DNA of 64,000 bases from Pacificibacter marinus. GTDB taxonomy: Bacteria > Pseudomonadota > Alphaproteobacteria > Rhodobacterales > Rhodobacteraceae. The stretch covers positions 38,279 through 102,278 of the forward strand of contig NZ_JAHKPK010000025.1 in assembly GCF_018860665.1 (NCBI RefSeq), written 5' to 3'. The notes under the pieces were generated by a model. The model worked only from the letters and a program-made list of their open reading frames with translations. It ran no database searches and was not told the origin of the DNA. Shown piece by piece: positions 1-64,000 of the stretch. The position numbers and the translations under genes were made by a program. How positions within the stretch are numbered: the stretch's first letter is position 1; every line of letters starts with the position of its first letter.

Positions 1-253
<253 letters not shown>

Positions 254-379
254 CTAAACTACTTTAAAAATTCGGGCAACGGCCCTTGTGTCCATGTGCA
301 CGAAAGGCCGCATCCCGCCTGACGCATAGCTCAGACGGGAAACGCATAGATAGCGAGAAAAGTGCTTGTTTTCAGAAGA

Positions 380-985
380 TTAAGCAGCAACAGACGTGAG
401 GGTTTCCAACGCAAAACGGTATCCACCTTTAGCCAAGAACGCTTCTTCGGCTGAGTTTGTCGCCCGAACCAGTGCTTCATTACGGTAAGGAAAGCGGCCA
501 AATTCGCGAATAATGTTACGATGCGCTTGTGCGTGACGCATGTTATCGTCAGAGGCATTCATGCGCTCTTTGAACAGACAAACGTTGCGTTCTTGATCGG
601 TCAGACATTCAGAATGCATCAAAGGCATATAGAAAAATTGACGCGCAGGTGCATCGATTTTCAGATCCCACCCCTTGGAAATCGCGGCCTTGGCTGCGGC
701 CAAGGCGATACGATCAGAAGCAAAACTTTTGCCATCCCCCCGAAACATATTGCGTGGCATTTGATCGTTGAGAATGATGTAGGCCAAGGCGCCAGAGGCA
801 TGGGTCAACCACAAAGAATAAGCGCCCTCTTGTGCGTTTTCCCAAGCTGGCAAAAACCGCTCGCGGATTTTCGCATCCAAGGCGTCATTCGCCACATACC
901 AATCTTTGGGCGTGAGTTCATCAAGCCAAAAAGACAAGACATCATCAGGCGTGATGTTCAATTGCAGCGACGGGATATGGGCCAT
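380..985 (-). CDS. DUF924 family protein
   Basis: A 201-residue soluble protein with no signal peptide, recognised as DUF924 from features such as LSFWLDEL near the N-terminus, a central LNDQMPRNMFRG segment, and the FFYMPLMHSE and FGRFPYRN motifs. These alpha-helical, TPR-like proteins are widespread in proteobacteria and have no established function. The gene stands alone; 131 bp separate it from the MFS gene upstream. Confidence 0.85.
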   Translation of the reverse strand: MAHIPSLQLNITPDDVLSFWLDELTPKDWYVANDALDAKIRERFLPAWENAQEGAYSLWLTHASGALAYIILNDQMPRNMFRGDGKSFASDRIALAAAKAAISKGWDLKIDAPARQFFYMPLMHSECLTDQERNVCLFKERMNASDDNMRHAQAHRNIIREFGRFPYRNEALVRATNSAEEAFLAKGGYRFALETLTSVAA

Positions 986-1116
986 GTGGTCTCTCCGTAA
1001 TGGCTTGGCTGTTACATAAAACCGTTACAATATCATCAAAGCGAGGCAAGAAGATCGCGCTAACATAAACGCCATACTTTAAAATGTTGCGCATTTGAGA
1101 CAGTCGACATCTGCAT

Positions 1117-2394
1117 TCAAAGTGCCGCAGCTTGGCTCTCGGCCTCTTCCGCATCATCCTCTGCCTGCTCGATCGCCCATTCCTGTGCAACCTCAGAGGC
1201 CACGGGTGTGGTCGAGGGCATAACCGCGACATAGGCGGCGGTATCTTCCACAGGGATCGCAGCACGACGTGTCATGCGCCACGCAGCATAACCAGCGATA
1301 GACAACATCAAAATCGCCTGCAAAAGCCAGTATCCAGACGGGCCAACAGTCGACATAAGCCAACCGGCAATCATAGGACCGCCCACGGCCCCAACACCGT
1401 TGATGAAAATCAATCCACCAGAAGATCCCGCCATGTCATCAGGGTCGAGATAATCATTCGTATGCGCAATCAACAAAGAATAGAGCGGCGAGGCCATGCC
1501 GCCAGCAAGAAGCGCCACACCAATAGCGATGTAAAGTTGCGCGCCCATAAGACTGCCCGCCAGACAGGCGACACCACCCACGCCGGCGGCGCCCAAAATC
1601 ACCAAGCGACGGTCCAAACGGTCCGAAATCCAGCCAATCGGCAACTGACAAACAAGCGCACCGATGAAAATCGATGCGAGGAATGTCGACACTTCGGGCA
1701 AGGTAAACCCAGCTTGGGTGGCATAGACAGAGCCCATGCCAAGCTGCGCACCAAAGACGCCTCCCATCAAAAACATGCCGACACAGCCCAAGGGCGACAC
1801 GTCGAACAACCGACGCAGGGTCATCGGTTTTGAAGTCTCAAACGGCGGCGTGGGCGACACTGACAGCAAAATGGGCGCGAAAGAAATCGAAACCAACACA
1901 GACGGTATGATGAACAGAATATAGCCAGAGGGGTCGCCAACGGATAAAATGCCTTGGGCGATCACCATGCCAATCGTTTGCACGATCATATAGGCCGACA
2001 GAGTTTTGCCGCGCATGTCATTGGTGGTGGAATTGTTGAGCCAGCTTTCGGCGGTGACGTAAACACCTGAGAAACAAAATCCCAAGACGATGCGCAAAAT
2101 GGTCCACACGATTGGGTCTGTCAGCGTCGGAAAAATGATCAAGGCGGCCGAAATAAACGATCCCAACGCGGCGAAGACCCGAACGTGTCCGACGCGACGG
2201 ATCAGGTGCGGAGTGATCTGCGACCCGCCTAAAAACCCAAGAAAATAGCCGGACATCACGACAGACAATGAAAAAGTGGAAAACCCTTCCAAACCGCCAC
2301 GCACGCCAAGAACCGATCCTTGAAGACCGTTGCCGATCATCAAAAGCAGCATGCCGAGCAATAAAGCTGAGGAAGACGCGAGAACCTGACGCAT
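1117..2394 (-). CDS. MFS transporter (YcaD-like family)
   Basis: A 425-residue integral membrane protein with about twelve hydrophobic segments and the cytoplasmic-loop motifs of the major facilitator superfamily: GGSQITPHLIRRVGHVR after TM2 and GWISDRLDRR in the second half. It resembles the YcaD-like branch of drug/sugar MFS exporters common in Rhodobacterales. The last roughly 35 residues are acidic and alanine-rich and are probably a cytoplasmic tail. The substrate cannot be predicted, and no regulator is adjacent. Confidence 0.85.
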   Translation of the reverse strand: MRQVLASSSALLLGMLLLMIGNGLQGSVLGVRGGLEGFSTFSLSVVMSGYFLGFLGGSQITPHLIRRVGHVRVFAALGSFISAALIIFPTLTDPIVWTILRIVLGFCFSGVYVTAESWLNNSTTNDMRGKTLSAYMIVQTIGMVIAQGILSVGDPSGYILFIIPSVLVSISFAPILLSVSPTPPFETSKPMTLRRLFDVSPLGCVGMFLMGGVFGAQLGMGSVYATQAGFTLPEVSTFLASIFIGALVCQLPIGWISDRLDRRLVILGAAGVGGVACLAGSLMGAQLYIAIGVALLAGGMASPLYSLLIAHTNDYLDPDDMAGSSGGLIFINGVGAVGGPMIAGWLMSTVGPSGYWLLQAILMLSIAGYAAWRMTRRAAIPVEDTAAYVAVMPSTTPVASEVAQEWAIEQAEDDAEEAESQAAAL

Positions 2395-2562
2395 AAAGTC
2401 ACCTTGAACACTAAAATTTAAGGGTGCCCATTTTGACGTTTGGACGGTTGAACGCCACTGCTATCAAAGGCGAATGAACTAAGAAAGAAGATTATTTACG
2501 ACATGCAAAAACGTCGCATTTGTTTCCATTGAAATTCAACCAAAGCAAGCTTGAGCCAAGTC

Positions 2563-3021
2563 TCAAAGCTCTTTGACAAAAAACACCCGACTGAACCCCT
2601 TTTCACTGCGACGGTCGATTTCGCGGTATCCAAGGTGGGGGTAGAGCGACAGATTTTCGGTCATTTTTTCATTTGTATACAGGCGCACCGCAGTCAAGCT
2701 GGACTGTTTTGCCATGCGCTCGCAAAGCCCTATCAAACACTTGCCAATGCCCTGCCCTTTGGCGGCGCTGCGCACAGCCACATTTTCCAACATCATATCT
2801 GCCCCAACGGGATAGAACACGACAAACCCAAGCACGCCTGACTGCGCATCCGTGGCGACATGAACATGACCCGCAGCAATATGACCCGCATAATCCGCCG
2901 TCATAGGCGCGGGTTTGCGCCCGACCACCGCCACATATTGCGCGTAGGCCTCATGGGCACAGGCCCGTACGGCCTCTACATCTGCGTCTTGCGCAGGTCG
3001 AATATTGATAGCATCATTCAT
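2563..3021 (-). CDS. GNAT family N-acetyltransferase
   Basis: A 152-residue single-domain acetyltransferase. The acetyl-CoA-binding motif A is visible as VRSAAKGQGIGKCLI, preceded by the beta-strand LENVAV. Its ATG overlaps the stop of the upstream LysE gene by 4 bp (ATGA), so the two are translationally coupled. Pairing with an amino-acid exporter suggests a small amine or amino-acid-like substrate, but that is inference only. Confidence 0.85.
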   Translation of the reverse strand: MNDAINIRPAQDADVEAVRACAHEAYAQYVAVVGRKPAPMTADYAGHIAAGHVHVATDAQSGVLGFVVFYPVGADMMLENVAVRSAAKGQGIGKCLIGLCERMAKQSSLTAVRLYTNEKMTENLSLYPHLGYREIDRRSEKGFSRVFFVKEL

Positions 3022-3650
3022 GGCCGTGAGGGAGAGGGGCTAACAAGCAGCAAAAGGCCAAACAGCCCCATTGTCAGCCCTGATGCGCGTTGCATTAACG
3101 GTAGTTTTCCCGCAGCAAATTTCGACGCGAACCGACCGATCAGCGCATAAATGCAAATCGCGATGGCTTCCATCCCAATGAAAGCCGCGCCAAGCATCGC
3201 ATAGCTTTGCCAATATGCGTCAACGACAACAAATTGCGGAAAGAACGCGGCAAATATCAGTATGGCTTTCGGGTTGCTCAAGGCGACAACTGCCTCAGAT
3301 CTAAACGCGCGGCGCAGGGTCAATTGACGACCATCGGTAACGCCCAATTCAATCGAGGTAGAACTGCGCCACAAAGAGACCCCCAGCCAAATCAAGTAAG
3401 CCGCGCCAATCACCTTAACGATGGTGAACACCAATGCAGATGTTGTCAGCACAAACCCCAACCCCAGCGCGCTCACTGCAATCATCGGTACGAATATGAT
3501 CAGTCGCCCCAATGCAGCACATTGTGAAAAGCCCACCCCGCCCCGCGCCCCATGCATCAAGGCCAAAAGGTTGTTCGGACCAAACGCAAGATTAAGGGCG
3601 AAACACGCTGGTAAGAAGATGATCCAATCGATCATGAAAGAATACTCCAA
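3018..3650 (-). CDS. LysE/RhtB family amino-acid exporter
   Basis: A 210-residue inner-membrane protein with about six hydrophobic segments. The family signature near the N-terminus is FGPNNLLALMHGARGG, followed by the PKAILIFAAFFPQFV segment typical of LysE/RhtB exporters. It is the first gene of a two-gene unit with the overlapping GNAT gene. The exported substrate (amino acid or related metabolite) cannot be deduced. Confidence 0.87.
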   Translation of the reverse strand: MEYSFMIDWIIFLPACFALNLAFGPNNLLALMHGARGGVGFSQCAALGRLIIFVPMIAVSALGLGFVLTTSALVFTIVKVIGAAYLIWLGVSLWRSSTSIELGVTDGRQLTLRRAFRSEAVVALSNPKAILIFAAFFPQFVVVDAYWQSYAMLGAAFIGMEAIAICIYALIGRFASKFAAGKLPLMQRASGLTMGLFGLLLLVSPSPSRP

Positions 3651-3735
3651 AGATGTGAAAATGCGCGAGGTCAGTTTTGCCCAACTGTGCTCAAATCACA
3701 AGTTGGGGCCACATATCACTGAATACGGTCACGCG

Positions 3736-4803
3736 TCACATGCTAGCATGCGGCAACAACAAGGACGCGTCCCCATATGAAAAAAACCGATACTCATGCT
3801 CAATCGCATGGGCGTAAACTTCGCGGATACGATCATACCCCATCACAGCAGAGACCAGCATCATCAAAGTCGATTTGGGCAGATGAAAATTGGTCATCAA
3901 CGCATCAGCCACATGAAATGTGAACCCAGGGCGGATAAAAATATCTGTGTCAGACACGAAAGGCGCGATTTGGCCTGTGTCGCGCGCAGCACTTTCAATC
4001 AATCGCAACGCTGTGGTGCCCACGGGGATCACGCGGCCCCCAGCGGCTTTGGTGGCGACGATTTCTCTCACAGCTTTGGGGGACACCTCGCCCCATTCCG
4101 CGTGCATTTTGTGATCGTCTACGTTGTCGACTTTCACTGGCAAAAACGTGCCCGCGCCCACGTGCAGGGTCACATATGTGATGTCGACCCCTTTGGCTTT
4201 GAGCGCCTCCAACAAGGGCGCGTCAAAATGCAGCGAGGCCGTGGGGGCCGCAACCGCGCCAAGCGTTTTGGCCCAGACTGTCTGATAATCTTCTTTGTCC
4301 TGCGCATCGGCTTTGCGCAGGGCCTCGATATAGGGGGGCAATGGCATGGCCCCTGCCGCGTTCAAGGCCGCGTCAAAATCATCGCCCGTCAGGTTGAACG
4401 TGAGATAGGCTGCGCCATCTTCTTTGCTGTTCAAAGTGGCGCTTAGGTCTTCGGAGAACCGCACGACCTCACCCTCTTTCACCTTTTTCAACGGCTTCAC
4501 AAGCGCGCGCCATTGGCCGGCTGTGGCTTGCGGCTCCAACAAGGTCACTTCGACACGAGCTTCTTGATACCCCTGGGCCGTATCGCGCCCACGCTGACCT
4601 GTCAGACGCGCAGGCAATACCTTGGTATCGTTCAACACCAAGCGGTCACCGGCTTGGAACCAATCGACCAGATCATAAACATGCGCATCATGAATCTGCG
4701 TGGGGGTCGCCACCAAAAGGCGCGCAGAAGAGCGCGGTTTAGCTGGACGCGTGGCAATCAAGCTTTGCGGCAGTTCGAAATCAAAATCAGAGAGCTTCAT
4801 CAA
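3736..4803 (-). CDS. queA: S-adenosylmethionine:tRNA ribosyltransferase-isomerase QueA
   Basis: A 355-residue enzyme of queuosine biosynthesis. It transfers and isomerises the ribosyl group of SAM onto the 7-aminomethyl-7-deazaguanine of tRNA to give epoxyqueuosine. The family motifs are clear: [20 protein letters not shown] at the N-terminus, [25 protein letters not shown], and [16 protein letters not shown] near the C-terminus. Length is normal. It lies 48 bp downstream of the AsmA-like gene on the same strand, and a 14-bp tandem repeat fills that gap. No tgt gene is nearby. Confidence 0.96.
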
Positions 4804-4812
4804 GATACCTTT

Positions 4813-4854
4813 GTCATTCTGCGTCAGTCATTCTGCGTCAGTCGTCCTGCGTTA
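4813..4854. repeat. 14-bp tandem repeat, three units, reaching into a stop codon
   Basis: GTCATTCTGCGTCA occurs at 4813-4826 and again at 4827-4840. A third, diverged unit (GTCGTCCTGCGTTA, 11 of 14 identical) occupies 4841-4854. The last three bases of the third unit are the reverse complement of the TAA stop of the AsmA-like gene, so the array begins exactly at that stop and fills most of the spacer before queA. Confidence 0.85.
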
Positions 4855-7800
4855 ATTGGCGGGTGCCGTCGGCGTTTGTTTCCGAAAAATACTGCGCAAA
4901 GCCCCCGGTGTCAGAATGGACAGCGGATTAACCCCTACGCTGGGATTGTCAATCGCGCCCTTGAGGGTGAAGTTAAAGCCGAAAAGCCCCTCGCCTTTGC
5001 GCGCGAACACTTGGCCGATCCCGTTCAAGAAATAGATCGGCGAAATCACCCCTTGGAGATCGATCTGCTTGGCGCTCAAGTCATAAATGCCTTCGCCGGT
5101 GATCCCCAAAGATGGGCCTTCCGCGCTTGATGTGCCGATGGTGATATAATTGGGTTGAATGATGAAATCACTGCGGATGTCACTAAAGGCAATGCCCGGC
5201 CCATTCATTTGATCCAGCAGTCCAACGACAGAGACCAGCGACAACAGTTGCGCCAATTCAGGTGCAGACAGGACCCGTATATCCGTGATCCGCAGACTTC
5301 CGTCATAGCTGCTTTCTGCGCGCTTTGATGTCAGCGTCAGCGCCAAAGTTCCGCCTGCAGCCTCTTCCAACAGACCGGCAGCCATCACGGTTTTACCCGC
5401 ATCCTCTGCCTTCACAGAAATCGTCGGACCAAATTGACCGGGGCTTATGGTGCCTGTGATCGGCGCTTGACCGTTCAACCGCCCTGCAAACTGCCCAGAT
5501 AGCCCGTTATCTTGTGTCAGCTGCGCCGTGACGCCGTTCAAAGACAAATTATCTGTCACCTTCAAGCGATCCAAAACCATATCGATGGGACCAGAACGCG
5601 ACGCACTGCCCGCACTGCCGCCCGTGCCAAAGGGCGATTTTGACAGATCCAACAAGCCACCACCCAGCCTTACAGCAACGGCACGCCCTTTGCCGCGCCC
5701 GATCAAGGTCGCCGAACTGTCCAGCCATGCCCCCACTTTCAATGTGTCGAACCGCAAGCGATCCAAGCCGCCGTTCGCGTCAAGCGTCACAGAGCCGCCC
5801 GTCGCCGTCAGCCCCGGCGCTTCGATGGACAATGACGTCACCTTGGGCAGATCGCCAGAGGTGCCCGTGACTTTGAATGCGCCGCTGCGGGATTGCGGTT
5901 TTGAAAACCCGATGGCCGGCACCGAGAGGCCAAGCCCCTCCATCCCTGAGGTAATGCCAAAGCTCGGTTCTTGGCCCGCGCGCAACGCAACGGTCAAATC
6001 GCCTTGGGCACTGCCCGATATGGTGTTGGCTGGCAGATTGATATCAAAAGCATCAAGCAGCGCCTGATTGATTGTCACAGAGCCTGAAATGTCAGATTTA
6101 CCACGATTTTCGGGACCAAAACCTTTGCGCCACACGGCGACGGCCCGCGCATCAGACACCTCGACCGGTCCAGACAGACTTAATCCAGCGGGCGTCAACG
6201 CCAAAGCCATACGGGAGGCGCGCAGCTCTTTGCCCGCCATCAACTGCGTAGACGAGGCCTCGGTGATATCGCCAGTGATGTTGAAATCCACATCTTCCAT
6301 CAGGATATTTTTAATCAAAGGCACCGTGAGTTGCCCCGTTAAAGCCGCCTGCCCTTGGGCCACATCCGCACCAAAATCAGCATCTTTGAGCACGTCAAAA
6401 GGTTTGAGCGCCATGACCGCCACAGCCGCTTCAATCTGCGATGAGGTTTTCAGCTGGGCCGTCAAGACGGCAGGTTTGACATCCAACTGCGGGATACGCA
6501 AAACCGTACCAGCCACATCAATATCGCCGCCCGATGGCGCAGCAATAGCCCCTTCTTGCACGACGATCGTCAACGCATTGCCAGATATCGTCCCGTAACC
6601 AGCGCCCGCTGTGACAGACGGCAAAGCCTTCATAAACCGAACATCTGCCTCTTCAAACGACCAACCCAAATAGGTTTGCGGCGCGCTGGCACCGGGCGCC
6701 AAACGAAATGACATCGCGATGTCTTTATACGTCGCGGAGCCGATATTTTCGACAATCCATTCGCGGGTTTTGGGCACGACCGCGTCAGGCCAAAACGACA
6801 TCAACTCTGAGGCTTGTAAAGGGTCTGTTTCGGCATCCAAGGCCAAGCTCCACCCGTCAGGCGTTGCATGGGCAGCGCCTTTTGCACGCAACCACAGATC
6901 ACCGTGTTTCAGCGCCAGTTGCCCCAAAGTCACCGAGAATGGCTCAAGCGTCAGTTGCAGATCCACCTGCCCCGCGTCAAACGTCAATGGCTGCTCGAAC
7001 ACGCCACGCGGATCGGCGGTCAATTGATCAATATAGAATTGACCTAAAAACTTTGAAGGAAAATTGCCGTCGAAATCGCGCAAAAGCATATGGCCATTGC
7101 CTGCGATTGCAAAGGCTTCGGAGCGCATTGACAATTCGGCGAACGACAGGCGTTCCGTCGCGGGATCGTAATCAAAATATCCACGTGCGCCCGCAAAACT
7201 CAACGGTTTAGCCCCGCCCCCTGCTACCAGTTGACCAGAGCCGATTTCCAATGTGCCTGAATAGCTCGACAGCAATCCATCAGGAGTGACCTGCGCACGC
7301 ATCGCCGCCGAAATCGGCGCATCCAGCACTGATAAAAAGGACAACGCAGGGCTTTGCTGCGCCAAGTCCAAAGCGGGTATATTGTCGATATTCAACCCGA
7401 TGACCGTGGCCAATGATCCCTTGCGTGTGGCAAAGCTCATTTGCAGACGCGCCAAGTCTTCTGTGCCGTTGAACACATCAAAAGCCATTGATATATCTAT
7501 ATTATCGTCGGAATTCGTTAGGGTCAGAACCGCATCCGTCGCCTGCCAAATACGGTTTGATCGCGCGTCTTCCAAGATGACTGTCAATCCGCTGACATCC
7601 ACCGTTTGCACATCAACCAAAGGCTCGGATGTAAACGCTGCGTCGATGGCTTTGAGAACCTCTTCGGCAGAGCCAACAGTGCCGCTTGCCCCGCCAAAAT
7701 CTAGGGCAAAACTGCCATCCACGCCGCGCCGCACAACGATTTGCGCGCTGGTCAGACGCAAGGCGCGCGGCGTCATTTGACCGCTTTTTATTTGCCCCAT

Positions 7801-8313
7801 TGAAAACTGCGCGTGAAGTTCGCTCAACCGTGCGATTTCGGACCCCGTGGGATCAATGATCCCCACGTTACGAGCGCGAATTTGAGGGATGAAATGTTTA
7901 TCAACAGTGACAACAACTTGCCCGACCGAGATTTTTGTGTCGCCCAAATCATTATTCATTCGGGTTTCTATATGCTTGGTCAGCGTGGCGGGTAAAACAA
8001 CGTCCTGCCCCGTCAACGCCAAAACGCCCAAGCCCGCCAAAAGCCCCAAAAACAACAGCATCGAACAGAACCACAGCCCGAAATGGTGCACATGGTGGCG
8101 TTTTTTATGAGGCCGCACGCCCCATATTTTGCTGCATTTAGTGTTTTCTTCTGACGTCGTGTCCGTACTCGACACCGTGTCCGTACTCTCTGTGTCTGGC
8201 GCATCCTGAGCGTCCAAGGTTTTTACAGATGTATCGCCCGCCTCATCCTGTGTCGCGACAGAGGTTTGCGCGCTGTCCTTTTGGGACGGATCAAGGTCAG
8301 GCGTGTCGCTCAT
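4852..8313 (-). CDS. AsmA/YhdP-like envelope protein (DUF3971 type)
   Basis: A 1153-residue protein. The first roughly 75 residues are acidic and Ser/Thr-rich and contain a near-repeat TDTVSSTDT. One membrane anchor follows (LLFLGLLAGLGVLALTG), and then about 1050 residues of periplasmic, beta-rich sequence. The AsmA-like C-terminal region is recognisable (IRVLSAPELAQLLSLVSVVG, then GPGIAFSDIRSDF). Relatives YhdP and TamB form long hydrophobic grooves that carry phospholipids between the membranes; that role is inferred by family. It precedes queA on the same strand. A direct repeat in the DNA (GTGTCCGTACTC twice near 8160-8190) underlies the repetitive N-terminus. Confidence 0.85.
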   Translation of the reverse strand: MSDTPDLDPSQKDSAQTSVATQDEAGDTSVKTLDAQDAPDTESTDTVSSTDTTSEENTKCSKIWGVRPHKKRHHVHHFGLWFCSMLLFLGLLAGLGVLALTGQDVVLPATLTKHIETRMNNDLGDTKISVGQVVVTVDKHFIPQIRARNVGIIDPTGSEIARLSELHAQFSMGQIKSGQMTPRALRLTSAQIVVRRGVDGSFALDFGGASGTVGSAEEVLKAIDAAFTSEPLVDVQTVDVSGLTVILEDARSNRIWQATDAVLTLTNSDDNIDISMAFDVFNGTEDLARLQMSFATRKGSLATVIGLNIDNIPALDLAQQSPALSFLSVLDAPISAAMRAQVTPDGLLSSYSGTLEIGSGQLVAGGGAKPLSFAGARGYFDYDPATERLSFAELSMRSEAFAIAGNGHMLLRDFDGNFPSKFLGQFYIDQLTADPRGVFEQPLTFDAGQVDLQLTLEPFSVTLGQLALKHGDLWLRAKGAAHATPDGWSLALDAETDPLQASELMSFWPDAVVPKTREWIVENIGSATYKDIAMSFRLAPGASAPQTYLGWSFEEADVRFMKALPSVTAGAGYGTISGNALTIVVQEGAIAAPSGGDIDVAGTVLRIPQLDVKPAVLTAQLKTSSQIEAAVAVMALKPFDVLKDADFGADVAQGQAALTGQLTVPLIKNILMEDVDFNITGDITEASSTQLMAGKELRASRMALALTPAGLSLSGPVEVSDARAVAVWRKGFGPENRGKSDISGSVTINQALLDAFDINLPANTISGSAQGDLTVALRAGQEPSFGITSGMEGLGLSVPAIGFSKPQSRSGAFKVTGTSGDLPKVTSLSIEAPGLTATGGSVTLDANGGLDRLRFDTLKVGAWLDSSATLIGRGKGRAVAVRLGGGLLDLSKSPFGTGGSAGSASRSGPIDMVLDRLKVTDNLSLNGVTAQLTQDNGLSGQFAGRLNGQAPITGTISPGQFGPTISVKAEDAGKTVMAAGLLEEAAGGTLALTLTSKRAESSYDGSLRITDIRVLSAPELAQLLSLVSVVGLLDQMNGPGIAFSDIRSDFIIQPNYITIGTSSAEGPSLGITGEGIYDLSAKQIDLQGVISPIYFLNGIGQVFARKGEGLFGFNFTLKGAIDNPSVGVNPLSILTPGALRSIFRKQTPTAPAN

Positions 8314-8499
8314 GGCGTGTTTGGGACTCTCAAAAATGGGATCTGCTCAAATCACATGGCAGACCTTTGGTTGATCTTGGCGTATTCCGGCTTAAAACTG
8401 AACCCCAATCAGATGCAATGGTCAAAGCGGTCCTTTTCAGCGACAAGGGCGTAAATTGGCAGACGCATCGCAACGCTTTTACGCTTAAGGACTGAAAAT

Positions 8500-8958
8500 A
8501 TGCTTGATATTGGAACCCTCGCCCCTGATTTTTCATTGCCCCGTGACGGAGGCACCAATTTGTCACGCGCTGATTTGATGGGGCGCAAGGCGGTTTTGTA
8601 TTTCTATCCAAAAGACAACACGCCCGGATGTACCACCGAGGCGCTGGATTTCACCGCCTTAAAGGCAGAATTCGATGCGGCAAACACTGTGGTGATTGGC
8701 ATCTCGAAAGACAGCGTCAAAAAACACGATAACTTTTGCGCCAAGCACGATCTGGGCATCCCCCTATTGTCTGACGCCGATGGCACGATGTGCGAAGATT
8801 ATGGGGTTTGGCAGGAAAAATCCATGTATGGCAAGACGTTTATGGGTATTGTGAGATCAACTTATCTTATTGATGAAGCAGGAAAAATTATGCACGTTTG
8901 GCCCAAAGTCAAAGTCAAAGGGCACGCCGCAGAGGTTCTTGAGGCCGCGCAGTCATGA
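8500..8958 (+). CDS. bcp: Bcp-type thiol peroxidase (peroxiredoxin)
   Basis: A 152-residue thiol peroxidase that reduces hydroperoxides with thioredoxin. The peroxidatic cysteine is in YPKDNTPGCTTEALDF. The resolving cysteine found five residues later in E. coli Bcp is absent here (TTEALD). Two later cysteines (HDNFCAKHD and GTMCEDYG) could serve instead, or the enzyme may be of the 1-Cys type. The stop overlaps the next ATG by 4 bp, coupling it to a ferritin-like protein, which suggests a joint role in oxidative or iron stress. Confidence 0.93.
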   Translation: MLDIGTLAPDFSLPRDGGTNLSRADLMGRKAVLYFYPKDNTPGCTTEALDFTALKAEFDAANTVVIGISKDSVKKHDNFCAKHDLGIPLLSDADGTMCEDYGVWQEKSMYGKTFMGIVRSTYLIDEAGKIMHVWPKVKVKGHAAEVLEAAQS

Positions 8959-9782
8959 ATGAGAATACGACCCCTGATATGACACTGACGCAGATGGCAG
9001 ATGCAGTGCTGCGCACGGCCGACGGGCGCGCAAAAACTGCATTGTCCCATCGCTATGCCGCTTTGTGGCGCGCCAGCCGCGAGGATGGCGCCACACCCAT
9101 TGAAATCGGAACCATCAGCCCCCCTGACGTTCCTGCGCGCCCCGATAGGCCTGAATTGCTATCCCCCAGAGATGTGCCCAAACGCAAACCTGGCACGCCA
9201 GAGGGACGCATCGCAATGCTGCACGCGATTGCCCATATCGAATTGAACGCCGTCGATTTGCATTGGGACTTGATCGCGCGGTTTTCACATGTGCCATTTC
9301 CGATTGGGTTCTATGACGACTGGGTGCGCGCGGCAGATGAGGAATCAAAACACTTCAATTTGTTATGTGATCGACTTGAAGCCTTTGACAGTTTCTATGG
9401 CGCCTTGCCCGCGCATGCTGGTATGTGGCAGGCCGCAGAGGAAACCGCTGATGATTTGATGGGACGATTGGCCGTGGTGCCAATGGTTTTAGAGGCCCGC
9501 GGTTTAGATGTGACACCGGGCATGATTAAATTGTTCCAACAGGCCAAAGACAAAGACACCGTGGCGGCGCTCGATGTGATCTATGCCGAGGAAGTGGGTC
9601 ATGTGTCTTACGGCTCAAAATGGTTCCATTTTCTATGTGGCCGCGACAATGTAGACCCCAAACCCTTGTTTCACACATTGGTGCGCAAATATTTTCATGG
9701 CGCGTTGAAACCGCCTTTTAACGATGAAAAGCGCGCCGAAGCAGGTATTCCGCCAGACTTTTATTGGCCTTTGATCAGCTAA
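8955..9782 (+). CDS. DUF455 ferritin-like protein
   Basis: A 275-residue soluble protein of the DUF455 ferritin-like family. Four helices carry candidate iron ligands: AIAHIELNAVDL, AADEESKHFNLL, VLEARGLDVTPG and YAEEVGHVSYG. Glu and His in such positions make a di-iron site in ferritin-like proteins. The reaction is unknown. It overlaps bcp by 4 bp. Confidence 0.88.
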   Translation: MNENTTPDMTLTQMADAVLRTADGRAKTALSHRYAALWRASREDGATPIEIGTISPPDVPARPDRPELLSPRDVPKRKPGTPEGRIAMLHAIAHIELNAVDLHWDLIARFSHVPFPIGFYDDWVRAADEESKHFNLLCDRLEAFDSFYGALPAHAGMWQAAEETADDLMGRLAVVPMVLEARGLDVTPGMIKLFQQAKDKDTVAALDVIYAEEVGHVSYGSKWFHFLCGRDNVDPKPLFHTLVRKYFHGALKPPFNDEKRAEAGIPPDFYWPLIS

Positions 9783-9971
9783 TTCACACAATCAACGTTT
9801 GAGCGTCGCAAGGTATGGAATACCATATGTTGCGGCGCAATCTGTTCGGGGCGCAACTTAAACTCGTTTTCATCACAAGTTTACAAAATGCATGGCCAAA
9901 ACTGGCCTGCGAATTAGGCAAAAAACCGCCAATAAACAGACATTTCGCAACAGACCTTCATCAAAACGGGC

Positions 9972-10000
9972 AAAAGGATTGCCGATAGAGGAATCCTTTT
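9972..10000. terminator. Possible hairpin terminator
   Basis: AAAAGGATT (9972-9980) and AATCCTTTT (9992-10000) form a perfect 9-bp stem with an 11-nt loop ending in four Ts. It lies about 190 bp after the DUF455 gene and 90 bp before the M23 peptidase gene. The stem is AT-rich, so termination strength is doubtful. The rest of 9783-10060 shows only short inverted repeats, such as GGTATGGAATACC near 9811. Confidence 0.4.
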
Positions 10001-10090
10001 GTAACACAGTGCCAACCGCTGTGGACTGGCTCGTGACCGTTCGCATAGAAAGCGGATGAAATGGGATGTGAGGACGGTTTTTTGACCAAT

Positions 10091-11398
10091 ATGCTGACAC
10101 ACAAGCTCAACTCTATGCTTGAGCGTAGTTTTCCTGAGCAAAGGGTATTCTTACGCTCTGAGAGCGAGACGCGTTACGTACGCTTAACACCGCTCACGCA
10201 GGTTTGTGGCTTTGCTGGCACGACAGTCTTGGCGGGATGGCTGATCATCGCCTCTGCGATTGTATTGATGGACAGCATCGGGTCGGGCAACTTGCGAGAT
10301 CAGGCATCACGCGATTTGGCGCTGTTTGAAAGCCGCGTTAATGAATTGGCCGCAGAGCGCGATATGCGCGCCGCCGAAGCCACCGCAGCCCAAGAGCGCT
10401 TTAACACAGCCTTGGCCCAAATTTCTGCCATGCAATCCGAGCTGCTTTCCTCTGAAGAGCGTGTGCGCGAACTTGGCAAAGGCATCACAGTTGTCCAAGC
10501 CACGTTGCGCCGCACCATGAAAGACCGCGATGCAGCGCGCGAAGATGCCCTTCAGCTGCAAGCGCGACTTGATGGGACAGATGCTGCCACCCAAAACATC
10601 AACCCCGAAGAAATTCGCAACACTGTCGATGTATTGTCTGCCGCATTGAACAACACAGCCATTGAGCGCGACACGATGGTTTTGCTGGCCAATCAAGCCG
10701 AACAGATGGCGGACACGCTGCAAGACGATCTGCGGTTGATGGAAGAAAAAAACGACCGGATTTTCTCTCAACTTGAAGATGCCGTTGTTCTGTCAGTTGA
10801 GCCTTTGGACAAAATGTTCACCGCAGCAGGCCTATCCACCAAAAGCTTATTGAACACAGTGCGCTCTGGTCTGTCTGGCACCGGTGGCCCGCTGACCCCC
10901 ATTAAGTTTTCCACCAAAGGCGGCGTCAAAGACCCTGACAGTCTGCGCGCCAATGGTATTATCGAAAAAATGGATCGTTTGAACCTGTATCGCATCGCAG
11001 CGCAAAAAGCGCCGTTTGCCTTGCCGATCAAAAATTCTTTCCGCTACACATCGGGCTTTGGCCCGCGCTGGGGCCGCATGCACGAAGGCACAGACTTCGC
11101 TGCAGCCTACGGCACACCAATTTACTCTACTGCTGACGGCGTTGTCACATTTGCGGGCTGGTCTAACGGATATGGCCGTCTGGTCAAAATCCAACACGAG
11201 TTCGGAATTGAGACACGTTACGCACACCAATCCCAACTTATGGTCAAAGTTGGACAAAGGGTCTCGCGTGGTCAGCAAATCGGTGCTATGGGGAATTCTG
11301 GCCGCTCCACTGGTACTCATCTCCACTACGAAGTTCGCGTAGGTGGAAAGGCCGTTAACCCGATGACCTATATTAAGGCTGCCAACGATGTTTTCTAA
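10091..11398 (+). CDS. M23 (LytM) family cell-wall endopeptidase
   Basis: About 435 residues: one N-terminal membrane segment (AGTTVLAGWLIIASAIVLMD), a long coiled coil (roughly residues 75-230), and a C-terminal LytM domain. The zinc ligands are intact in HEGTDFA and GTHLHYEVR, so the domain should be an active peptidoglycan endopeptidase. Homologues begin near MLTHKL, which favours this ATG. A TTG at 10082 has a better-placed GAGGA, and an upstream ATG at 10061 is also in frame. The end overlaps the bactofilin gene by 11 bp. M23-bactofilin pairs shape cells by localising wall hydrolysis. Confidence 0.92.
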   Translation: MLTHKLNSMLERSFPEQRVFLRSESETRYVRLTPLTQVCGFAGTTVLAGWLIIASAIVLMDSIGSGNLRDQASRDLALFESRVNELAAERDMRAAEATAAQERFNTALAQISAMQSELLSSEERVRELGKGITVVQATLRRTMKDRDAAREDALQLQARLDGTDAATQNINPEEIRNTVDVLSAALNNTAIERDTMVLLANQAEQMADTLQDDLRLMEEKNDRIFSQLEDAVVLSVEPLDKMFTAAGLSTKSLLNTVRSGLSGTGGPLTPIKFSTKGGVKDPDSLRANGIIEKMDRLNLYRIAAQKAPFALPIKNSFRYTSGFGPRWGRMHEGTDFAAAYGTPIYSTADGVVTFAGWSNGYGRLVKIQHEFGIETRYAHQSQLMVKVGQRVSRGQQIGAMGNSGRSTGTHLHYEVRVGGKAVNPMTYIKAANDVF

Positions 11399-11915
11399 AA
11401 GCAGAATAAATGAGCCGGGCCCGTCTAAAGGAACCGATGACGTGACACCAACAGATACCGCTACGGCGCCAAAATCAGCTGCTCCCAAAAAGTCTGCTGA
11501 GTTCACTCCGACTGCGCCAAAAGCCAAGCCGCCAGCCTCTGTGCTGTCCAGCGACTTGACGATTGTCGGCAATCTCAAAACAACCGGCGATATTCAAATC
11601 GAAGGCACTGTTGAGGGCGACATTCGTGCGCATTTGCTGACCATCGGCGAAACAGCCACGGTGCGCGGCGAAGTTATGGCGGATGACGTTGTCATCAATG
11701 GCCGCATCATCGGCCGCGTACGCGGTTTGAAAGTGCGCCTGACGTCGTCAGCTAAAGTCGAAGGTGATATCATTCACAAAACCATCGCCATTGAAAGCGG
11801 TGCGCATTTCGAAGGGTCCGTTCAGCGTGCTGACGATCCTTTGACAACCAATTCCCAAAACAAAGCTCCTGGCGTTGCAAAAACAGCCCCAGCGAAAGAC
11901 CCTGCCGCCAAATAA
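11388..11915 (+). CDS. Bactofilin (polymer-forming cytoskeletal protein)
   Basis: A 175-residue protein with a disordered Ala/Pro/Lys-rich N-terminus (1-55), a bactofilin beta-helix core (about 56-150), and a short disordered tail. The core shows the repeating strand pattern LTIVGNLKTTGDIQIEGTVE, GDIRAHLLTIGETATVRGEV and GRIIGRVRGLKVRL. Bactofilins polymerise without nucleotide and recruit wall enzymes. Here the partner is probably the overlapping M23 peptidase encoded just upstream. Confidence 0.93.
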   Translation: MFSKSRINEPGPSKGTDDVTPTDTATAPKSAAPKKSAEFTPTAPKAKPPASVLSSDLTIVGNLKTTGDIQIEGTVEGDIRAHLLTIGETATVRGEVMADDVVINGRIIGRVRGLKVRLTSSAKVEGDIIHKTIAIESGAHFEGSVQRADDPLTTNSQNKAPGVAKTAPAKDPAAK

Positions 11916-11940
11916 GGCTTGGATCTGCTTTGACTTTCAA

Positions 11941-11975
11941 AACGGCCCTGACACCATGTGTCACGGGCCGTTTTT
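11941..11975 (+). terminator. Rho-independent terminator after the bactofilin gene
   Basis: A long stem (AACGGCCCTGACAC pairing with GTGTCACGGGCCGTT, one bulge) closes a tiny loop and is followed by a T run. It ends the M23-bactofilin transcript 25 bp after the stop. Confidence 0.88.
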
Positions 11976-12069
11976 ATTGCATCTGATCCGTGAGTATTTT
12001 TGACACGCCTAGCTTGTATCTAAAAGCAATCCAAGACAGTGTCTGCGCAGAAATTTAAGGACGCAATAT

Positions 12070-12972
12070 ATGCCCCATTCAGTTGATAAAAGCGGCACTG
12101 CCGGCAATGTTGCAGGCGCATTTTTTATGGTGCTGGCCATGGCGTTATTCGCTGTGGAAGACACGCTGCTGAAACAGGTGTCATCGCATCTGCCGGTGTC
12201 TGAAATTTTGATCCTGTTCGGCTCTGGCGGCACATTGATTTTTGCGGGGCTGACATGGCAGCGCGGAGAGCGCATTTTCAATGCGGACCTCAAGCACCCT
12301 GCCCTGTTGATCCGGTCTTTGTTCGAAGTGTTGGGACGGTTGTTTTTCACGCTGTCACTGGCGCTCACGGCGCTATCAACCACATCGGCCATCTTGCAAG
12401 CGACGCCGCTGTTGGTCGCGGCCGCCAGCGCAGTGATCTTTCGCGAAAAGATCAACGGCTTGCGATGGGCTTTGATCACTTTGGGATTTGTCGGCGTGCT
12501 TTTGGTGTTGCGCCCCGGTCTGGACGGGTTCACGCCCCTGTCCATTCTGGCCGTGCTTGGCATGATCGGTTTTGCAGGGCGAGACTTGGCGACACGCGCA
12601 GCCCCCAAGGGGTTGTCATATGCGCAGCTTGGAGTCTACGGCTTTGCGATGCTGATCATCTCTGGCGTGATATTGCTGGCATGGCGCGGACAAATGGTTG
12701 TGCCCTCAGGTTTTGAAGCCTTGATGCTGATCGCCGCTGTGGTGGTAGGCGTCGCGGCCTATACGGCATTGACCTTTGCGATGCGCACGGGCGAAGTGTC
12801 GATGGTGACGCCGTTTCGCTATTCACGCCTGTTGTTCGCGATGATCTTGGCGGCCTTGGTGTTTCAAGAGCGCCCCGATGCGATGGAATTGTTCGGTGGG
12901 GCTGTAATTGTCTTGGCGGGGCTCGCCTTAATGCTCACAGGACGCAAACGCGCAAAGCCCGTGACGAGCTGA
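12070..12972 (+). CDS. DMT superfamily permease (EamA domains)
   Basis: A 300-residue membrane protein of about ten hydrophobic segments arranged as two EamA repeats. The first half ends in LVAAASAVIFREKINGLRW and the second in MILAALVFQERPDAMEL, the characteristic repeated (I/V)FxE position of drug/metabolite transporters. It is likely an exporter or permease for a small metabolite; the substrate is unknown. A HAD phosphatase/dehalogenase gene follows after 38 bp. Confidence 0.88.
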   Translation: MPHSVDKSGTAGNVAGAFFMVLAMALFAVEDTLLKQVSSHLPVSEILILFGSGGTLIFAGLTWQRGERIFNADLKHPALLIRSLFEVLGRLFFTLSLALTALSTTSAILQATPLLVAAASAVIFREKINGLRWALITLGFVGVLLVLRPGLDGFTPLSILAVLGMIGFAGRDLATRAAPKGLSYAQLGVYGFAMLIISGVILLAWRGQMVVPSGFEALMLIAAVVVGVAAYTALTFAMRTGEVSMVTPFRYSRLLFAMILAALVFQERPDAMELFGGAVIVLAGLALMLTGRKRAKPVTS

Positions 12973-13010
12973 TGTAACGTGAGAGTTTACGATCAAAGAA
13001 GGAACAGCAG

Positions 13011-13694
13011 ATGACAGACCTAAGCCGCCCATCCGTTTTGGTATTTGACGTCAATGAAACCTTGCTGGATATCACCACTTTGGAACCGCTGTTTGAGCGT
13101 CTGTTTGGTGATGGGGCTGTGCTGCGCGAATGGTTTCCTGAGCTGATTTTATATTCCCAAACGCTGACTTTGTCTGATATCTACACGCCTTTTGGCACGC
13201 TTGCGGGCAGTATGTTGCGTATGGTTGGCACCAATAAAGGGATCGACGTCACGGATGCTGACATCGCGGAACTGAAGCAATTGTTCGGTCAAATGCCCGC
13301 TCACAAAGATGCAGCCCCTGCGCTGACGGCGTTGCGCGATGCGGGATATACCCTTGTGACCCTGACCAACTCCGCCGCGGCGCCATCACCAACGCCGCTG
13401 GAAAACGCGGGTATCGCGGGGTTGTTTGATCACCACTTCAATGTTTCAGAGGTCGAAAAGTTTAAACCGCATCGGTCCGTCTATGACATCGTGCCCAAGG
13501 CCTTGAATACCCCTGCATCCGACATGTGCATGGTCGCCTGTCACGTCTGGGACACCATCGGCGCGCAGGCGGCGGGCTATCAAGGGGCTTTCATCGCCCG
13601 TCCGCACAACAGTGTTTTCGAGGTGCCGAATCTGCGACAGCCCGACTACATCTGTGACGATCTCGCTGTTTTTGCGCGGCGGATGATCCCCTAA
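13011..13694 (+). CDS. Haloacid dehalogenase type II (HAD superfamily)
   Basis: A 227-residue HAD-superfamily enzyme. The nucleophile aspartate is in LVFDVNETLLD, motif II is VTLTNSAAA, and the lysine and acidic motifs are KFKPHRSVYD and MVACHVWDTIGAQAAG. The pattern fits the L-2-haloacid dehalogenase branch, which hydrolyses short 2-haloalkanoates, but related phosphatases look similar. An AAGGA ribosome binding site precedes the ATG. Confidence 0.85.
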   Translation: MTDLSRPSVLVFDVNETLLDITTLEPLFERLFGDGAVLREWFPELILYSQTLTLSDIYTPFGTLAGSMLRMVGTNKGIDVTDADIAELKQLFGQMPAHKDAAPALTALRDAGYTLVTLTNSAAAPSPTPLENAGIAGLFDHHFNVSEVEKFKPHRSVYDIVPKALNTPASDMCMVACHVWDTIGAQAAGYQGAFIARPHNSVFEVPNLRQPDYICDDLAVFARRMIP

Positions 13695-13711
13695 GCAAAA
13701 CACAACCTGTT

Positions 13712-14197
13712 TTACGGCTCTGCCACCATAGGTAAAATCAAACCCCAACGTGTCTCTTGTGGTGGGCCTAACGGCTGAAACCCCAGCTTCGCGTAGACGG
13801 CAATCGCGCGGGAATTGTCGGGATGCGGGTCCGTGGCAATCATAGGCGCGCCGGCGTCAAACAAGTCTCGCATCCGCTCAGTGATAAATCCCGATCCGTG
13901 CCCAACCCCCACCATCTCGGGATCGCCGATAAACTGATCAATGCCGCGCGCGCCTGTGGCGAGATTGGCAAAATGATGCGCGTCCCAGCCATGTACAGTG
14001 TAATCTTGCATGAAAGCAAAGGGACGCGCCTCAAAAGACACGATCCAGCGTGACACACGCGGGTCGTTGATATCGTCTTGAGTGTAAGGCTCTGCGGCAT
14101 CCCACCATCTGCGGACATGTGGCTGGGCCTGCCAATGGGTGATCAAATCGACATCATCCATCGTCGCTTGGCGAAACTCATAGGTCTTGGCGCTCAT
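13712..14197 (-). CDS. GNAT acetyltransferase, AAC(6')-Ib/RimI-like
   Basis: A 161-residue acetyltransferase with FRQATMDDVDLITHW at the N-terminus and the acetyl-CoA segment GDPEMVGVGHGSGFI. The GIDQFIGDPEM stretch resembles the AAC(6')/siderophore-acetylase group. It is a chromosomal housekeeping-like copy, and no drug-resistance role can be inferred. It converges on the dehalogenase gene with only 17 bp between stops. Confidence 0.8.
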   Translation of the reverse strand: MSAKTYEFRQATMDDVDLITHWQAQPHVRRWWDAAEPYTQDDINDPRVSRWIVSFEARPFAFMQDYTVHGWDAHHFANLATGARGIDQFIGDPEMVGVGHGSGFITERMRDLFDAGAPMIATDPHPDNSRAIAVYAKLGFQPLGPPQETRWGLILPMVAEP

Positions 14198-14225
14198 CCG
14201 TCACACCCGTTCACCCTGTCACGCA

Positions 14226-14999
14226 CTACACCAAGGCCCGCTTGTACAAATGCCATGTCGCATGCCCCAAAACAGGCATGACCACCAGCAGACCTAGAAA
14301 CAGTGGCAACATGGCAATAAATGTGAGGCCAGCCACAAGCATGGCCCAGACCATCATCACCCAGAAGTTTTCTTTGACCACCTGCAAAGACAGTAACATA
14401 GCGGTGACAAAGTCCACTTCTTTATCCAGCAGATGTGGCAGGCTGGTGACGGTGAGCGAAAACAGGATAAAGGCCAATACAGCGCCCACGCCAAGTTCCA
14501 CCCCGATCATCGTCAGGCCATTGGGGGTCAAAAACACCTCGTAACTGGTGGATAGATTGCGCATCACCGACAATCCCATGAAGAGCGCGAAAATCATATG
14601 GGCCAGAAAGGACCAAAACAGAAAATAGATCAAAATGGTCGCGCCCATCCATGGCACTTGCCGGTCTTTTTCGGATTTCACAACGCTTAAGATTTTATAC
14701 CAATCCATCGCTCCGCCGTGTTCAATTCGACGCGACACGTCGTACAATCCCACAGCGGCAAAAGGGGCCACCAGCGGAAAGCCCAAGGTCATTGCAAAGG
14801 TCCATTCCACGGTGCCAGCCCCCAGCCAGATCAAAACGATCCCGCCCAAGACGTAGACCGCAGAAAAGAACAACCCAAATTGCGGCGCTTTGCGAAAATC
14901 AGTCATGCCCGCTTTAAGCGCAAACATCAGATCTCCAAGCGACAGATGCGCAACCTCAGGCACAGGGGCGGCGGCTAAGTCTGTCTCTAAATGGCTCAT
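14226..14999 (-). CDS. DUF2189 family membrane protein
   Basis: A 257-residue inner-membrane protein with about six hydrophobic segments, matching the DUF2189 family by its FRKAPQFGLFFSAVYVLGG start and FPLVAPFAAVGLYDVSRR motif. Function is unknown. The ATG follows a clear AAGGAGGAT ribosome binding site at about 15001-15010. It stands upstream of the GNAT gene on the same strand with 28 bp between them, so it may be the first gene of a pair. Confidence 0.87.
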   Translation of the reverse strand: MSHLETDLAAAPVPEVAHLSLGDLMFALKAGMTDFRKAPQFGLFFSAVYVLGGIVLIWLGAGTVEWTFAMTLGFPLVAPFAAVGLYDVSRRIEHGGAMDWYKILSVVKSEKDRQVPWMGATILIYFLFWSFLAHMIFALFMGLSVMRNLSTSYEVFLTPNGLTMIGVELGVGAVLAFILFSLTVTSLPHLLDKEVDFVTAMLLSLQVVKENFWVMMVWAMLVAGLTFIAMLPLFLGLLVVMPVLGHATWHLYKRALV

Positions 15000-15122
15000 C
15001 GGATCCTCCTTGCGCCTGCGCTTTCAAATGTGAAAACGCACCTCGTGGCACTATGAGTTCACGCGAAATCTTGCCCGACTGTCAAGCATGCAGCTTTGCG
15101 CATGCGAAATACACGACGCAAA

Positions 15123-16784
15123 TCACTTTGCCTCAGTGCCACCACCGGTCAAAAGATAAGACACAGGCACCAATTCAACCGTGGCCGCGCGATTGCCCAA
15201 AGACCATTCCACCAAGGCTTTCATGGTGTCTTCTTTGGCGCGACCTACCAATACAATATCTTCGTCGATGCCCGCACGAAACGCGGCTTGGTCCAAGAAC
15301 CGCTTGATGGCAGCCAAGTTTTGATCGCGCCCGTCAAAGTCGCGGAACACCAAAGCGGCCGGTTCTTTGGCTCGCGTGGCTTCTTGCATCAAGGCGTTCA
15401 AACCGCGCGAAAAAGACACAACGCCATGGCCCGTTGAGGCCGCAGAGGCGACCACTTGGGCAGCAATGTCACGCGTGGCTTGGAAAGACGCAGAGGGCAC
15501 ATCCAAGAACCCGATAGAGACAGGCACCAAATCGCGGGCTTGATTGATGGTCACGGCCACGTCTTGGGCCGTGGCCCCTTCGGGCAAACCGATCAAAGAC
15601 AAGACCTCAAGTCCAGCCGTGCGGTACATCTGCGCGCGCTCAGCTGCGCCGGGGGCCAGCGCATCCACCGCAAAGGTCACAGGGAATGGCAGGTTCGCAA
15701 GCTGGGGAGACGTCGGGTCCAACTCGCCAATATCGACCAAAATCACCGACATTTCAGGCGCTGTGGTTGATTTGGTGTAATCGGCAGAAAAAGCGATGAT
15801 CGCAGGCAGGTCTTCAGCCGCAATCACAGGGGCAGCGTCAGCCATCGCGCTGCCCGTGACAGAGGGCAAGCGTGTAGATTTCATAGCATCGTTGCGATCC
15901 GTGAAACTGCCGACTTTCTGACCAAGCGCCTGCTGGCCCTGCGGCGCGATTTTGGGCACTGCTTTTGGCGCGACAGGCTGTTGCGCACTCAAGGCGTCAG
16001 CGATATTTTGTGCGGCTTGGCTGGCGTCACCGCTGACCTCATCCGCTGCTGTGCGCGCAGTGACGGGCGCGCCCAAAGGTTTGGGTTTTTGTCCCGGCAA
16101 AGTCGTATCGACCTGAACGGGGGCTGTGCCCGAATTGGGTTGGATCAACTCAAGCCCCTGCGGGCTGCTCAACACGGGGCTATCGCCTTGAACAGCGGGT
16201 GTGGCGTTGGTTTCAATCACTGGCGCCTCCAACCCCTCAGGCGTTTCAAAAGACGGCAGCGGCGCGGTATCGTCTGCGGTTTCAGGCTTCGTATCAGAAG
16301 GCGCAAGCGACGCGACCTTATCTGGCTGAGCGATGTTAAGATCTGGTGTGACCGTCTCGGATGTCGCCATCTCATCAAGTGCGGTATCAGATGTCTCTGC
16401 TGGGTCCATCGGCGTGGGCGACGCGATCACCACATTCGGGTCTTGGTTGTTATTTGGGCTGCTATCTGGGGTTTGCCCGTCAAGATCTTTTGGCGTCTGT
16501 GATGTTTCAGGCATGGTGATGACATCGGCCGCATCAGCCACCTGTTCAGACCCCATATCCTCAGCCACTTCTTCTACGGCTTGGTTTTCTTGCGCCATAT
16601 TTTGTGGCGAATTGTCTTCATTTGCTGGCGCTTGAGATAAGGATACGGGTGAAACATAGACTTTATCCACCACTTGGTTGGCAACAGTGACGATTCCAAA
16701 GCCCACAACAGAGCCCCACACCAAACCTGCCAAAATTCCGCGTCCCATACGTCGAAGCCCTTTACTCAATATCGCTTTTGCCAA
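15123..16784 (-). CDS. Divergent polysaccharide deacetylase (YibQ/DUF610 family)
   Basis: A 553-residue envelope protein. A membrane anchor near residues 15-37 is followed by about 270 residues of low-complexity Pro/Ala/Thr/Asp-rich linker, then a C-terminal domain (about 320-545) of the divergent polysaccharide deacetylase family. Recognisable pieces are MSVILVDIGELDP, FPVTFAVDALAPGA and VLSLIGLPEGA. The canonical metal-binding His and Asp residues of true deacetylases are not obvious. The protein is divergent from trpG across a 251-bp gap in which I see nothing definite. Confidence 0.85.
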   Translation of the reverse strand: MAKAILSKGLRRMGRGILAGLVWGSVVGFGIVTVANQVVDKVYVSPVSLSQAPANEDNSPQNMAQENQAVEEVAEDMGSEQVADAADVITMPETSQTPKDLDGQTPDSSPNNNQDPNVVIASPTPMDPAETSDTALDEMATSETVTPDLNIAQPDKVASLAPSDTKPETADDTAPLPSFETPEGLEAPVIETNATPAVQGDSPVLSSPQGLELIQPNSGTAPVQVDTTLPGQKPKPLGAPVTARTAADEVSGDASQAAQNIADALSAQQPVAPKAVPKIAPQGQQALGQKVGSFTDRNDAMKSTRLPSVTGSAMADAAPVIAAEDLPAIIAFSADYTKSTTAPEMSVILVDIGELDPTSPQLANLPFPVTFAVDALAPGAAERAQMYRTAGLEVLSLIGLPEGATAQDVAVTINQARDLVPVSIGFLDVPSASFQATRDIAAQVVASAASTGHGVVSFSRGLNALMQEATRAKEPAALVFRDFDGRDQNLAAIKRFLDQAAFRAGIDEDIVLVGRAKEDTMKALVEWSLGNRAATVELVPVSYLLTGGGTEAK

Positions 16785-17035
16785 TTTTTACTGGCATGTT
16801 GCTATCTGTCTTGGCCAGTTCAAAGCGCCAAATCCGCCCAAACATCGCAAAAATCAAGAGCACACTCTTGACCCTTTGCCTACCTTCGTGGACATGTATA
16901 GCGCGTGCATCAATGGGGTTCATCCCCTTTTGACGCATGCGTGGCCATATGGACGCCGATTGGTCACAGATTTAGCTATTATCCGCCGCCGCACCCACCG
17001 CACCCACGGAAAAAACCGTTTTAGAAAGACCTCAT

Positions 17036-17626
17036 ATGCTGCTTTTGATCGATAACTACGACAGTTTCACCTATAATCTCGTCCACTATATCGGCGAGCT
17101 GGGCGTAACCTCGAAAGTGGTGCGCAATGATGAATTGACAGTGGATGAAGCGCTGGCCTTAAAGCCCAGTGGTATTTTGATCTCCCCTGGCCCTAAGACG
17201 CCGAATGAGGCAGGCATCTGTATGGATTTGATCACAGCCGCTGCACAGGCCCAGATTCCGCTCTTTGGTGTTTGCCTAGGGCATCAATCCATTGGTCAGG
17301 TGTTTGGCGGTTCTGTTGTGCGCTGCCATGAGATCGTCCACGGCAAGATGGGCAACATTCAGCATGAGGGCAAAGGCGTGTTTGCTGGTCTGCCCTCGCC
17401 ACTCTTGGCGACGCGCTATCATTCACTGATCGTAGACCGCGCCACCCTGCCCGACTGTTTGGAAATCACCGCCGCATTGGAAGACGGCACCATCATGGGT
17501 TTGCGTCACAAAACCCTGCCGATCGAAGGCGTGCAATTCCATCCTGAAAGCATCCGATCTGAATACGGTCACGAGATGTTGCGCACGTTCTTAAATCAAT
17601 TCGCCAATACCAAAGAGGTCGCATAA
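17036..17626 (+). CDS. trpG: Anthranilate synthase component II (glutamine amidotransferase)
   Basis: A 196-residue class-I glutamine amidotransferase that supplies ammonia to TrpE for anthranilate, the first step of tryptophan synthesis. The catalytic cysteine is in [12 protein letters not shown], the His/Glu pair is in VQFHPESI, and the oxyanion motif is LISPGP. It may also serve folate synthesis as PabA. Its stop overlaps the trpD ATG by 1 bp (TAATG). trpE is not in the window. Confidence 0.95.
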
Positions 17627-18642
17627 TGAGCGACATGAAAACCTATATCGCTGCAGCCGCGGATCGTGCCTTGACCCGCGCAGAAGCCGAAACCGCCTTT
17701 GAAATCTTATTCAAGGGCGAGGCCACCACAGCGCAGATCGCGGGCTTTTTGATGGCGCTGCGCACGCGCGGCGAAACCGTGGACGAAATCACCGCAGCCG
17801 CAGCCACCATGCGCGCGCATTGCGTTAAGGTCACAGCGCCGAGTGGCGCGATGGACATCGTTGGCACGGGCGGCACGGGCAAAGCCACGCTGCAAATTTC
17901 AACAGCTTCCGCCTTTTGCACCGCAGGTGCGGGTGTGCCGATTGCCAAACATGGCAATAAGAAACTGACCTCTAATTCTGGTGCCGCCGACAGCCTTGGC
18001 GTCAATGGAATCAATGTGATGGTCGGGAAAGATATTGTGGAACACTCGCTTGCCGAGATTGGCATGTCGTTCATGATGGCGCCGATGCATCACCCTGCGA
18101 TGAAGCATGTGATGCCTGTGCGTCTTGAGCTTGGCACCAGAACAGTTTTCAACATCCTTGGACCTTTGACCAATCCAGCTGGCGTCAAAAGGCAACTTAC
18201 AGGGGTATTTTCCCGTGACTTGATCCAGCCCATGGCCGAAGTGCTTGGCGCGCTTGGGTCCGAGAAAGCATGGCTTGTGCATGGCTCAGATGGCACGGAT
18301 GAGATCACCATCACGGGCGAGACTTACGTGGCAAAACTTGATGCTGGTAAAGTGACGCAAGTCACCGTGCATCCCGAAGACGCTGGCCTGCCTGTCTATG
18401 CATACAAAGACATCGAAGGCGGCAGTCCTGAGTCTAACGGCGCGCGCCTGCGTGCGGTTTTGGCGGCAGAAGAACACGGCGCCTACCGCGATGCCGTACT
18501 GTTGAACTCTGCGGCGGCTTTGGTCATTGCCGACAAGGCGAGTGATCTGTCAGCAGGCGTTGAAATCGCCAAAGAAAGCTTGGACAGTGGTGCGGCTTTG
18601 GCAAAGATGGTCGGTTTGGCGCGGATAACGTCAAGCAATTAG
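17626..18642 (+). CDS. trpD: Anthranilate phosphoribosyltransferase
   Basis: A 338-residue enzyme that adds phosphoribosyl pyrophosphate to anthranilate. The PRPP-binding glycine-rich loop is [20 protein letters not shown], the substrate site is [18 protein letters not shown], and [11 protein letters not shown] is the family signature. It is translationally coupled to trpG. The gene expected next, trpC, lies 9.7 kb away at 28338, so the operon is interrupted here. Confidence 0.96.
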
Positions 18643-18705
18643 GCTCACGTTCGCAGCGCCCCAGTCGAAACGGCGCGCCCCGTTTTTTGGCGCGCCTTAT
18701 GATGA

Positions 18706-19125
18706 TCACACAATCACAGGGCCAACAGTCAGTAACAGATTGGCAAAGCGGCGCGTTTCCCCTGTGGCGATGACCAGCAATGTGTCAGGGGATTTGACGG
18801 CTCCGTAGAAATCCGCGCGCTCCACATAGTCCATCTGCGTCTCGGCAGGCAGGATATCAAGATAGCTTTGGTGGATGGTGTTGTCGAAGGCATCAGGCCA
18901 AGCCATCATCGTGGCTTGCTCGATATTGATAAGTTTGCTCACCCCCTCAAGCACGGTGGTGCTGGGGATCATGTTCGGCGCGAAGTTGAGATAGATGATG
19001 TCTGCGGCTGGGTTCGCGTTGGTCACGCAAGAATAATTGGCGTCAGCAATTAAAATACGCGCCTTATGCCCTGTCTTGGCGAGCGAGGACAGAAGCTGTG
19101 GGTGAATGATGTCGGATTTGATCAT
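18706..19125 (-). CDS. RbsD/FucU family protein
   Basis: A 139-residue protein of the RbsD/FucU sugar-mutarotase family. The start MIKSDIIHP was chosen because AAGGAAA lies just upstream. The conserved segment around the catalytic histidine is LAKTGHKARILIADANY, and the ADANY motif is the FucU hallmark. Family members interconvert sugar anomers or tautomers for uptake pathways. It sits beyond the terminator after dctM and has the same orientation, so a link to the TRAP substrate is possible but unproven. Confidence 0.85.
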   Translation of the reverse strand: MIKSDIIHPQLLSSLAKTGHKARILIADANYSCVTNANPAADIIYLNFAPNMIPSTTVLEGVSKLINIEQATMMAWPDAFDNTIHQSYLDILPAETQMDYVERADFYGAVKSPDTLLVIATGETRRFANLLLTVGPVIV

Positions 19126-19230
19126 GGGCTTTCCTTTGCCTGCGCGGGTCTGTTTTGCTTTACGCCAATTTTCTTTACGCCAAGGCACCATATGAAGCCA
19201 GTCCCGCAAATCAGTCCCGCCCACTTTACC

Positions 19231-19274
19231 GTACAAAAAGACACCCCCACCGTGTAAACGACAGGGGTGTCTTT
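19231..19274 (-). terminator. Rho-independent terminator of the dctPQM operon
   Basis: Read on the minus strand, AAAGACACCCC and GGGGTGTCTTT pair perfectly (11 bp) around a 16-nt loop and run into TTTTT. It lies about 60 bp beyond the dctM stop and just upstream of the RbsD/FucU-like gene. Confidence 0.9.
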
Positions 19275-19283
19275 GGAGTTCAG

Positions 19284-19337
19284 GTCGCGCTGATCGTATC
19301 AGTCACACTGACCGCGTCAGCCGCACTGTCCGCGTCA
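19284..19337. repeat. 18-bp tandem repeat, three units, ending in the dctM stop codon
   Basis: Units GTCGCGCTGATCGTATCA (19284-19301), GTCACACTGACCGCGTCA (19302-19319) and GCCGCACTGTCCGCGTCA (19320-19337) follow without gaps. The last three bases are the reverse complement of the TGA stop of dctM. On the coding strand each unit therefore starts with TGA, giving three in-frame stops. Confidence 0.85.
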
Positions 19338-20723
19338 GTTGGTTATGATCTCTGGCCCCATCAAAGTCGTCGGCAAGAAGGTCGAGATGATGGGAATATA
19401 TGTGACCAAGATCAAGAACACGAACAAGATCGCAAGGAACGGCAACGCGGCGCGCACAACAGACATCATCGGCATGCCAGCAACACCAGATGTCACGAAG
19501 AGGTTCAGACCCACAGGCGGTGTGATCATGCCAATTTCCATGTTCACCACCATGATGATACCAAGGTGGATCGGGTCCACGCCAAGCTCAATCGCAATCG
19601 GGAACACCAAGGGGGCGACGATGACGATAAGGCCTGATGGCTCCATAAATTGACCACCGATGAGCAAGATCACATTGACCATGACAAGGAACATGATTTT
19701 GCCGAAACCAGCCGAGAGCATCGCTTCTGCGATTTTCTGCGGGATTTGCTCGTCGGTTAAAACATGTTTCAAGATCAAAGCATTGGCGATAATGAACATC
19801 AGCATGATGGTCAGCTTGGCCGCATCAAACAAAGTGTCGCGTGTGTCTTTGTGAAAGAAGGCCGTCACGATGGCTTGTGGCTTTTTCAGCAAGGACACAG
19901 GCTCGTCTGAACCTTTGAGCGGTCCCATATCGCGGTAGACGAATGAGGCCACCAAGAAGGCATAGACGGATGCCACAGCCGCAGCTTCAGTCGGGGTAAA
20001 GATCGCACCAGTGATGCCGGGGATGCCGTAAATTCCGACCATAATGATGACGATCAGCATCAAGCCCCAGAACGCATCTTTGAACGAGGCGATGATTTCC
20101 CCCCAGCCATTCCATTCGCCTTTGGGCAGTTTTTTGATCCGTGCAATGACATAGATGGCGATCATCAACATGGAGCCAGCCAAAAGACCGGGGATCACAC
20201 CCGCAAGGAACATACGGCCGACAGAGACATCCGTGGCAGAGGCGTAGACCACCATTACAATAGAGGGCGGGATCAAGATGCCAAGCGTGCCAGCGTTACA
20301 GATCACGCCTGCGGCGAAGTCTTTGGTATATCCGACTTTTTGCATCGCCGCGATCACGATTGTGCCGATGGCCACAACTGTTGCTGGCGATGATCCAGAC
20401 AGAGCCGCAAAGATCATGCAAGCAAAGACACCCGCAATGGCCAAACCGCCATGCATATGGCCCACACAGGCGATGGAAAAGCGCACGATACGTGTCGCCA
20501 CCCCGCCGGTGGACATGAAACTAGAGGCCAAGATGAAAAACGGGATCGCCAGCAAGGTATAGTGCCCCGCCATAGCTTGGTACAAAGACTGCGCCACGGA
20601 CCCCAAAGAGGTGTCTGAGAACATCAGCAAAAAGACCATGGACGACAGGCCAAGCGATACAGCAATCGGCGCACCGATCAGCAGCAAGCCCAAGACCATT
20701 GAAAAGAGAAAGACGACTTCCAT
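19335..20723 (-). CDS. dctM: TRAP transporter large permease DctM
   Basis: A 462-residue inner-membrane protein with about twelve hydrophobic segments, the ion-coupled transport subunit of a TRAP carrier. Family motifs include LAIPFFILASSFMSTGGVATRIV, an ALSGSSPATVVAIGTIV segment, NAGTLGILIPPSIVMVVYA and the C-terminal ITPPVGLNLFVTSG. It ends a dctP-dctQ-dctM operon; only 5 bp separate it from dctQ. Length is normal to slightly long because of a cytoplasmic loop around residues 260-300. Confidence 0.96.
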   Translation of the reverse strand: MEVVFLFSMVLGLLLIGAPIAVSLGLSSMVFLLMFSDTSLGSVAQSLYQAMAGHYTLLAIPFFILASSFMSTGGVATRIVRFSIACVGHMHGGLAIAGVFACMIFAALSGSSPATVVAIGTIVIAAMQKVGYTKDFAAGVICNAGTLGILIPPSIVMVVYASATDVSVGRMFLAGVIPGLLAGSMLMIAIYVIARIKKLPKGEWNGWGEIIASFKDAFWGLMLIVIIMVGIYGIPGITGAIFTPTEAAAVASVYAFLVASFVYRDMGPLKGSDEPVSLLKKPQAIVTAFFHKDTRDTLFDAAKLTIMLMFIIANALILKHVLTDEQIPQKIAEAMLSAGFGKIMFLVMVNVILLIGGQFMEPSGLIVIVAPLVFPIAIELGVDPIHLGIIMVVNMEIGMITPPVGLNLFVTSGVAGMPMMSVVRAALPFLAILFVFLILVTYIPIISTFLPTTLMGPEIITN

Positions 20724-20728
20724 GTTTA

Positions 20729-21448
20729 TTATTCCTTGTTCAAACCGTCTGAATTCACACCGGCAGCGTTCAAATCCGCCGCCGCGCGTTCAACATCTTC
20801 TTCTGCCTCATGAGACACGATCAGACTCAGTTGCTCGCCTTTGATGATGCGAATGGTGGCTTGCACAACGCGCAACAAAATCAGGCCGCAGCCAAAGGGA
20901 ATGATGAAATAGGGGATGACGCGTGGCAGTTTGTCATATGTATCACCGTAGTTGATTGCGTCTTCCAGCCAACGAAACATTTCCAGCATGGGCACTTGAT
21001 CGGTGATATAAAACGCGCGGTCACGGGTGTTTTCGGTGAACCCAGTGGGGAACCAACGGCCTTCTGTAGGTTGCAATGCTGCGAAAGGCGCCCAGTAATC
21101 CCATGCCCCCTTCATCAACAAAGCCGCATAAATCACACAGGCAAGCGCCGCCAGAATAGCCATGATCCGCTGGCCGCGCTCAGGCAACATATTGGTGACA
21201 GCATCGACCCCAAGATGGGTGTTCTTTTTGAACCCATAGGAAATACCGAGCAGCACGAGCCAAGCGAATAAGATCAAAACAACCTCAAGCCCCCAAATCA
21301 AAGACTGGTTAAACACATATCGCAACACCACGTTAACAAACGTAATCAATGTCATCACGCCCAAGATGCCCGCGATGACATTTTCTTCAAGCGCGTCGAT
21401 AAAACGCCCGATGGCGCTTTGCGGCTTATCGCCAGTTTGATGTGACAT
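20729..21448 (-). CDS. dctQ: TRAP transporter small permease DctQ
   Basis: A 239-residue membrane protein with four hydrophobic segments, starting at MSHQTGDKPQ after a GGGGGA ribosome binding site. The open frame extends further upstream without support. The family core is FVNVVLRYVFNQSLIWGLEV and ISYGFKKNTHLGVD. It carries a longer loop between TM3 and TM4 (about residues 115-190) than most DctQ proteins, as seen in the larger C4-dicarboxylate type. It works with DctM in the cytoplasmic membrane. Confidence 0.94.
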   Translation of the reverse strand: MSHQTGDKPQSAIGRFIDALEENVIAGILGVMTLITFVNVVLRYVFNQSLIWGLEVVLILFAWLVLLGISYGFKKNTHLGVDAVTNMLPERGQRIMAILAALACVIYAALLMKGAWDYWAPFAALQPTEGRWFPTGFTENTRDRAFYITDQVPMLEMFRWLEDAINYGDTYDKLPRVIPYFIIPFGCGLILLRVVQATIRIIKGEQLSLIVSHEAEEDVERAAADLNAAGVNSDGLNKE

Positions 21449-21623
21449 CTGTGTCCCCCACATCTTTGAAAATTGATGGGCCTTTACCCTGCGCCTGACC
21501 CAAATGATCACGCACGGGCATTGTCTATGACACCGGCAAAGGCCGAAACGGTGCCTGAAAATAAGGTAAGTAAAAATGGCCCCAACCGCAAAGTCAGGAC
21601 CATGCACTCGTTACAACTAGGTC

Positions 21624-22625
21624 TTAGTGCTTTGCGTTGATTGCTTGTGCAGCTGCGATATTGTCTGCGCCGACATCAGCTTCGAACTGCGCCCAAACGG
21701 GTTTCATCACGTCGACCCATTCTTGACGTTGTTCATCTGTCAATTCACGAATGACACCACCGGCATCCAAAACCGCTTGACGGTTTTCGGCATCAACATC
21801 GCCAATGGCTGCGTTACGCTCGGCTGTGACTTCTGACATGATCGTGCTCAATTGATCACGAACGTCAGCGTCGAGGCTTTCCCACCAGTCGACAGAGGTC
21901 ACAACCATGTAGTCCAGCAAACCGTGATTGGTTTCTGTGGTCCCGTCTTGCACTTCAAAGAATTTTTGACCGTAGATGTTGGACCAAGTGTTTTGTTGAC
22001 CATCCACAACGCCAGTTTGCAGCGCGCCGTACACTTCTGAGAATGCCATCGGTTGTGGAGAGGCATCGAGCGCTTCCATTTGCGCAACCAACACATCAGA
22101 CGGCTGAACGCGGAACTTGAGACCCGCTGCATCTGCTGGAACGATCAAAGGCTTATTGGCTGAGATTTGTTTCAAACCATTGTGCCAGAATTCAAGACCC
22201 AAAAGACCACGACGCACCATGGTTTGTTTCATTGCTTGACCTGTTTCCGAGTTTTGGAACTCGTCCACCGCATCCATGTTTTTGAACATGAACGGCAAGT
22301 CAAAGATGCGGTATTCTTTGGTAAATGTCTCGAATTTGGACAAAGACGGCGCCGCCATTTGCACATCGCCTTGCAGCATCGCCTCTAACACTTGATCATC
22401 GTTGTACAATGTTGAGTTCGGGTAAACTTCAACACAGGCTTTGCCGTTCATTTCAGCGTTCACACGATCCATGAACAAATTGGCAGCGATGCCCTTTGGG
22501 TGTTTGTCAGTGTTGGTGACGTGGCTGAATTTGATAACCATTTCGCCTGCATCACAAGCCGCCATTGCGGATGTGGCTGTGACGCTCAATGCGAGTGCAG
22601 TTGCTGCTGTTGCGAGAAATTTCAT
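21624..22625 (-). CDS. dctP: TRAP transporter solute-binding protein DctP
   Basis: A 333-residue periplasmic binding protein with a clear signal peptide (MKFLATAATALALSVTATSA, cleavage after AMA). The start is fixed by GGGAGGA upstream. It resembles DctP of Rhodobacter: IKFSHVTNTDKHPKG, VEVYPNSTLYND, GLKFRVQPSDV with the conserved carboxylate-binding arginine, and MAFSEVYGALQTGVVDGQQN. C4-dicarboxylates are the likely ligands. The first gene of dctPQM, it lies about 210 bp from two operator-like palindromes. Confidence 0.94.
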   Translation of the reverse strand: MKFLATAATALALSVTATSAMAACDAGEMVIKFSHVTNTDKHPKGIAANLFMDRVNAEMNGKACVEVYPNSTLYNDDQVLEAMLQGDVQMAAPSLSKFETFTKEYRIFDLPFMFKNMDAVDEFQNSETGQAMKQTMVRRGLLGLEFWHNGLKQISANKPLIVPADAAGLKFRVQPSDVLVAQMEALDASPQPMAFSEVYGALQTGVVDGQQNTWSNIYGQKFFEVQDGTTETNHGLLDYMVVTSVDWWESLDADVRDQLSTIMSEVTAERNAAIGDVDAENRQAVLDAGGVIRELTDEQRQEWVDVMKPVWAQFEADVGADNIAAAQAINAKH

Positions 22626-22837
22626 GGATGTCCTCCCAGACATAAAGTCAAAATCATTGGCCTGCGTAGGATTGCCCCCTTGAATCAGGGCGCTGCCGGC
22701 TCGATGAATAGATGACAGGTCTGTGATGAGCGCAGCAAGGGGAAGTCTCACATTTATAAAAAATCCCTATAAACTCATAAAAATCAGAACATTAACGTTC
22801 GAACAACACGCATAGCTGCCATGCATCAAGCGTCGCC

Positions 22838-22888
22838 TGTGCGGATCGCCACACATCTGTTAGCGGCAACTGTGCGGATTTTCACACA
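22838..22888. promoter_or_regulatory. Tandem 18-bp operator sites upstream of dctP
   Basis: TGTGCGGATCGCCACACA (22838-22855) and TGTGCGGATTTTCACACA (22871-22888) are two copies of the same imperfect palindrome, 33 bp apart start to start, or about three helical turns. They lie 213-263 bp upstream of dctP, just beyond the 3' end of dctD. Spacing and shape match a tandem upstream activating sequence, and DctD is the obvious ligand. In the 342-bp gap 22626-22967 I could not find a sigma-54 -24/-12 element. Confidence 0.72.
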
Positions 22889-22967
22889 GTTGCAATACAT
22901 CCCTTTTGGCGACACAATTTGGGACCGGAACTGTCAGGCGGCGGTTCTTGCCATATCTGTTGACCGC

Positions 22968-24209
22968 TTAACGATACACTTCCGCCTTAATTTCATGTCG
23001 CGTCAACTTATCGTAGAATGTTTTGCGCGGCAGTTTGAGACCCTTTGCAGCTTCGGACGCATTGCCCTTATGACGTTGAAGGGCTGAAATCAGCAAGGAA
23101 CGCTCCACTTGCGCCATTTGCTCGGTCAAGCCCAACTCACCCTCTTGAGGATCGCCGTCCGACAGCCCCATAGCAAAACGCATCGCCGCATTCATCAGAC
23201 TGCGTGCATTGCCGGGCCAGTCTTGGGCCATCAAATTGGCGATGATGTCAGGGGTAATATCTGGCACAGGCAGATTGGTTTGCTCGCAGGCGATATCAAC
23301 GTAGTGGCGAAACAGTACAGGAATGTCTTCGGGACGTTCACGCAGCGGCGGAATGCGGATGACAGCGGCCTCTAGACGGTAAAATAAATCGGCAGAAAAC
23401 GCCCCTGCTTTGGCCAGATCAGACAGATCGGCATAAGACCCCGCAATCAAGCGCGGGCGATCATGGGTTTCCAACAGGTCCAACAAGGCAAATTGCGTGT
23501 TCGATGGCAAAGCGGCCACTTCGTCGATAAACACAGACCCGCCTTCGGCGTCTTCAAAGGCTGCCGTCACCGCAGTTGGTGTCATGGAAGCGCCAGAGAA
23601 TTTCAAAAACGGTGCCAGCGATCCCGCAGACAACAGATGCACAACCTCGGCCATTTTGGCCGTGCCCACGCCCGGTTCGCCTGTGATCAACACATCAGCA
23701 GCAGAACGCGCCACGGCGCGGGCTTCATCACGCAGGCGCTTGGACAAATCAGACGTGCCGCGCAGCAATCGCGCCGCCGCATCCCCAGATTCCACTTGGC
23801 GTTTCAGGCGGCGATTTTCCAACACCAAAGCCCGCGTGCGCAGGGCTTTTTCCACCACGGCCAATAGTTCTTTGGGCGAACAGGGTTTTTCCAAGAAATC
23901 AAACGCCCCGCCAGAAATACCTTTCACCGCCATCGGTATGTCCCCCTCGCCCGTCAGCAAAATCACCGGCAGTTCAGGATCGATGCTTTGCGCATATTCC
24001 AACAGTGCAAACCCGTCTTTGCCGGGCATGCGAATATCGGTGACCACGACGCCTTCGAAATCGCGGACGATATGATCTTTGGCCTCAATGTAAGTCCCCG
24101 CCAAGGTGGGCACGAGATCGGCCAGCTCAAGGGTTTGCCCCAAGGCTTGGCGTACAGACAGATCATCATCGACCAATAACACACGGTCTACAGCATTGGT
24201 GCGTTTCAT
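22968..24209 (-). CDS. dctD: DctD-type response regulator with degenerate AAA+ domain
   Basis: 413 residues: receiver domain (1-120; phosphoacceptor Asp in VVTDIRMPG, conserved Lys in FLEKPC), central AAA+ domain (about 145-355), and Fis-type HTH (ASEAAKGLKLPRKTFYDKL). The AAA+ domain is abnormal. Walker A reads GEPGVGTAKM where GESGTGKE is usual, so its lysine is lost. The sigma-54 contact loop GAFTGA and its surroundings are deleted, and the sensor-I region reads LIAGSYADL. Walker B (GGSVFIDEV) and the arginine-finger region (ADLFYRLEA) remain. It overlaps dctB by 4 bp. It probably acts without classical sigma-54 ATPase activity. Confidence 0.9.
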   Translation of the reverse strand: MKRTNAVDRVLLVDDDLSVRQALGQTLELADLVPTLAGTYIEAKDHIVRDFEGVVVTDIRMPGKDGFALLEYAQSIDPELPVILLTGEGDIPMAVKGISGGAFDFLEKPCSPKELLAVVEKALRTRALVLENRRLKRQVESGDAAARLLRGTSDLSKRLRDEARAVARSAADVLITGEPGVGTAKMAEVVHLLSAGSLAPFLKFSGASMTPTAVTAAFEDAEGGSVFIDEVAALPSNTQFALLDLLETHDRPRLIAGSYADLSDLAKAGAFSADLFYRLEAAVIRIPPLRERPEDIPVLFRHYVDIACEQTNLPVPDITPDIIANLMAQDWPGNARSLMNAAMRFAMGLSDGDPQEGELGLTEQMAQVERSLLISALQRHKGNASEAAKGLKLPRKTFYDKLTRHEIKAEVYR

Positions 24210-26029
24210 AATAAGGCCTCCTCAGCAGCGTTAGGGGGTTTTGCCGCGGGCAATTCGATCACAAAAGACGCGCCGCCCGTCGCCGCATTGGCACCCCGAA
24301 TATTGCCGCCAAAACTTTGGATCAAACCATAGGAAATCGATAGGCCAAGCCCCATGCCTTGAGCGGCACCGACATGTTTGGTCGTATAAAACGGCTCGAA
24401 CATTTTTTCAGGCTCCGAAATCCCCGGCCCCGTGTCACTGATGCACAGGCGCACAGGATCGCCGATCTGGCCTGAGGGAGTAATGGCAATGGTGATGCGC
24501 CTGACATCGCTATCTGCCATGGCATCCACAGCGTTTGAAACAAGGTTCATCACCACCTGCTGCAAACGCACATCCCCCCCGCGCACCCATGCACGCGGCT
24601 CAGGCACCCAATCGACGGTGACACCCGCGCCAGTAATTTTACCTGTGGTCATTTCCAAAGCGGCGTCAACGACGGCACTGAGATCGACATCGGAAATAGC
24701 TTCATTTTCTTGGCGCGCGAACGCCCGCAGGTTTTTGATAATCCGCCCCATGCGCCGCGACAATTCGGCGATACGCCCAAGGTTTTCGCCCGCTTTATCC
24801 GCATTGCCACGTTCCAAAAACAGTTGCGCGTTTTCAGAAAAGCTGCGGATGGCCATAAGCGGCTGGTTCAACTCATGCGAAATTCCTGCCGACATTTCGC
24901 CCAGCGCCGACAGCTTTCCGGCTTGCACCAAATCGGCTTGGGCCCGTTTCAGGCGCGCCTCGGCTTCTTCACGCTCTGACACTTCGCGCATCAAATCTCG
25001 GTTGGCGATTTCCAGATCAGCGGTGCGCGTGGCGACACGGGCCTCAAGGCGGGCATTGGCCTCGGACAGGGTGCGTCTGCGTTCGGTGGCCAGCACCAAA
25101 AACGCGCCAAAGGCCAAAGCAATCGCCGCCACCAACCCCGCTTGCAATCCCGCTATCGCGCGCACAGGGGCCAGATCATACAATAGTTCGCCGGTCATAT
25201 CGATCACGGGCAAAGGCTGGCGGATGTGCAAAACACTGGCGGGGATATACGGCCCAGCCTGCATAGACCAAATATCATGACCAGAAATCACCCGTTTGCG
25301 CATCACGGGAAAAGCGCCCGCACTGCCCCCTGCCAAAATCAATTCCGTGCGATTGGACACAAAAATCACATCCGCCCTGTCAGTGAAATAGACCGCAAAA
25401 GGATCAGCCGGCCAACCCCATTCAATCGATTCCATGTCGACACTGACCAAAACAGCGCCCAGCGCCGCGCCCCCCGGTTTGAACACAGGGGCAGCATAGA
25501 CAAAGCGACGCGCGCCATCGGTATCGACAAAATGCGCCACGCCCAGCGCGCCGTTCATCGCGCGCTCAAAGGCGGCACGCGCCCCATGGGGCAGCTTCCC
25601 CCCTTGAGAGGCCGCAAGCACGACACCGGATTTGGACACCAACATTAAGGCTTGCGATCCAGTTTTGTCTGCCATGCTTTGCAGCAAAAGCGCAGTAGAC
25701 GTCTGTTTTTGATATAAAATGTCATCCGCAGCATCGCTTTGCAGCACCAAAGACAAAACGGTGGGATGTTCGGCGATAAACACTGACAGCTCACGGTAAC
25801 GCCCCAAACCACTGCGCAGCCGGTCGGTGGACAGAGCCAAATCCGCGCGCGCACGCGCGGCGGCCTGATCCAGTGCTGCGCGAAAGGCCAAAGCATAAAC
25901 GCCTGCGCCAATCATGGCGACCACCAGCACGAGACTACAGACCTCGATCAAACGCCGTCTTAAAGCGCGGGAGGGCAGATCATCTATCTGCGGCGAATGT
26001 GGTGCAAAGGTGTTCATAGGGACGCACAT
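24206..26029 (-). CDS. dctB: DctB-type sensor histidine kinase
   Basis: A 607-residue membrane kinase. The start MCVPMNTF is chosen for the AGGAG six bases upstream; the frame is open further. Layout: TM1 (about 35-57), periplasmic sensor of dCache type (about 60-295), TM2 (about 300-320), coiled coil, HisKA with phospho-His in ISHELNQPLMAIRSF, and HATPase with LVSNAVDAM, ISDTGPGI and GMGLGLSIS. It should sense periplasmic C4-dicarboxylates and phosphorylate DctD, encoded in the overlapping gene. Confidence 0.93.
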   Translation of the reverse strand: MCVPMNTFAPHSPQIDDLPSRALRRRLIEVCSLVLVVAMIGAGVYALAFRAALDQAAARARADLALSTDRLRSGLGRYRELSVFIAEHPTVLSLVLQSDAADDILYQKQTSTALLLQSMADKTGSQALMLVSKSGVVLAASQGGKLPHGARAAFERAMNGALGVAHFVDTDGARRFVYAAPVFKPGGAALGAVLVSVDMESIEWGWPADPFAVYFTDRADVIFVSNRTELILAGGSAGAFPVMRKRVISGHDIWSMQAGPYIPASVLHIRQPLPVIDMTGELLYDLAPVRAIAGLQAGLVAAIALAFGAFLVLATERRRTLSEANARLEARVATRTADLEIANRDLMREVSEREEAEARLKRAQADLVQAGKLSALGEMSAGISHELNQPLMAIRSFSENAQLFLERGNADKAGENLGRIAELSRRMGRIIKNLRAFARQENEAISDVDLSAVVDAALEMTTGKITGAGVTVDWVPEPRAWVRGGDVRLQQVVMNLVSNAVDAMADSDVRRITIAITPSGQIGDPVRLCISDTGPGISEPEKMFEPFYTTKHVGAAQGMGLGLSISYGLIQSFGGNIRGANAATGGASFVIELPAAKPPNAAEEALL

Positions 26030-26141
26030 TAGAAACTCCTGCTTGCAAAGCAAAGCACCAAGCAGCACCTTCGCAATGTCTTTCAAAGACCAATTTATGA
26101 TTTGCACATCATAACCGCCCCAAACTGATAGAGACTTTGCG

Positions 26142-27347
26142 ATGAAAACCATTCTTCAAGACCCGCAATGCCAAACATTCGTACAAGACCCTTATAAGTT
26201 TTATGACACACTGCGCGACTTAGGCCCTATCGCCTATTGGCAGGATTTAGACCTACCTGTGATTGCCTCTTACGACGGGGTGACCATGGGGTTGCGGGAT
26301 CGACGGTTTGGGCGTGAGGCCCCAGAGGGGTTTCGCCCAGTGCATCCTGAGCATCTACGCGCTTTCTATGATGTGGATGATCACTCTATGCTGGAACTGG
26401 AAGGTGATCGTCACAAGCGTTTGCGGGGGCTGGTGTTACGGGCCTTTACCTCTCGACGGATCAAAGAGCTTGCGCCTGAGATCACCCAGACCTGTCATGA
26501 CTTGATCGACGCCTTCCCCGATAAGCACAAGGGTGAAGGTTTCGATCTGCTGCAGGCCTATGCCACCCCCCTGCCCATTCGCATTATTTCCAAACTTTTG
26601 GGCGTGCCCGAGGATATGGGCGATCAATTGCTGGCATGGTCTAACGCTATGGTCGCGGTTTATACGCCGAACTGTACCATCCTGACACAAATCGCTGCGT
26701 CGGATGCGGCCTCGGCGTTTTCAGACTTTATGCGCAGCTATATCGACAAGCGCCGCCTCAGCCCCGCTGATGATCTGATCACGCATCTTATTGCGGCCGA
26801 GCAAGATGGCGACAAGCTATCTACAGATGAATTGATCGCCACCTGTATCTTGCTGTTGAATGCAGGACATGAGGCCACGGTTCACTCTATCGGCATCGCT
26901 GTGAAAACCTTGCTAGAGCAGCAGACCCCACACGACATGCTGAGTGAGCCTGCGATTGATGGCACTGTAGAAGAGATCCTGCGCTATGATCCCCCCCTCC
27001 ATCTGTTCCAGCGTTGGGTGAATGAGGACACAACATTTTTGGGACAAGACTTTAAAAAAGGTGACAAAATCGGTCTTTTGCTAGGGGCCGCCAATCGTGA
27101 CGATGATGCTTGGGATGGTCCCCATGTCTTTGACCCCACCCGTAAAGTGAAACAAAACACCGCTTTTGGTGGCGGCATCCATTTCTGTGTCGGCGCGCCC
27201 CTTGCGCGGCTTGAAATGCGCATCGCCCTGCAAGTCTTGTTTGATCGCTGTCCTGATCTGCGACTGACCTCTGCCCCCCGTTATGCCAACACATGGCATT
27301 TTCATGGGCTTGAGAGGTTGATGGTTACGCGTGCTTGCTTAATATAA
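26142..27347 (+). CDS. Cytochrome P450
   Basis: A 401-residue soluble bacterial P450. The heme-thiolate motif is FGGGIHFCVGAPLARLEM, the K-helix ExxR is EEILRYDPP, and the I-helix reads LLNAGHEATVHSIG, with Ala-Gly-His-Glu-Ala before Thr-Val. Length is standard for a class I enzyme that needs a ferredoxin and reductase; neither is encoded nearby. It diverges from dctB across 112 bp. The substrate is unknown. It lies within the block that splits the trp genes and is probably accessory. Confidence 0.94.
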   Translation: MKTILQDPQCQTFVQDPYKFYDTLRDLGPIAYWQDLDLPVIASYDGVTMGLRDRRFGREAPEGFRPVHPEHLRAFYDVDDHSMLELEGDRHKRLRGLVLRAFTSRRIKELAPEITQTCHDLIDAFPDKHKGEGFDLLQAYATPLPIRIISKLLGVPEDMGDQLLAWSNAMVAVYTPNCTILTQIAASDAASAFSDFMRSYIDKRRLSPADDLITHLIAAEQDGDKLSTDELIATCILLLNAGHEATVHSIGIAVKTLLEQQTPHDMLSEPAIDGTVEEILRYDPPLHLFQRWVNEDTTFLGQDFKKGDKIGLLLGAANRDDDAWDGPHVFDPTRKVKQNTAFGGGIHFCVGAPLARLEMRIALQVLFDRCPDLRLTSAPRYANTWHFHGLERLMVTRACLI

Positions 27348-27376
27348 ATAGTACAGGGGAAATGAGCCGTTCTGAT

Positions 27377-28099
27377 TTATTGACTACCCATGATCCTAGG
27401 GTTGATTTCACACTCAAATCTTGTGTTGTATTCAGCCGAAGAAAATGTTGCGCCAACATTACAGAGCGCTTTGATCATCTGATCTCTTGGTTTTCGAAAT
27501 CCAACGCTATCAGTATAGTTATCATTCCAACGCACGAGGACATTGTCGAGAAACGTTAGGTTATTTGCATCTCTCTCATTTAAAATTCGGCTGAACTCCC
27601 TAAGCTCCGTTAGGCCTGAATCCTCGCCCATGTAGTAATAATGACGAACGAGACTCTTATTGAAATCCATAATCGAGCCTACGTCAGAGCTATCATAGAG
27701 CAAGAAGCTCAGAGCAGGAATTTCATAATGGGAAAGATTAGGATTGGGATTATCGATATTATTGGCAATCGACCACAACATATCACTGTGACACGTCATT
27801 GTATCCAGTAGTTCAAGTATAGTGCTGCGCCCGTATGGATCCTGATGTTTACAGCGTCCAATCCATTCCCGAACGTCCGAAATTTCTTGGGTATTATCAA
27901 AAGCACCGCAGAAATTTACTTTAAAATCATCTTTATTACATCTCACGCCTGCCATGCCCATGTAGCGACCAAACTCATCTTTAGGAATATCAATCGCTGT
28001 TGGATAAGGTGTCGTATTGCACGAAACACAATCCTCATCAGCCGCGACACCAGTCGCAAAAACGAAAATCAGTCCAATCAAGCTCATTTTTTTCAACAT
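27377..28099 (-). CDS. AT-rich orphan secreted protein
   Basis: A 240-residue protein starting at MLKKMSLIGLIF after a GGGAAG ribosome binding site. It has a signal peptide (cleavage near VAADED) and seven cysteines in the mature part (DCVSCN, GVRCNK, NFCGAF, GRCKHQ, TMTCHSD, ALCNV, FECEIN), suggesting a disulfide-bonded periplasmic or secreted protein. I recognise no domain. Its base composition is visibly AT-richer than both neighbours, which fits recent acquisition. It faces the P450 gene tail to tail with 29 bp between them. Confidence 0.7.
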   Translation of the reverse strand: MLKKMSLIGLIFVFATGVAADEDCVSCNTTPYPTAIDIPKDEFGRYMGMAGVRCNKDDFKVNFCGAFDNTQEISDVREWIGRCKHQDPYGRSTILELLDTMTCHSDMLWSIANNIDNPNPNLSHYEIPALSFLLYDSSDVGSIMDFNKSLVRHYYYMGEDSGLTELREFSRILNERDANNLTFLDNVLVRWNDNYTDSVGFRKPRDQMIKALCNVGATFSSAEYNTRFECEINPRIMGSQ

Positions 28100-28337
28100 C
28101 ACGACTTCCCTAAACCGACATTCCCCAAATGGTGCCATTTGACGTGAGAATTGCTTGAAACTGGCCGCGTGACAAGCCTTTTGCGCGCCAAGCGGCTCTG
28201 CGGTCACGCGGGCTGCTGGGACAGGGCGGATTAGGCCTTTCCCTTCGGAAGCCTCTCTTGAAGCGTCCTCTTGAAGCTCACTGCGCTCACCGCTACACAC
28301 TTATCCAACATATCTCACAACCAAGTAGGCTTTCCCC

Positions 28338-29138
28338 ATGGCAAATGTTCTCGACAAAATCAAAGCTTACAAACTCGAAGAAGTCGCCGCAGCGAAACTC
28401 AAGACGCCTCTTGCTGAACTTGAAGCGGCGGCCAAAGGTCAGGCGCCAACGCGTGGCTTTGCCTCTGCATTACAGCGCGCCGCCACAACCGGTTACGGGC
28501 TCATTGCGGAAGTCAAAAAGGCTTCCCCCTCCAAAGGTCTGATCCGCGCGGATTTCAACCCGCCCGTTTTGGCCAAAGCCTATGAGGACGGCGGCGCGAC
28601 CTGCCTGTCTGTGCTCACCGACAGGCCATCTTTCCAAGGCGCGCCTGAATTTTTGATCCAAGCCCGTGCGGCAGTCTCACTCCCAGTGCTGCGCAAAGAC
28701 TTCATGTATGACACCTACCAAGTGGCTGAGGCGCGCGCTTGGGGCGCTGATGCTATTTTGGTGATCATGGCCTCTGTGTCTGACGCGCAGGCGCTTGAAC
28801 TGGAAGACGCAGCCATAGCCCTAGGCATGGATGTTCTGGTCGAAGTGCATGATGAGGACGAACTGACACGGGCACTTGCGCTAAAATCCCCGCTTTTGGG
28901 CGTCAACAATCGTAATTTGAAAACATTCGAGACCTCTTTGGACACCACTGTACGTCTATCGAAAATGGTGCCGAGTGGTAAATTGCTTGTCTGCGAAAGC
29001 GGGCTGAGTAACGCCGATGATCTGGCCGCTATGGCCCCCCATGGCGCTCGCACTTTCTTGATAGGCGAAAGCCTGATGCGCCAAGACGATGTCACGGCTG
29101 CCACCCGCGCTTTGCTGGCCAATCCCCTTCCCGCATAA
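28338..29138 (+). CDS. trpC: Indole-3-glycerol phosphate synthase
   Basis: A 266-residue TIM-barrel enzyme that closes the indole ring of tryptophan. The signature [19 protein letters not shown], the catalytic lysine in VLRKDFMYD, the phosphate-binding end [11 protein letters not shown] and [11 protein letters not shown] are all intact. It heads trpC-moaC-moeA. The 238-bp upstream gap (28100-28337) must contain its own promoter, since trpD is 9.7 kb away; no clear -35/-10 pair stood out. Confidence 0.96.
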
Positions 29139-29159
29139 CCTTCAGATAAGGATCACACC

Positions 29160-29648
29160 ATGGCAGACCTGACCCACTTCGACGACGCTGGCCACGCCCA
29201 TATGGTGGATGTCTCGAACAAAGCCGTGACAGATCGCTTGGCCACAGCCGAGGCTGCGATCAAAATGCGCCCTGAAACGCTGGCGCATATCACCCAAGGC
29301 ACCGCGAAAAAAGGCGACGTTCTAGGGGTTGCGCGGCTTGCGGGCATCATGGGGGCCAAGAAAACCTCTGACCTGATCCCTTTGTGTCACCCCTTACCGA
29401 TCACAAAAGTCACGCTGGATCTTGTGCCTGACGAGACCCTGCCCGGTGTGCGCATCACCGCAACTGTGAAAACATCCGGTCAAACTGGTGTGGAAATGGA
29501 AGCGCTCACCGCTGCCTCCACCGCCGCTTTGACTGTCTACGATATGCTGAAAGCCGCGGAAAAAGGCATGGAAATCGTATCTGTACGTTTGCTGCGTAAA
29601 GAAGGCGGCAAATCCGGCGTCTATACTTTGGACGAGACCCCATCATGA
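29160..29648 (+). CDS. moaC: Cyclic pyranopterin monophosphate synthase
   Basis: A 162-residue enzyme of molybdenum-cofactor synthesis that converts 3',8-cyclo-GTP to cyclic pyranopterin monophosphate. Conserved segments are [18 protein letters not shown] and [25 protein letters not shown] with the catalytic lysine and aspartate region. It follows trpC by 21 bp and overlaps moeA by 4 bp (ATGA). Confidence 0.97.
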
Positions 29649-30814
29649 TTTCTGTCGCGGACGCCCTAGATCACGTCTTTTCGCTTTGCGGTCCTTTAGA
29701 CACTGAAACCATTCCGCTGCGCCAAGGCCTTGGCCGAGTTCTGGCATCAGATGCCGTGGCCACCCGCAATCAACCGCCGTTTTCTGCCTCGATTATGGAT
29801 GGATACGCCGTACGCGATGATGAAAGTCACATCGGCGCGCAGTTCACCGTGATTGGCGAAGCCGCCGCAGGCCATGCCTATGCAGGTCAGATTAAAGCGG
29901 GTCAGGCGCTGCGTATTTTCACCGGCGCGCCTGTGCCAACGGGTGCCAGCCGCGTGATCATCCAAGAAAACGTCACACGGACGGGCGATGTGATTACGCA
30001 GACAGATGTGTCCAGCACCACCAATATCCGCGACATCGGCGCTGACTTCAAAGTGGGCGATACCGTCAAAGCCCCGCGCAGGCTGACGCCGCGCGATTTG
30101 GCCCTGCTCGCCTCGATGAACATCGCCGAAATCACCGTGACCCGTAAACCCATTGTGGCCCTGATCGCCACTGGCGACGAATTGGTCATGCCGGGTGAGA
30201 CACCAAAAGACGCGCAGATCATCACCTCCAACACTTTTGGCTTGGCGGCTATGATAGAGACCGCTGGCGGCATCGCGCGGATGCTGCCGATTGCCCGCGA
30301 CAATGAGGCTTCCTTGCGCCATGTGCTCGGCCTTGCCAAAGGCGCCGACCTGATCGTCACCATTGGCGGCGCATCTGTGGGCGATCATGACATCGTTGGC
30401 AAAGTCGCTATGGATATGGGGCTGGAACGCGCCTTCTACAAAGTCGCTATGCGCCCGGGCAAACCGCTTATGGCGGGCAAAATCGATGGGTCTATGATGC
30501 TGGGCCTGCCGGGCAACCCTGTGTCCTCTTTGGTCACTGCCCAGCTGTTCATGCTGCCCGCCTTGTATAAAATGCTTGGCCTTGGTGAAGCGCCGCTTGC
30601 AACTGTGCGGCAGCCTTTGGCCGAAGATCTGCCCGCCAACGGCCCTCGCGCCCATTACATGCGTGCCATCACATCTGATCAAGGCGTCATCCCCATGCAC
30701 AGCCAAGACAGCGCACTGCTGCGCATCTTGTCTGATTCTGACGCTTTGATCGTGCGCGCCCCCTTCGCGCCCGCCATGCGAGCCGGTGATATTGTCGACA
30801 TCATTTCGTTATAA
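29645..30814 (+). CDS. moeA: Molybdopterin molybdotransferase MoeA
   Basis: A 389-residue enzyme that inserts molybdate into adenylated molybdopterin. Typical segments are [54 protein letters not shown] and [15 protein letters not shown] followed by [12 protein letters not shown]. It is coupled to moaC by a 4-bp overlap and is the last gene before the lexA promoter region. Confidence 0.97.
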
Positions 30815-30938
30815 AATACGGTTAATTCGATTAACGTTAACGTCGATTTAACCAAAAAACACTCTTCTGAAATCACAAATCAAAACGCAGGGCAAACTCA
30901 GCCCCGCATTCCGTGATCCGCCCATCAGGAGAGTATCG

Positions 30939-30978
30939 TTGACACATTTCGGGAACGACGGTAGAACATTATCAGAAC
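30939..30978 (+). promoter_or_regulatory. lexA promoter with two overlapping SOS boxes
   Basis: TTGACA (30939-30944) and TAGAAC (30962-30967) are separated by exactly 17 bp. Three GAAC elements at 30953, 30964 and 30975 are spaced 11 bp apart, giving two overlapping GAAC-N7-GAAC sites, the inverted form of the alphaproteobacterial SOS box GTTC-N7-GTTC. The boxes cover the spacer, the -10 and the probable start point, as expected for LexA autorepression. The remainder of 30815-31202 is a leader of about 225 nt before the lexA ATG, with an unexplained palindromic stretch near 30828-30850. Confidence 0.85.
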
Positions 30979-31202
30979 ACGATACCCAGCCTATCTGGAG
31001 ACGGATCGACACAGGCGGGCCTGTTGGCTTCAAAACCGATGCACTCAATGCACCGCGCGTTTTGTCGAAAAAGCCATCATCCCCCGCCCCTCTGCCGATC
31101 CTTTATGTCTCATCCCTGCCCACGTCTGTGTCATCACAGACCGCAGCAGACCCAGAACCGGAAGGGGTCGACAGGATAGACAGCCACGGCGGGAGCACAA
31201 AC

Positions 31203-31913
31203 ATGCTGACAAAAAAACAGCTGCAATTGTTAGAATTCATCAATGACCGGATGCACAAAGACGGCGTGCCACCGTCCTTTGATGAGATGAAAGAAGCGCT
31301 GGATCTGCGCTCAAAATCGGGCATCCATCGCCTGATCACAGCCTTGGAAGAACGCGGATTTATCCGTCGTCTCGCACATCGTGCCCGCGCCATTGAAATC
31401 GTGAAACTGCCCGAAAGCCTTGGTGGTCAACCCACCGCGCCGACTGCGGCAGGGTTTCAACCCCGCGTGATCGAAGGCGACCGCCCCAACAGCCCGCCCC
31501 CCGCGCAAGCTATGGAAGTGGCTGTTTCTGCTTTTAACCTGCCGATTATGGGTAAAATCGCCGCGGGTGTACCGATTGAAGCTGTCGAAGACGGTGCATT
31601 GAATGTTGCCGTCCCTGGGTCGATGTTGTCAGGGCGCGGCAATCACTACGCGCTTGAGGTCAAAGGCGAATCCATGATCGACGCTGGCATTAATGATGGT
31701 GATATCGTTGTGATCCGTGAAACTTCAGAAGCTTCAAACGGTGATATCGTTGTGGCGATGGTCGAAGGGTATGAGACCACATTGAAACGCTACATGCGCA
31801 AAGGCGACATGATCGCCTTGGAAGCAGCCAACCCTGCGTTTGAAACGCGCATGTTCACCTCGGATAAAATCGAGGTCCAAGGCAAGCTTGTCGGATTGAT
31901 CCGCAGCTATTGA
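31203..31913 (+). CDS. lexA: SOS repressor LexA
   Basis: A 236-residue repressor. The start MLTKKQLQL is chosen from the family N-terminus and a GGGAG upstream; the frame stays open 88 codons further. Layout: winged-helix DNA-binding domain (1-65, [20 protein letters not shown]), a linker of about 60 residues that is long for LexA, then the S24 peptidase fold. The Ala-Gly self-cleavage site is in [10 protein letters not shown], the catalytic serine in [11 protein letters not shown] and the lysine in [10 protein letters not shown]. It regulates itself through the tandem SOS boxes. Confidence 0.97.
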
Positions 31914-31935
31914 CGCGCCCTTGATTTGTATTTTC

Positions 31936-31971
31936 AAAGCCATCTCTGCCCGCAGCTGAGGTGGCTTTTTT
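31936..31971 (+). terminator. Rho-independent terminator of lexA
   Basis: AAAGCCATCTC pairs with GAGGTGGCTTT (one wobble) around an 11-nt loop and is followed by Ts. It sits 22 bp after lexA and before the convergent comEC. Confidence 0.88.
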
Positions 31972-32001
31972 GTGACCGCTTTGTCGTCAAACACGGACAA
32001 G

Positions 32002-34219
32002 CTAACGTTCAATTTTATGCCAAATCACTTCATGCCCCATAGGCTTGAACGTCACACCAGCAACGGGTCGTTTTCGCGCCTCCGCTATCTCGCGTGCATT
32101 CGCCCAAGGATCGCGACCAAATTCTCGCGCGCTCCACAGTCGAACACCAGCCGCCCCCAAGGCCGTGGAGACCCTCACACCCTCATCTATTGCAACAAAG
32201 GCCAATGAACCGCTTTCATTTAGATAGGACAAATCGAACATAAAACAATCCTCTAACCATTCATTTTCCCATATTTGATTCAATATTACGATATCATGAG
32301 AGACACAGGCCTCAGCTGCGCGGCGCTGCCATCCGCGCCCTGTTACATGGGCGATGCGGATGCCAGTCAGATCAAGCGGCGGCATTGGGCGCGCGGCGGC
32401 AGCCTGTTGATCTGGTAGGTCCCCATCGTTTTCAAGCCATGACAAAGCCGCAAAACTGCCGCCGGAAGATTTATTCAACGCGCGCCCCTCTGCCGTCATG
32501 CGCCCCACAAGCCCCCCATCAGAGGACACCAAAACATTGGGTCGCTCGGCATTGGCCCAAAGAACGAATCCCAACAGCACAGGCAACAAGCCAAACAATT
32601 GCATACGCCCGCGCCACAGCACCACAAACAGGCCGCCCAAAGCAATCAAAGGTAAGGTTTGCGGCGGCGGTGATATAATCCATGTCACCGCCCCCTCGAT
32701 CTGCGCAACACGCCCTGCCACATATAGCAGCCAGCGAATCGCAGGCTCCATGATCATCAACGGAATCCACTGCAACCCGACGGGTGTTAAAACGGCGGCC
32801 AAGACGGCTGCAGGCATAACAACCGCGCCCATGACCGGCACAGAAATAACATTGGCGATCAGACCTAAATCGGCGATGCGATTAAAATGCGCTGCCGCCA
32901 CCGGTGCCGTCGCAACGCCCGCCACGGCAGAGGATAACACAACCGTCAAAGCGCCGCTTACCCAATGCGGCCAACGCGCCATCAGATTGAGACGCCGTAC
33001 AATGGTGAACACAGCCACAAGCGCTGTTGTCGCGGCAAAGGACATCTGAAATCCGGGTTCAGGCAAAACCTCTGGCCGGACCAACAAGATCAACAAGGCT
33101 GCCATCGCCACAGCGCGCAAAGAGATCGCTTGGCGGTCAAACAAAACCGCGACGAACATCATAGACACCATGATATAAGCCCGCTCGGTGGCGACGTTCC
33201 AGCCAGACAAGGCCAAATACAGCCCCCCCGCGATCAGGGCGCAGACCGCCGCGATTTTTTTGTTTGGCAGATAGAAAAATGCAAACGGGATCAAAGCCAA
33301 AAAGCCGCGCAGAGCTGCGAACACGGCCCCTGTGAGCAGCCCCATATGCAGACCAGAAATGGCCAAAAGATGCGACAGGTTGCTAGCGCGCAGATTTTCG
33401 GCCGTTTGCGCTGAAATGCCGGATCTATCGCCGGTCAAAATGGCGGCGGCAAAAGCACCAGCTTGCCCCGGAATACGATTTTGCAACACCAAGGATAGCG
33501 TTTGTCGCAATCGATGGATGGCCAAAGACATCCCCTTATCTGTCGGCCCAGCACGCAAAACAGGGATGCGCGTATAGCCCACAGCCCACAGCCCCCAGCC
33601 TGTCGAACCATGCCATGCGCTGAAAATTAAACCCTGTGGGATCAGCGGCGCTAGGAGGCGGCGACAAATGCCCCGTCAAGGCGACCCGCAGTCCTGGCTC
33701 TGGCGTGATGTACTCTTGCGCCCCGTGCAAGGACACCCTCACACGGACAGGCGTGCGGCTGGGATTGGTGTTTTTCAAGATCACTTGATCCAAGGTCAGG
33801 CGCACCGCCTCAGAGGCTGATCGATCGATCTTAATCACGCGCCCCTCAATGGGTCCGTAATAACGATAGTTGAGCACGGGGGCCGCAACGTCATGCGCAC
33901 GAAATCCTGCGCATAGGAAGCCAACGGACACCATCAGGGCACCTGTGAAAGGTGGCGCGTAATAGGCTGGAATCAATATCAAAATCAATCCGCTGAGCAA
34001 AGCAGTTACGCCCAAGACCATATAGCACATCTGACTTGGTTCATAGGGCGCGGCAAAGTACAGCGCGACACCCACCCCAAGCAACACAGGCAGCCACAGA
34101 AACAGCCGTCCGCGCTGCCCGTCAAAGACATCAAGGATCCATTCCAAAGGGTTCAAAAAAATTGTCACCTTGGGGTCCTTATCCTCATGTCGATCCATGT
34201 CTATATGGGCGTCATGCAC
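32002..34219 (-). pseudogene. comEC: comEC/rec2 DNA-uptake channel, frameshifted by a 7-bp duplication
   Basis: Two frames make one ComEC. The upstream part (34219 to 33536; N-terminal membrane segments plus the OB-like DUF4131 region) reads into ...FDRLGAVG and then garbage. The downstream part (to 32002; competence domain with LLAISGLHMGLLTGA and many membrane segments, then a shortened C-terminal soluble domain) resumes at GYTRIPVL. At the junction GTGGGCT is present twice on the coding strand; removing one 7-bp copy restores ...RLGAVGYTRIPVL and a continuous 736-residue protein. As written the gene is broken. Reversible slippage or an assembly error are alternatives. Confidence 0.9.
33576..33596. 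repeat. Heptamer tandem repeat at the comEC frameshift
   Basis: On the plus strand AGCCCAC occurs at 33576-33582 and 33583-33589, followed by AGCCCCC at 33590-33596. The extra exact copy shifts the comEC frame. Loss of one unit restores it. Confidence 0.9.
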
Positions 34220-34349
34220 ACTGTCGCTCCGTCACGCTGCGCATGCGCAAAACTCATTTCCACTTGGCGCAGAAATGGTCTAGACCTGCACGCAAGCACC
34301 ACAGTCTGAACGCTACCGCCACCATGGTTACCAAAGGGTTAATTTCCGC

Positions 34350-35783
34350 ATGTCAAACGCCTCTTCCGCTTCCAACGTTGCAGCCAAACCAGTCGTCACC
34401 CGCATCGCGCCTTCGCCAACCGGTGATATGCACATCGGCACCGCGCGCACGGCGCTCTTTAGCTGGCTCTACGCACGCGCCCGTGGCGGCAAATTCTTGC
34501 TGCGGATCGAAGACACAGATCGCGCGCGCTCGACCCCTGAGGCGACCCAAGGCATCTTGGACGGTATGGCGTGGCTGGGCTTGGATTACGACGGCGAGGC
34601 AGTGAGCCAGTTCGAACAAGCCGCACGTCATGCGGAAGTGGCCAACCAAATGTTAGAGGCTGGAACAGCCTATAAATGTTTTGCGACCCAAGACGAAATC
34701 GAGGCCTTTCGCGAAGAGGCCCGCGCCAACAAGACCAGCACCCTGTTTCAATCGCCTTGGCGTGATGCAGACCCAAGCACCTATCCTGATGCGCCTTTCG
34801 TGATCCGCATGAAAGCGCCTAGGACGGGGGTCACTGTGATCAAAGACCAAGTGCAAGGCGATGTGACGATCAAAAACGACCAGATCGATGACATGATTGT
34901 GCTGCGATCGGATGGCTCGCCGACCTATATGTTGGCGGTTGTGGTGGATGACCATGATATGGGCGTGACCCATGTTATTCGTGGCGATGATCACCTCGCC
35001 AACTCTGCACGTCAGATGATGGTGTATGATGCGATGGGATGGGATCTGCCGGTATATGCGCATATTCCGCTGATCTTTGGCGCAGATGGCAAGAAGATGT
35101 CGAAACGCCATGGGGCGACCGGCGTGAAAGAATATCAAGCGCTGGGGTATCCCGCCCAAGGCATGCGCAATTACCTAGCGCGGCTAGGGTGGTCCCATGG
35201 CGATGATGAATTTTTCTCTGACGCCCAAGCGATGGACTGGTTCGATTTGGATGGAATCAACAAATCGCCTGCGCGCTTTGACACCAAAAAGCTTGATAAC
35301 ATCTGCGGACAGCATTTGGCGGTGATGGAAGATGCTCAAATCGTAAGCGAAATCGAAGGTTACCTTGCTGCATCTGCACAACCTGAACTGACAGATGCAC
35401 AAAAATCACGTCTTTTGTCCGCAATGTATTGCCTCAAAGGCTCCGCTAAGAATTACCCTCAACTCATTGAAAAAGCACGATTCGCCCTGAACGCGCGCCC
35501 TGTCGACGTCGACGAGAAAGCGCAAAAGCACCTCGGGACAGTATCCAACGGTATACTGAACGAATTGACGCCGCATCTGCAAAGTGCTAGCTGGAACCGC
35601 GATGCATTGGAAGCGGCTGTTGGCCGCGTCATGGAAACGCAAGAGATCGGCTTTGGTAAAGTTGCAGGCCCGCTTAGAGCGGCGCTTGCAGGACGCGCCC
35701 AAACCCCGAGCGTTCTCGATATGATGTTTGTACTTGGACGAGACGAAACACTGGCTCGGCTGTCAGATGCAGTACAAGAGTAA
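34350..35783 (+). CDS. gltX: Glutamyl-tRNA synthetase
   Basis: A 477-residue class-I aminoacyl-tRNA synthetase that charges tRNA-Glu. The HIGH motif appears as [12 protein letters not shown], preceded by [10 protein letters not shown]. The KMSKS motif is [12 protein letters not shown], and [12 protein letters not shown] is the family signature. The C-terminal anticodon-binding domain is complete. It diverges from comEC (130-bp gap) and is followed by gltA after 250 bp. Confidence 0.96.
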
Positions 35784-36033
35784 CACTTAAGGCCCAGCCG
35801 CACATGAACGGCATATTTTGGGTCTACGGCCAGCGTATTTTAGGCCGATTGATAAATTTTCCGCGACTTTCACAGTCCGGTAACATGGCACGCCGTAAAT
35901 AGCGGCAAAGCCCATTCCAAAAGAGCGGCACCGGCCCTCTTTAGCCACAGAAGGCGCGCGGATATTCCTTTGCGCGCCCTCCCCGACCTCCAGCGGTGCC
36001 AGACTTGGCCCGTTGCCAACCGAAGGAACGACC

Positions 36034-37332
36034 ATGGCAGACACACAAAAAACAGCGACTTTGACGCTCGACGGCAAGTCTTATGAGCTTCCGGTTCACA
36101 CACCGACAGAAGGCCCTGACGTTGTCGACATCCGCAAGCTCTACAGCCAAGCAGGCGTGTTCACTTACGATCCAGGCTTTACGTCCACTGCGGCTTGTGA
36201 CAGTGCGATCACTTACATTGACGGCGATGCTGGCGTGTTGTTGCACCGCGGCTACCCAATTGGTGAATTGGCTGCGAACTCTCATTACCTTGAAGTTTGC
36301 TACCTTTTGCTGAATGGCGAATTGCCAAATGCAACTCAGCTCGAAGATTTTGAAGGTCGCGTGACCAATCACACGATGTTGCACGAGCAAATGCACAACT
36401 TTTTCCGTGGCTTCCGTCGTGATGCGCACCCGATGGCCTCTATGGTTGGTGTTGTGGGCGCGATGTCTGCATTCTACCACGATTCCACTGACATTTCTGA
36501 CCCGTGGCAGCGCGAAGTTGCAACAATTCGCCTGATCGCGAAAATGCCGACAATCGCAGCGATGGCATACAAATACTCTGTCGGTCAGCCATTTGTGTAC
36601 CCACGCAACGATCTGGACTACGCGTCCAACTTCTTGCGCATGTGTTTCGCGGTTCCTGCCGAAGACTACGAAGTGAACCCGATCCTTGCGCGCGCAATGG
36701 ACCGTATTTTCACGCTGCACGCAGATCACGAACAAAACGCGTCCACATCGACTGTGCGCCTTGCGTCTTCGTCTGGTGCCAACCCATTCGCTTGTATCGC
36801 GGCGGGTATCGCCTGTCTTTGGGGTCCAGCACATGGCGGCGCCAACCAAGCGTGTTTGGAAATGTTGCAAGAAATCGGCACTGTTGACCGCATTCCTGAA
36901 TTCATTGCCCGCGCCAAAGACAAGAACGATCCGTTCCGCCTCATGGGCTTTGGTCACCGCGTTTACAAAAACTTCGACCCACGCGCGACGGTTATGAAGC
37001 AGTCCGCTGACGAAGTGCTTGACCTTTTGGGCGTTGAAAACAACCCGATCCTTCAGGTCGCCAAAGAACTCGAAGCGCAGGCCTTGGCTGATCCATATTT
37101 CGCAGAGAAGAAACTCTTCCCGAATGTGGATTTCTACTCAGGCATCATTCTTGAAGCTATGGGCTTCCCAACATCTATGTTCACACCGATCTTTGCCCTA
37201 TCACGGACAGTGGGTTGGATTTCACAGTGGAAAGAGATGATCGAAGATCCAGCGCTGAAAATTGGCCGTCCACGTCAGCTCTACACAGGTGCGACGCAAC
37301 GCCCTTACACAAACGTAGAAGACCGCGCTTAA
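36034..37332 (+). CDS. gltA: Citrate synthase (type II)
   Basis: A 432-residue TCA-cycle enzyme that condenses oxaloacetate and acetyl-CoA. The start MADTQKTA follows AAGGAACG; an in-frame ATG at 36013 is less likely. Catalytic histidines are in [11 protein letters not shown] and [15 protein letters not shown], and the aspartate is near NVDFYSGI. The N-terminal domain ([12 protein letters not shown]) is typical of the hexameric, NADH-sensitive Gram-negative type. Confidence 0.97.
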
Positions 37333-37377
37333 GCTAAGTCTTAGCCACAACGCGATAAAAAAGTGCGATAAAAATTC

Positions 37378-37406
37378 AAAGACCGCCCCGAAAGGGCGGT
37401 CTTTTT
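37378..37406 (+). terminator. Rho-independent terminator of gltA
   Basis: AAAGACCGCCC and GGGCGGTCTTT form an 11-bp perfect stem with a CGAAA loop followed by Ts. It can also serve the convergent hydratase gene. Confidence 0.92.
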
Positions 37407-37460
37407 CGTTTCATGTCTGCGCAGGTAGGGCCGATAGGTCTTTTAACGCTATGACCGAGG

Positions 37461-38237
37461 CTATCGCCCTTCGAATTTGGCAGGGCGCTTTTCAAGGAAA
37501 GCCACTACGCCTTCGCGGAAATCGCGCGTCATGCCGCAACGCCCTTGCAACTTGGCTTCAAGCGTCAATTGCTCGGTGAATGTATTGCTTGCAGAGGCGT
37601 GCAGTGCCTCTTTGATGCCGCTGTAAGCCACGGTCGGGCCTGCAGCCAAATGCTGCGCCCGTGCCTGCCAATGAGCCGCAAACAGGTCGTCTTCGACGCT
37701 TTCATAAATCATGCCCCAAAGTGCTGCTTTATCTGCTGAAATAGGGTCACCAAACAAAGACGCTCCCATCGCGCGCGCCAAGCCAATTTGGCGTGGCAAA
37801 GCATAGGTTCCGCCTGCATCAGGCATCAAGCCGATGCGGGTAAAAGCTTGAATGAAAATCGCACTCTCGGTGGCGATCACCACATCAGCGGCCAGCGCCA
37901 ATGAGGCGCCAGCCCCTGCGGCCACGCCATTGACTGCGGCGATCGTCGGGATAGTGCTGTTGTGAATGGCGTGCAACATCGGTTCATATTCATCGCGCAG
38001 AGTGCGTTCCAAATCGGCGTTGCCTGCGTTGATGCCATCGCCCAAATCTTGACCTGAACAAAAGGCATCTTGCGCCCCTGTGATCACCAAGACCCGCGCT
38101 TGCTTACCAGCGGCGCGCACCGCGTGGGTGATCTCGGCACGCATCTGCGTGTTTAAAGCATTTTTGACCTCAGGACGGTTGAGCGTCAGAACGGCGATAT
38201 CGTCACGAAGGGTGTAACGGATGGTGTCATAGTGCAT
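37461..38237 (-). CDS. Enoyl-CoA hydratase/isomerase family protein
   Basis: A 258-residue crotonase-fold enzyme. The oxyanion-hole segments are ITGAQDAFCSGQDLGDG and AAVNGVAAGAGASLALAADVV. Acidic residues expected in hydratases fall around FTRIGLMPDAGGTYALPR. The pattern is close to PaaG-type 1,2-epoxyphenylacetyl-CoA isomerases as well as general enoyl-CoA hydratases, and no other phenylacetate genes are nearby. The second ATG (38237) has better spacing to AGAGAG than the first at 38243. Confidence 0.88.
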   Translation of the reverse strand: MHYDTIRYTLRDDIAVLTLNRPEVKNALNTQMRAEITHAVRAAGKQARVLVITGAQDAFCSGQDLGDGINAGNADLERTLRDEYEPMLHAIHNSTIPTIAAVNGVAAGAGASLALAADVVIATESAIFIQAFTRIGLMPDAGGTYALPRQIGLARAMGASLFGDPISADKAALWGMIYESVEDDLFAAHWQARAQHLAAGPTVAYSGIKEALHASASNTFTEQLTLEAKLQGRCGMTRDFREGVVAFLEKRPAKFEGR

Positions 38238-38379
38238 GTGCATCTCTCTTTGCAGGGGCTCGCATCTAACTTAGGCATAGCGCCCCCGAAAGAAAGAGAG
38301 ACGCTCCGTAAAATCCAAATTTCTTGTCGTTTTCGCAGGTTTGCGCCTGCAGAGATACGGTTTGCGCAGATACCGCGCC

Positions 38380-38829
38380 TTAGTCTTTCAACATCTCCGC
38401 AATGCGCGCAGCCTCATCCTGTGAGAGCTCTTCGATGGCTGTTTCCGTTTGACGGCGACGCACAAAGGCAAAGCCGACGCCAAGCGCTAGAAACAACATG
38501 ACAGGTCCTGCGACCCACAGTAGTTTGTTGGCCCCCGACAAAGTGGGGTTGAGCAAAACATATTCGCCGTAACGTTCAACAATGTAGTTGATCACTTGGA
38601 CATTACTGTCACCTTCGACCAATCGCTCACGCACCAAAAGTCGTAAATCCTTTGCCAGATCCGCATGGGATTCATCGATATTTTCGTTGCGGCACACCAA
38701 ACAGCGCAGCTCTTTGGAAATCTCGCGTGCGCGACTTTCCAACACGGGATCGTCCAAGACTTCGCTGGGTTCTACCGCGTAAAGCGGCATCGCAAATAGC
38801 AGACACAGGATCAGGAAAAACGATCTCAT
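38380..38829 (-). CDS. ccmH: Cytochrome c maturation protein CcmH
   Basis: A 149-residue periplasmic, membrane-anchored thiol oxidoreductase. Signal peptide MRSFFLILCLLFAMPLYA, then the CxxC motif in RCLVCRNENIDESHADLA, and a C-terminal membrane segment (LLWVAGPVMLFLALGVGFAF). It keeps apocytochrome heme-binding cysteines reduced and forms the heme lyase with CcmF. Its ATG overlaps the ccmF stop by 4 bp. The TPR (CcmI-like) extension of E. coli CcmH is absent, as usual in alphaproteobacteria. Confidence 0.95.
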   Translation of the reverse strand: MRSFFLILCLLFAMPLYAVEPSEVLDDPVLESRAREISKELRCLVCRNENIDESHADLAKDLRLLVRERLVEGDSNVQVINYIVERYGEYVLLNPTLSGANKLLWVAGPVMLFLALGVGFAFVRRRQTETAIEELSQDEAARIAEMLKD

Positions 38830-40796
38830 TCGGCAGGTACTCCCTTGGGCTCGACACGCGTTTTGCGCGCCCCTGCGGCCACGCGATACCGCCGATCCGT
38901 CAAGGACATGAAGCCCCCAAGCGCCATAATAATAGTACCGCCCCAAATCCAATTGGCCAGTGGTTTCACATAAGTCCGCACAGCCCAGCCGCCATTAGAT
39001 TGCACATCGCCAATCACCACATAGACATCGCGCCACAGTCCTGAATCGATCCCTGCTTCGGTTGTGGGCATTTGTGCGACGGGATAATTGCGCTTTTCAG
39101 GGTGCAGTGAGGCAATTTTACGGTCTTCTTTGAACAGGGTCAAATCCGCCATGGTGGTGATGTAATTCGGACCTTGCTTACGTTCAACGTCGTTCAAGGT
39201 GATCGTAAAGCCTGCAACGTCAAAGGTTTCGCCGATCTGAACCACGCGAATGTCCTCAATCGTCCACGCCGTAAGCCCCGCAACTCCGGCGATGGTGACG
39301 CCCAAACCGCCATGAGCCAACAAACGCCCCCAATCGGCACGTGGCAAACGTAACAAGCGCGACAGGTCGCGTTTTTTGCCCAACTTAGAGGCAATGTCTT
39401 GAACCGCGCCGGATACAAGCCAGACGCCAAGACCTAGACCAATTGGGCCCAGAAGGGATTTTCCTGTTTGTATCACAGCGACCAGCGTCACCACAGCAAA
39501 TGCCAAGACCATAGAAGGGACCAATTTGCGCATGGCGGTTCCAAGCTTGGCGCGTTTCCACGGCATCATCGCACCAATGGGCAAGACGATGGCAAGCACG
39601 GTGAAAAACGGTGTAAACGCCGCATCAAAAAACGGTGCGCCAACAGACAGTTTACGGTCCCAAAAGGCTTCGGCCACAAGGGGCCAAATGGTGCCGATGA
39701 ACACAACAAATGCGGCCACAGCCAGCAGGATATTGTTGATGATCAAAGCCGTTTCACGCGAGGCCAAGGCAAACACGCCACGGGCTTCCATCGCGGCGGC
39801 ACGCAAGGAAAATAGGATCAAAGCACCGCCCATAAAGATGCCAAGAATCAGCAGGATAAAAATACCTCGCTCAGGATCATTGGCAAAAGCATGAACAGAG
39901 GTGATCACCCCAGAGCGCACAAGGAAAGTGCCGATGAGGGAAAATCCAAACGCAAGGATGGCCAACAAAATCGTCCATGCCTTCAAACTTTCGCGTTTTT
40001 CCACCACGATAGCCGAATGCAGCAAAGCGGCAGCGAACAACCAAGGCATGAAAGACGCGTTTTCAACAGGATCCCAAAACCAAAATCCGCCCCAGCCCAA
40101 CTCGTAATAAGCCCACCAAGAGCCAAGCCCGATACCGATGGTCAAGAACACCCATGCGGCCAAGGTCCAAGGGCGCACCCAACGGCCCCAAGCGGCGTCA
40201 ACACGGCCCTCCAAAAGGGCGGCAACGGCGAAAGAAAAGGTCATGGAAAGGCCCACGTAGCCCAAATACAAAAACGGAGGGTGGAACGCGAGGCCGGGAT
40301 CTTGCAACAGCGGATTGAGGTCTTGGCCGTTCATCGGCGGATTTGCCAGACGCACAAACGGGTTCGATGTGAACAGGATAAAGGCCAAAAAGGCAACGCC
40401 AATGGAGCCTTGCACCCCGATCACCCGCGCCTTGAGCGATGTCGGCAGGTTTTCACCGAATAAGGCTGCGGCCGCCCCAAACAAGGCAAGGATTAATACC
40501 CACAACAGCATCGATCCTTCGTGATTGCCCCAAACGCCTGAAATTTTATACAGCATCGGTTTGAGCGTGTGGGAATTCTCAACCACAATTTTTAGAGAAA
40601 AGTCGGAAGTGACAAAGGCATACATCAGCGCGCCAAATGAAAAGGCGATCAAAACCAGATGTACAAGCGCCGCAGGGGCCGCCAAATCCATAAAGGCACG
40701 CCTGCCAAACTGAGCCCCTATAAGAGGCAAAACAGTCTGGGCAATGGCCACAAAGAAGGCCAATACCAAGGCAAAATGTCCAAGTTCAACAAGCAT
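38826..40796 (-). CDS. ccmF: Cytochrome c heme lyase subunit CcmF
   Basis: A 656-residue protein with about fourteen hydrophobic segments, starting at MLVELGHFALVL after GGGAGAG. The heme-handling WWD segment GWGGFWFWDPVENASFMPWL is complete, with flanking conserved histidines (for example LLHSAIVVEKRESLK). A large periplasmic domain lies before the last membrane segment. CcmF attaches heme to apocytochromes c in the periplasm together with CcmH. A minus-strand terminator separates it from the lysis cassette upstream, so it is probably transcribed independently. Confidence 0.96.
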   Translation of the reverse strand: MLVELGHFALVLAFFVAIAQTVLPLIGAQFGRRAFMDLAAPAALVHLVLIAFSFGALMYAFVTSDFSLKIVVENSHTLKPMLYKISGVWGNHEGSMLLWVLILALFGAAAALFGENLPTSLKARVIGVQGSIGVAFLAFILFTSNPFVRLANPPMNGQDLNPLLQDPGLAFHPPFLYLGYVGLSMTFSFAVAALLEGRVDAAWGRWVRPWTLAAWVFLTIGIGLGSWWAYYELGWGGFWFWDPVENASFMPWLFAAALLHSAIVVEKRESLKAWTILLAILAFGFSLIGTFLVRSGVITSVHAFANDPERGIFILLILGIFMGGALILFSLRAAAMEARGVFALASRETALIINNILLAVAAFVVFIGTIWPLVAEAFWDRKLSVGAPFFDAAFTPFFTVLAIVLPIGAMMPWKRAKLGTAMRKLVPSMVLAFAVVTLVAVIQTGKSLLGPIGLGLGVWLVSGAVQDIASKLGKKRDLSRLLRLPRADWGRLLAHGGLGVTIAGVAGLTAWTIEDIRVVQIGETFDVAGFTITLNDVERKQGPNYITTMADLTLFKEDRKIASLHPEKRNYPVAQMPTTEAGIDSGLWRDVYVVIGDVQSNGGWAVRTYVKPLANWIWGGTIIMALGGFMSLTDRRYRVAAGARKTRVEPKGVPAE

Positions 40797-40911
40797 AGTG
40801 TCTCTCCCTGAGAGCTGTAACACTCCAATGAGAGCTGTTGTAGCTTGCTTGTCCCCCGCCGCCAATGGGATGCGCTGCGATGTCGCAAATAAGTGAGATC
40901 AACAACACGCG

Positions 40912-40934
40912 AAAAAGGGGGGATCAAAGCCCCC
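40912..40934 (-). terminator. Rho-independent terminator of the lysis cassette
   Basis: On the minus strand a G-rich/C-rich stem (GGGGGC...TCCCCCC) is followed by TTTTT. It lies 44 bp after the last cassette gene and upstream of ccmF. Confidence 0.78.
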
Positions 40935-40977
40935 TCTTCCCTCTATCTCACCCACGTATCCTATGGATGATGAGACT

Positions 40978-41400
40978 TCAAATCACCCATAAAACCCCCA
41001 GAGACAAAAGCAAGGCGCCAAGAACTGGTACCAAAAAACTAAAACCATGGTAACCAAATGACCCTTGAATGACCGCAAAATGCAGCACGGCGCCCGTCAT
41101 CAGCAAAGACAAAAAGGCGAACAGAACCGCAGCTTCCACGCCCCAGACAGAGCTCAAGCGCACTTGTGACGCCCACCACCAGCCCAAGGTCGAACCAAGC
41201 CCTGCCCAACTGAACGACATACCCAAGGCCAGTGGCGTAGCACGCACTTGCCAAAGCCAAAAGAACGTGCCCGAAATGACCAGTGCCATCACGCAGATCG
41301 CGCCATACCCGATCAGAACCATTTGTGTGGTGCCGATCAAAGACATACCCATAAGCGCCAAGCCCAAGATCACGCCATATAATGTGAGTGCTTGTTTCAT
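40978..41400 (-). CDS. Small four-TM membrane protein, last gene of the lysis cassette
   Basis: A 140-residue, strongly hydrophobic protein with four predicted membrane segments (ALTLYGVILGLALMGMSLIG, VLIGYGAICVMALVISG, VEAAVLFAFLSLLMTGAVLH, LVPVLGALLLSLGVLWV). No family is recognised. It starts at MKQALTLYG, overlapping the preceding 45-residue gene by 4 bp, and ends the run of five overlapping genes that begins with the endolysin. An accessory role in membrane disruption is possible; a passenger role is equally possible. Confidence 0.75.
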   Translation of the reverse strand: MKQALTLYGVILGLALMGMSLIGTTQMVLIGYGAICVMALVISGTFFWLWQVRATPLALGMSFSWAGLGSTLGWWWASQVRLSSVWGVEAAVLFAFLSLLMTGAVLHFAVIQGSFGYHGFSFLVPVLGALLLSLGVLWVI

Positions 41401-41534
41401 TGCTTCAACATCTCCTTCACCGCCGCATCCAAAGCACTTGCGGCGTCGTGATTGCGTTTGACGGCCTTTGCAAGCGGCGTGCCTGCAACCAAGCCCAAGA
41501 GCCAAATCGAGATTTCATTTAGATGCGGCCTCAT
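41397..41534 (-). CDS. 45-residue small protein in the lysis cassette
   Basis: Reading on the minus strand from the ATG at 41532-41534 gives MRPHLNEISIWLLGLVAG..., ending ...AAVKEMLKQ. The first half has a short hydrophobic stretch (ISIWLLGLVAGTPLA), and the second is an alpha-helical, charged Ala/Lys/Glu segment. The ATG overlaps the previous stop (TGATG) and the TGA overlaps the next ATG (ATGA), so the gene is locked into the translationally coupled cassette. That coupling is the main evidence that it is real. No family is recognised. Confidence 0.65.
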   Translation of the reverse strand: MRPHLNEISIWLLGLVAGTPLAKAVKRNHDAASALDAAVKEMLKQ

Positions 41535-41722
41535 CAATGCGCCCCCCCTCTTGGCAGTCGTTCTCGGATCATCGTCGTCATCTCAATTAAGATTTGCGAG
41601 TTTTTATCGAGCACGGCGCGGGTGGCTTGGTCTTTCTGTAAGTCCCGATATAAAAGGAAAAAAACCATAATCGCCCATGGCCCGTGATCGGACAGAGCAT
41701 TGATCAGCGCATCACTCATCAT
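41534..41722 (-). CDS. 62/63-residue single-TM protein next to the holin gene
   Basis: The protein starts MMSDALINALSDHG; either ATG at 41722 or 41719 can be used. One membrane segment (GPWAIMVFFLLYRDL) is followed by a charged helix (DLQKDQATRAVLDKNSQI) and a basic tail. The arrangement resembles small phage holin/antiholin (BhlA/UviB-like) or spanin-type proteins, but this is only resemblance. It overlaps the holin gene by 11 bp upstream and the 45-residue gene by 1 bp downstream. Confidence 0.78.
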   Translation of the reverse strand: MMSDALINALSDHGPWAIMVFFLLYRDLQKDQATRAVLDKNSQILIEMTTMIRERLPRGGAH

Positions 41723-42329
41723 TGTCCGCCCTCCAAGCCGCCAAGGCCGGATTTTCGGCATCAAACCCTGGCACTTCCGGCAGGTTTTGCTCAGGTAAAG
41801 GGCCAGCTGCATAGGCTGTTTGCACCAATGGAACGGTTTCGCCCTTCGCCCCGGCTTCCAGCGCTCTGAGCGCATCTAGCGCGCGAATATTAGCCGTCAC
41901 AATCGGCGCTTGGGCCACGGTTGCAGCGATGGAGCGTTGAAAGTTTTGCCCCGTTGCCTGATAACGCGCGCCAAAATAAAAGCTGACAATCGCCCCCATG
42001 AGCCACCACAACGGCTCAGGGATCAGCGCGACCCCCTGCATCCGCTCGGCGAACCAAATCGGATTGACCATTGCAGCCACACATAACCCGATAGAACCAA
42101 AAGCCATCAGGGGACGCGGCACGCGATTGAGCCCATCCATAAACCGGTCAAACCGACCAGTGCGCGCCACGGCGAACTCTTTGGCAAATTGATCCATAGC
42201 CGCAGCGCGCAGGTTTGCGTCACGAATCGAACCGTTTTCGGTGTTTTCCATGAACACCTCAGCCGTCTCTTTGATCACATTCTGCCCATTACCAAACAGC
42301 AATTGACCTAGAATCTGAACTATTCCCAT
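41712..42329 (-). CDS. Holin of the GTA-release type (3-TM family)
   Basis: A 205-residue protein matching the 'holin of 3TMs, for gene-transfer release' family. An amphipathic N-terminus (MGIVQILGQLLFGNGQNVIK), a helical region, and hydrophobic segments PLMAFGSIGLCVAAMVNPIWF and PLWWLMGAIVSFYFGARY precede a hydrophilic tail. In Rhodobacter capsulatus such a holin and its endolysin release gene transfer agents by lysis and are encoded apart from the capsid cluster. It overlaps the endolysin gene by 10 bp, which supports the same role here. Confidence 0.87.
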   Translation of the reverse strand: MGIVQILGQLLFGNGQNVIKETAEVFMENTENGSIRDANLRAAAMDQFAKEFAVARTGRFDRFMDGLNRVPRPLMAFGSIGLCVAAMVNPIWFAERMQGVALIPEPLWWLMGAIVSFYFGARYQATGQNFQRSIAATVAQAPIVTANIRALDALRALEAGAKGETVPLVQTAYAAGPLPEQNLPEVPGFDAENPALAAWRADNDE

Positions 42330-42931
42330 GACGCCACCCGTGCGGCATGTTCTGCCTCAGTCAGATGATATCTTGGGGAAATGAACTCTTCAGCCCGTGT
42401 GATCCAACCACCTTTGCCACCGTCGCGCCGTTTCGCGTATTTACGGCTCTTGGGGCGTCTGTCGGCCAAAGCGTAGTAATAGTTGCGCCGCGCAATTCCA
42501 AAGGCATCCGCCAGATGATGCGGGGCCAAGCTTTGCGCGATCAAGCAGGCTTCGATCGTTTGCGGGCCGATTTGACCATCAACGACAATATTTTGCCCCA
42601 TATCGACCAAAAGCCGTTGCAAAATACGCACCGCGTTCGTGCCTGCGTTGACATACATGTCAAACACAGTGGCGTGCAGCACCGGCGGCAGTTCGTCGAT
42701 GCGTGGCCCGCTAAAGTAGTGTTCAACGAAAATGTCGCGGGCCTGCGCTCGCGTCAACATGCGCACATCTGACGACGTCACCCGCCCGTCACCGTCATTA
42801 TCGATCCCAAGTCTGCGCAGCGTGCCGATGGTGACGCCAAAGTTGGTCGCGCCTCCCAAATCATCGGGATCATCCACATAACCGCCCTCACGAGCGATAA
42901 TGTCATTTGCTATTTGCTGTACTGTTTTCAT
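42320..42931 (-). CDS. GTA-type endolysin (glycoside hydrolase family 108)
   Basis: A 203-residue murein hydrolase. The catalytic glutamate is in the N-terminal IIAREGGYVDDPDDLGGATN, typical of GH108. A C-terminal peptidoglycan-binding-3-like part follows (VVDGQIGPQTIEA). It contains DNDGDGRVTSSD (about residues 44-55), which matches an EF-hand/dockerin calcium loop. There is no signal peptide, so export must depend on the overlapping holin. First gene of the cassette; its promoter must lie in the 74 bp before it or be shared with ccmE. Confidence 0.9.
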   Translation of the reverse strand: MKTVQQIANDIIAREGGYVDDPDDLGGATNFGVTIGTLRRLGIDNDGDGRVTSSDVRMLTRAQARDIFVEHYFSGPRIDELPPVLHATVFDMYVNAGTNAVRILQRLLVDMGQNIVVDGQIGPQTIEACLIAQSLAPHHLADAFGIARRNYYYALADRRPKSRKYAKRRDGGKGGWITRAEEFISPRYHLTEAEHAARVASWE

Positions 42932-43005
42932 ATGCCCAAACCCACCAATTTGATGGATTAAGGCTGCCGTAAAAAGGTTAACGCAGACGGACTAGTGCGT
43001 GCGGG

Positions 43006-43449
43006 TCACTCAGCGCTGGATTGATAAACGCCCTGTTCTTTCAAAGCGTCGACAACTTCTTTGGGCATATAGGTTTCGTCATGTTTGGCCAAAATCTCCG
43101 AGGCGACAAAGACGCCATCTTGCAACGTACCTGTGCCCACCATACCCTGATTTTCGCCGAACAAATCCGGCAGAACGCCTGTGTAGCTGACAGGCACTGT
43201 GGCGTTGGTGTCAGTCACCTCAAAGGTCACAGCCGTGCCTTCGCCGCGTATCAAGCTGCCCTCAAGAACCAGCCCGCCAATGCGAAAGACTTCATTTGGG
43301 CGCGGTGGTTCTTCGACCACTTGAGTTGGTGATCGAAACAGATTGATGCCGTCTTTCATCGCAAAACCAATCAAAGCCGTGGACACAGTAAGTGCAACGG
43401 CGGCCACCGCAATGATTTGAATACGGCGTTGTTTTTTAAGGTTCTTCAT
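43006..43449 (-). CDS. ccmE: Cytochrome c maturation heme chaperone CcmE
   Basis: A 147-residue periplasmic heme chaperone anchored by one N-terminal membrane segment (IIAVAAVALTVSTALIGFAM). The OB-fold core (FRIGGLVLEGSL, VTFEVTDTNATVPVSYTGVLPDLF) ends with the covalent heme-binding histidine in LAKHDETYMP. It passes heme to CcmF. The lysis cassette separates it from ccmF-ccmH. It is encoded 27 bp downstream of argC on the same strand. Confidence 0.96.
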   Translation of the reverse strand: MKNLKKQRRIQIIAVAAVALTVSTALIGFAMKDGINLFRSPTQVVEEPPRPNEVFRIGGLVLEGSLIRGEGTAVTFEVTDTNATVPVSYTGVLPDLFGENQGMVGTGTLQDGVFVASEILAKHDETYMPKEVVDALKEQGVYQSSAE

Positions 43450-43476
43450 TGCACATCCTTCATCGTTTTCGCCGCT

Positions 43477-44505
43477 CTAAGGATAGACAGGTGCCAAGGT
43501 CAGCCCTGTCACCTCATCAAGTCCCAGCATCAAATTGGCATTTTGGATTGCCTGCCCGCTTGAGCCTTTGGTCAGGTTATCCAGTGCGGCGATAACGATC
43601 ACGCGGCCCGCACGGCGGTCGGCGACGACACCGATATGGCAGTAATTTGACGCCCGCACATGTTTAAGTGCTGGCACTTCGCCCATAGGCAACACTTGGA
43701 TGAATGGCTCATCTGTGTATTGCTTGACCAAAGCGTCATAGACGGCTTGCGCGTCACCTTTGACATAGGCCGTGGCCAAAATACCGTGGGTGGCAGGGAT
43801 CAAATGCGGAGTGAATTGAATCTCAACCGGACGCCCTGCGATCAAGGAAAATTCCTGATCGAATTCGCCCAAGTGACGGTGTTTGCCACCGACAGAATAG
43901 CCAAAGGCATTGTCGTGCAATTCGCCGAACAAAAACGGTTCTTTGAGCGAACGCCCTGCCCCAGACACACCAACTTTAAGGTCCAGAATGATGTCATCCA
44001 AATCGATCACACCAGAGGCCACTAGAGGACGCAAAATGAATTGGCCCGTCGCGGCATTACACCCCGTGCCCGCCACAAGGCGTGCTGCTTTGATCTCGTC
44101 TCGGTAAAATTCGGTCAGGCCGTAGACAGCTTCGGATTGCATCTCGATGGCAGAATGAGGTTGGCCGTACCATTTTGCATAGGCTTCGGGATCGCGCAGA
44201 CGGAAATCAGCGGACAGATCCACCACTTTCAACGTCTTGGGCAATTTCGAAATCACCGCCTGAGAGGTCGCATGGGGCAGCGCACAAAAAGCCAGATCAA
44301 CGCCAGCGAAATCGATGTCATCAATCTTGCACAACGCAGGCAGGTCCAAATGACGCAGATGCGGATACACATCCGCCATCGCCATCCCCGCTTTGCGATC
44401 GCCAGACAGGGCCACGATGTCCATCTTGGGATGTGTCGCAATCAAGCGCACGAGTTCGGCACCAGTGTAACCAGAGGCGCCCAAAATGGCGATTTTATAG
44501 GTCAT
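43477..44505 (-). CDS. argC: N-acetyl-gamma-glutamyl-phosphate reductase
   Basis: A 342-residue arginine-biosynthesis enzyme that reduces N-acetylglutamyl phosphate with NADPH. The start [20 protein letters not shown] begins directly with the nucleotide-binding loop; the longer frame upstream is unsupported. The catalytic cysteine is in [13 protein letters not shown] and the histidine region is [14 protein letters not shown]. The 204-bp gap before it holds TTAGCGTTAA (44559-44568), identical to the core of the operator before the second gap gene, and an 8-bp inverted repeat at 44648-44680. Confidence 0.96.
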
Positions 44506-44709
44506 AACTCTCTCTTTGATCTCAGGGCTGATCTGACAGGCAAAGCCCGCAGCGGGAATTAGCGTTAATGTACTGATGCAGGTGGCAAAGCGCAATTGCG
44601 GCAAAATGGCAGGAGACCGAAAGGCGCAAGGCTATCATCGAAATTATCCTGTCAGATCGCGTCCACGAACCACTGACAGGAACACGGGACAGACCAAACA
44701 TCGAATGCG

Positions 44710-45522
44710 TCAGGCCTTTTGAAACGTCACTTGGCGCTTTAAAAATTGCGTGGCTCCGCGGCTGACTTTGGCGGGGTCGCCGGTTGTCAAAAACTGGCTC
44801 TCTGTCCCTGCCCCGATCATTTCAGGACGGCGCTCCAGATAGTTTTCCAAGCTTTCGGCCACTAAGTTGGCTTGCGAAAACACTTTTACATCTGCGCCCA
44901 ATGCGTCTTGGAATTCCTTTTCCATCATTGGGTAGTGCGTACAGCCCAAGATCGCCGCATCTGGTTTGGGCAGTTTGCGTTTCAACGCATCCACATGAGA
45001 GCGCACCAAAGCATCAGCCAAAATCATATCGCCGTCTTCAATCGCATCAACCACACCACCGCAGGCTTGGGCTTCGACATCGACGCCAATGGCGCGAAAC
45101 GCCAGTTCGCGCTGAAACGCGCGCGACGACACAGTGGCAGGTGTGGCAAACAAGGCCACGGATTTCACCGCGACCTCTTTGGGCGGAGAATTATCCCCCC
45201 ATTGACGTTCCGTCAGCGCCTCGATCAAGGGCACAAAGACGCCCAAGACGCGTTTATCAGTGGGAATCCAGCTTTCTTGCATCCGGCGCAAAGCCGCAGC
45301 TGAGGCGGTATTACATGCCAAGATTACCAGATCACAGCCTGCATCCCAAAGACGCTCAACAGCCGCCGTGGTCAAGTTGTAAATATCATCTGCATCGCGC
45401 ACGCCGTAAGGCGCATGTGCGCTGTCACCGAAATAAACCAATGGCAGATCAGGCATACGCTTACTAACCGCGTCATAAACCGTCAGCCCGCCAAGCCCGC
45501 TGTCAAAAATACCTACTGCCAT
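44710..45522 (-). CDS. murI: Glutamate racemase
   Basis: A 270-residue enzyme that makes D-glutamate for peptidoglycan. The two catalytic cysteines are in [14 protein letters not shown] and [10 protein letters not shown], and the N-terminal motif is [15 protein letters not shown]. It ends a pair with the acyltransferase gene, which stops 3 bp upstream of its ATG, so the two are probably cotranscribed. Confidence 0.96.
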
Positions 45523-45524
45523 GC

Positions 45525-46520
45525 TTAATACCGGTCCTTTTGACCTTTTGTGGACACCCGAAATCGTTTCAGCGGAGCGCCGAACAATGTACGCGGAGTC
45601 GCCCCATGCTTTGCCTCAAACTCGAACCCAAGCGTCAGATTGTCAATGGGATTAGGAGATAAAGCGTAGGTCCGCCTACGCAGAAAATCCATCATCTGTT
45701 TCGGGTCTTTGCGGTAGGGTTCCAGCTCTTCTGGCGCGATCGGTTCGCCAATGACCACGCGCACGGGTTCATCGATACGGTTTTTAAACTCACGGATCAA
45801 AAGGCCTGTGCGCAGACTAGAATGCAGATGGCTGGCCAATTGGAACAGGCGTGAATTGCTGCCCTCAAAGAAAATCGGCACGACCTGCGCGCCAGATTTG
45901 GCGACCATCTTGGCTGTAAACGCGCGCCAAGATGGGTCCAGAGGCTTGCCCATCGGCGTGGCAGAGGTCGACACAGTGCCGCCCGGAAAAATCCCGATAC
46001 AGCCGCCATCTGCGAGATATTTTAACGCCACTTTGCGAGTCTCAAGATTAAGCTGCACCGCTTCTTTGCTTGCATCGAACGATACGGGCAAAATTACGCG
46101 ATCAATATCCTCGGCCTGTTTGAAGACCGTATTTGCCAAAATTCGAAAATCACCGCGCGTAACCGAAAGGATATGCCCCATCATCAACCCATCCAAAATC
46201 CCATAAGGATGGTTCGAGACAACAATCAAAGGCCCCTCGCGCGGGATATTTTCCAGCGCGCCCACAAGCACATCAAGTTCAAGCCCGTAACGGCGCACCA
46301 TGACCTGCCAAATCGTCTGTCCGTCTTCAAGATCTTTGCTATAGCCCTCGGCCCGCTTGATCAAAGACAAACGCCCCGTGACATTTTCCATCACACGAAT
46401 AAGTGCACGCCCAGGCCGCGTCTGCGCCGAACTGGCATAGGTGATATCTCGCGCGACTTGGCGATCTTTGCGGGCACTTTCTTTACAAGCACCATTTTTA
46501 GGTTTTGGATGCACAATCAC
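45525..46520 (-). CDS. Lysophospholipid acyltransferase family protein
   Basis: A 331-residue acyltransferase with the HX4D motif in [16 protein letters not shown] and the glycerol-phosphate-type motif [13 protein letters not shown]. It has the architecture of putative hemolysin/OlsA-like acyltransferases that acylate lyso-ornithine or glycerolipids. It lacks a clear membrane anchor. The exact substrate is unknown. The N-terminal roughly 35 residues before [13 protein letters not shown] are basic, and a later start is possible. Confidence 0.85.
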
Positions 46521-46855
46521 TTGGGGCTATTCCATTCATAAATGTTCAGACACTTTAGCGTGCCAAACGATCCGCCTCCATTGTTTTTCTCAAAAAATGA
46601 GTCTCGGTTCATGATTTTTTACACAAAACCAGTGAATTGAAACGACATATATGCCTAAAGCCTGCGCAGGCAGGTTTTAAGGCAGCTATATTTTTATCGT
46701 AAACGTAAAAAATTCGTGAAAAAGCGAAGCTAAGCCAAACAAGTGGCAATCTCCTCTTGCAGCCTGATCAAAAAACGCAAATGAGAGCCCCCAAACCGCA
46801 CTTTGTCCGGACAGACAACTATGTTACAGGTAATGAGACTAAAAAGGTTATAGGT
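46521..46855. other. AT-rich divergent intergenic region
   Basis: A 335-bp gap without a gene between the divergent acyltransferase and VtlR-like genes, clearly AT-richer than its surroundings. It holds a GC-rich palindrome (GCCTGCGCAGGC, about 46656-46667), a perfect 10-bp palindrome TGTCCGGACA (46804-46813) about 40 bp before the VtlR-like ATG, and A/T tracts typical of promoters. I could not assign -35/-10 elements with confidence. Confidence 0.5.
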
Positions 46856-47758
46856 ATGGACTGGGATAAACTACGGATTTTTCACGCGGTTGCAGATGCA
46901 GGATCACTGACTCACGCGGGTGATACATTGCATCTAAGCCAATCGGCTGTGTCGCGCCAAATTCGTGCGCTCGAAGAATCGCTCAGTACAACGCTGTTTC
47001 ACCGTCACGCCCGAGGCTTGATCTTAACCGAACAAGGCGAATTGTTGTTTGACGCCACCCGTGCCATGGCCAAACGCCTTGATGCGGCCGCCGCGCGCAT
47101 CAAAGACAGCGAAGAAGAAGTCTACGGCGAGCTGCGCGTCACCACAGCCACGGGCTTTGGCACACTTTGGCTAGCCCCCCGCCTGTCGAAACTCTATAAA
47201 AAATACCCAGACCTGACGATCGACCTGATGCTTGAGGAACGGGTACTGGATTTGCCGATGCGCGAGGCTGACGTGGCCATTCGTATGAAAGAGCCATCAC
47301 AGGCAGATTTGATCCGCAAACGCTTGATGAACATCCGCATGCGATTGTTTGCGACACAAAAGTATCTCGACGAACATGGCACGCCCAAGGATTTGGACGA
47401 TTTTGACAACCACCGCCTGATTTCTCAAAACCCGAAATCGGCGCAGGTTGCGGCTGGGGCAAGCCTGTCTCATGAGCTAAGCCTGCATGAAGTGAAATCC
47501 AAACTCTACGTGAACAACTATTTTGGCGTGCTGCAAGCTGTTCTCAACGATCTCGGAATCGGTCTTTTGCCAGATTACCTATTCGACAGCGCGCCAAATC
47601 TTGTGCGCGTTTTGGATACGGTTGAAAGCAATGAAGTGCCCGTATTCTTGGCCTACCCTGAAGAACTGCGTCACTCGAAGCGCATCGAAGTGTTCCGCGA
47701 TTTCATCACCAGTGAAATCAATGAGTACCGCCGCCGCCTTCGCGACACCCCAAGCTGA
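46856..47758 (+). CDS. LysR-family regulator, VtlR/LsrB type
   Basis: A 300-residue LysR regulator. The N-terminus MDWDKLRIFHAVADAGSLTH with the HTH LHLSQSAVSRQIRALEESL is the typical start of VtlR (Brucella, Agrobacterium) and LsrB (Sinorhizobium). The effector domain follows from about residue 90. In Rhizobiales VtlR controls AbcR-type sRNAs and lies next to an abcR gene. Here a candidate sRNA gene follows 175 bp downstream on the same strand. Assignment to the VtlR group is from sequence likeness, not a phylogeny. Confidence 0.85.
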   Translation: MDWDKLRIFHAVADAGSLTHAGDTLHLSQSAVSRQIRALEESLSTTLFHRHARGLILTEQGELLFDATRAMAKRLDAAAARIKDSEEEVYGELRVTTATGFGTLWLAPRLSKLYKKYPDLTIDLMLEERVLDLPMREADVAIRMKEPSQADLIRKRLMNIRMRLFATQKYLDEHGTPKDLDDFDNHRLISQNPKSAQVAAGASLSHELSLHEVKSKLYVNNYFGVLQAVLNDLGIGLLPDYLFDSAPNLVRVLDTVESNEVPVFLAYPEELRHSKRIEVFRDFITSEINEYRRRLRDTPS

Positions 47759-47899
47759 GGGCGTGGCCTGTAGGCCTGCTCGAAGTGAGTGCTATCAATT
47801 TCATCCTATATTCCATTATTTCAGGCCGTTACAAGCAAGCCCCACCCAAGCTATGCGCTGAGCGCATAGCGGACATGCGCAATTTTACCCCATTCCCCC

Positions 47900-47927
47900 T
47901 TGAACGATTCACAAACCGCACATAAAT
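47900..47927 (+). promoter_or_regulatory. Promoter of the candidate sRNA
   Basis: TTGAAC (47900-47905) and ATAAAT (47922-47927) are separated by 16 bp. Transcription would begin near 47934, 54 bp before the terminator stem. No open reading frame follows. Confidence 0.55.
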
Positions 47928-47933
47928 CAACCA

Positions 47934-48015
47934 TCGAAGCTGCTGATAGAGGAAACTCTTAGCAACTTCACCTCCCTGTTGGACTTGGGCCGAGCTAATG
48001 CTCGGCCTTTTTTTT
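47934..48015 (+). ncRNA. Candidate AbcR-like regulatory small RNA
   Basis: About 80 nt between a plausible promoter and a strong terminator, with no coding potential. A 5' hairpin (GCTGATAGAG, GAAA loop, CTCTTAGC) is followed by an unpaired stretch containing CACCTCCCTG, an anti-Shine-Dalgarno-like motif, and then the terminator hairpin GGCCGAGC-TAAT-GCTCGGCC with eight Ts. Hairpin, open CCUCCC segment and terminator is the general architecture of AbcR-type sRNAs, and the upstream neighbour is a VtlR-like gene. The identity is inference. The 492-bp gap 47759-48250 contains no gene otherwise. Confidence 0.55.
47988..48015 (+). terminator. Strong Rho-independent terminator without an upstream ORF
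   Basis: GGCCGAGC and GCTCGGCC form a perfect 8-bp GC-rich stem with a TAAT loop and eight Ts. It lies 230 bp after the VtlR-like stop, too far and too separate to be only that gene's terminator. Confidence 0.88.
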
Positions 48016-48250
48016 GGTTTTTGGTATGCGGACGCCTTCGAGTGAGTCGCGCACAGCCCTAGATCGTCTCGTCTTTTGGCCGCAGATCACAGCTTCAAGG
48101 GTAAAAACCACAGTTAGAGGCCGTTTGACGTCAACTGCCCTCTTTCCCAAAGCGCCGCTATAGCCTAAGAGAACGCCTGACCGAGATACGCGTCCGCGGG
48201 TGCCTTCAAGCATAGCGCAGGGCGCTCTGATGACCTTTTGGGGGATTTCC

Positions 48251-50410
48251 ATGACCGATCCGAAAATTACCGATGATCTTATTGCCGCGCACGGCCTGAA
48301 TGGCGAAGAATACGCGCGCATCCTCGAGATCATGGGGCGCGAGCCGACCTACACTGAGCTCGGCATTTTCTCGGCCATGTGGAATGAGCATTGCTCATAT
48401 AAATCCTCCAAGAAACATCTGCGCGGCCTGCCCGTTGATGGCCCACAAGTGATTTGCGGCCCCGGTGAAAATGCCGGCATCGTTGATATCGGCGATGGTC
48501 AGTGCGTTGTGTTCAAAATGGAAAGCCACAATCACCCGTCCTACATCGAACCCTACCAAGGCGCGGCCACCGGTGTAGGTGGCATTTTGCGTGATGTCTT
48601 TACCATGGGCGCGCGACCTATTGCGGCAATGAATTCATTGTCCTTTGGCGTCAAAGAGCATCACAAGACCAAACAACTTGTGCACGGCGTTGTTGAGGGC
48701 GTTGGCGGCTATGGCAACTGTTTTGGCGTGCCAACTGTTGGCGGCGAGGTGCGGTTCCACTCGGCCTATAACGGCAACTGCCTTGTGAACGCTTTTGCAG
48801 CGGGCCTCGCAGACACAGACAAAATTTTCTATTCCGCCGCCTCTGGTGTTGGGATGCCTGTGGTTTATCTCGGCGCCAAAACCGGCCGTGATGGCGTTGG
48901 TGGTGCGACGATGGCTTCGGCTGAGTTTGATGACACAATCGAAGACAAACGCCCCACCGTTCAAGTAGGTGACCCCTTCACTGAAAAGCGCCTGATGGAA
49001 GCCACGCTTGAACTTATGGCCACAGGTGCAGTGATTTCGATCCAAGACATGGGGGCCGCTGGCCTCACTTGTTCTGCCGTTGAAATGGGCGACAAAGGTA
49101 AATTGGGCGTGCGTCTTGATCTTGAAAACGTGCCACAGCGCGAATTGAACATGACCGCCTATGAAATGATGCTGTCGGAATCCCAAGAGCGCATGTTGAT
49201 GGTGCTCAAGCCAGAGCTTGAAGCAGAAGCCCGCGCCGTGTTCGAAAAATGGGATCTCGACTTTGCCATCGTTGGTGAAACGCTCGAAGAAGACCGGTTC
49301 TTGATCATGCACAACGGCGAAGTCAAAGGCGACTTGCCGCTGTCCACGCTGGCCTCATCTGCGCCAGAATACGACCGTCCTTGGGTACCAACCCCTGCAG
49401 CGGAACCTATGGATGACGTGCCAAGCATCGATCCGATTGATGGCCTTAAAGCGCTCCTATCCTCGCCAAACTATGCTGCGAAATCTTGGGTCTATGAACA
49501 ATACGACAGTCAAGTTATGGCTGACACGGTCCGCGCACCGGGCATGGGTTCTGGCGTGATCCGCGTTCACGGCACACCTAAGATGCTGGCCTTTACCTCA
49601 GACGTGACGCCGCGCTATGTCAAAGCTAACCCTGTTGAGGGCGGCAAACAAGCCGTGGCCGAAGCCTATCGCAACTTGACGGCAGTCGGCGCGAAACCCT
49701 TGGCGACAACTGACAACCTGAACTTCGGCAACCCAGAAAAGCCCGAAATCATGGGGCAGTTTGTTGGCGCATTGCAGGGCATCGGTGAGGCCGTGAAATT
49801 CCTCGACATGCCAATCGTGTCGGGCAACGTATCTTTGTACAATGAAACCGATGGCGAGGGCATTTTGCCGACACCGACCATCGGCGCTGTTGGACTGATC
49901 GCAAACGAAGACGAATTGATCGCAGGCCTTGCCCAAGACGGTGATGTCGCGGTTGTGATTGGCGCTGTTGGCTCGCATCTTGGTCAATCTGCACTGCTCG
50001 CCGAAGTGTTCAACCGCGAGGATGGCGATGCACCACATGTTGACCTTGCGCTTGAGCAAACCAATGGTGAGTTCCTCAAAGCCAACCGCAAACTGATCAA
50101 CGCTGCGACCGACTTGTCTGACGGCGGACTTGCTTTGGCGGCGTTCGAATTGGCGGATAAAGCGGGCCTTGGCCTGACATTGGACAGCGGCGATACAGCT
50201 GAACTGTTTGGCGAAGACCAAGCGCGCTACCTTGTGTCTTGTACCTTTGATCAAGCCGAAGCGCTGATGGCAGCAGCATCCCAAGCGGGTGTAGAGATTG
50301 TCACAGTTGGTAAGTTTGGCGGCGACACCGTGAAACTTGGCGGCTCACAGGCTTCATTGGCCAGCTTGAGCGCCGTGTTCAACGGTGCCTTTGCCGAGAC
50401 TTTTGCATAA
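48251..50410 (+). CDS. purL: Phosphoribosylformylglycinamidine synthase, PurL subunit
   Basis: A 719-residue small-type PurL that makes FGAM with PurQ and PurS in purine synthesis. The start [11 protein letters not shown] follows GGGGGA. Motifs include [39 protein letters not shown], the ATP-site [18 protein letters not shown], and the C-terminal [16 protein letters not shown] hairpin at 50441-50466 follows the stop. Confidence 0.96.
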
Positions 50411-50440
50411 AGCGCAGGCCGCCCCATATAAAATAGATCA

Positions 50441-50466
50441 AAGGCCCGCCACTTCGCGCGGGTCTT
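50441..50466 (+). terminator. Probable terminator after purL
   Basis: AAGGCCCGC and GCGGGTCTT pair (one wobble) around an 8-nt loop. The T run that follows is broken (TTTGATTTTA), so strength is uncertain. Confidence 0.6.
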
Positions 50467-50528
50467 TGATTTTATACCCCCCCGATCTTAACCCAAATCA
50501 AGTTTAGCCCAAGCCAAGGATGCCCCAC

Positions 50529-51014
50529 ATGGACCTGCCAGATCTCACATCCGATTGCGCCAATTGTGTTGGGTTGTGCTGCCTGGGTATGTCCTTTCAA
50601 AAGAGTGATGACTTTGCCATCGATAAGGCGTCAGGCACGCCCTGCCCCAATTTAGATCGTGATCATAGTTGCAAAATCCATAGCTCGCTGAAAGAGGACG
50701 GGTTTGAAGGTTGCATCAAATTTGATTGCGCGGGCGCAGGTCAACGTGTGACGCAGATGCGGTTCAACGGCGAAAGCTGGCAAGATCATCCAGAACTCAT
50801 GTTCGCGATGATGCGCGACTTTGAAAACCTGCGCCCCCTGCATGAGCGAATGGTGCAACTGACCGAGGCGAGCAAAAGCGATTTGCCTGAGGTTCTGGAA
50901 ACCGAACGCACTGAGATTTTAAAACGCAGCGCCCGCGTTTGGGCTGATACAGACACACTAAAGCGCCGATATGACGCTTTTTTGACGGCACTGGCGCAAA
51001 GCACTGCGTCTTAA
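50529..51014 (+). CDS. Cysteine-cluster protein (related to N-termini of pentapeptide-repeat proteins)
   Basis: A 161-residue protein with six to eight cysteines in its first 75 residues (CANCVGLCCLG, TPCPNL, HSCKIH, EGCIKFDCAGAG), likely a metal site. The segment matches the N-terminal part of a family usually annotated as pentapeptide-repeat proteins, but no pentapeptide repeats follow. The C-terminal half is alpha-helical instead. Start MDLPDLTSDC has AAGG nine bases upstream; an ATG at 50520 is in frame. Function unknown. Confidence 0.78.
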   Translation: MDLPDLTSDCANCVGLCCLGMSFQKSDDFAIDKASGTPCPNLDRDHSCKIHSSLKEDGFEGCIKFDCAGAGQRVTQMRFNGESWQDHPELMFAMMRDFENLRPLHERMVQLTEASKSDLPEVLETERTEILKRSARVWADTDTLKRRYDAFLTALAQSTAS

Positions 51015-51120
51015 TCTCATCAACGTCTTGCAGCGCTGCCGCGCGGGCCTTACATTTACATCAAAGCAAGAACCACACCCACAAGACGACCCTCACAGAC
51101 GACACTAAGGAGCGCCTTAC

Positions 51121-51351
51121 ATGGCCATCACTGCCGCTGAAATCGAAACTCTGATCCGCACAGCCTTTCCCGAGGCCCGCATCGTCGTTCAAGGTGACGA
51201 CGGGCAGCACTTTGCCGCCGAAGTGGTCGATGAAAGCTTTCGTGGCAAAAACCGCGTACAGCAGCAACGTGCTGTAAACGCTGCGCTGAAAGCCGAGATC
51301 GACAGCGGTAAATTGCACGCATTGGCCCTGTCCACACGCGCGCCTGAATAA
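51121..51351 (+). CDS. BolA/IbaG family protein
   Basis: A 76-residue BolA-fold protein. The C-terminal RVQQQRAVNAALKAEIDSGKLHALAL is the family signature, and the conserved histidine is in GDDGQHFAAEVV. It pairs with the monothiol glutaredoxin encoded 54 bp downstream; such pairs bind a bridging [2Fe-2S] cluster and act in iron homeostasis. An AAGGAG-like site lies upstream. Confidence 0.93.
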   Translation: MAITAAEIETLIRTAFPEARIVVQGDDGQHFAAEVVDESFRGKNRVQQQRAVNAALKAEIDSGKLHALALSTRAPE

Positions 51352-51405
51352 AAGATACACATCTGCCGCGCCTAATGCGGCTCAAACATTCGAAAGGTCG
51401 ATTCC

Positions 51406-51768
51406 ATGTCCGACGCAAAAGCCACGATCCAAAAAACCATTGATGACAACGATGTTGTTTTGTTCATGAAGGGCAACAAATTGATGCCGCAATGTGGGTT
51501 CTCATCCCGCGTGGCTGGCGTTTTGAACTTTATGGGCGTGGATTTTCACGACGAAAACGTTCTTGCTGACCCCGAAATTCGCCAAGGCATCAAAGACTTT
51601 TCCGATTGGCCAACCATTCCACAGCTCTACGTCAAAGGCGAATTTGTTGGCGGTTGTGACATCATCACAGAGATGACGCTTTCTGGTGAATTGGACACAT
51701 TGTTCGAAGCAAACGGCGTCGCATTCGACAAAGAAAAAGCCGACCAAGTGCGCGCAGCAAACGCGTAA
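51406..51768 (+). CDS. grxD: Monothiol glutaredoxin Grx4/GrxD
   Basis: A 120-residue monothiol glutaredoxin with the CGFS active site in [17 protein letters not shown] and the [19 protein letters not shown] glutathione-binding region. It carries and delivers [2Fe-2S] clusters. The BolA-family partner lies directly upstream. Confidence 0.96.
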
Positions 51769-51792
51769 AACTGTCTGCGTCTAGATAAAAAA

Positions 51793-51827
51793 GGGCGGCG
51801 AAGATCATCTCTTCGCCGCCCTTTTTT
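51793..51827. terminator. Bidirectional terminator between grxD and zapA
   Basis: GGGCGGCGAAGA and TCTTCGCCGCCC form a perfect 12-bp stem with a 5-nt loop, flanked by As on one side and Ts on the other. It can end both grxD (plus) and zapA (minus). Confidence 0.93.
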
Positions 51828-51863
51828 ATAGTTCATCAACAATTCAATAGGTTAACGAAACAC

Positions 51864-52265
51864 CTAAGCTGACACACCCAAGCGATCTTCAAGTGCAGAG
51901 GCCATAGCCTCGGTACGTGCCGCCAATTCGGCGAAGGTGTCACTCACCTCGGCTGGCACCACAGGCACCTCAATGCGTTCAGGCGCTGGTGCAGGTGCGG
52001 ATCGCAACTCTTCCAACAGGGCTTCTTGTGCGCCAAGTTTGGCCTCAAGCGCCCGCATCTGTTCTTCCATGCCTGCGGTTTTATCTGCCAACATCAAACC
52101 AGACATCAACAACATGCGGGCTTCGGGCAAACGACCAATTTGGCTAGACAAAACCGTGGCCTCATTGTCCAAAAGCTGTGCTGCAGATTTCAAGAAATGC
52201 TCTTCACCTGACTGGCAAGCCACTTCGAACTCACGTCCACCGATGGAAATTTTAATCTCTGGCAT
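51864..52265 (-). CDS. zapA: Cell division protein ZapA
   Basis: A 133-residue ZapA-family protein that bundles FtsZ filaments at the division site. The N-terminal domain is typical (IKISIGGREFEVACQSGEEHFLKSAAQLL in part), followed by a coiled coil (about 65-100) and a C-terminal extension longer than in E. coli. It lies 3 bp downstream of a coiled-coil protein gene. Confidence 0.9.
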   Translation of the reverse strand: MPEIKISIGGREFEVACQSGEEHFLKSAAQLLDNEATVLSSQIGRLPEARMLLMSGLMLADKTAGMEEQMRALEAKLGAQEALLEELRSAPAPAPERIEVPVVPAEVSDTFAELAARTEAMASALEDRLGVSA

Positions 52266-52268
52266 GGA

Positions 52269-52778
52269 TCAAGCCTCTTCTTTTTGAGCAGCATCTGTGA
52301 ACGGGCGCAATTCATTCAAAATCGCATCAAGTTCGACCAGATCGGCATCACGTCCAACTTTGATCGCTTCGAGTTCAGTCATCAAAGCTGTGTTCACCAA
52401 AGTCGGATCCCCAATGGCAGTCGCATTCGCCTCGCGCAATGCGGTGTTGTTGGCGCGCAGCTGCGTGTTGACACGCCGCAGTTTTTGCGTTTCGGCATCA
52501 TGGTTCATCAATTGATGACGTAGTGTTTCGACTTCTTCTTCCAAAGATGCGACATGACTTTGCTGTTTTTCATGGATCGCGCGTACACGTTCTTCAAGCT
52601 GCAAGTTGGTGGCGCGTTCACCATCCAAGGCCTCTTGCAACCGGCCCATTTCGGCCATCATTTCATCAGAGGCGATTCCGCCACCTGAGGCATTTTGTTC
52701 TTCGGCGGCAGCCACTGCACGGCCGATACGCTCAAGCGCTGCCGTGATCCGTGTCTCAAAGTCTGAAATTTCGCTCAT
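52269..52778 (-). CDS. Coiled-coil protein encoded upstream of zapA
   Basis: About 169 residues, almost entirely predicted helix, with heptad-like segments (for example LQLEERVRAIHEKQQSHV and LRRVNTQLRANNTALREANA). It starts MSEISDFETRI; an ATG two codons earlier is possible. No family is assigned. The close coupling to zapA suggests a division-associated partner, analogous in context only to ZapB. A glycine-rich break near residues 30-35 separates a short helix from the long coiled coil. Confidence 0.8.
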   Translation of the reverse strand: MSEISDFETRITAALERIGRAVAAAEEQNASGGGIASDEMMAEMGRLQEALDGERATNLQLEERVRAIHEKQQSHVASLEEEVETLRHQLMNHDAETQKLRRVNTQLRANNTALREANATAIGDPTLVNTALMTELEAIKVGRDADLVELDAILNELRPFTDAAQKEEA

Positions 52779-52905
52779 CGCCATACCTGTTACTGTTCTT
52801 GCTTATACCTGTTTTGTGTCAGTCATCTTCTAACGTAAACCGCACAAATATCTCTCACTCTATAACACATCCTTGGCGGATGTCACAAACCCTGCAAAAC
52901 AGGCC

Positions 52906-52922
52906 TATACCTGACAGGTATA
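52906..52922. promoter_or_regulatory. Perfect 17-bp palindrome in the zapA/tkt divergent region
   Basis: TATACCTG-A-CAGGTATA is a perfect inverted repeat with 8-bp arms. The half-site recurs as TATACCTG at 52804-52811 and ATACCTG at 52793-52799, both near the start of the zapA transcript. This suggests an operator for an unidentified dimeric regulator. The rest of the 389-bp gap 52785-53173 shows no gene and no recognisable 6S RNA. Confidence 0.5.
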
Positions 52923-53173
52923 AAACTACCCCAAAACCAATAAAGCACAAGTTCAAGATATATAAGACCGTTCGATTCGAGAGGTTAGCCCATGGCAAAG
53001 GCATTACCAACGGCTTGACCTAAAGTGACTATATAACTTCATATGGGAGCAAATTGGTCCCTCTGGCTTGCACTTTTGCACAACATCGTTATCACCAAAC
53101 GCGAATGGCTGCGAAGTCTGGCTTAACATGTTGGATTTTGCGGCTGCCTTTGAGACAGCTAGGAGATCCACAC

Positions 53174-55195
53174 GTGGACATCGCAAAACTGCGCGCAGCG
53201 CACCCTGATCACTGGATGCGTGCTGCTGCCATCCGCACCTTGACACTCGATGCGGTCGCTGCTGCGAACTCAGGACACTCAGGCATGCCAATGGGCATGG
53301 CCGATGTGGCAACTGTTTTGTTCGAAAAGCACCTGAAATTTGACGCCTCTGCCCCGCTTTGGGCCGATCGCGATCGCTTTATCTTGTCTGCGGGCCACGG
53401 TTCTATGCTGGTCTATTCATTGCTTTACCTCACTGGCTACGAAGAGATGCCTTTGGAGCAGGTGAAGAATTTCCGCCAAATGAACGCCAAAACAGCTGGT
53501 CACCCTGAAAACTTCTTGTTGGAAGCGGTTGAAACCACAACTGGCCCATTGGGTCAGGGCATTTCCAACGCTGTTGGCTTTGCCATGGCAGAAGAACACC
53601 TGCGCGCGCGCTTTGGTAAAAAACTGCAAGATCACTACACATACTGTATCGCAGGCGACGGCTGTTTGATGGAAGGTGTGTCCCATGAGGCGATTGCGCT
53701 TGCGGGACGTCAAAAGCTCAGCAAGTTGATCGTGTTCTGGGACAACAACAACATCACTATTGATGGTACTGTTGATCTGTCTGATCGCACAGATCAGCCG
53801 ATGCGTTTCAAAGCGGCCGGTTGGCACGTGCAAGAAATCGATGGTCACGATCCAGAGGCTATTGATGCGGCGATCACAGCCGCGAAAAACGCAGGCAAGC
53901 CCTCTATGATTGCCTGCAAAACCCACATCGCTTTGGGCCACGCACAACAAGACACATCCAAAGGCCACGGCGCTTTGACGGATGCAGATCAAATGAAAGC
54001 CGCAAAAGAAGCCTACGGTTGGACAGCTGCTCCATTCGAGATTCCGAGCGATATCAAAGCACAATGGGAAGCCATCGGATCACGCGGCCGCGAGGCTCGC
54101 GCCGCGTGGGAAGCCCGTCTTGACGAGCAATCAGAGCGCCGCCAAGCCGAATTCGCCCGCACATTTGCAGGGGACGCCCCCAACAAGTTGGGTTCAGTCA
54201 TCCGCGCGCTTAAAAAGCAGATTTCTGAAGATCAGCCCAAAGTGGCGACACGCAAATCATCTGAAATGGTGCTTGGCGTTGTGAATCCTGTGTTGCCAGA
54301 AACCATTGGCGGTTCTGCCGATTTGACAGGGTCCAACAACACCCTGACAGCGGATATGGGCGTCTTTGACGAAGAAAACCGCAAAGGTCGCTATGTCTAC
54401 TACGGCATTCGCGAGCACGGTATGGCGGCTGCGATGAACGGCATGGCGCTGCACGGTGGTGTGCGCCCTTACGGCGGAACATTCTTCTGCTTCACCGACT
54501 ACGCCCGCCCTGCGATGCGCTTGTCTGCTTTGATGCAAGTGCCTGTCACATACGTGATGACCCACGATTCCATCGGTCTTGGCGAAGACGGCCCAACACA
54601 CCAGCCTGTTGAGCACTTAGCCATTTGCCGCGCCACACCGAACACATTGACCATCCGTCCTTGTGATACTGTGGAAACGGCTGAAGCGTGGGAAATCGCC
54701 CTGACATCGCAAAAAACGCCAACTGTTTTGGCGTTGACCCGCCAAGGTTTGCCAACTTTGCGTAAAGATCACAAAGTCAAAAACTTGGTCTCACAGGGTG
54801 GTTATGTTTTGGCGGATTCCGACGGCAAACGCCAAGCGATCTTGATCGCCTCAGGGTCTGAAGTTGCCATCGCCATGGCAGCGCGCGACATTTTGCAAGA
54901 GGCTGGTATCGGCACACGCGTCGTTTCCATGCCGTGTATGGAGCTGTTCGCCGAGCAAGACTTGGCCTACCGCCGCAAAGTTCTGCCTGCTGGCCCTGTC
55001 CGTGTGGGTGTTGAAGCCGGCGCACGTGCTGGTGGCTGGGACAAACTGCTGTTGGGTGAACGTGGACGTGAGCAAAAACAAGCCTTTGTGGGCTTGGACC
55101 GTTTTGGGGCCTCTGCGCCTATCGACGAGCTTTACGAAAAATTTGGCATCACCGCTGAAAACATCGTTGAGCAGGTCAAAATGCTTTTGGGTTAA
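53174..55195 (+). CDS. tkt: Transketolase
   Basis: A 673-residue thiamine-diphosphate enzyme of the pentose phosphate and related pathways. The start is the GTG at 53174, eight bases after AGGAG; the frame is open upstream but unlike the family. ThDP/metal motif: [18 protein letters not shown] with NNNITIDG; substrate-site histidines: GHSGMPMG and SAGHGSM; pyrimidine domain: [13 protein letters not shown]. Two gap genes follow, so carbon-flux enzymes are clustered here. Confidence 0.96.
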
Positions 55196-55241
55196 GTCCA
55201 AAAACGCTTTTGGGCCAAATCCGCCCAGCGTGAAACACTTG

Positions 55242-55272
55242 AAAAGCCCGTGCAACGATGCGCGGGCTTTTT
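55242..55272 (+). terminator. Rho-independent terminator of tkt
   Basis: AAAAGCCCG and CGGGCTTTTT pair as the stem core, extended inward by GC pairs, and end in Ts. It separates tkt from the first gap gene. Confidence 0.88.
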
Positions 55273-55346
55273 GGCATAAGCGATTAAGCGCGCCAAGGAC
55301 TTCGAATCGTCGCTTTACAACATATATTTCCGCATCCCTGCCCTTC

Positions 55347-55393
55347 TGTTAGCGCAACCACGACATGTTTACGCTAACATGTTGGCGCTAAAC
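55347..55393 (+). promoter_or_regulatory. Three LacI-type operator-like sites before the first gap gene
   Basis: TGTTAGCGCAACCA (55347-55360), TGTTTACGCTAACA (55366-55379) and TGTTGGCGCTAAAC (55380-55393) are three variants of the palindrome TGTTAGCGCTAACA, a LacI-family type sequence with central CG. They lie about 140-190 bp before the ATG at 55535. In Rhodobacterales such sites suit a central-carbon regulator of the CceR/GluR kind; that regulator identity is recalled, not shown. Confidence 0.6.
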
Positions 55394-55534
55394 GTCTTTT
55401 TTCAAAGCCCCATCTCCCCTATACGAACCTCAGACGCGCTTTGGGTGGCCCCCCGCTGCGCCTCACGAGACCGCATAAATCTGAGAGGATGCAAAAGTTG
55501 CTTTTGCGTCAAGAGAGCACCAGGAGAGACGCAT

Positions 55535-56536
55535 ATGACCATTCGCCTAGGGATCAACGGTTTTGGCCGTATCGGACGCTGCACATTGGCGCATATCGCG
55601 GAAGCCGCGCGCAATGATGTGGAGGTCGTTAAGATCAACGCGACTGGTCCGATTGCAACCAACGCGCATTTGCTGAAATACGATTCAGTCCACGGCCGCT
55701 TTGGGGGCAACATCAAAGTGGAAGGCGACACATTGGATTTGGGCCGCGGCCCGATCAAAGTGATGTCGACCTACGATCCACAAGAATTGGATTGGGAAGG
55801 TGTTGACGTCGTTTTGGAATGCACAGGTAAATTCAACGACGGTTTGAAATCTGCTGTACACTTGGAACGCGGTGCAAAAAAAGTGCTTATCTCTGCGCCC
55901 GCTACAAACGTTGACCGCACGGTTGTTTACGGCGTGAACCACCGCGATATGCTGGCGGACGAACGGATGATTTCCAACGGGTCTTGCACCACCAACTGTC
56001 TTGCGCCTTTGGCCAAAGTGTTGAATGACGCAGTGGGCATTGAAAGCGGCATCATGACCACGATCCATTCCTACACAGGCGACCAACCCACGCTGGACCG
56101 TCGTCACTCTGATCTATACCGCGCACGCGCCGCCGCTATGGCGATGATCCCGACCTCTACAGGCGCAGCCAAGGCCTTGGGTTTGGTTTTACCAGAACTT
56201 GCAGGCAAACTTGACGGATCGTCTATACGCGTGCCAACGCCGAATGTATCCGCCGTGGATCTGACCTTCCAAGCTGGCAAAGACGTCACGGTTGACGACA
56301 TCAATGAAATCGTGCGCGATGCGGCAAACGGCTACATGGGCATGGTGATGAGCTACGATGCGGAAGCCAAGGTATCCATCGACTTCAACCACACCTCTGA
56401 AAGCTCAATCTTTGCACCAGACCAAACAAAAGTGGTTGGTCGCACAGTGCGGGTTTTGGCGTGGTACGATAATGAGTGGGGTTTTTCCTCGCGCATGGCG
56501 GATGTCGCCGGCGCTATGGGCCGCTTGATGCACTAA
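55535..56536 (+). CDS. gap: Glyceraldehyde-3-phosphate dehydrogenase, paralogue 1 (possibly NADP-preferring)
   Basis: A 333-residue GAPDH with catalytic cysteine in SNGSCTTNCLAPLAK and start [15 protein letters not shown] after AGGAGAG. The NAD-type aspartate after beta-strand 2 is replaced: the loop reads KINATGPIATN, where paralogue 2 has [11 protein letters not shown]. The Leu-Pro pair of NAD enzymes (LDLPHKD in Bacillus) is Arg-Arg here (TLDRRHSD). Both changes favour NADP(H), as in Bacillus GapB, so a biosynthetic direction is plausible. It has its own operator cluster and terminator. Confidence 0.94.
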   Translation: MTIRLGINGFGRIGRCTLAHIAEAARNDVEVVKINATGPIATNAHLLKYDSVHGRFGGNIKVEGDTLDLGRGPIKVMSTYDPQELDWEGVDVVLECTGKFNDGLKSAVHLERGAKKVLISAPATNVDRTVVYGVNHRDMLADERMISNGSCTTNCLAPLAKVLNDAVGIESGIMTTIHSYTGDQPTLDRRHSDLYRARAAAMAMIPTSTGAAKALGLVLPELAGKLDGSSIRVPTPNVSAVDLTFQAGKDVTVDDINEIVRDAANGYMGMVMSYDAEAKVSIDFNHTSESSIFAPDQTKVVGRTVRVLAWYDNEWGFSSRMADVAGAMGRLMH

Positions 56537-56564
56537 GATTGCTCCCAGATTTTATGAAAATTCA

Positions 56565-56605
56565 CCGCTCAAAGATCTATCCGGTCTTTGGGCGGTTTTC
56601 TTTTT
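56565..56605 (+). terminator. Rho-independent terminator of the first gap gene
   Basis: CCGCTCAAAGA and TCTTTGGGCGG pair over 11 bp with one wobble, with TTTTC-TTTTT following. It isolates the small gene at 56667 from gap. Confidence 0.88.
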
Positions 56606-56666
56606 GTACAATCCCTCTATGATTTTCCCCGACCCTGCGCCAATATCGACGCAGCTCAAGGAATAA

Positions 56667-56816
56667 ATGTCGAGTATGGATCGCTTCTCCATCGCCTTTG
56701 CCGTGCTGATCGCTGTGGCGATCGCATTAGACATCACACTCAATCACAGCGCTGCATCGCTGTTCTTGGCCCGTAAATTCATGGACCTCATCGCTCTGGT
56801 GGCCTTTTGGCGATAA
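56667..56816 (+). CDS. 49-residue single-TM protein between the two gap genes
   Basis: The ATG at 56667 has AAGGAAT a few bases upstream. The product starts MSSMDRFSIAFAVLIAVA, is hydrophobic through IALDITLN, and ends KFMDLIALVAFWR. It has one clear membrane segment, a short loop, and an amphipathic second helix. I have the impression that a similar small protein accompanies gap genes in other Rhodobacterales, but this needs a search. TATGAT at 56618-56623 could be its -10. Confidence 0.7.
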   Translation: MSSMDRFSIAFAVLIAVAIALDITLNHSAASLFLARKFMDLIALVAFWR

Positions 56817-56856
56817 TTTTCGCCTTTGACGGTTGACCTTTTGGCAAAGATGGCGA

Positions 56857-56870
56857 TGTTAGCGTTAACG
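56857..56870 (+). promoter_or_regulatory. LacI-type operator-like site before the second gap gene
   Basis: TGTTAGCGTTAACG matches the palindrome seen before the first gap gene at 12 of 14 positions of TGTTAGCGCTAACA. TTGACC at 56833-56838 could be the -35 with a 17-bp spacer, which would put the site over the -10 and start point. Confidence 0.6.
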
Positions 56871-56949
56871 ACGCGAGGGAGAATTGCCTCCTTTGCGCCC
56901 ATAACGGGCAGACTTTCTGCTCACATTCTAGCGTCAAGGAGTTGCTGAA

Positions 56950-57951
56950 ATGGCGGTAAAAGTCGCAATCAACGGATTTGGTCGGATCGGTCGTAATATT
57001 CTGCGTGCTATCATCGAATCTGGTCGCACAGACATCGAAGTGATCGCAATCAACGATCTTGGCCCAGTGGCCACTAACGCGCACCTGTTGCAGTACGATT
57101 CTGTACACGGTCGCTTCCCGTTCCCAGTGACCCACACAGAAGACACAATCGATGTGGGTCGTGGCCCGATCAAAGTCACAGCGATCCGCAACCCTGCGGA
57201 CCTGCCTTGGGCTGACGTCGACATTGTAATGGAATGTACCGGCATCTTTACATCTAAAGAAGCTTGCCAAGCGCACCTCGACAACGGCTCCAGCCGCGTG
57301 TTGATTTCCGCGCCGGGCAAAGACGCCGACAAAACCATCGTGTTTGGTGTGAATGACGACCAACTGACAGCCGACGACATCGTCGTGTCCAACGCCTCTT
57401 GCACGACCAACTGTCTGTCTCCTGTGGCGAAGGTTCTCAACGATAGCATCGGTATCGTTAAAGGCTTTATGACCACGATCCACTCTTACACAGGTGATCA
57501 GCCAACGCTTGATACCATGCACAAAGACCTTTACCGCGCGCGTGCGGCAGCTTTGTCCATGATCCCGACATCTACCGGCGCCGCGAAAGCTGTGGGCCTT
57601 GTGTTGCCAGAGCTCAACGGCAAATTGGATGGCGTCTCTATCCGCGTTCCAACACCGAATGTGTCAGTCGTCGACCTTACATTTGAAGCGGCCCGCGACA
57701 CAACTGTCGAAGAAGTAAACCAGTTGATTCGTGACGCTGCAAACGGCCCGTTCAAAGGCGTTCTAGGCTACACAGACGCACAGCTCGTGTCCTCTGACTT
57801 CAACCACGACCCGCATTCTTCGATCTTCCACACAGACCAAACCAAGGTCATGGAAGGCACAATGGTGCGCATCCTGACGTGGTACGACAACGAATGGGGC
57901 TTTTCTAACCGTATGTCCGACACAGCCGTTGCAATGGGAAAATTCCTGTAA
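56950..57951 (+). CDS. gap: Glyceraldehyde-3-phosphate dehydrogenase, paralogue 2
   Basis: A 333-residue GAPDH with catalytic cysteine in [15 protein letters not shown]. It keeps the aspartate that binds the NAD ribose ([11 protein letters not shown]), and the cofactor-loop pair is Thr-Met (TLDTMHKD). It is therefore more NAD-like than paralogue 1 and is the likely glycolytic enzyme. Its last 15 codons and stop begin a 93-bp tandem repeat that fills the 3' untranslated region. Confidence 0.95.
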
Positions 57952-58172
57952 AGGCAGACGTCGAAGCCTGTGCAAGCCCTGCTTGCGCAGGACTTTAAAA
58001 ACCGTATGTCCGACACAGCCGTTGCGATGGGAAAATTCCTGTAAAGGCAGACGTTGAAGCCTGTGCAAGCCCTGCTTGCGCAGGACTTTAAAAACCGTAT
58101 GTCCGACACAGCCGTTGCGATGGGAAAATTCCTGTAAAGGCAGATGTAGATGCCTGTGCAAGCCCTGCTTGC
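57907..58172. repeat. 93-bp tandem repeat, about three copies, including the gap stop codon
   Basis: Units start with AACCGTATGTCCGACACAGC at 57907, 58000 and 58093. Copies 1 and 2 differ at two positions; copy 3 is truncated and diverges after about 80 bp. Each unit contains the last 15 codons and TAA of the second gap gene and a hairpin with arms CCTGTGCAAGC and GCTTGCGCAGG. Unit length is a multiple of three, but the first TAA ends the real protein. The gap 57952-58331 holds only this array and the terminator. Confidence 0.95.
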
Positions 58173-58194
58173 GCGGTCACGATTACAACATTCA

Positions 58195-58225
58195 AAAGCC
58201 TCGCCCTGTGCGGGGCTTTTTTTTT
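58195..58225 (+). terminator. Rho-independent terminator after the gap repeat array
   Basis: AAAGCCTCGC and GCGGGGCTTT pair with one wobble and are followed by a long T run. It ends the second gap transcript after the three repeat hairpins. Confidence 0.9.
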
Positions 58226-58331
58226 GCAATCCCCCTCAAGCTTTGTCGGCTTGCTCATTGATTTTCCGCCCATGAATGAGCATATGTAGGTCTGAGCCCA
58301 TATGCCCCCAAAATGACGATTTATCCAATTC

Positions 58332-58982
58332 ATGATTAATTTCCAGACGATCCTAAGCGAATTTATTACCCTTTGGGTCGTGATTGATCCTATCGGCACT
58401 CTTCCCGTCTTTATCGCCGCGACAGCCTCGTTGAACCCTCGGCTTTCCAGAAAAGTCGCCATACGTGCGACTGCGACAGCTTTCGCGATTTTGTTGGTGT
58501 TTATTGTCTTTGGTCAGGTTGTGCTGGACGCGCTTGGCCTCGGTTTGCCATCGTTCCAAATTGCTGGCGGCCTTGTGCTGTTTCTCTTTGCCATGACGAT
58601 GATTTTTGGGGATGGGAAACCCCAACAGGAAACGGGGCAGACATCCCCAGAAACGAAATCCCTATCTTTGCACGCACGCCGCGTGGCAGTCTTTCCCTTG
58701 GCGATGCCATCTATCGCCTCGCCGGGTGCCATGTTGGCGGTGGTCATGTTAACAGACAATGATCGTTTTTCAGTGGCCCATCAAATGATGACAGCCACGG
58801 TCATGACCCTCATCTTGATCATCACACTGGGTATACTGCTGGCTGCGCGCCCCATTTTGCGGATACTGCGCGACACAGGGGCTGCAATTGTCAGCCGTGT
58901 GATGGGCATGATTTTAGCAGCAGTTGCGGTCGACACAGTGCTGCAAGGTTTTGTGGCCATTGGCGTCATTCCAGACTTCTAA
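58332..58982 (+). CDS. MarC family integral membrane protein
   Basis: A 216-residue protein with six hydrophobic segments. LWVVIDPIGTLPVFIAAT near the N-terminus and PLAMPSIASPGAMLAVVML in the middle are the two halves of the MarC signature. Despite the name, MarC proteins have no proven role in antibiotic resistance; they may be exporters. The gene stands alone. Confidence 0.9.
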   Translation: MINFQTILSEFITLWVVIDPIGTLPVFIAATASLNPRLSRKVAIRATATAFAILLVFIVFGQVVLDALGLGLPSFQIAGGLVLFLFAMTMIFGDGKPQQETGQTSPETKSLSLHARRVAVFPLAMPSIASPGAMLAVVMLTDNDRFSVAHQMMTATVMTLILIITLGILLAARPILRILRDTGAAIVSRVMGMILAAVAVDTVLQGFVAIGVIPDF

Positions 58983-59067
58983 CGCCCCCGAACACCTAAT
59001 GTCATGAACGCCGTCGCAGAAGTATAATTGCAGCGATTTGTCGTTGATCTGCTGTTAAAGTCCCAAT

Positions 59068-59565
59068 TTAGCGGCTGCCCAGCTTGTCTTTCAAGCGCAG
59101 CTCGATCTCTGGCGTGACGAATTTGGACACGTCACCGCCAAGGCGTGCGATTTCTTTGACCAGTTTAGAGGCAATCGCCTGATGCCGCGCTTCGGCCATT
59201 AAAAACACGGTTTCGATACTATCGTCCAGCGCTCTATTCATGCCAACCATCTGATATTCATATTCAAAATCGGCGACAGCTCGCAAGCCTCGTACAATGA
59301 TTGACGCCCCGACATCCGCCGCACATTGGATCAGCAAGTTTTCAAACGGGTGAACAACCACTTCGCATCCCGTATCTTGCGACAATTGTGCGCAAATCGG
59401 CTCAAGCATGGCCACACGTTCCTCAAGAGAAAACAATGGTCCCTTGGATCGGTTGATTGCGACACCAATCACCAAACGATCCACCAAGGCACAGCCTCGG
59501 CGGATGATATCAAGATGACCGTGAGTGACTGGATCGAAGGTTCCAGGGTATAGCCCAATGCGCAT
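59068..59565 (-). CDS. coaD: Phosphopantetheine adenylyltransferase
   Basis: A 165-residue enzyme of coenzyme A synthesis. It starts MRIGLYPGTFDPVTHGHLDI after AAAGGAGA; the T/HxGH nucleotidyltransferase motif is in THGHLD. The second signature is MAEARHQAIASKLVKEIARLGGDVSKFVTP, positions typical of CoaD. The longer upstream frame is not used. Confidence 0.96.
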   Translation of the reverse strand: MRIGLYPGTFDPVTHGHLDIIRRGCALVDRLVIGVAINRSKGPLFSLEERVAMLEPICAQLSQDTGCEVVVHPFENLLIQCAADVGASIIVRGLRAVADFEYEYQMVGMNRALDDSIETVFLMAEARHQAIASKLVKEIARLGGDVSKFVTPEIELRLKDKLGSR

Positions 59566-59760
59566 CGCATTCTCCTTTTGCTTGAGCGAACGCAACAATA
59601 TTGCGCCCCCAATTGCAAGCACAAGTCGACAGTTTTTCACCTCAGCTTGAAACTGTCACCGCCCCACATCAAAGCATTCACTGAACAGGGCCTCTACCCC
59701 ATTCTGACAGACAAAGCTCTCAGCAATGGCGATAGAGGGTGATGGATCATTCTCGCTCCA

Positions 59761-60195
59761 TCAATGCCCCATAATCATGCCCTCAAGGGCCGAGTTTTCC
59801 ATCGCAAGCTGCGACAACCGCGCGGACACCACATCGCCGATAGACACAAGGCCCACCAATTTTCCGCCATCGACCACAGGCATGTGGCGAAAACGCCCCG
59901 AGCTCATGCGTTCAAGCACGGCCAAAGCGGTGTCATCGGACACGCATGTTTGTAGCTTTGTCGTCATCAAGTCGGACACTTTGCGCTTCAACACGCTTGC
60001 GCCTTCTTTGCCCAGCTCACGCACAACATCACGTTCGGACAAAATGCCATCAAACCCGCCGACTTTGCTTTGAACAATAACAGCACCGATTTTTTTCGAT
60101 GACAAAAGCTCTGCAGCTGCGGCAATCGTCATATCTGGTCCGATTGTAACAATCTCTGCAATGTCTTTTTCTTTTAGAATCTGACCGACTAACAT
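59761..60195 (-). CDS. Tandem CBS-domain protein
   Basis: A 144-residue protein made of two CBS motifs (about 10-65 and 75-135). GGFDGILSERDVVRELG and GKLVGLVSIGDVVSARL show the typical (G)xVSxxDV ends. CBS pairs bind adenine nucleotides and regulate partner proteins. No partner is fused or adjacent, so the role is unknown. Confidence 0.9.
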   Translation of the reverse strand: MLVGQILKEKDIAEIVTIGPDMTIAAAAELLSSKKIGAVIVQSKVGGFDGILSERDVVRELGKEGASVLKRKVSDLMTTKLQTCVSDDTALAVLERMSSGRFRHMPVVDGGKLVGLVSIGDVVSARLSQLAMENSALEGMIMGH

Positions 60196-60252
60196 AATTC
60201 CTCCTTAATTGTCCTGCTCCCACCTTCAGCGTCCGTCAGACAGCCTCATGTG

Positions 60253-61143
60253 TCAAGCATCACCTTCAAGCTCTTCGACGACAATTTTCATCTCACTCAC
60301 CAAAAGATCGGCAAATCGCGTAAGGCGTTCCACCTTGCGATCATCCGCATGACGGATCAAATAGAAAGCCCGCTTGAGCCGAAAATCGTCAGGCAAAATG
60401 CGCACCATGCGTTGAACATGTGGTAGGCAAAAATCATGCACGACACCGACCCCCAAACCCGCTTTGATCATGTGCAACTGCACCGACACCGTATTCGATG
60501 AAAAATCCGCCGTGGCACCACCGATACTGTCTAAGTAGTCGAGTTCTTTATCAAAAATCAAATCGGGGACATAACCGACAATCTTATGTTTTTTCACATC
60601 ATCTAGGGTTTCGATCTCGCCTTCTTGCTTCAGATACCAGCGCATCGCCGCCAGTGAGAGGTGATAATCCGTTATCTTTTGCACCAAAAGACGCCCCGTT
60701 TGCGGCGCACTGACAGAAATCACCAGATCCGCTTCGCGCTTGGACAGGCTGATCACCCGCGGCAAGGCCACGACTTGCACCTGCAAATCAGGATGCTGAG
60801 CCGCGATGCGCGCCAAGACTTTAGGCAAAACAAAATTTGCACAGCCATCTGGTGCACCCAAACGGATCACCCCGTTCAATGTGTCCCCCTTGCCTTCCAA
60901 ATCAGCCGCGCCCAAGGTCATGGCCTTTTCCGCGTCTTCCGCATGGGTCAACAATCGTGCACCGTCACGTGTCAAATCATACCCCTGTGGAGACTTGGCA
61001 AACAATGTCACGCTCATGCCGTGCTCAAGACGTGCCACCCGCCGCCCCACTGTTGCAGGGTCCATTTTCAGTGCGCGTCCAGCCCCAGACAGGCTTTCGG
61101 TGCGTGCCACAGCCAAAAACACGCGTATATCATCCCAATTCAT
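60253..61143 (-). CDS. LysR-family regulator divergent from mmsA
   Basis: A 296-residue LysR regulator with HTH ESLSGAGRALKMDPATVGRRVARLEH (about 15-40) and an effector domain from residue 90. It diverges from mmsA across 140 bp, the usual layout for a regulator of the adjacent gene. Similar LysR genes accompany mmsA in roseobacters as I recall. The ligand is unknown; a valine or myo-inositol catabolite would be logical. Confidence 0.88.
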   Translation of the reverse strand: MNWDDIRVFLAVARTESLSGAGRALKMDPATVGRRVARLEHGMSVTLFAKSPQGYDLTRDGARLLTHAEDAEKAMTLGAADLEGKGDTLNGVIRLGAPDGCANFVLPKVLARIAAQHPDLQVQVVALPRVISLSKREADLVISVSAPQTGRLLVQKITDYHLSLAAMRWYLKQEGEIETLDDVKKHKIVGYVPDLIFDKELDYLDSIGGATADFSSNTVSVQLHMIKAGLGVGVVHDFCLPHVQRMVRILPDDFRLKRAFYLIRHADDRKVERLTRFADLLVSEMKIVVEELEGDA

Positions 61144-61283
61144 CTACTCACCCCGTATTTATCTGCTCAAATGCACATCGCCTCACAGGGTTTTGCATTT
61201 TTGCATTTCTTTTTTGAATTATTGCCTCTTTTTCAGACATTTTCGCAAGAGTAGATTGGAAAAAAATGCCTTAGGAGGATTTC

Positions 61284-62783
61284 ATGCAAGAGCTCACTCA
61301 CTACATCAACGGCGCGCACGTCAAAGGCACATCTGGCCGCTTTGCAGACGTTTACAATCCAGCCACAGGCGAAGTTCAAGCGCGTGTGCCGCTTGCGACC
61401 CCTGATGAAGTTGCAGACGCGGTTGAAAAAGCCGCGATTGCGCAAGTGGAATGGGCCAAAGTGAACCCACAACGTCGCGCCCGTGTCATGATGAAATTCG
61501 GTGCCTTGATCAATGAGCACATGGAAGAGTTGGCCGAACTCGTTGCACGTGAACACGGCAAAACCATCCCAGACGCCAAAGGCGACGTCCAGCGCGGTTT
61601 GGAAGTGGTCGAAGTGTGCATGGGCGCGCCTGCGATGCTCAAAGGCGAATTCATGGACAGCGCAGGCCCAGGCATCGACTTGACCTCTATGCGCCAAGCT
61701 TTGGGCGTTGTGGCAGGCATCACGCCGTTCAATTTCCCTGCGATGATCCCGCTGTGGAAAATGGCCCCTGCGATTGTGTGCGGCAACGCGATGATCTTGA
61801 AACCCTCCGAACGCGTGCCCTCTACAGCTTTACGTTTGGCGGAATTGTTTTCTGAAGCGGGTCTACCTGATGGCGTGCTGCAAGTGATTAACGGCGATAA
61901 AGAAGCTGTTGATACCCTGCTCGACAATGACACGATCCAAGCAGTCGGCTTTGTTGGCTCAACGCCAATCGCGCAATACATCTACGGTCGTGCAGCCACC
62001 AATGGCAAACGCGCGCAGTGTTTTGGCGGCGCGAAAAACCATATGATCATCATGCCGGACGCGGATCTCGACAAAGCATCTGACGCATTGATCGGCGCTG
62101 GTTTTGGCGCGGCAGGCGAACGCTGTATGGCGATTTCTGTGGCTGTGCCCGTGGGCAAAGACACGGCTGACAAACTCGTTGCGAAATTGCTGCCCAAAAT
62201 CGAAGCCTTGAAAGTCGGTCCTTATACGGCGGGCGACGACGTGGATTATGGGCCTGTGATCACCTCCGCATCCTTGGAACGCATCACAGGCCTTATCGCC
62301 TCTGGTGTTGAGCAAGGCGCGACGCTGGCCATCGACGGGCGTGATTTCGCGTTACAAGGCTATGAGAACGGCTATTTCATCGGCCCAACACTGTTTGATG
62401 ACGTGACCCCGGACATGGACATCTACAAAGAAGAAATCTTTGGCCCTGTATTGACCACAGTGCGCGCAGACAATTACGAAGACGCGCTCAAACTGGTCAT
62501 GGACAACCAATACGGCAACGGCACCGCGATCTATACCGCTGACGGTGACACAGCGCGTGATTTTGCGTCTCGTGTCAATGTGGGCATGGTGGGCATCAAC
62601 TTCCCGATCCCAGTGCCTTTGTCTTACTTTTCGTTCGGCGGCTGGAAAAAATCAGCCTTTGGCGATTTGAACCAATACGGTCCTGACGCGTTCAAGTTCT
62701 ACACCAAGACGAAAACCGTCACATCCCGTTGGTATTCTGGCATCAAAGATGGCGCTGCGTTGAATTTCAAAGCGCTCGATTAA
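61284..62783 (+). CDS. mmsA: Methylmalonate-semialdehyde dehydrogenase (CoA-acylating)
   Basis: A 499-residue aldehyde dehydrogenase that converts methylmalonate or malonate semialdehyde to propionyl- or acetyl-CoA. The catalytic cysteine is in GAAGERCMAISVAVPVGK, which is MmsA-specific, and GITPFNFPAMIPLWKMAPAI is also characteristic. NAD+ and CoA are the cofactors. It acts in valine, thymine and inositol degradation. GGAGGA lies just before the ATG, and a terminator follows. Confidence 0.95.
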   Translation: MQELTHYINGAHVKGTSGRFADVYNPATGEVQARVPLATPDEVADAVEKAAIAQVEWAKVNPQRRARVMMKFGALINEHMEELAELVAREHGKTIPDAKGDVQRGLEVVEVCMGAPAMLKGEFMDSAGPGIDLTSMRQALGVVAGITPFNFPAMIPLWKMAPAIVCGNAMILKPSERVPSTALRLAELFSEAGLPDGVLQVINGDKEAVDTLLDNDTIQAVGFVGSTPIAQYIYGRAATNGKRAQCFGGAKNHMIIMPDADLDKASDALIGAGFGAAGERCMAISVAVPVGKDTADKLVAKLLPKIEALKVGPYTAGDDVDYGPVITSASLERITGLIASGVEQGATLAIDGRDFALQGYENGYFIGPTLFDDVTPDMDIYKEEIFGPVLTTVRADNYEDALKLVMDNQYGNGTAIYTADGDTARDFASRVNVGMVGINFPIPVPLSYFSFGGWKKSAFGDLNQYGPDAFKFYTKTKTVTSRWYSGIKDGAALNFKALD

Positions 62784-62812
62784 GCGCTAAACTACACAAA
62801 TACGATTAATGA

Positions 62813-62843
62813 GGCGGGTTGTCGTTAGAAAGCCCGCCCTTTT
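62813..62843 (+). terminator. Probable terminator of mmsA
   Basis: GGCGGG and CCCGCC pair around a 14-nt loop, followed by CTTTTC. Moderate strength. Confidence 0.65.
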
Positions 62844-62960
62844 CTATTCAATTTCCAACATTCGTTTCAAAACAGGATTTCAGCTGAACTTGGTGACCTT
62901 GTCACAGACAGCCCCGCGCCACTTATGCGATGTTCAATAAAACATCAGGGGAGTTACACC

Positions 62961-63164
62961 ATGTTTTCTAAGAATGTCGGCAAGATTGACCGTATCATCC
63001 GCATCGTCGTCGGAGTCGCGCTTTTGGCTGGGTTTGTGATCAACGCAGACGCAGCTTACCGCTGGCTCTACCTCATCGGTATCGTGCCCTTGGTCACGGG
63101 TTTGATGAGCAGTTGCGCTTTGTATTCCCTCATCGGGATCAACACCTGTAAAATCAAAAAATAA
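62961..63164 (+). CDS. DUF2892 (YgaP-like) small membrane protein
   Basis: A 67-residue protein with two membrane segments, starting MFSKNVGKIDRIIRIVVG after GGGGAG; the longer frame upstream is unlikely. The pattern KNVGKIDRIIR...GIVPLVTGLMSSCALYSLIGINTC is the DUF2892 inner-membrane domain found fused to or beside rhodaneses. The conserved cysteines (SSCALY, NTCKIK) suggest sulfur chemistry. It converges on a Crp/Fnr regulator gene with 19 bp between stops. Confidence 0.88.
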   Translation: MFSKNVGKIDRIIRIVVGVALLAGFVINADAAYRWLYLIGIVPLVTGLMSSCALYSLIGINTCKIKK

Positions 63165-63183
63165 AGGCTCAACGCGCTTTGCG

Positions 63184-63840
63184 CTACCCTGCTTCAGACA
63201 GGGTTTCCAAAGCGCTGCGATCCGTCAACGTGACTGCGCCTCGGGCGGTGGAAACCCATCCGCGGCGCTGGAACTCTTGCAATTGCCGCGAAATCACTTC
63301 GCGTGCTGTGCCCAGCTCTGCGGCCAGTTGCGCATGGGTCGCTGACAACTTGTCATCTGGTCCTGCCAGTTCCACCAGTTTATGCGCCAGACGAATATCG
63401 ACCTTTTGAAAGGCTATTTCTTCGATCACATGGAACAAATCAGTAATGCGGCGCGAATAAGCTGAGAACACGAAATTCCGGAACGATTTCGAGCCAGCCA
63501 CAAGATCATCAAACACAATACGCGGAATCGCTACCGCTTTGACGTCGGTCTCTGCAATGCCTTCGGCGGCGTAGTTTTCATAGGCCAACAGACAGGCTGT
63601 CGTCAGCACACAGCTTTCGCCCGCATGTACGCGGTACAGGACAATCTCGCGCCCGCCTTCTGTAATCTGTTGCACACGCACGACGCCGTCCAGCAACAGC
63701 AATAGGTTTTCAGGCGAATTCCCAGGGCCAAACAGCACGGTTTTTTGGGGCAGATTCACGATCTGAGATTTCGACACCAAGGTGTTGCGCAAGCTGTCCT
63801 CAAGCTGAGACAGCCCTGCAAATCTATCAATCCAGTCCAT
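63184..63840 (-). CDS. Crp/Fnr family transcription regulator
   Basis: A 218-residue regulator: cyclic-nucleotide-binding-type beta-roll (about 15-125) and C-terminal winged helix with HAQLAAELGTAREVISRQLQEFQRRGW. It has no FNR-type N-terminal cysteine cluster; a single cysteine pair in ESCVLTTACLL lies inside the sensor domain. The effector is unknown. It converges on the DUF2892 gene, a pairing that may reflect a sulfur- or redox-responsive function. Confidence 0.88.
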   Translation of the reverse strand: MDWIDRFAGLSQLEDSLRNTLVSKSQIVNLPQKTVLFGPGNSPENLLLLLDGVVRVQQITEGGREIVLYRVHAGESCVLTTACLLAYENYAAEGIAETDVKAVAIPRIVFDDLVAGSKSFRNFVFSAYSRRITDLFHVIEEIAFQKVDIRLAHKLVELAGPDDKLSATHAQLAAELGTAREVISRQLQEFQRRGWVSTARGAVTLTDRSALETLSEAG

Positions 63841-63894
63841 AGTCGCCTTTGCCTTTGTGCATAACCAAAACGGCTATGTTCATTGCCTTGTTGT

Positions 63895-64000
63895 TTAAAA
63901 CGACGTGGCCTCTGTCACAATTTCAGTCAACAAGTCTTCAACCATTTGCATCGGGCCTTCGGGATAGTCACGATGACCTATTGTCACCTTACCTGCTTGG
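63895..64000 (-). CDS. Unidentified protein, C-terminal end
   Basis: The last 34 codons of a gene entering from the right edge. The visible end reads ...GHRDYPEGPMQMVEDLLTE..., terminating in EATSF. The sequence is acidic and helical and too short to assign. It lies 55 bp upstream of the Crp/Fnr gene on the same strand. Confidence 0.55.
   Translation of the reverse strand, partial: QAGKVTIGHRDYPEGPMQMVEDLLTEIVTEATSF

Follow-up and report, generated by a model that had tools for sequence, protein, structure and literature searches.

Which small RNA is encoded between the LysR-type regulator gene and purL of Pacificibacter marinus, what controls it and what might it act on? The region lies in a stretch of 64,000 nt (contig NZ_JAHKPK010000025.1, positions 38,279–102,278, forward strand; hereafter the window), whose initial annotation placed there an AbcR-like small RNA directly downstream of a VtlR/LsrB-type regulator gene.

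At gathering thresholds, the sole Rfam match in the whole window is SorX (RF02784) at 47929–48015 (47.2 bits for a gathering score of 46.6), a score reached nowhere else in the genome, and the Rfam check proposed with the ar15 model of AbcR thus returned another family: ar15 does not reach its gathering score of 40 in the window. A permissive scan of 601 nt ranks SorY (RF02651) first (72.4 bits, E 1.4e-14), SorX second and suhB/mmgR third (30.3 bits, cut-off 41). The element does not reach the SorY gathering score of 111, a failure that tells little, since this score is passed in 1/198 genomes of the family, namely G051; at E<=1e-6, SorY is matched in 163 of the 198. In G051, the SorY match lies at 1632645–1632727 and a SorX core at 2,598,257, behind an OmpR-type gene (named from its translation). 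These positions agree with those published for R. sphaeroides (SorY start at 1,632,642, 5' end of mature SorX at 2,598,224; PMC6238624), and G051 was therefore taken as R. sphaeroides. There, SorY is preceded by a LysR gene whose product is 77% identical to that of the window and followed by purL, as in the window (48251–50410, + strand, NCBIfam PurL), where this downstream neighbour, found in 40 of 70 family loci, probably lies outside the unit. Because the element occupies the same place as R. sphaeroides SorY, it is a SorY orthologue by position. Judged from its sequence, it represents SorY in this member of the Rhodobacteraceae, a predicted small RNA of about 82 nt with its own putative promoter (47934–48015, + strand; Rfam SorX and SorY matches and fold z-score, with the 5' end placed after the R. 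sphaeroides SorY start, PMC6238624). SorY being already a named R. sphaeroides small RNA with an Rfam entry, the element is not new to Rhodobacterales as an RNA; the novelty lies in connecting the SorY literature with that on AbcR. Elsewhere in the same genome, a weak SorX-like match (25.1 bits, C11:98669–98762) that contains CCTCCCTGTCAGACT is maybe another anti-Shine-Dalgarno RNA.

The layout was compared among 70 SorY loci, namely the 30 best, including that of the window, and 40 chosen from the listed weaker matches; without the second copies L174, L175 and L176, 67 loci remain. All the elements initially annotated are found in place: a promoter-like pair (TTGAAC at 47900–47905, 16 nt, ATAAAT at 47922–47927), a 5' hairpin (47936–47969, + strand), the segment CACCTCCCTG at 47969–47978 and an intrinsic terminator (47987–48015, + strand) that is in the terminator scan list, with a 9-bp stem at 47987–48008 and T8 at 48008–48015. 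The region 47929–48013 folds with -34.2 kcal/mol (z -5.25), a value equalled by none of 200 shuffles. Conservation of the hairpin, CCUCCC and terminator layout in relatives, a test set beforehand, is clear: the hairpin is predicted in 66/67 loci (that of the window included), the presumed anti-Shine-Dalgarno seed CCTCCCTGTTGGAC (47971–47984, + strand) is exact in 66/67 and the terminator is present in all 67. The hairpin keeps its shape while its sequence and length vary, and it is read from single folds; an automatic alignment returned the terminator and a 2-bp helix alone. The claim that CCUCCC is unpaired survives less well than its sequence, as at least 5 of its 6 bases are unpaired in 8 of the 67 predicted folds only, most others closing a 2-bp CC-GG helix.

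The promoter-like pair had been proposed as a stand-alone promoter. A sigma-70 scan of 3 kb lists 2 promoter-like sites (2.3 in shuffles), neither of them at this pair, and the sigma-70 reading was replaced by an RpoH one, CTTGAA-N16-CATAAAT (47899–47927, + strand). From the window alone the pair is at chance level; it becomes credible because it is conserved in relatives. In a free search, 62/67 loci show the same -35/-10 spacing as the window, and when this spacing is imposed, the -35 element reads CTTG in 64/67 and the -10 element c(c/a)TAaaT, the RpoH form. The stand-alone promoter is thus retained with another sigma factor: its sequence and conservation indicate that the core is of the RpoH rather than the sigma-70 type, and the window element has, by sequence, the RpoH-type own promoter of SorY. 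SorY itself is read by RpoHI and RpoHII. An RNA group that includes it is attributed to RpoE, RpoHI and RpoHII in R. sphaeroides (PMC8307010), where it is reported to have its own promoter and to be unprocessed (PMC8307010, PMC6238624). The S. meliloti RpoH1 promoter given for AbcR2, CTTGAA-N16-CCTATAT, has the same spacing as that of the window (PMC8844928).

R. sphaeroides SorY is described as Hfq-dependent (PMC7866481), as involved in photooxidative stress (PMC6238624, PMC7866481, PMC7074977) and as acting on takP (PMC6238624). The CCUCCC seed can pair over its full length with GGGAGG. Among 58 crude window genes, one has GGGAGG at a possible ribosome binding site, namely dctP (21624–22625, - strand, Pfam DctP), which encodes a TRAP transporter binding protein. 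Its GGGAGG is kept in 27 of 30 dctP loci (the best 30 of 81 genomes with a match, own included) versus 2/64 LysR starts, and in predicted duplex energy it shares third and fourth place among 57. By these sequence features, dctP is a strong candidate target in the window. In the whole genome, GGGAGGA-N3-8-ATG is found 73 times (two sites counted twice) versus 6 for the reversed pattern. In a first sample (the 30 first-listed sites in contig order, leaving out 4 frames below 60 aa and 2 repeats), of the 24 proteins scanned, 13 belong to transport systems. As a pattern match, this fits the known targets, and transporters, which the initial annotation had put forward, appear plausible targets of SorY here too.

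The most serious alternative is that CCUCCC is generic, the transporter enrichment merely reflecting the strong ribosome sites of abundant proteins, and that SorY has different mRNA targets or works in a different way. GGGAGG may indeed be no more than a strong site for ribosome binding: the GGGAGGA form is also found ahead of genes such as those for cytochrome oxidase and Sox, and a second sample (464 kb) contains 3 transporters out of 11 (dctP, a second DctP and a Sulf_transp protein), the remainder being largely respiratory or redox genes; in a small control set, none of 6 genes with another GGAGGA site encodes a transport component. On the other hand, dctP is alone among the 58 crude window genes in having the motif, more than half of the first sample is transport-related, and SorY and SorX are known to act on transporter genes, takP and potA respectively (PMC6238624, PMC8307010, PMC9438474). 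A generic seed thus keeps an appreciable chance of being the right explanation but is clearly the less probable one. An extended pattern complementary to a longer seed, ACAGGGAGG-N3-10-ATG, was dropped: it has no site in the P. marinus genome (control 1), and its 12 sites in G051 (control 0) include, according to the translations read, no takP-like gene and two ABC transport-like ones.

The regulator gene upstream of SorY (46856–47758, + strand, Pfam LysR) was rightly assigned to the VtlR/LsrB type. The closest solved structure to its product is 9HH1 (250 bits, next 106), which is A. tumefaciens LsrB (PMC11975290). A search of its own genome at E<=1e-10 gives 24 matches, in which the protein itself scores 655 bits and the nearest paralogue 135. 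At E<=1e-50, it is matched in 106/190 genomes of the class, as a single copy in 103 of these. In a tree of 42 rows, computed with long-branch warnings after one further row that was too short had been dropped, it groups with LsrB and the class-wide set, apart from eight of its own paralogues (support 95/99). Orthology is further supported by gene order, as trxB, known to share an operon with lsrB, lies directly upstream of it in 59/67 loci from other families and in 79/80 Rhizobiaceae loci. On these sequence grounds, the LysR gene upstream of SorY is the LsrB/VtlR orthologue. This agrees with the account of LsrB as present in many Alphaproteobacteria (PMC7486931) and goes against its description as unique to Rhizobiales (PMC11975290).

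Both its upstream neighbour and its cysteines differ from those known for LsrB. In the window, the gene upstream of lysR is an acyltransferase gene on the other strand and not trxB, which was seen in none of the 70 Rhodobacteraceae loci, 12 of which alone include at least 700 nt of upstream sequence. The LsrB redox cysteines C144 and C273, called conserved among three Rhizobiales species (PMC11975290), are absent from 28 distinct Rhodobacteraceae orthologues (that of the window included) and from 27 of other families. Only these two are uniformly absent, since the protein of L029 has a cysteine at position 244 and that of L072 at 236. The lack of both cysteines and of an upstream trxB indicates that the input signal of this LysR has probably changed; from the sequences, redox sensing by C144/C273 looks like a later addition, or like a loss elsewhere.

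The linkage with SorY is close. A LysR gene (at least 60% identity, within 700 nt upstream, same strand) directly precedes SorY in 64/70 loci, including that of R. sphaeroides. It is 56% identical in L185, lies 1.5 kb upstream in L035 and is 174 kb away in L018, while the genomes of L174, L175 and L176 carry, besides these second copies, a LysR-linked one.

Upstream of the core promoter, the window contains a putative LsrB box, ATGC-N7-GCATAGCGGACATGC (47853–47878, + strand), which is its top site with 33.0 bits and whose 15-bp core (47864–47878) spans about -70 to -56 relative to the inferred start. S. meliloti LsrB is reported to control AbcR1 through GCAT-N3-TG-N3-T at -61 to -49 (PMC8844928); GCATAGCGGACATGC is one letter off this consensus, with CTTGAA-N16-CATAAAT below it. 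A 26-bp form of the operator, ATGC-N7-GCATAGCGG-N2-ATGC, precedes the SorY promoter in 67/67 loci, at 83–86 nt before the model start in 58 of them. All 67 score at least 15.1 bits with the corresponding matrix, versus a maximum of 10.8 in 1340 shuffles; this matrix being trained and scored on the same Rhodobacteraceae loci, the weight falls on the cross-family test. Applied there unchanged, the matrix exceeds 10.8 in 70 of 80 LsrB gaps of Rhizobiaceae and near relatives (3/800 shuffles) and in 28 of 67 other-family gaps downstream of the orthologue (0/670 shuffles), but in none of 147 in-gene controls; the operator remains below threshold in 10 of the former gaps and 39 of the latter. It is kept before the SorY promoter where lysR has moved away (L018, G034). 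With an LsrB-type box and an RpoH-type core on one promoter, SorY promoters appear to combine inputs that S. meliloti splits between two RNAs.

RpoH might also drive SorY alone, the box serving another purpose such as autoregulation of lysR or binding of a different regulator. S. meliloti AbcR2 is reported to be driven by RpoH1 without LsrB (PMC8844928), and the LysR of the window does not have the redox cysteines of LsrB. This explanation is nevertheless unlikely: it accounts poorly for a box that stands before the SorY promoter at every one of the 67 loci, mostly 83–86 nt ahead of the model start, that stays with SorY where lysR has moved and that recurs in the LsrB-AbcR gaps, while no further conserved motif is described at the RpoH1-driven AbcR2 promoter (PMC8844928). 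Putative control of SorY by both LsrB and RpoH is thus preferred.

A second LsrB-box-like palindrome, GCATAGCTGCCATGC (22810–22824, + strand), lies upstream of dctP; its 26-bp match (17.4 bits) is the second in the window, and the pattern has 4 distinct sites in the whole genome, this one included (control: 1 site). Its conservation is poor, since 6 of 30 dctP loci (own included) exceed the shuffled 99th percentile. Further box-like sites occur in the same genome at C63:112146 and C33:264928, the former bordering a reading frame that resembles an EF-P-type gene.

Could the element instead be SorX, i.e. a fragment processed from the 3' UTR of the lysR mRNA, without a promoter of its own? It passes the SorX cut-off and not that of SorY, and R. 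sphaeroides SorX is cut from the ompR-1 3' UTR, with a final step by RNase E (PMC6238624, PMC9438474). However, the gene that precedes it encodes a LysR and not an OmpR protein, whereas in G051 SorX follows OmpR and SorY follows LysR; its core promoter and operator are conserved in 67 loci; and R. sphaeroides SorY has its own mapped start (PMC6238624). Moreover, two of the three second copies found in relatives (L175 and L176) follow an OmpR-type gene (named from translations), i.e. they occupy the SorX place. A pure SorX reading was rejected on account of the locus, and the processed-fragment explanation as a whole is very improbable. The third second copy (L174, G070:C8) lies behind a terminase-like gene (named from its translation) and is perhaps prophage-borne.

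It is also very improbable that the element is AbcR proper (ar15), either acquired or retained by Rhodobacterales: it shares with AbcR its position behind LsrB, its operator and an anti-Shine-Dalgarno segment, and a weak ar15 match could be hidden in the permissive scan behind the sub-threshold suhB/mmgR one, as suhB and ar15 belong to the same Rfam clan (CL00108), but SorX alone reaches its gathering score in the window, ar15 is clear in the Rhizobiaceae used as positive control (over cut-off in 12/12 loci scanned of the 80 gaps behind LsrB, 61.5–120.7 bits for the best copy) and the anti-Shine-Dalgarno pair described for AbcR, CUCCUCCC in a loop and UUCCCCUC between stems (PMC8844928), is not present as such. 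Membership in ar15 was accordingly rejected. An ar15 scan of 190 genomes of the class gave zero matches, in the controls too, and so shows no absence.

In other families, a third RNA follows the LsrB orthologue, for instance in L048, L049, L056, L060 and L072; it is marked by the conserved string ACGTCTCCCAGACGTGAAGCCTCCCTGTT-N2-ACT, with a terminator after it. A fixed pattern finds its core in 38 of 67 gaps. No Rfam family matches at cut-off in 20 loci scanned; below cut-off, SorX matches 8 of 13 permissively scanned loci at E<=0.001 (best E 1.6e-7). A model, R1, built from 18 such RNAs has matches at E<=1e-5 in 87/190 genomes, two of them from the family of the window. Among 75 hits of at least 40 bits, 52 are adjacent to the regulator (same strand, no more than 700 nt downstream), and 18 of these come from training genomes; the remaining hits lie elsewhere in regulator-bearing genomes (15) or in genomes without a regulator match (8). 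Outside the training genomes, an adjacent match is present in 34 of 85 genomes having the regulator. Strong copies are seen elsewhere in G302, G210 and G250, and several near the regulator in G364.

At E<=0.1, R1 has one match in each of 57/57 Rhodobacteraceae sources (the window plus 56 of 69 further family loci), always at the place of SorY or of a second copy, with 20.4–34.3 bits (22.8 in the window), which indicates that SorY and the third RNA are related in sequence. On 31 of the 80 Rhizobiaceae loci, R1 gives 5 weak matches at E<=1, the best of which (15.1 bits, E 0.0075) lies in the gap behind LsrB of L150; a match of 9.6 bits in L073 overlaps the ar15 hit. R1 therefore does not convincingly find AbcR in these loci, which again speaks against an AbcR-like identity of the window RNA: the tie between AbcR and SorY rests on place, operator and logic, and common descent of the RNAs on place and operator. 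The proposed extension of a regulator-sRNA module to Rhodobacterales holds in that the putative LsrB operator is common to the window and the AbcR gaps of Rhizobiaceae, but the RNA concerned is SorY, already known in this order.

The presence of SorY beside an LsrB relative suggests one old regulator-and-RNA unit across much of Alphaproteobacteria. We consider it likely that LsrB/VtlR and an adjacent anti-Shine-Dalgarno RNA form an ancestral alphaproteobacterial unit, of which SorY, AbcR and the third RNA would be forms at one locus under one operator, with the LsrB and RpoH inputs on one promoter in Rhodobacteraceae and with SorX as a SorY copy captured by the ompR 3' UTR. At the level of titles and beginnings of abstracts, and with the original SorY/SorX papers outside this scope, no paper linking SorY with AbcR or LsrB/LysR was found, which is no proof of absence; nor, at the same level, did the string conserved in the third RNA lead to a paper that makes this connection.

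Orthology, linkage, operator, promoter form and seed conservation being drawn from comparison, the following model can be proposed. LsrB would most likely bind the ATGC-N7-GCAT-N7-ATGC box at about -60 and act on a core promoter that an RpoH-type sigma factor would recognise. The SorY RNA would then present CCUCCCUGUUGGAC to mRNAs with a GGGAGG ribosome binding site and, with Hfq, would block translation, mainly of TRAP and ABC solute-binding proteins, dctP being a strong candidate. This block would lower substrate influx under oxidative stress. The locus would be the Rhodobacteraceae form of a regulator-sRNA unit represented by AbcR in Rhizobiaceae and by the unnamed RNA in many other families. 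We infer the control of SorY by LsrB, the targets in this organism and the sign of regulation; taken as a whole, the model of an RNA driven by LsrB and RpoH that represses uptake genes, as a form of an alphaproteobacterial regulator-sRNA locus, is probable. The control of SorY by LsrB, the signal of LsrB in alphaproteobacteria without the redox cysteines and the role of the unnamed conserved RNA are now testable.

Compared with known systems, the element is closest to R. sphaeroides SorY, which also lies behind the same LysR with an RpoH-type promoter of its own, a 5' hairpin, CCUCCCUGUUGGAC and a terminator, although the hairpin differs in sequence and the window scores well below the SorY cut-off; R. 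sphaeroides SorY acts on takP, with no link to LsrB in the papers found. With R. sphaeroides SorX it shares the CCUCCCUGUUGGA core, the terminator and a score over the SorX cut-off, but SorX derives from the ompR-1 3' UTR and acts on potA, whereas the window element has a LysR neighbour and a promoter. AbcR1 and AbcR2 of Rhizobiaceae (ar15, RF02345) resemble it in their place behind the orthologous regulator, operator, anti-Shine-Dalgarno logic and transporter targets, and RpoH1-driven AbcR2 also in promoter type; they differ in RNA sequence and fold (two anti-Shine-Dalgarno motifs, a 112-position model), and the LsrB and RpoH1 inputs that S. meliloti splits between two RNAs are seemingly joined on one promoter in the window. 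The resemblance to mmgR/suhB (RF00519), sub-threshold as given above, consists of CCUCCCU...GACUU and a terminator. The literature on SorY and SorX, from photosynthetic bacteria, and that on AbcR and VtlR/LsrB, from plant and animal associates, thus appear to describe forms of one locus.
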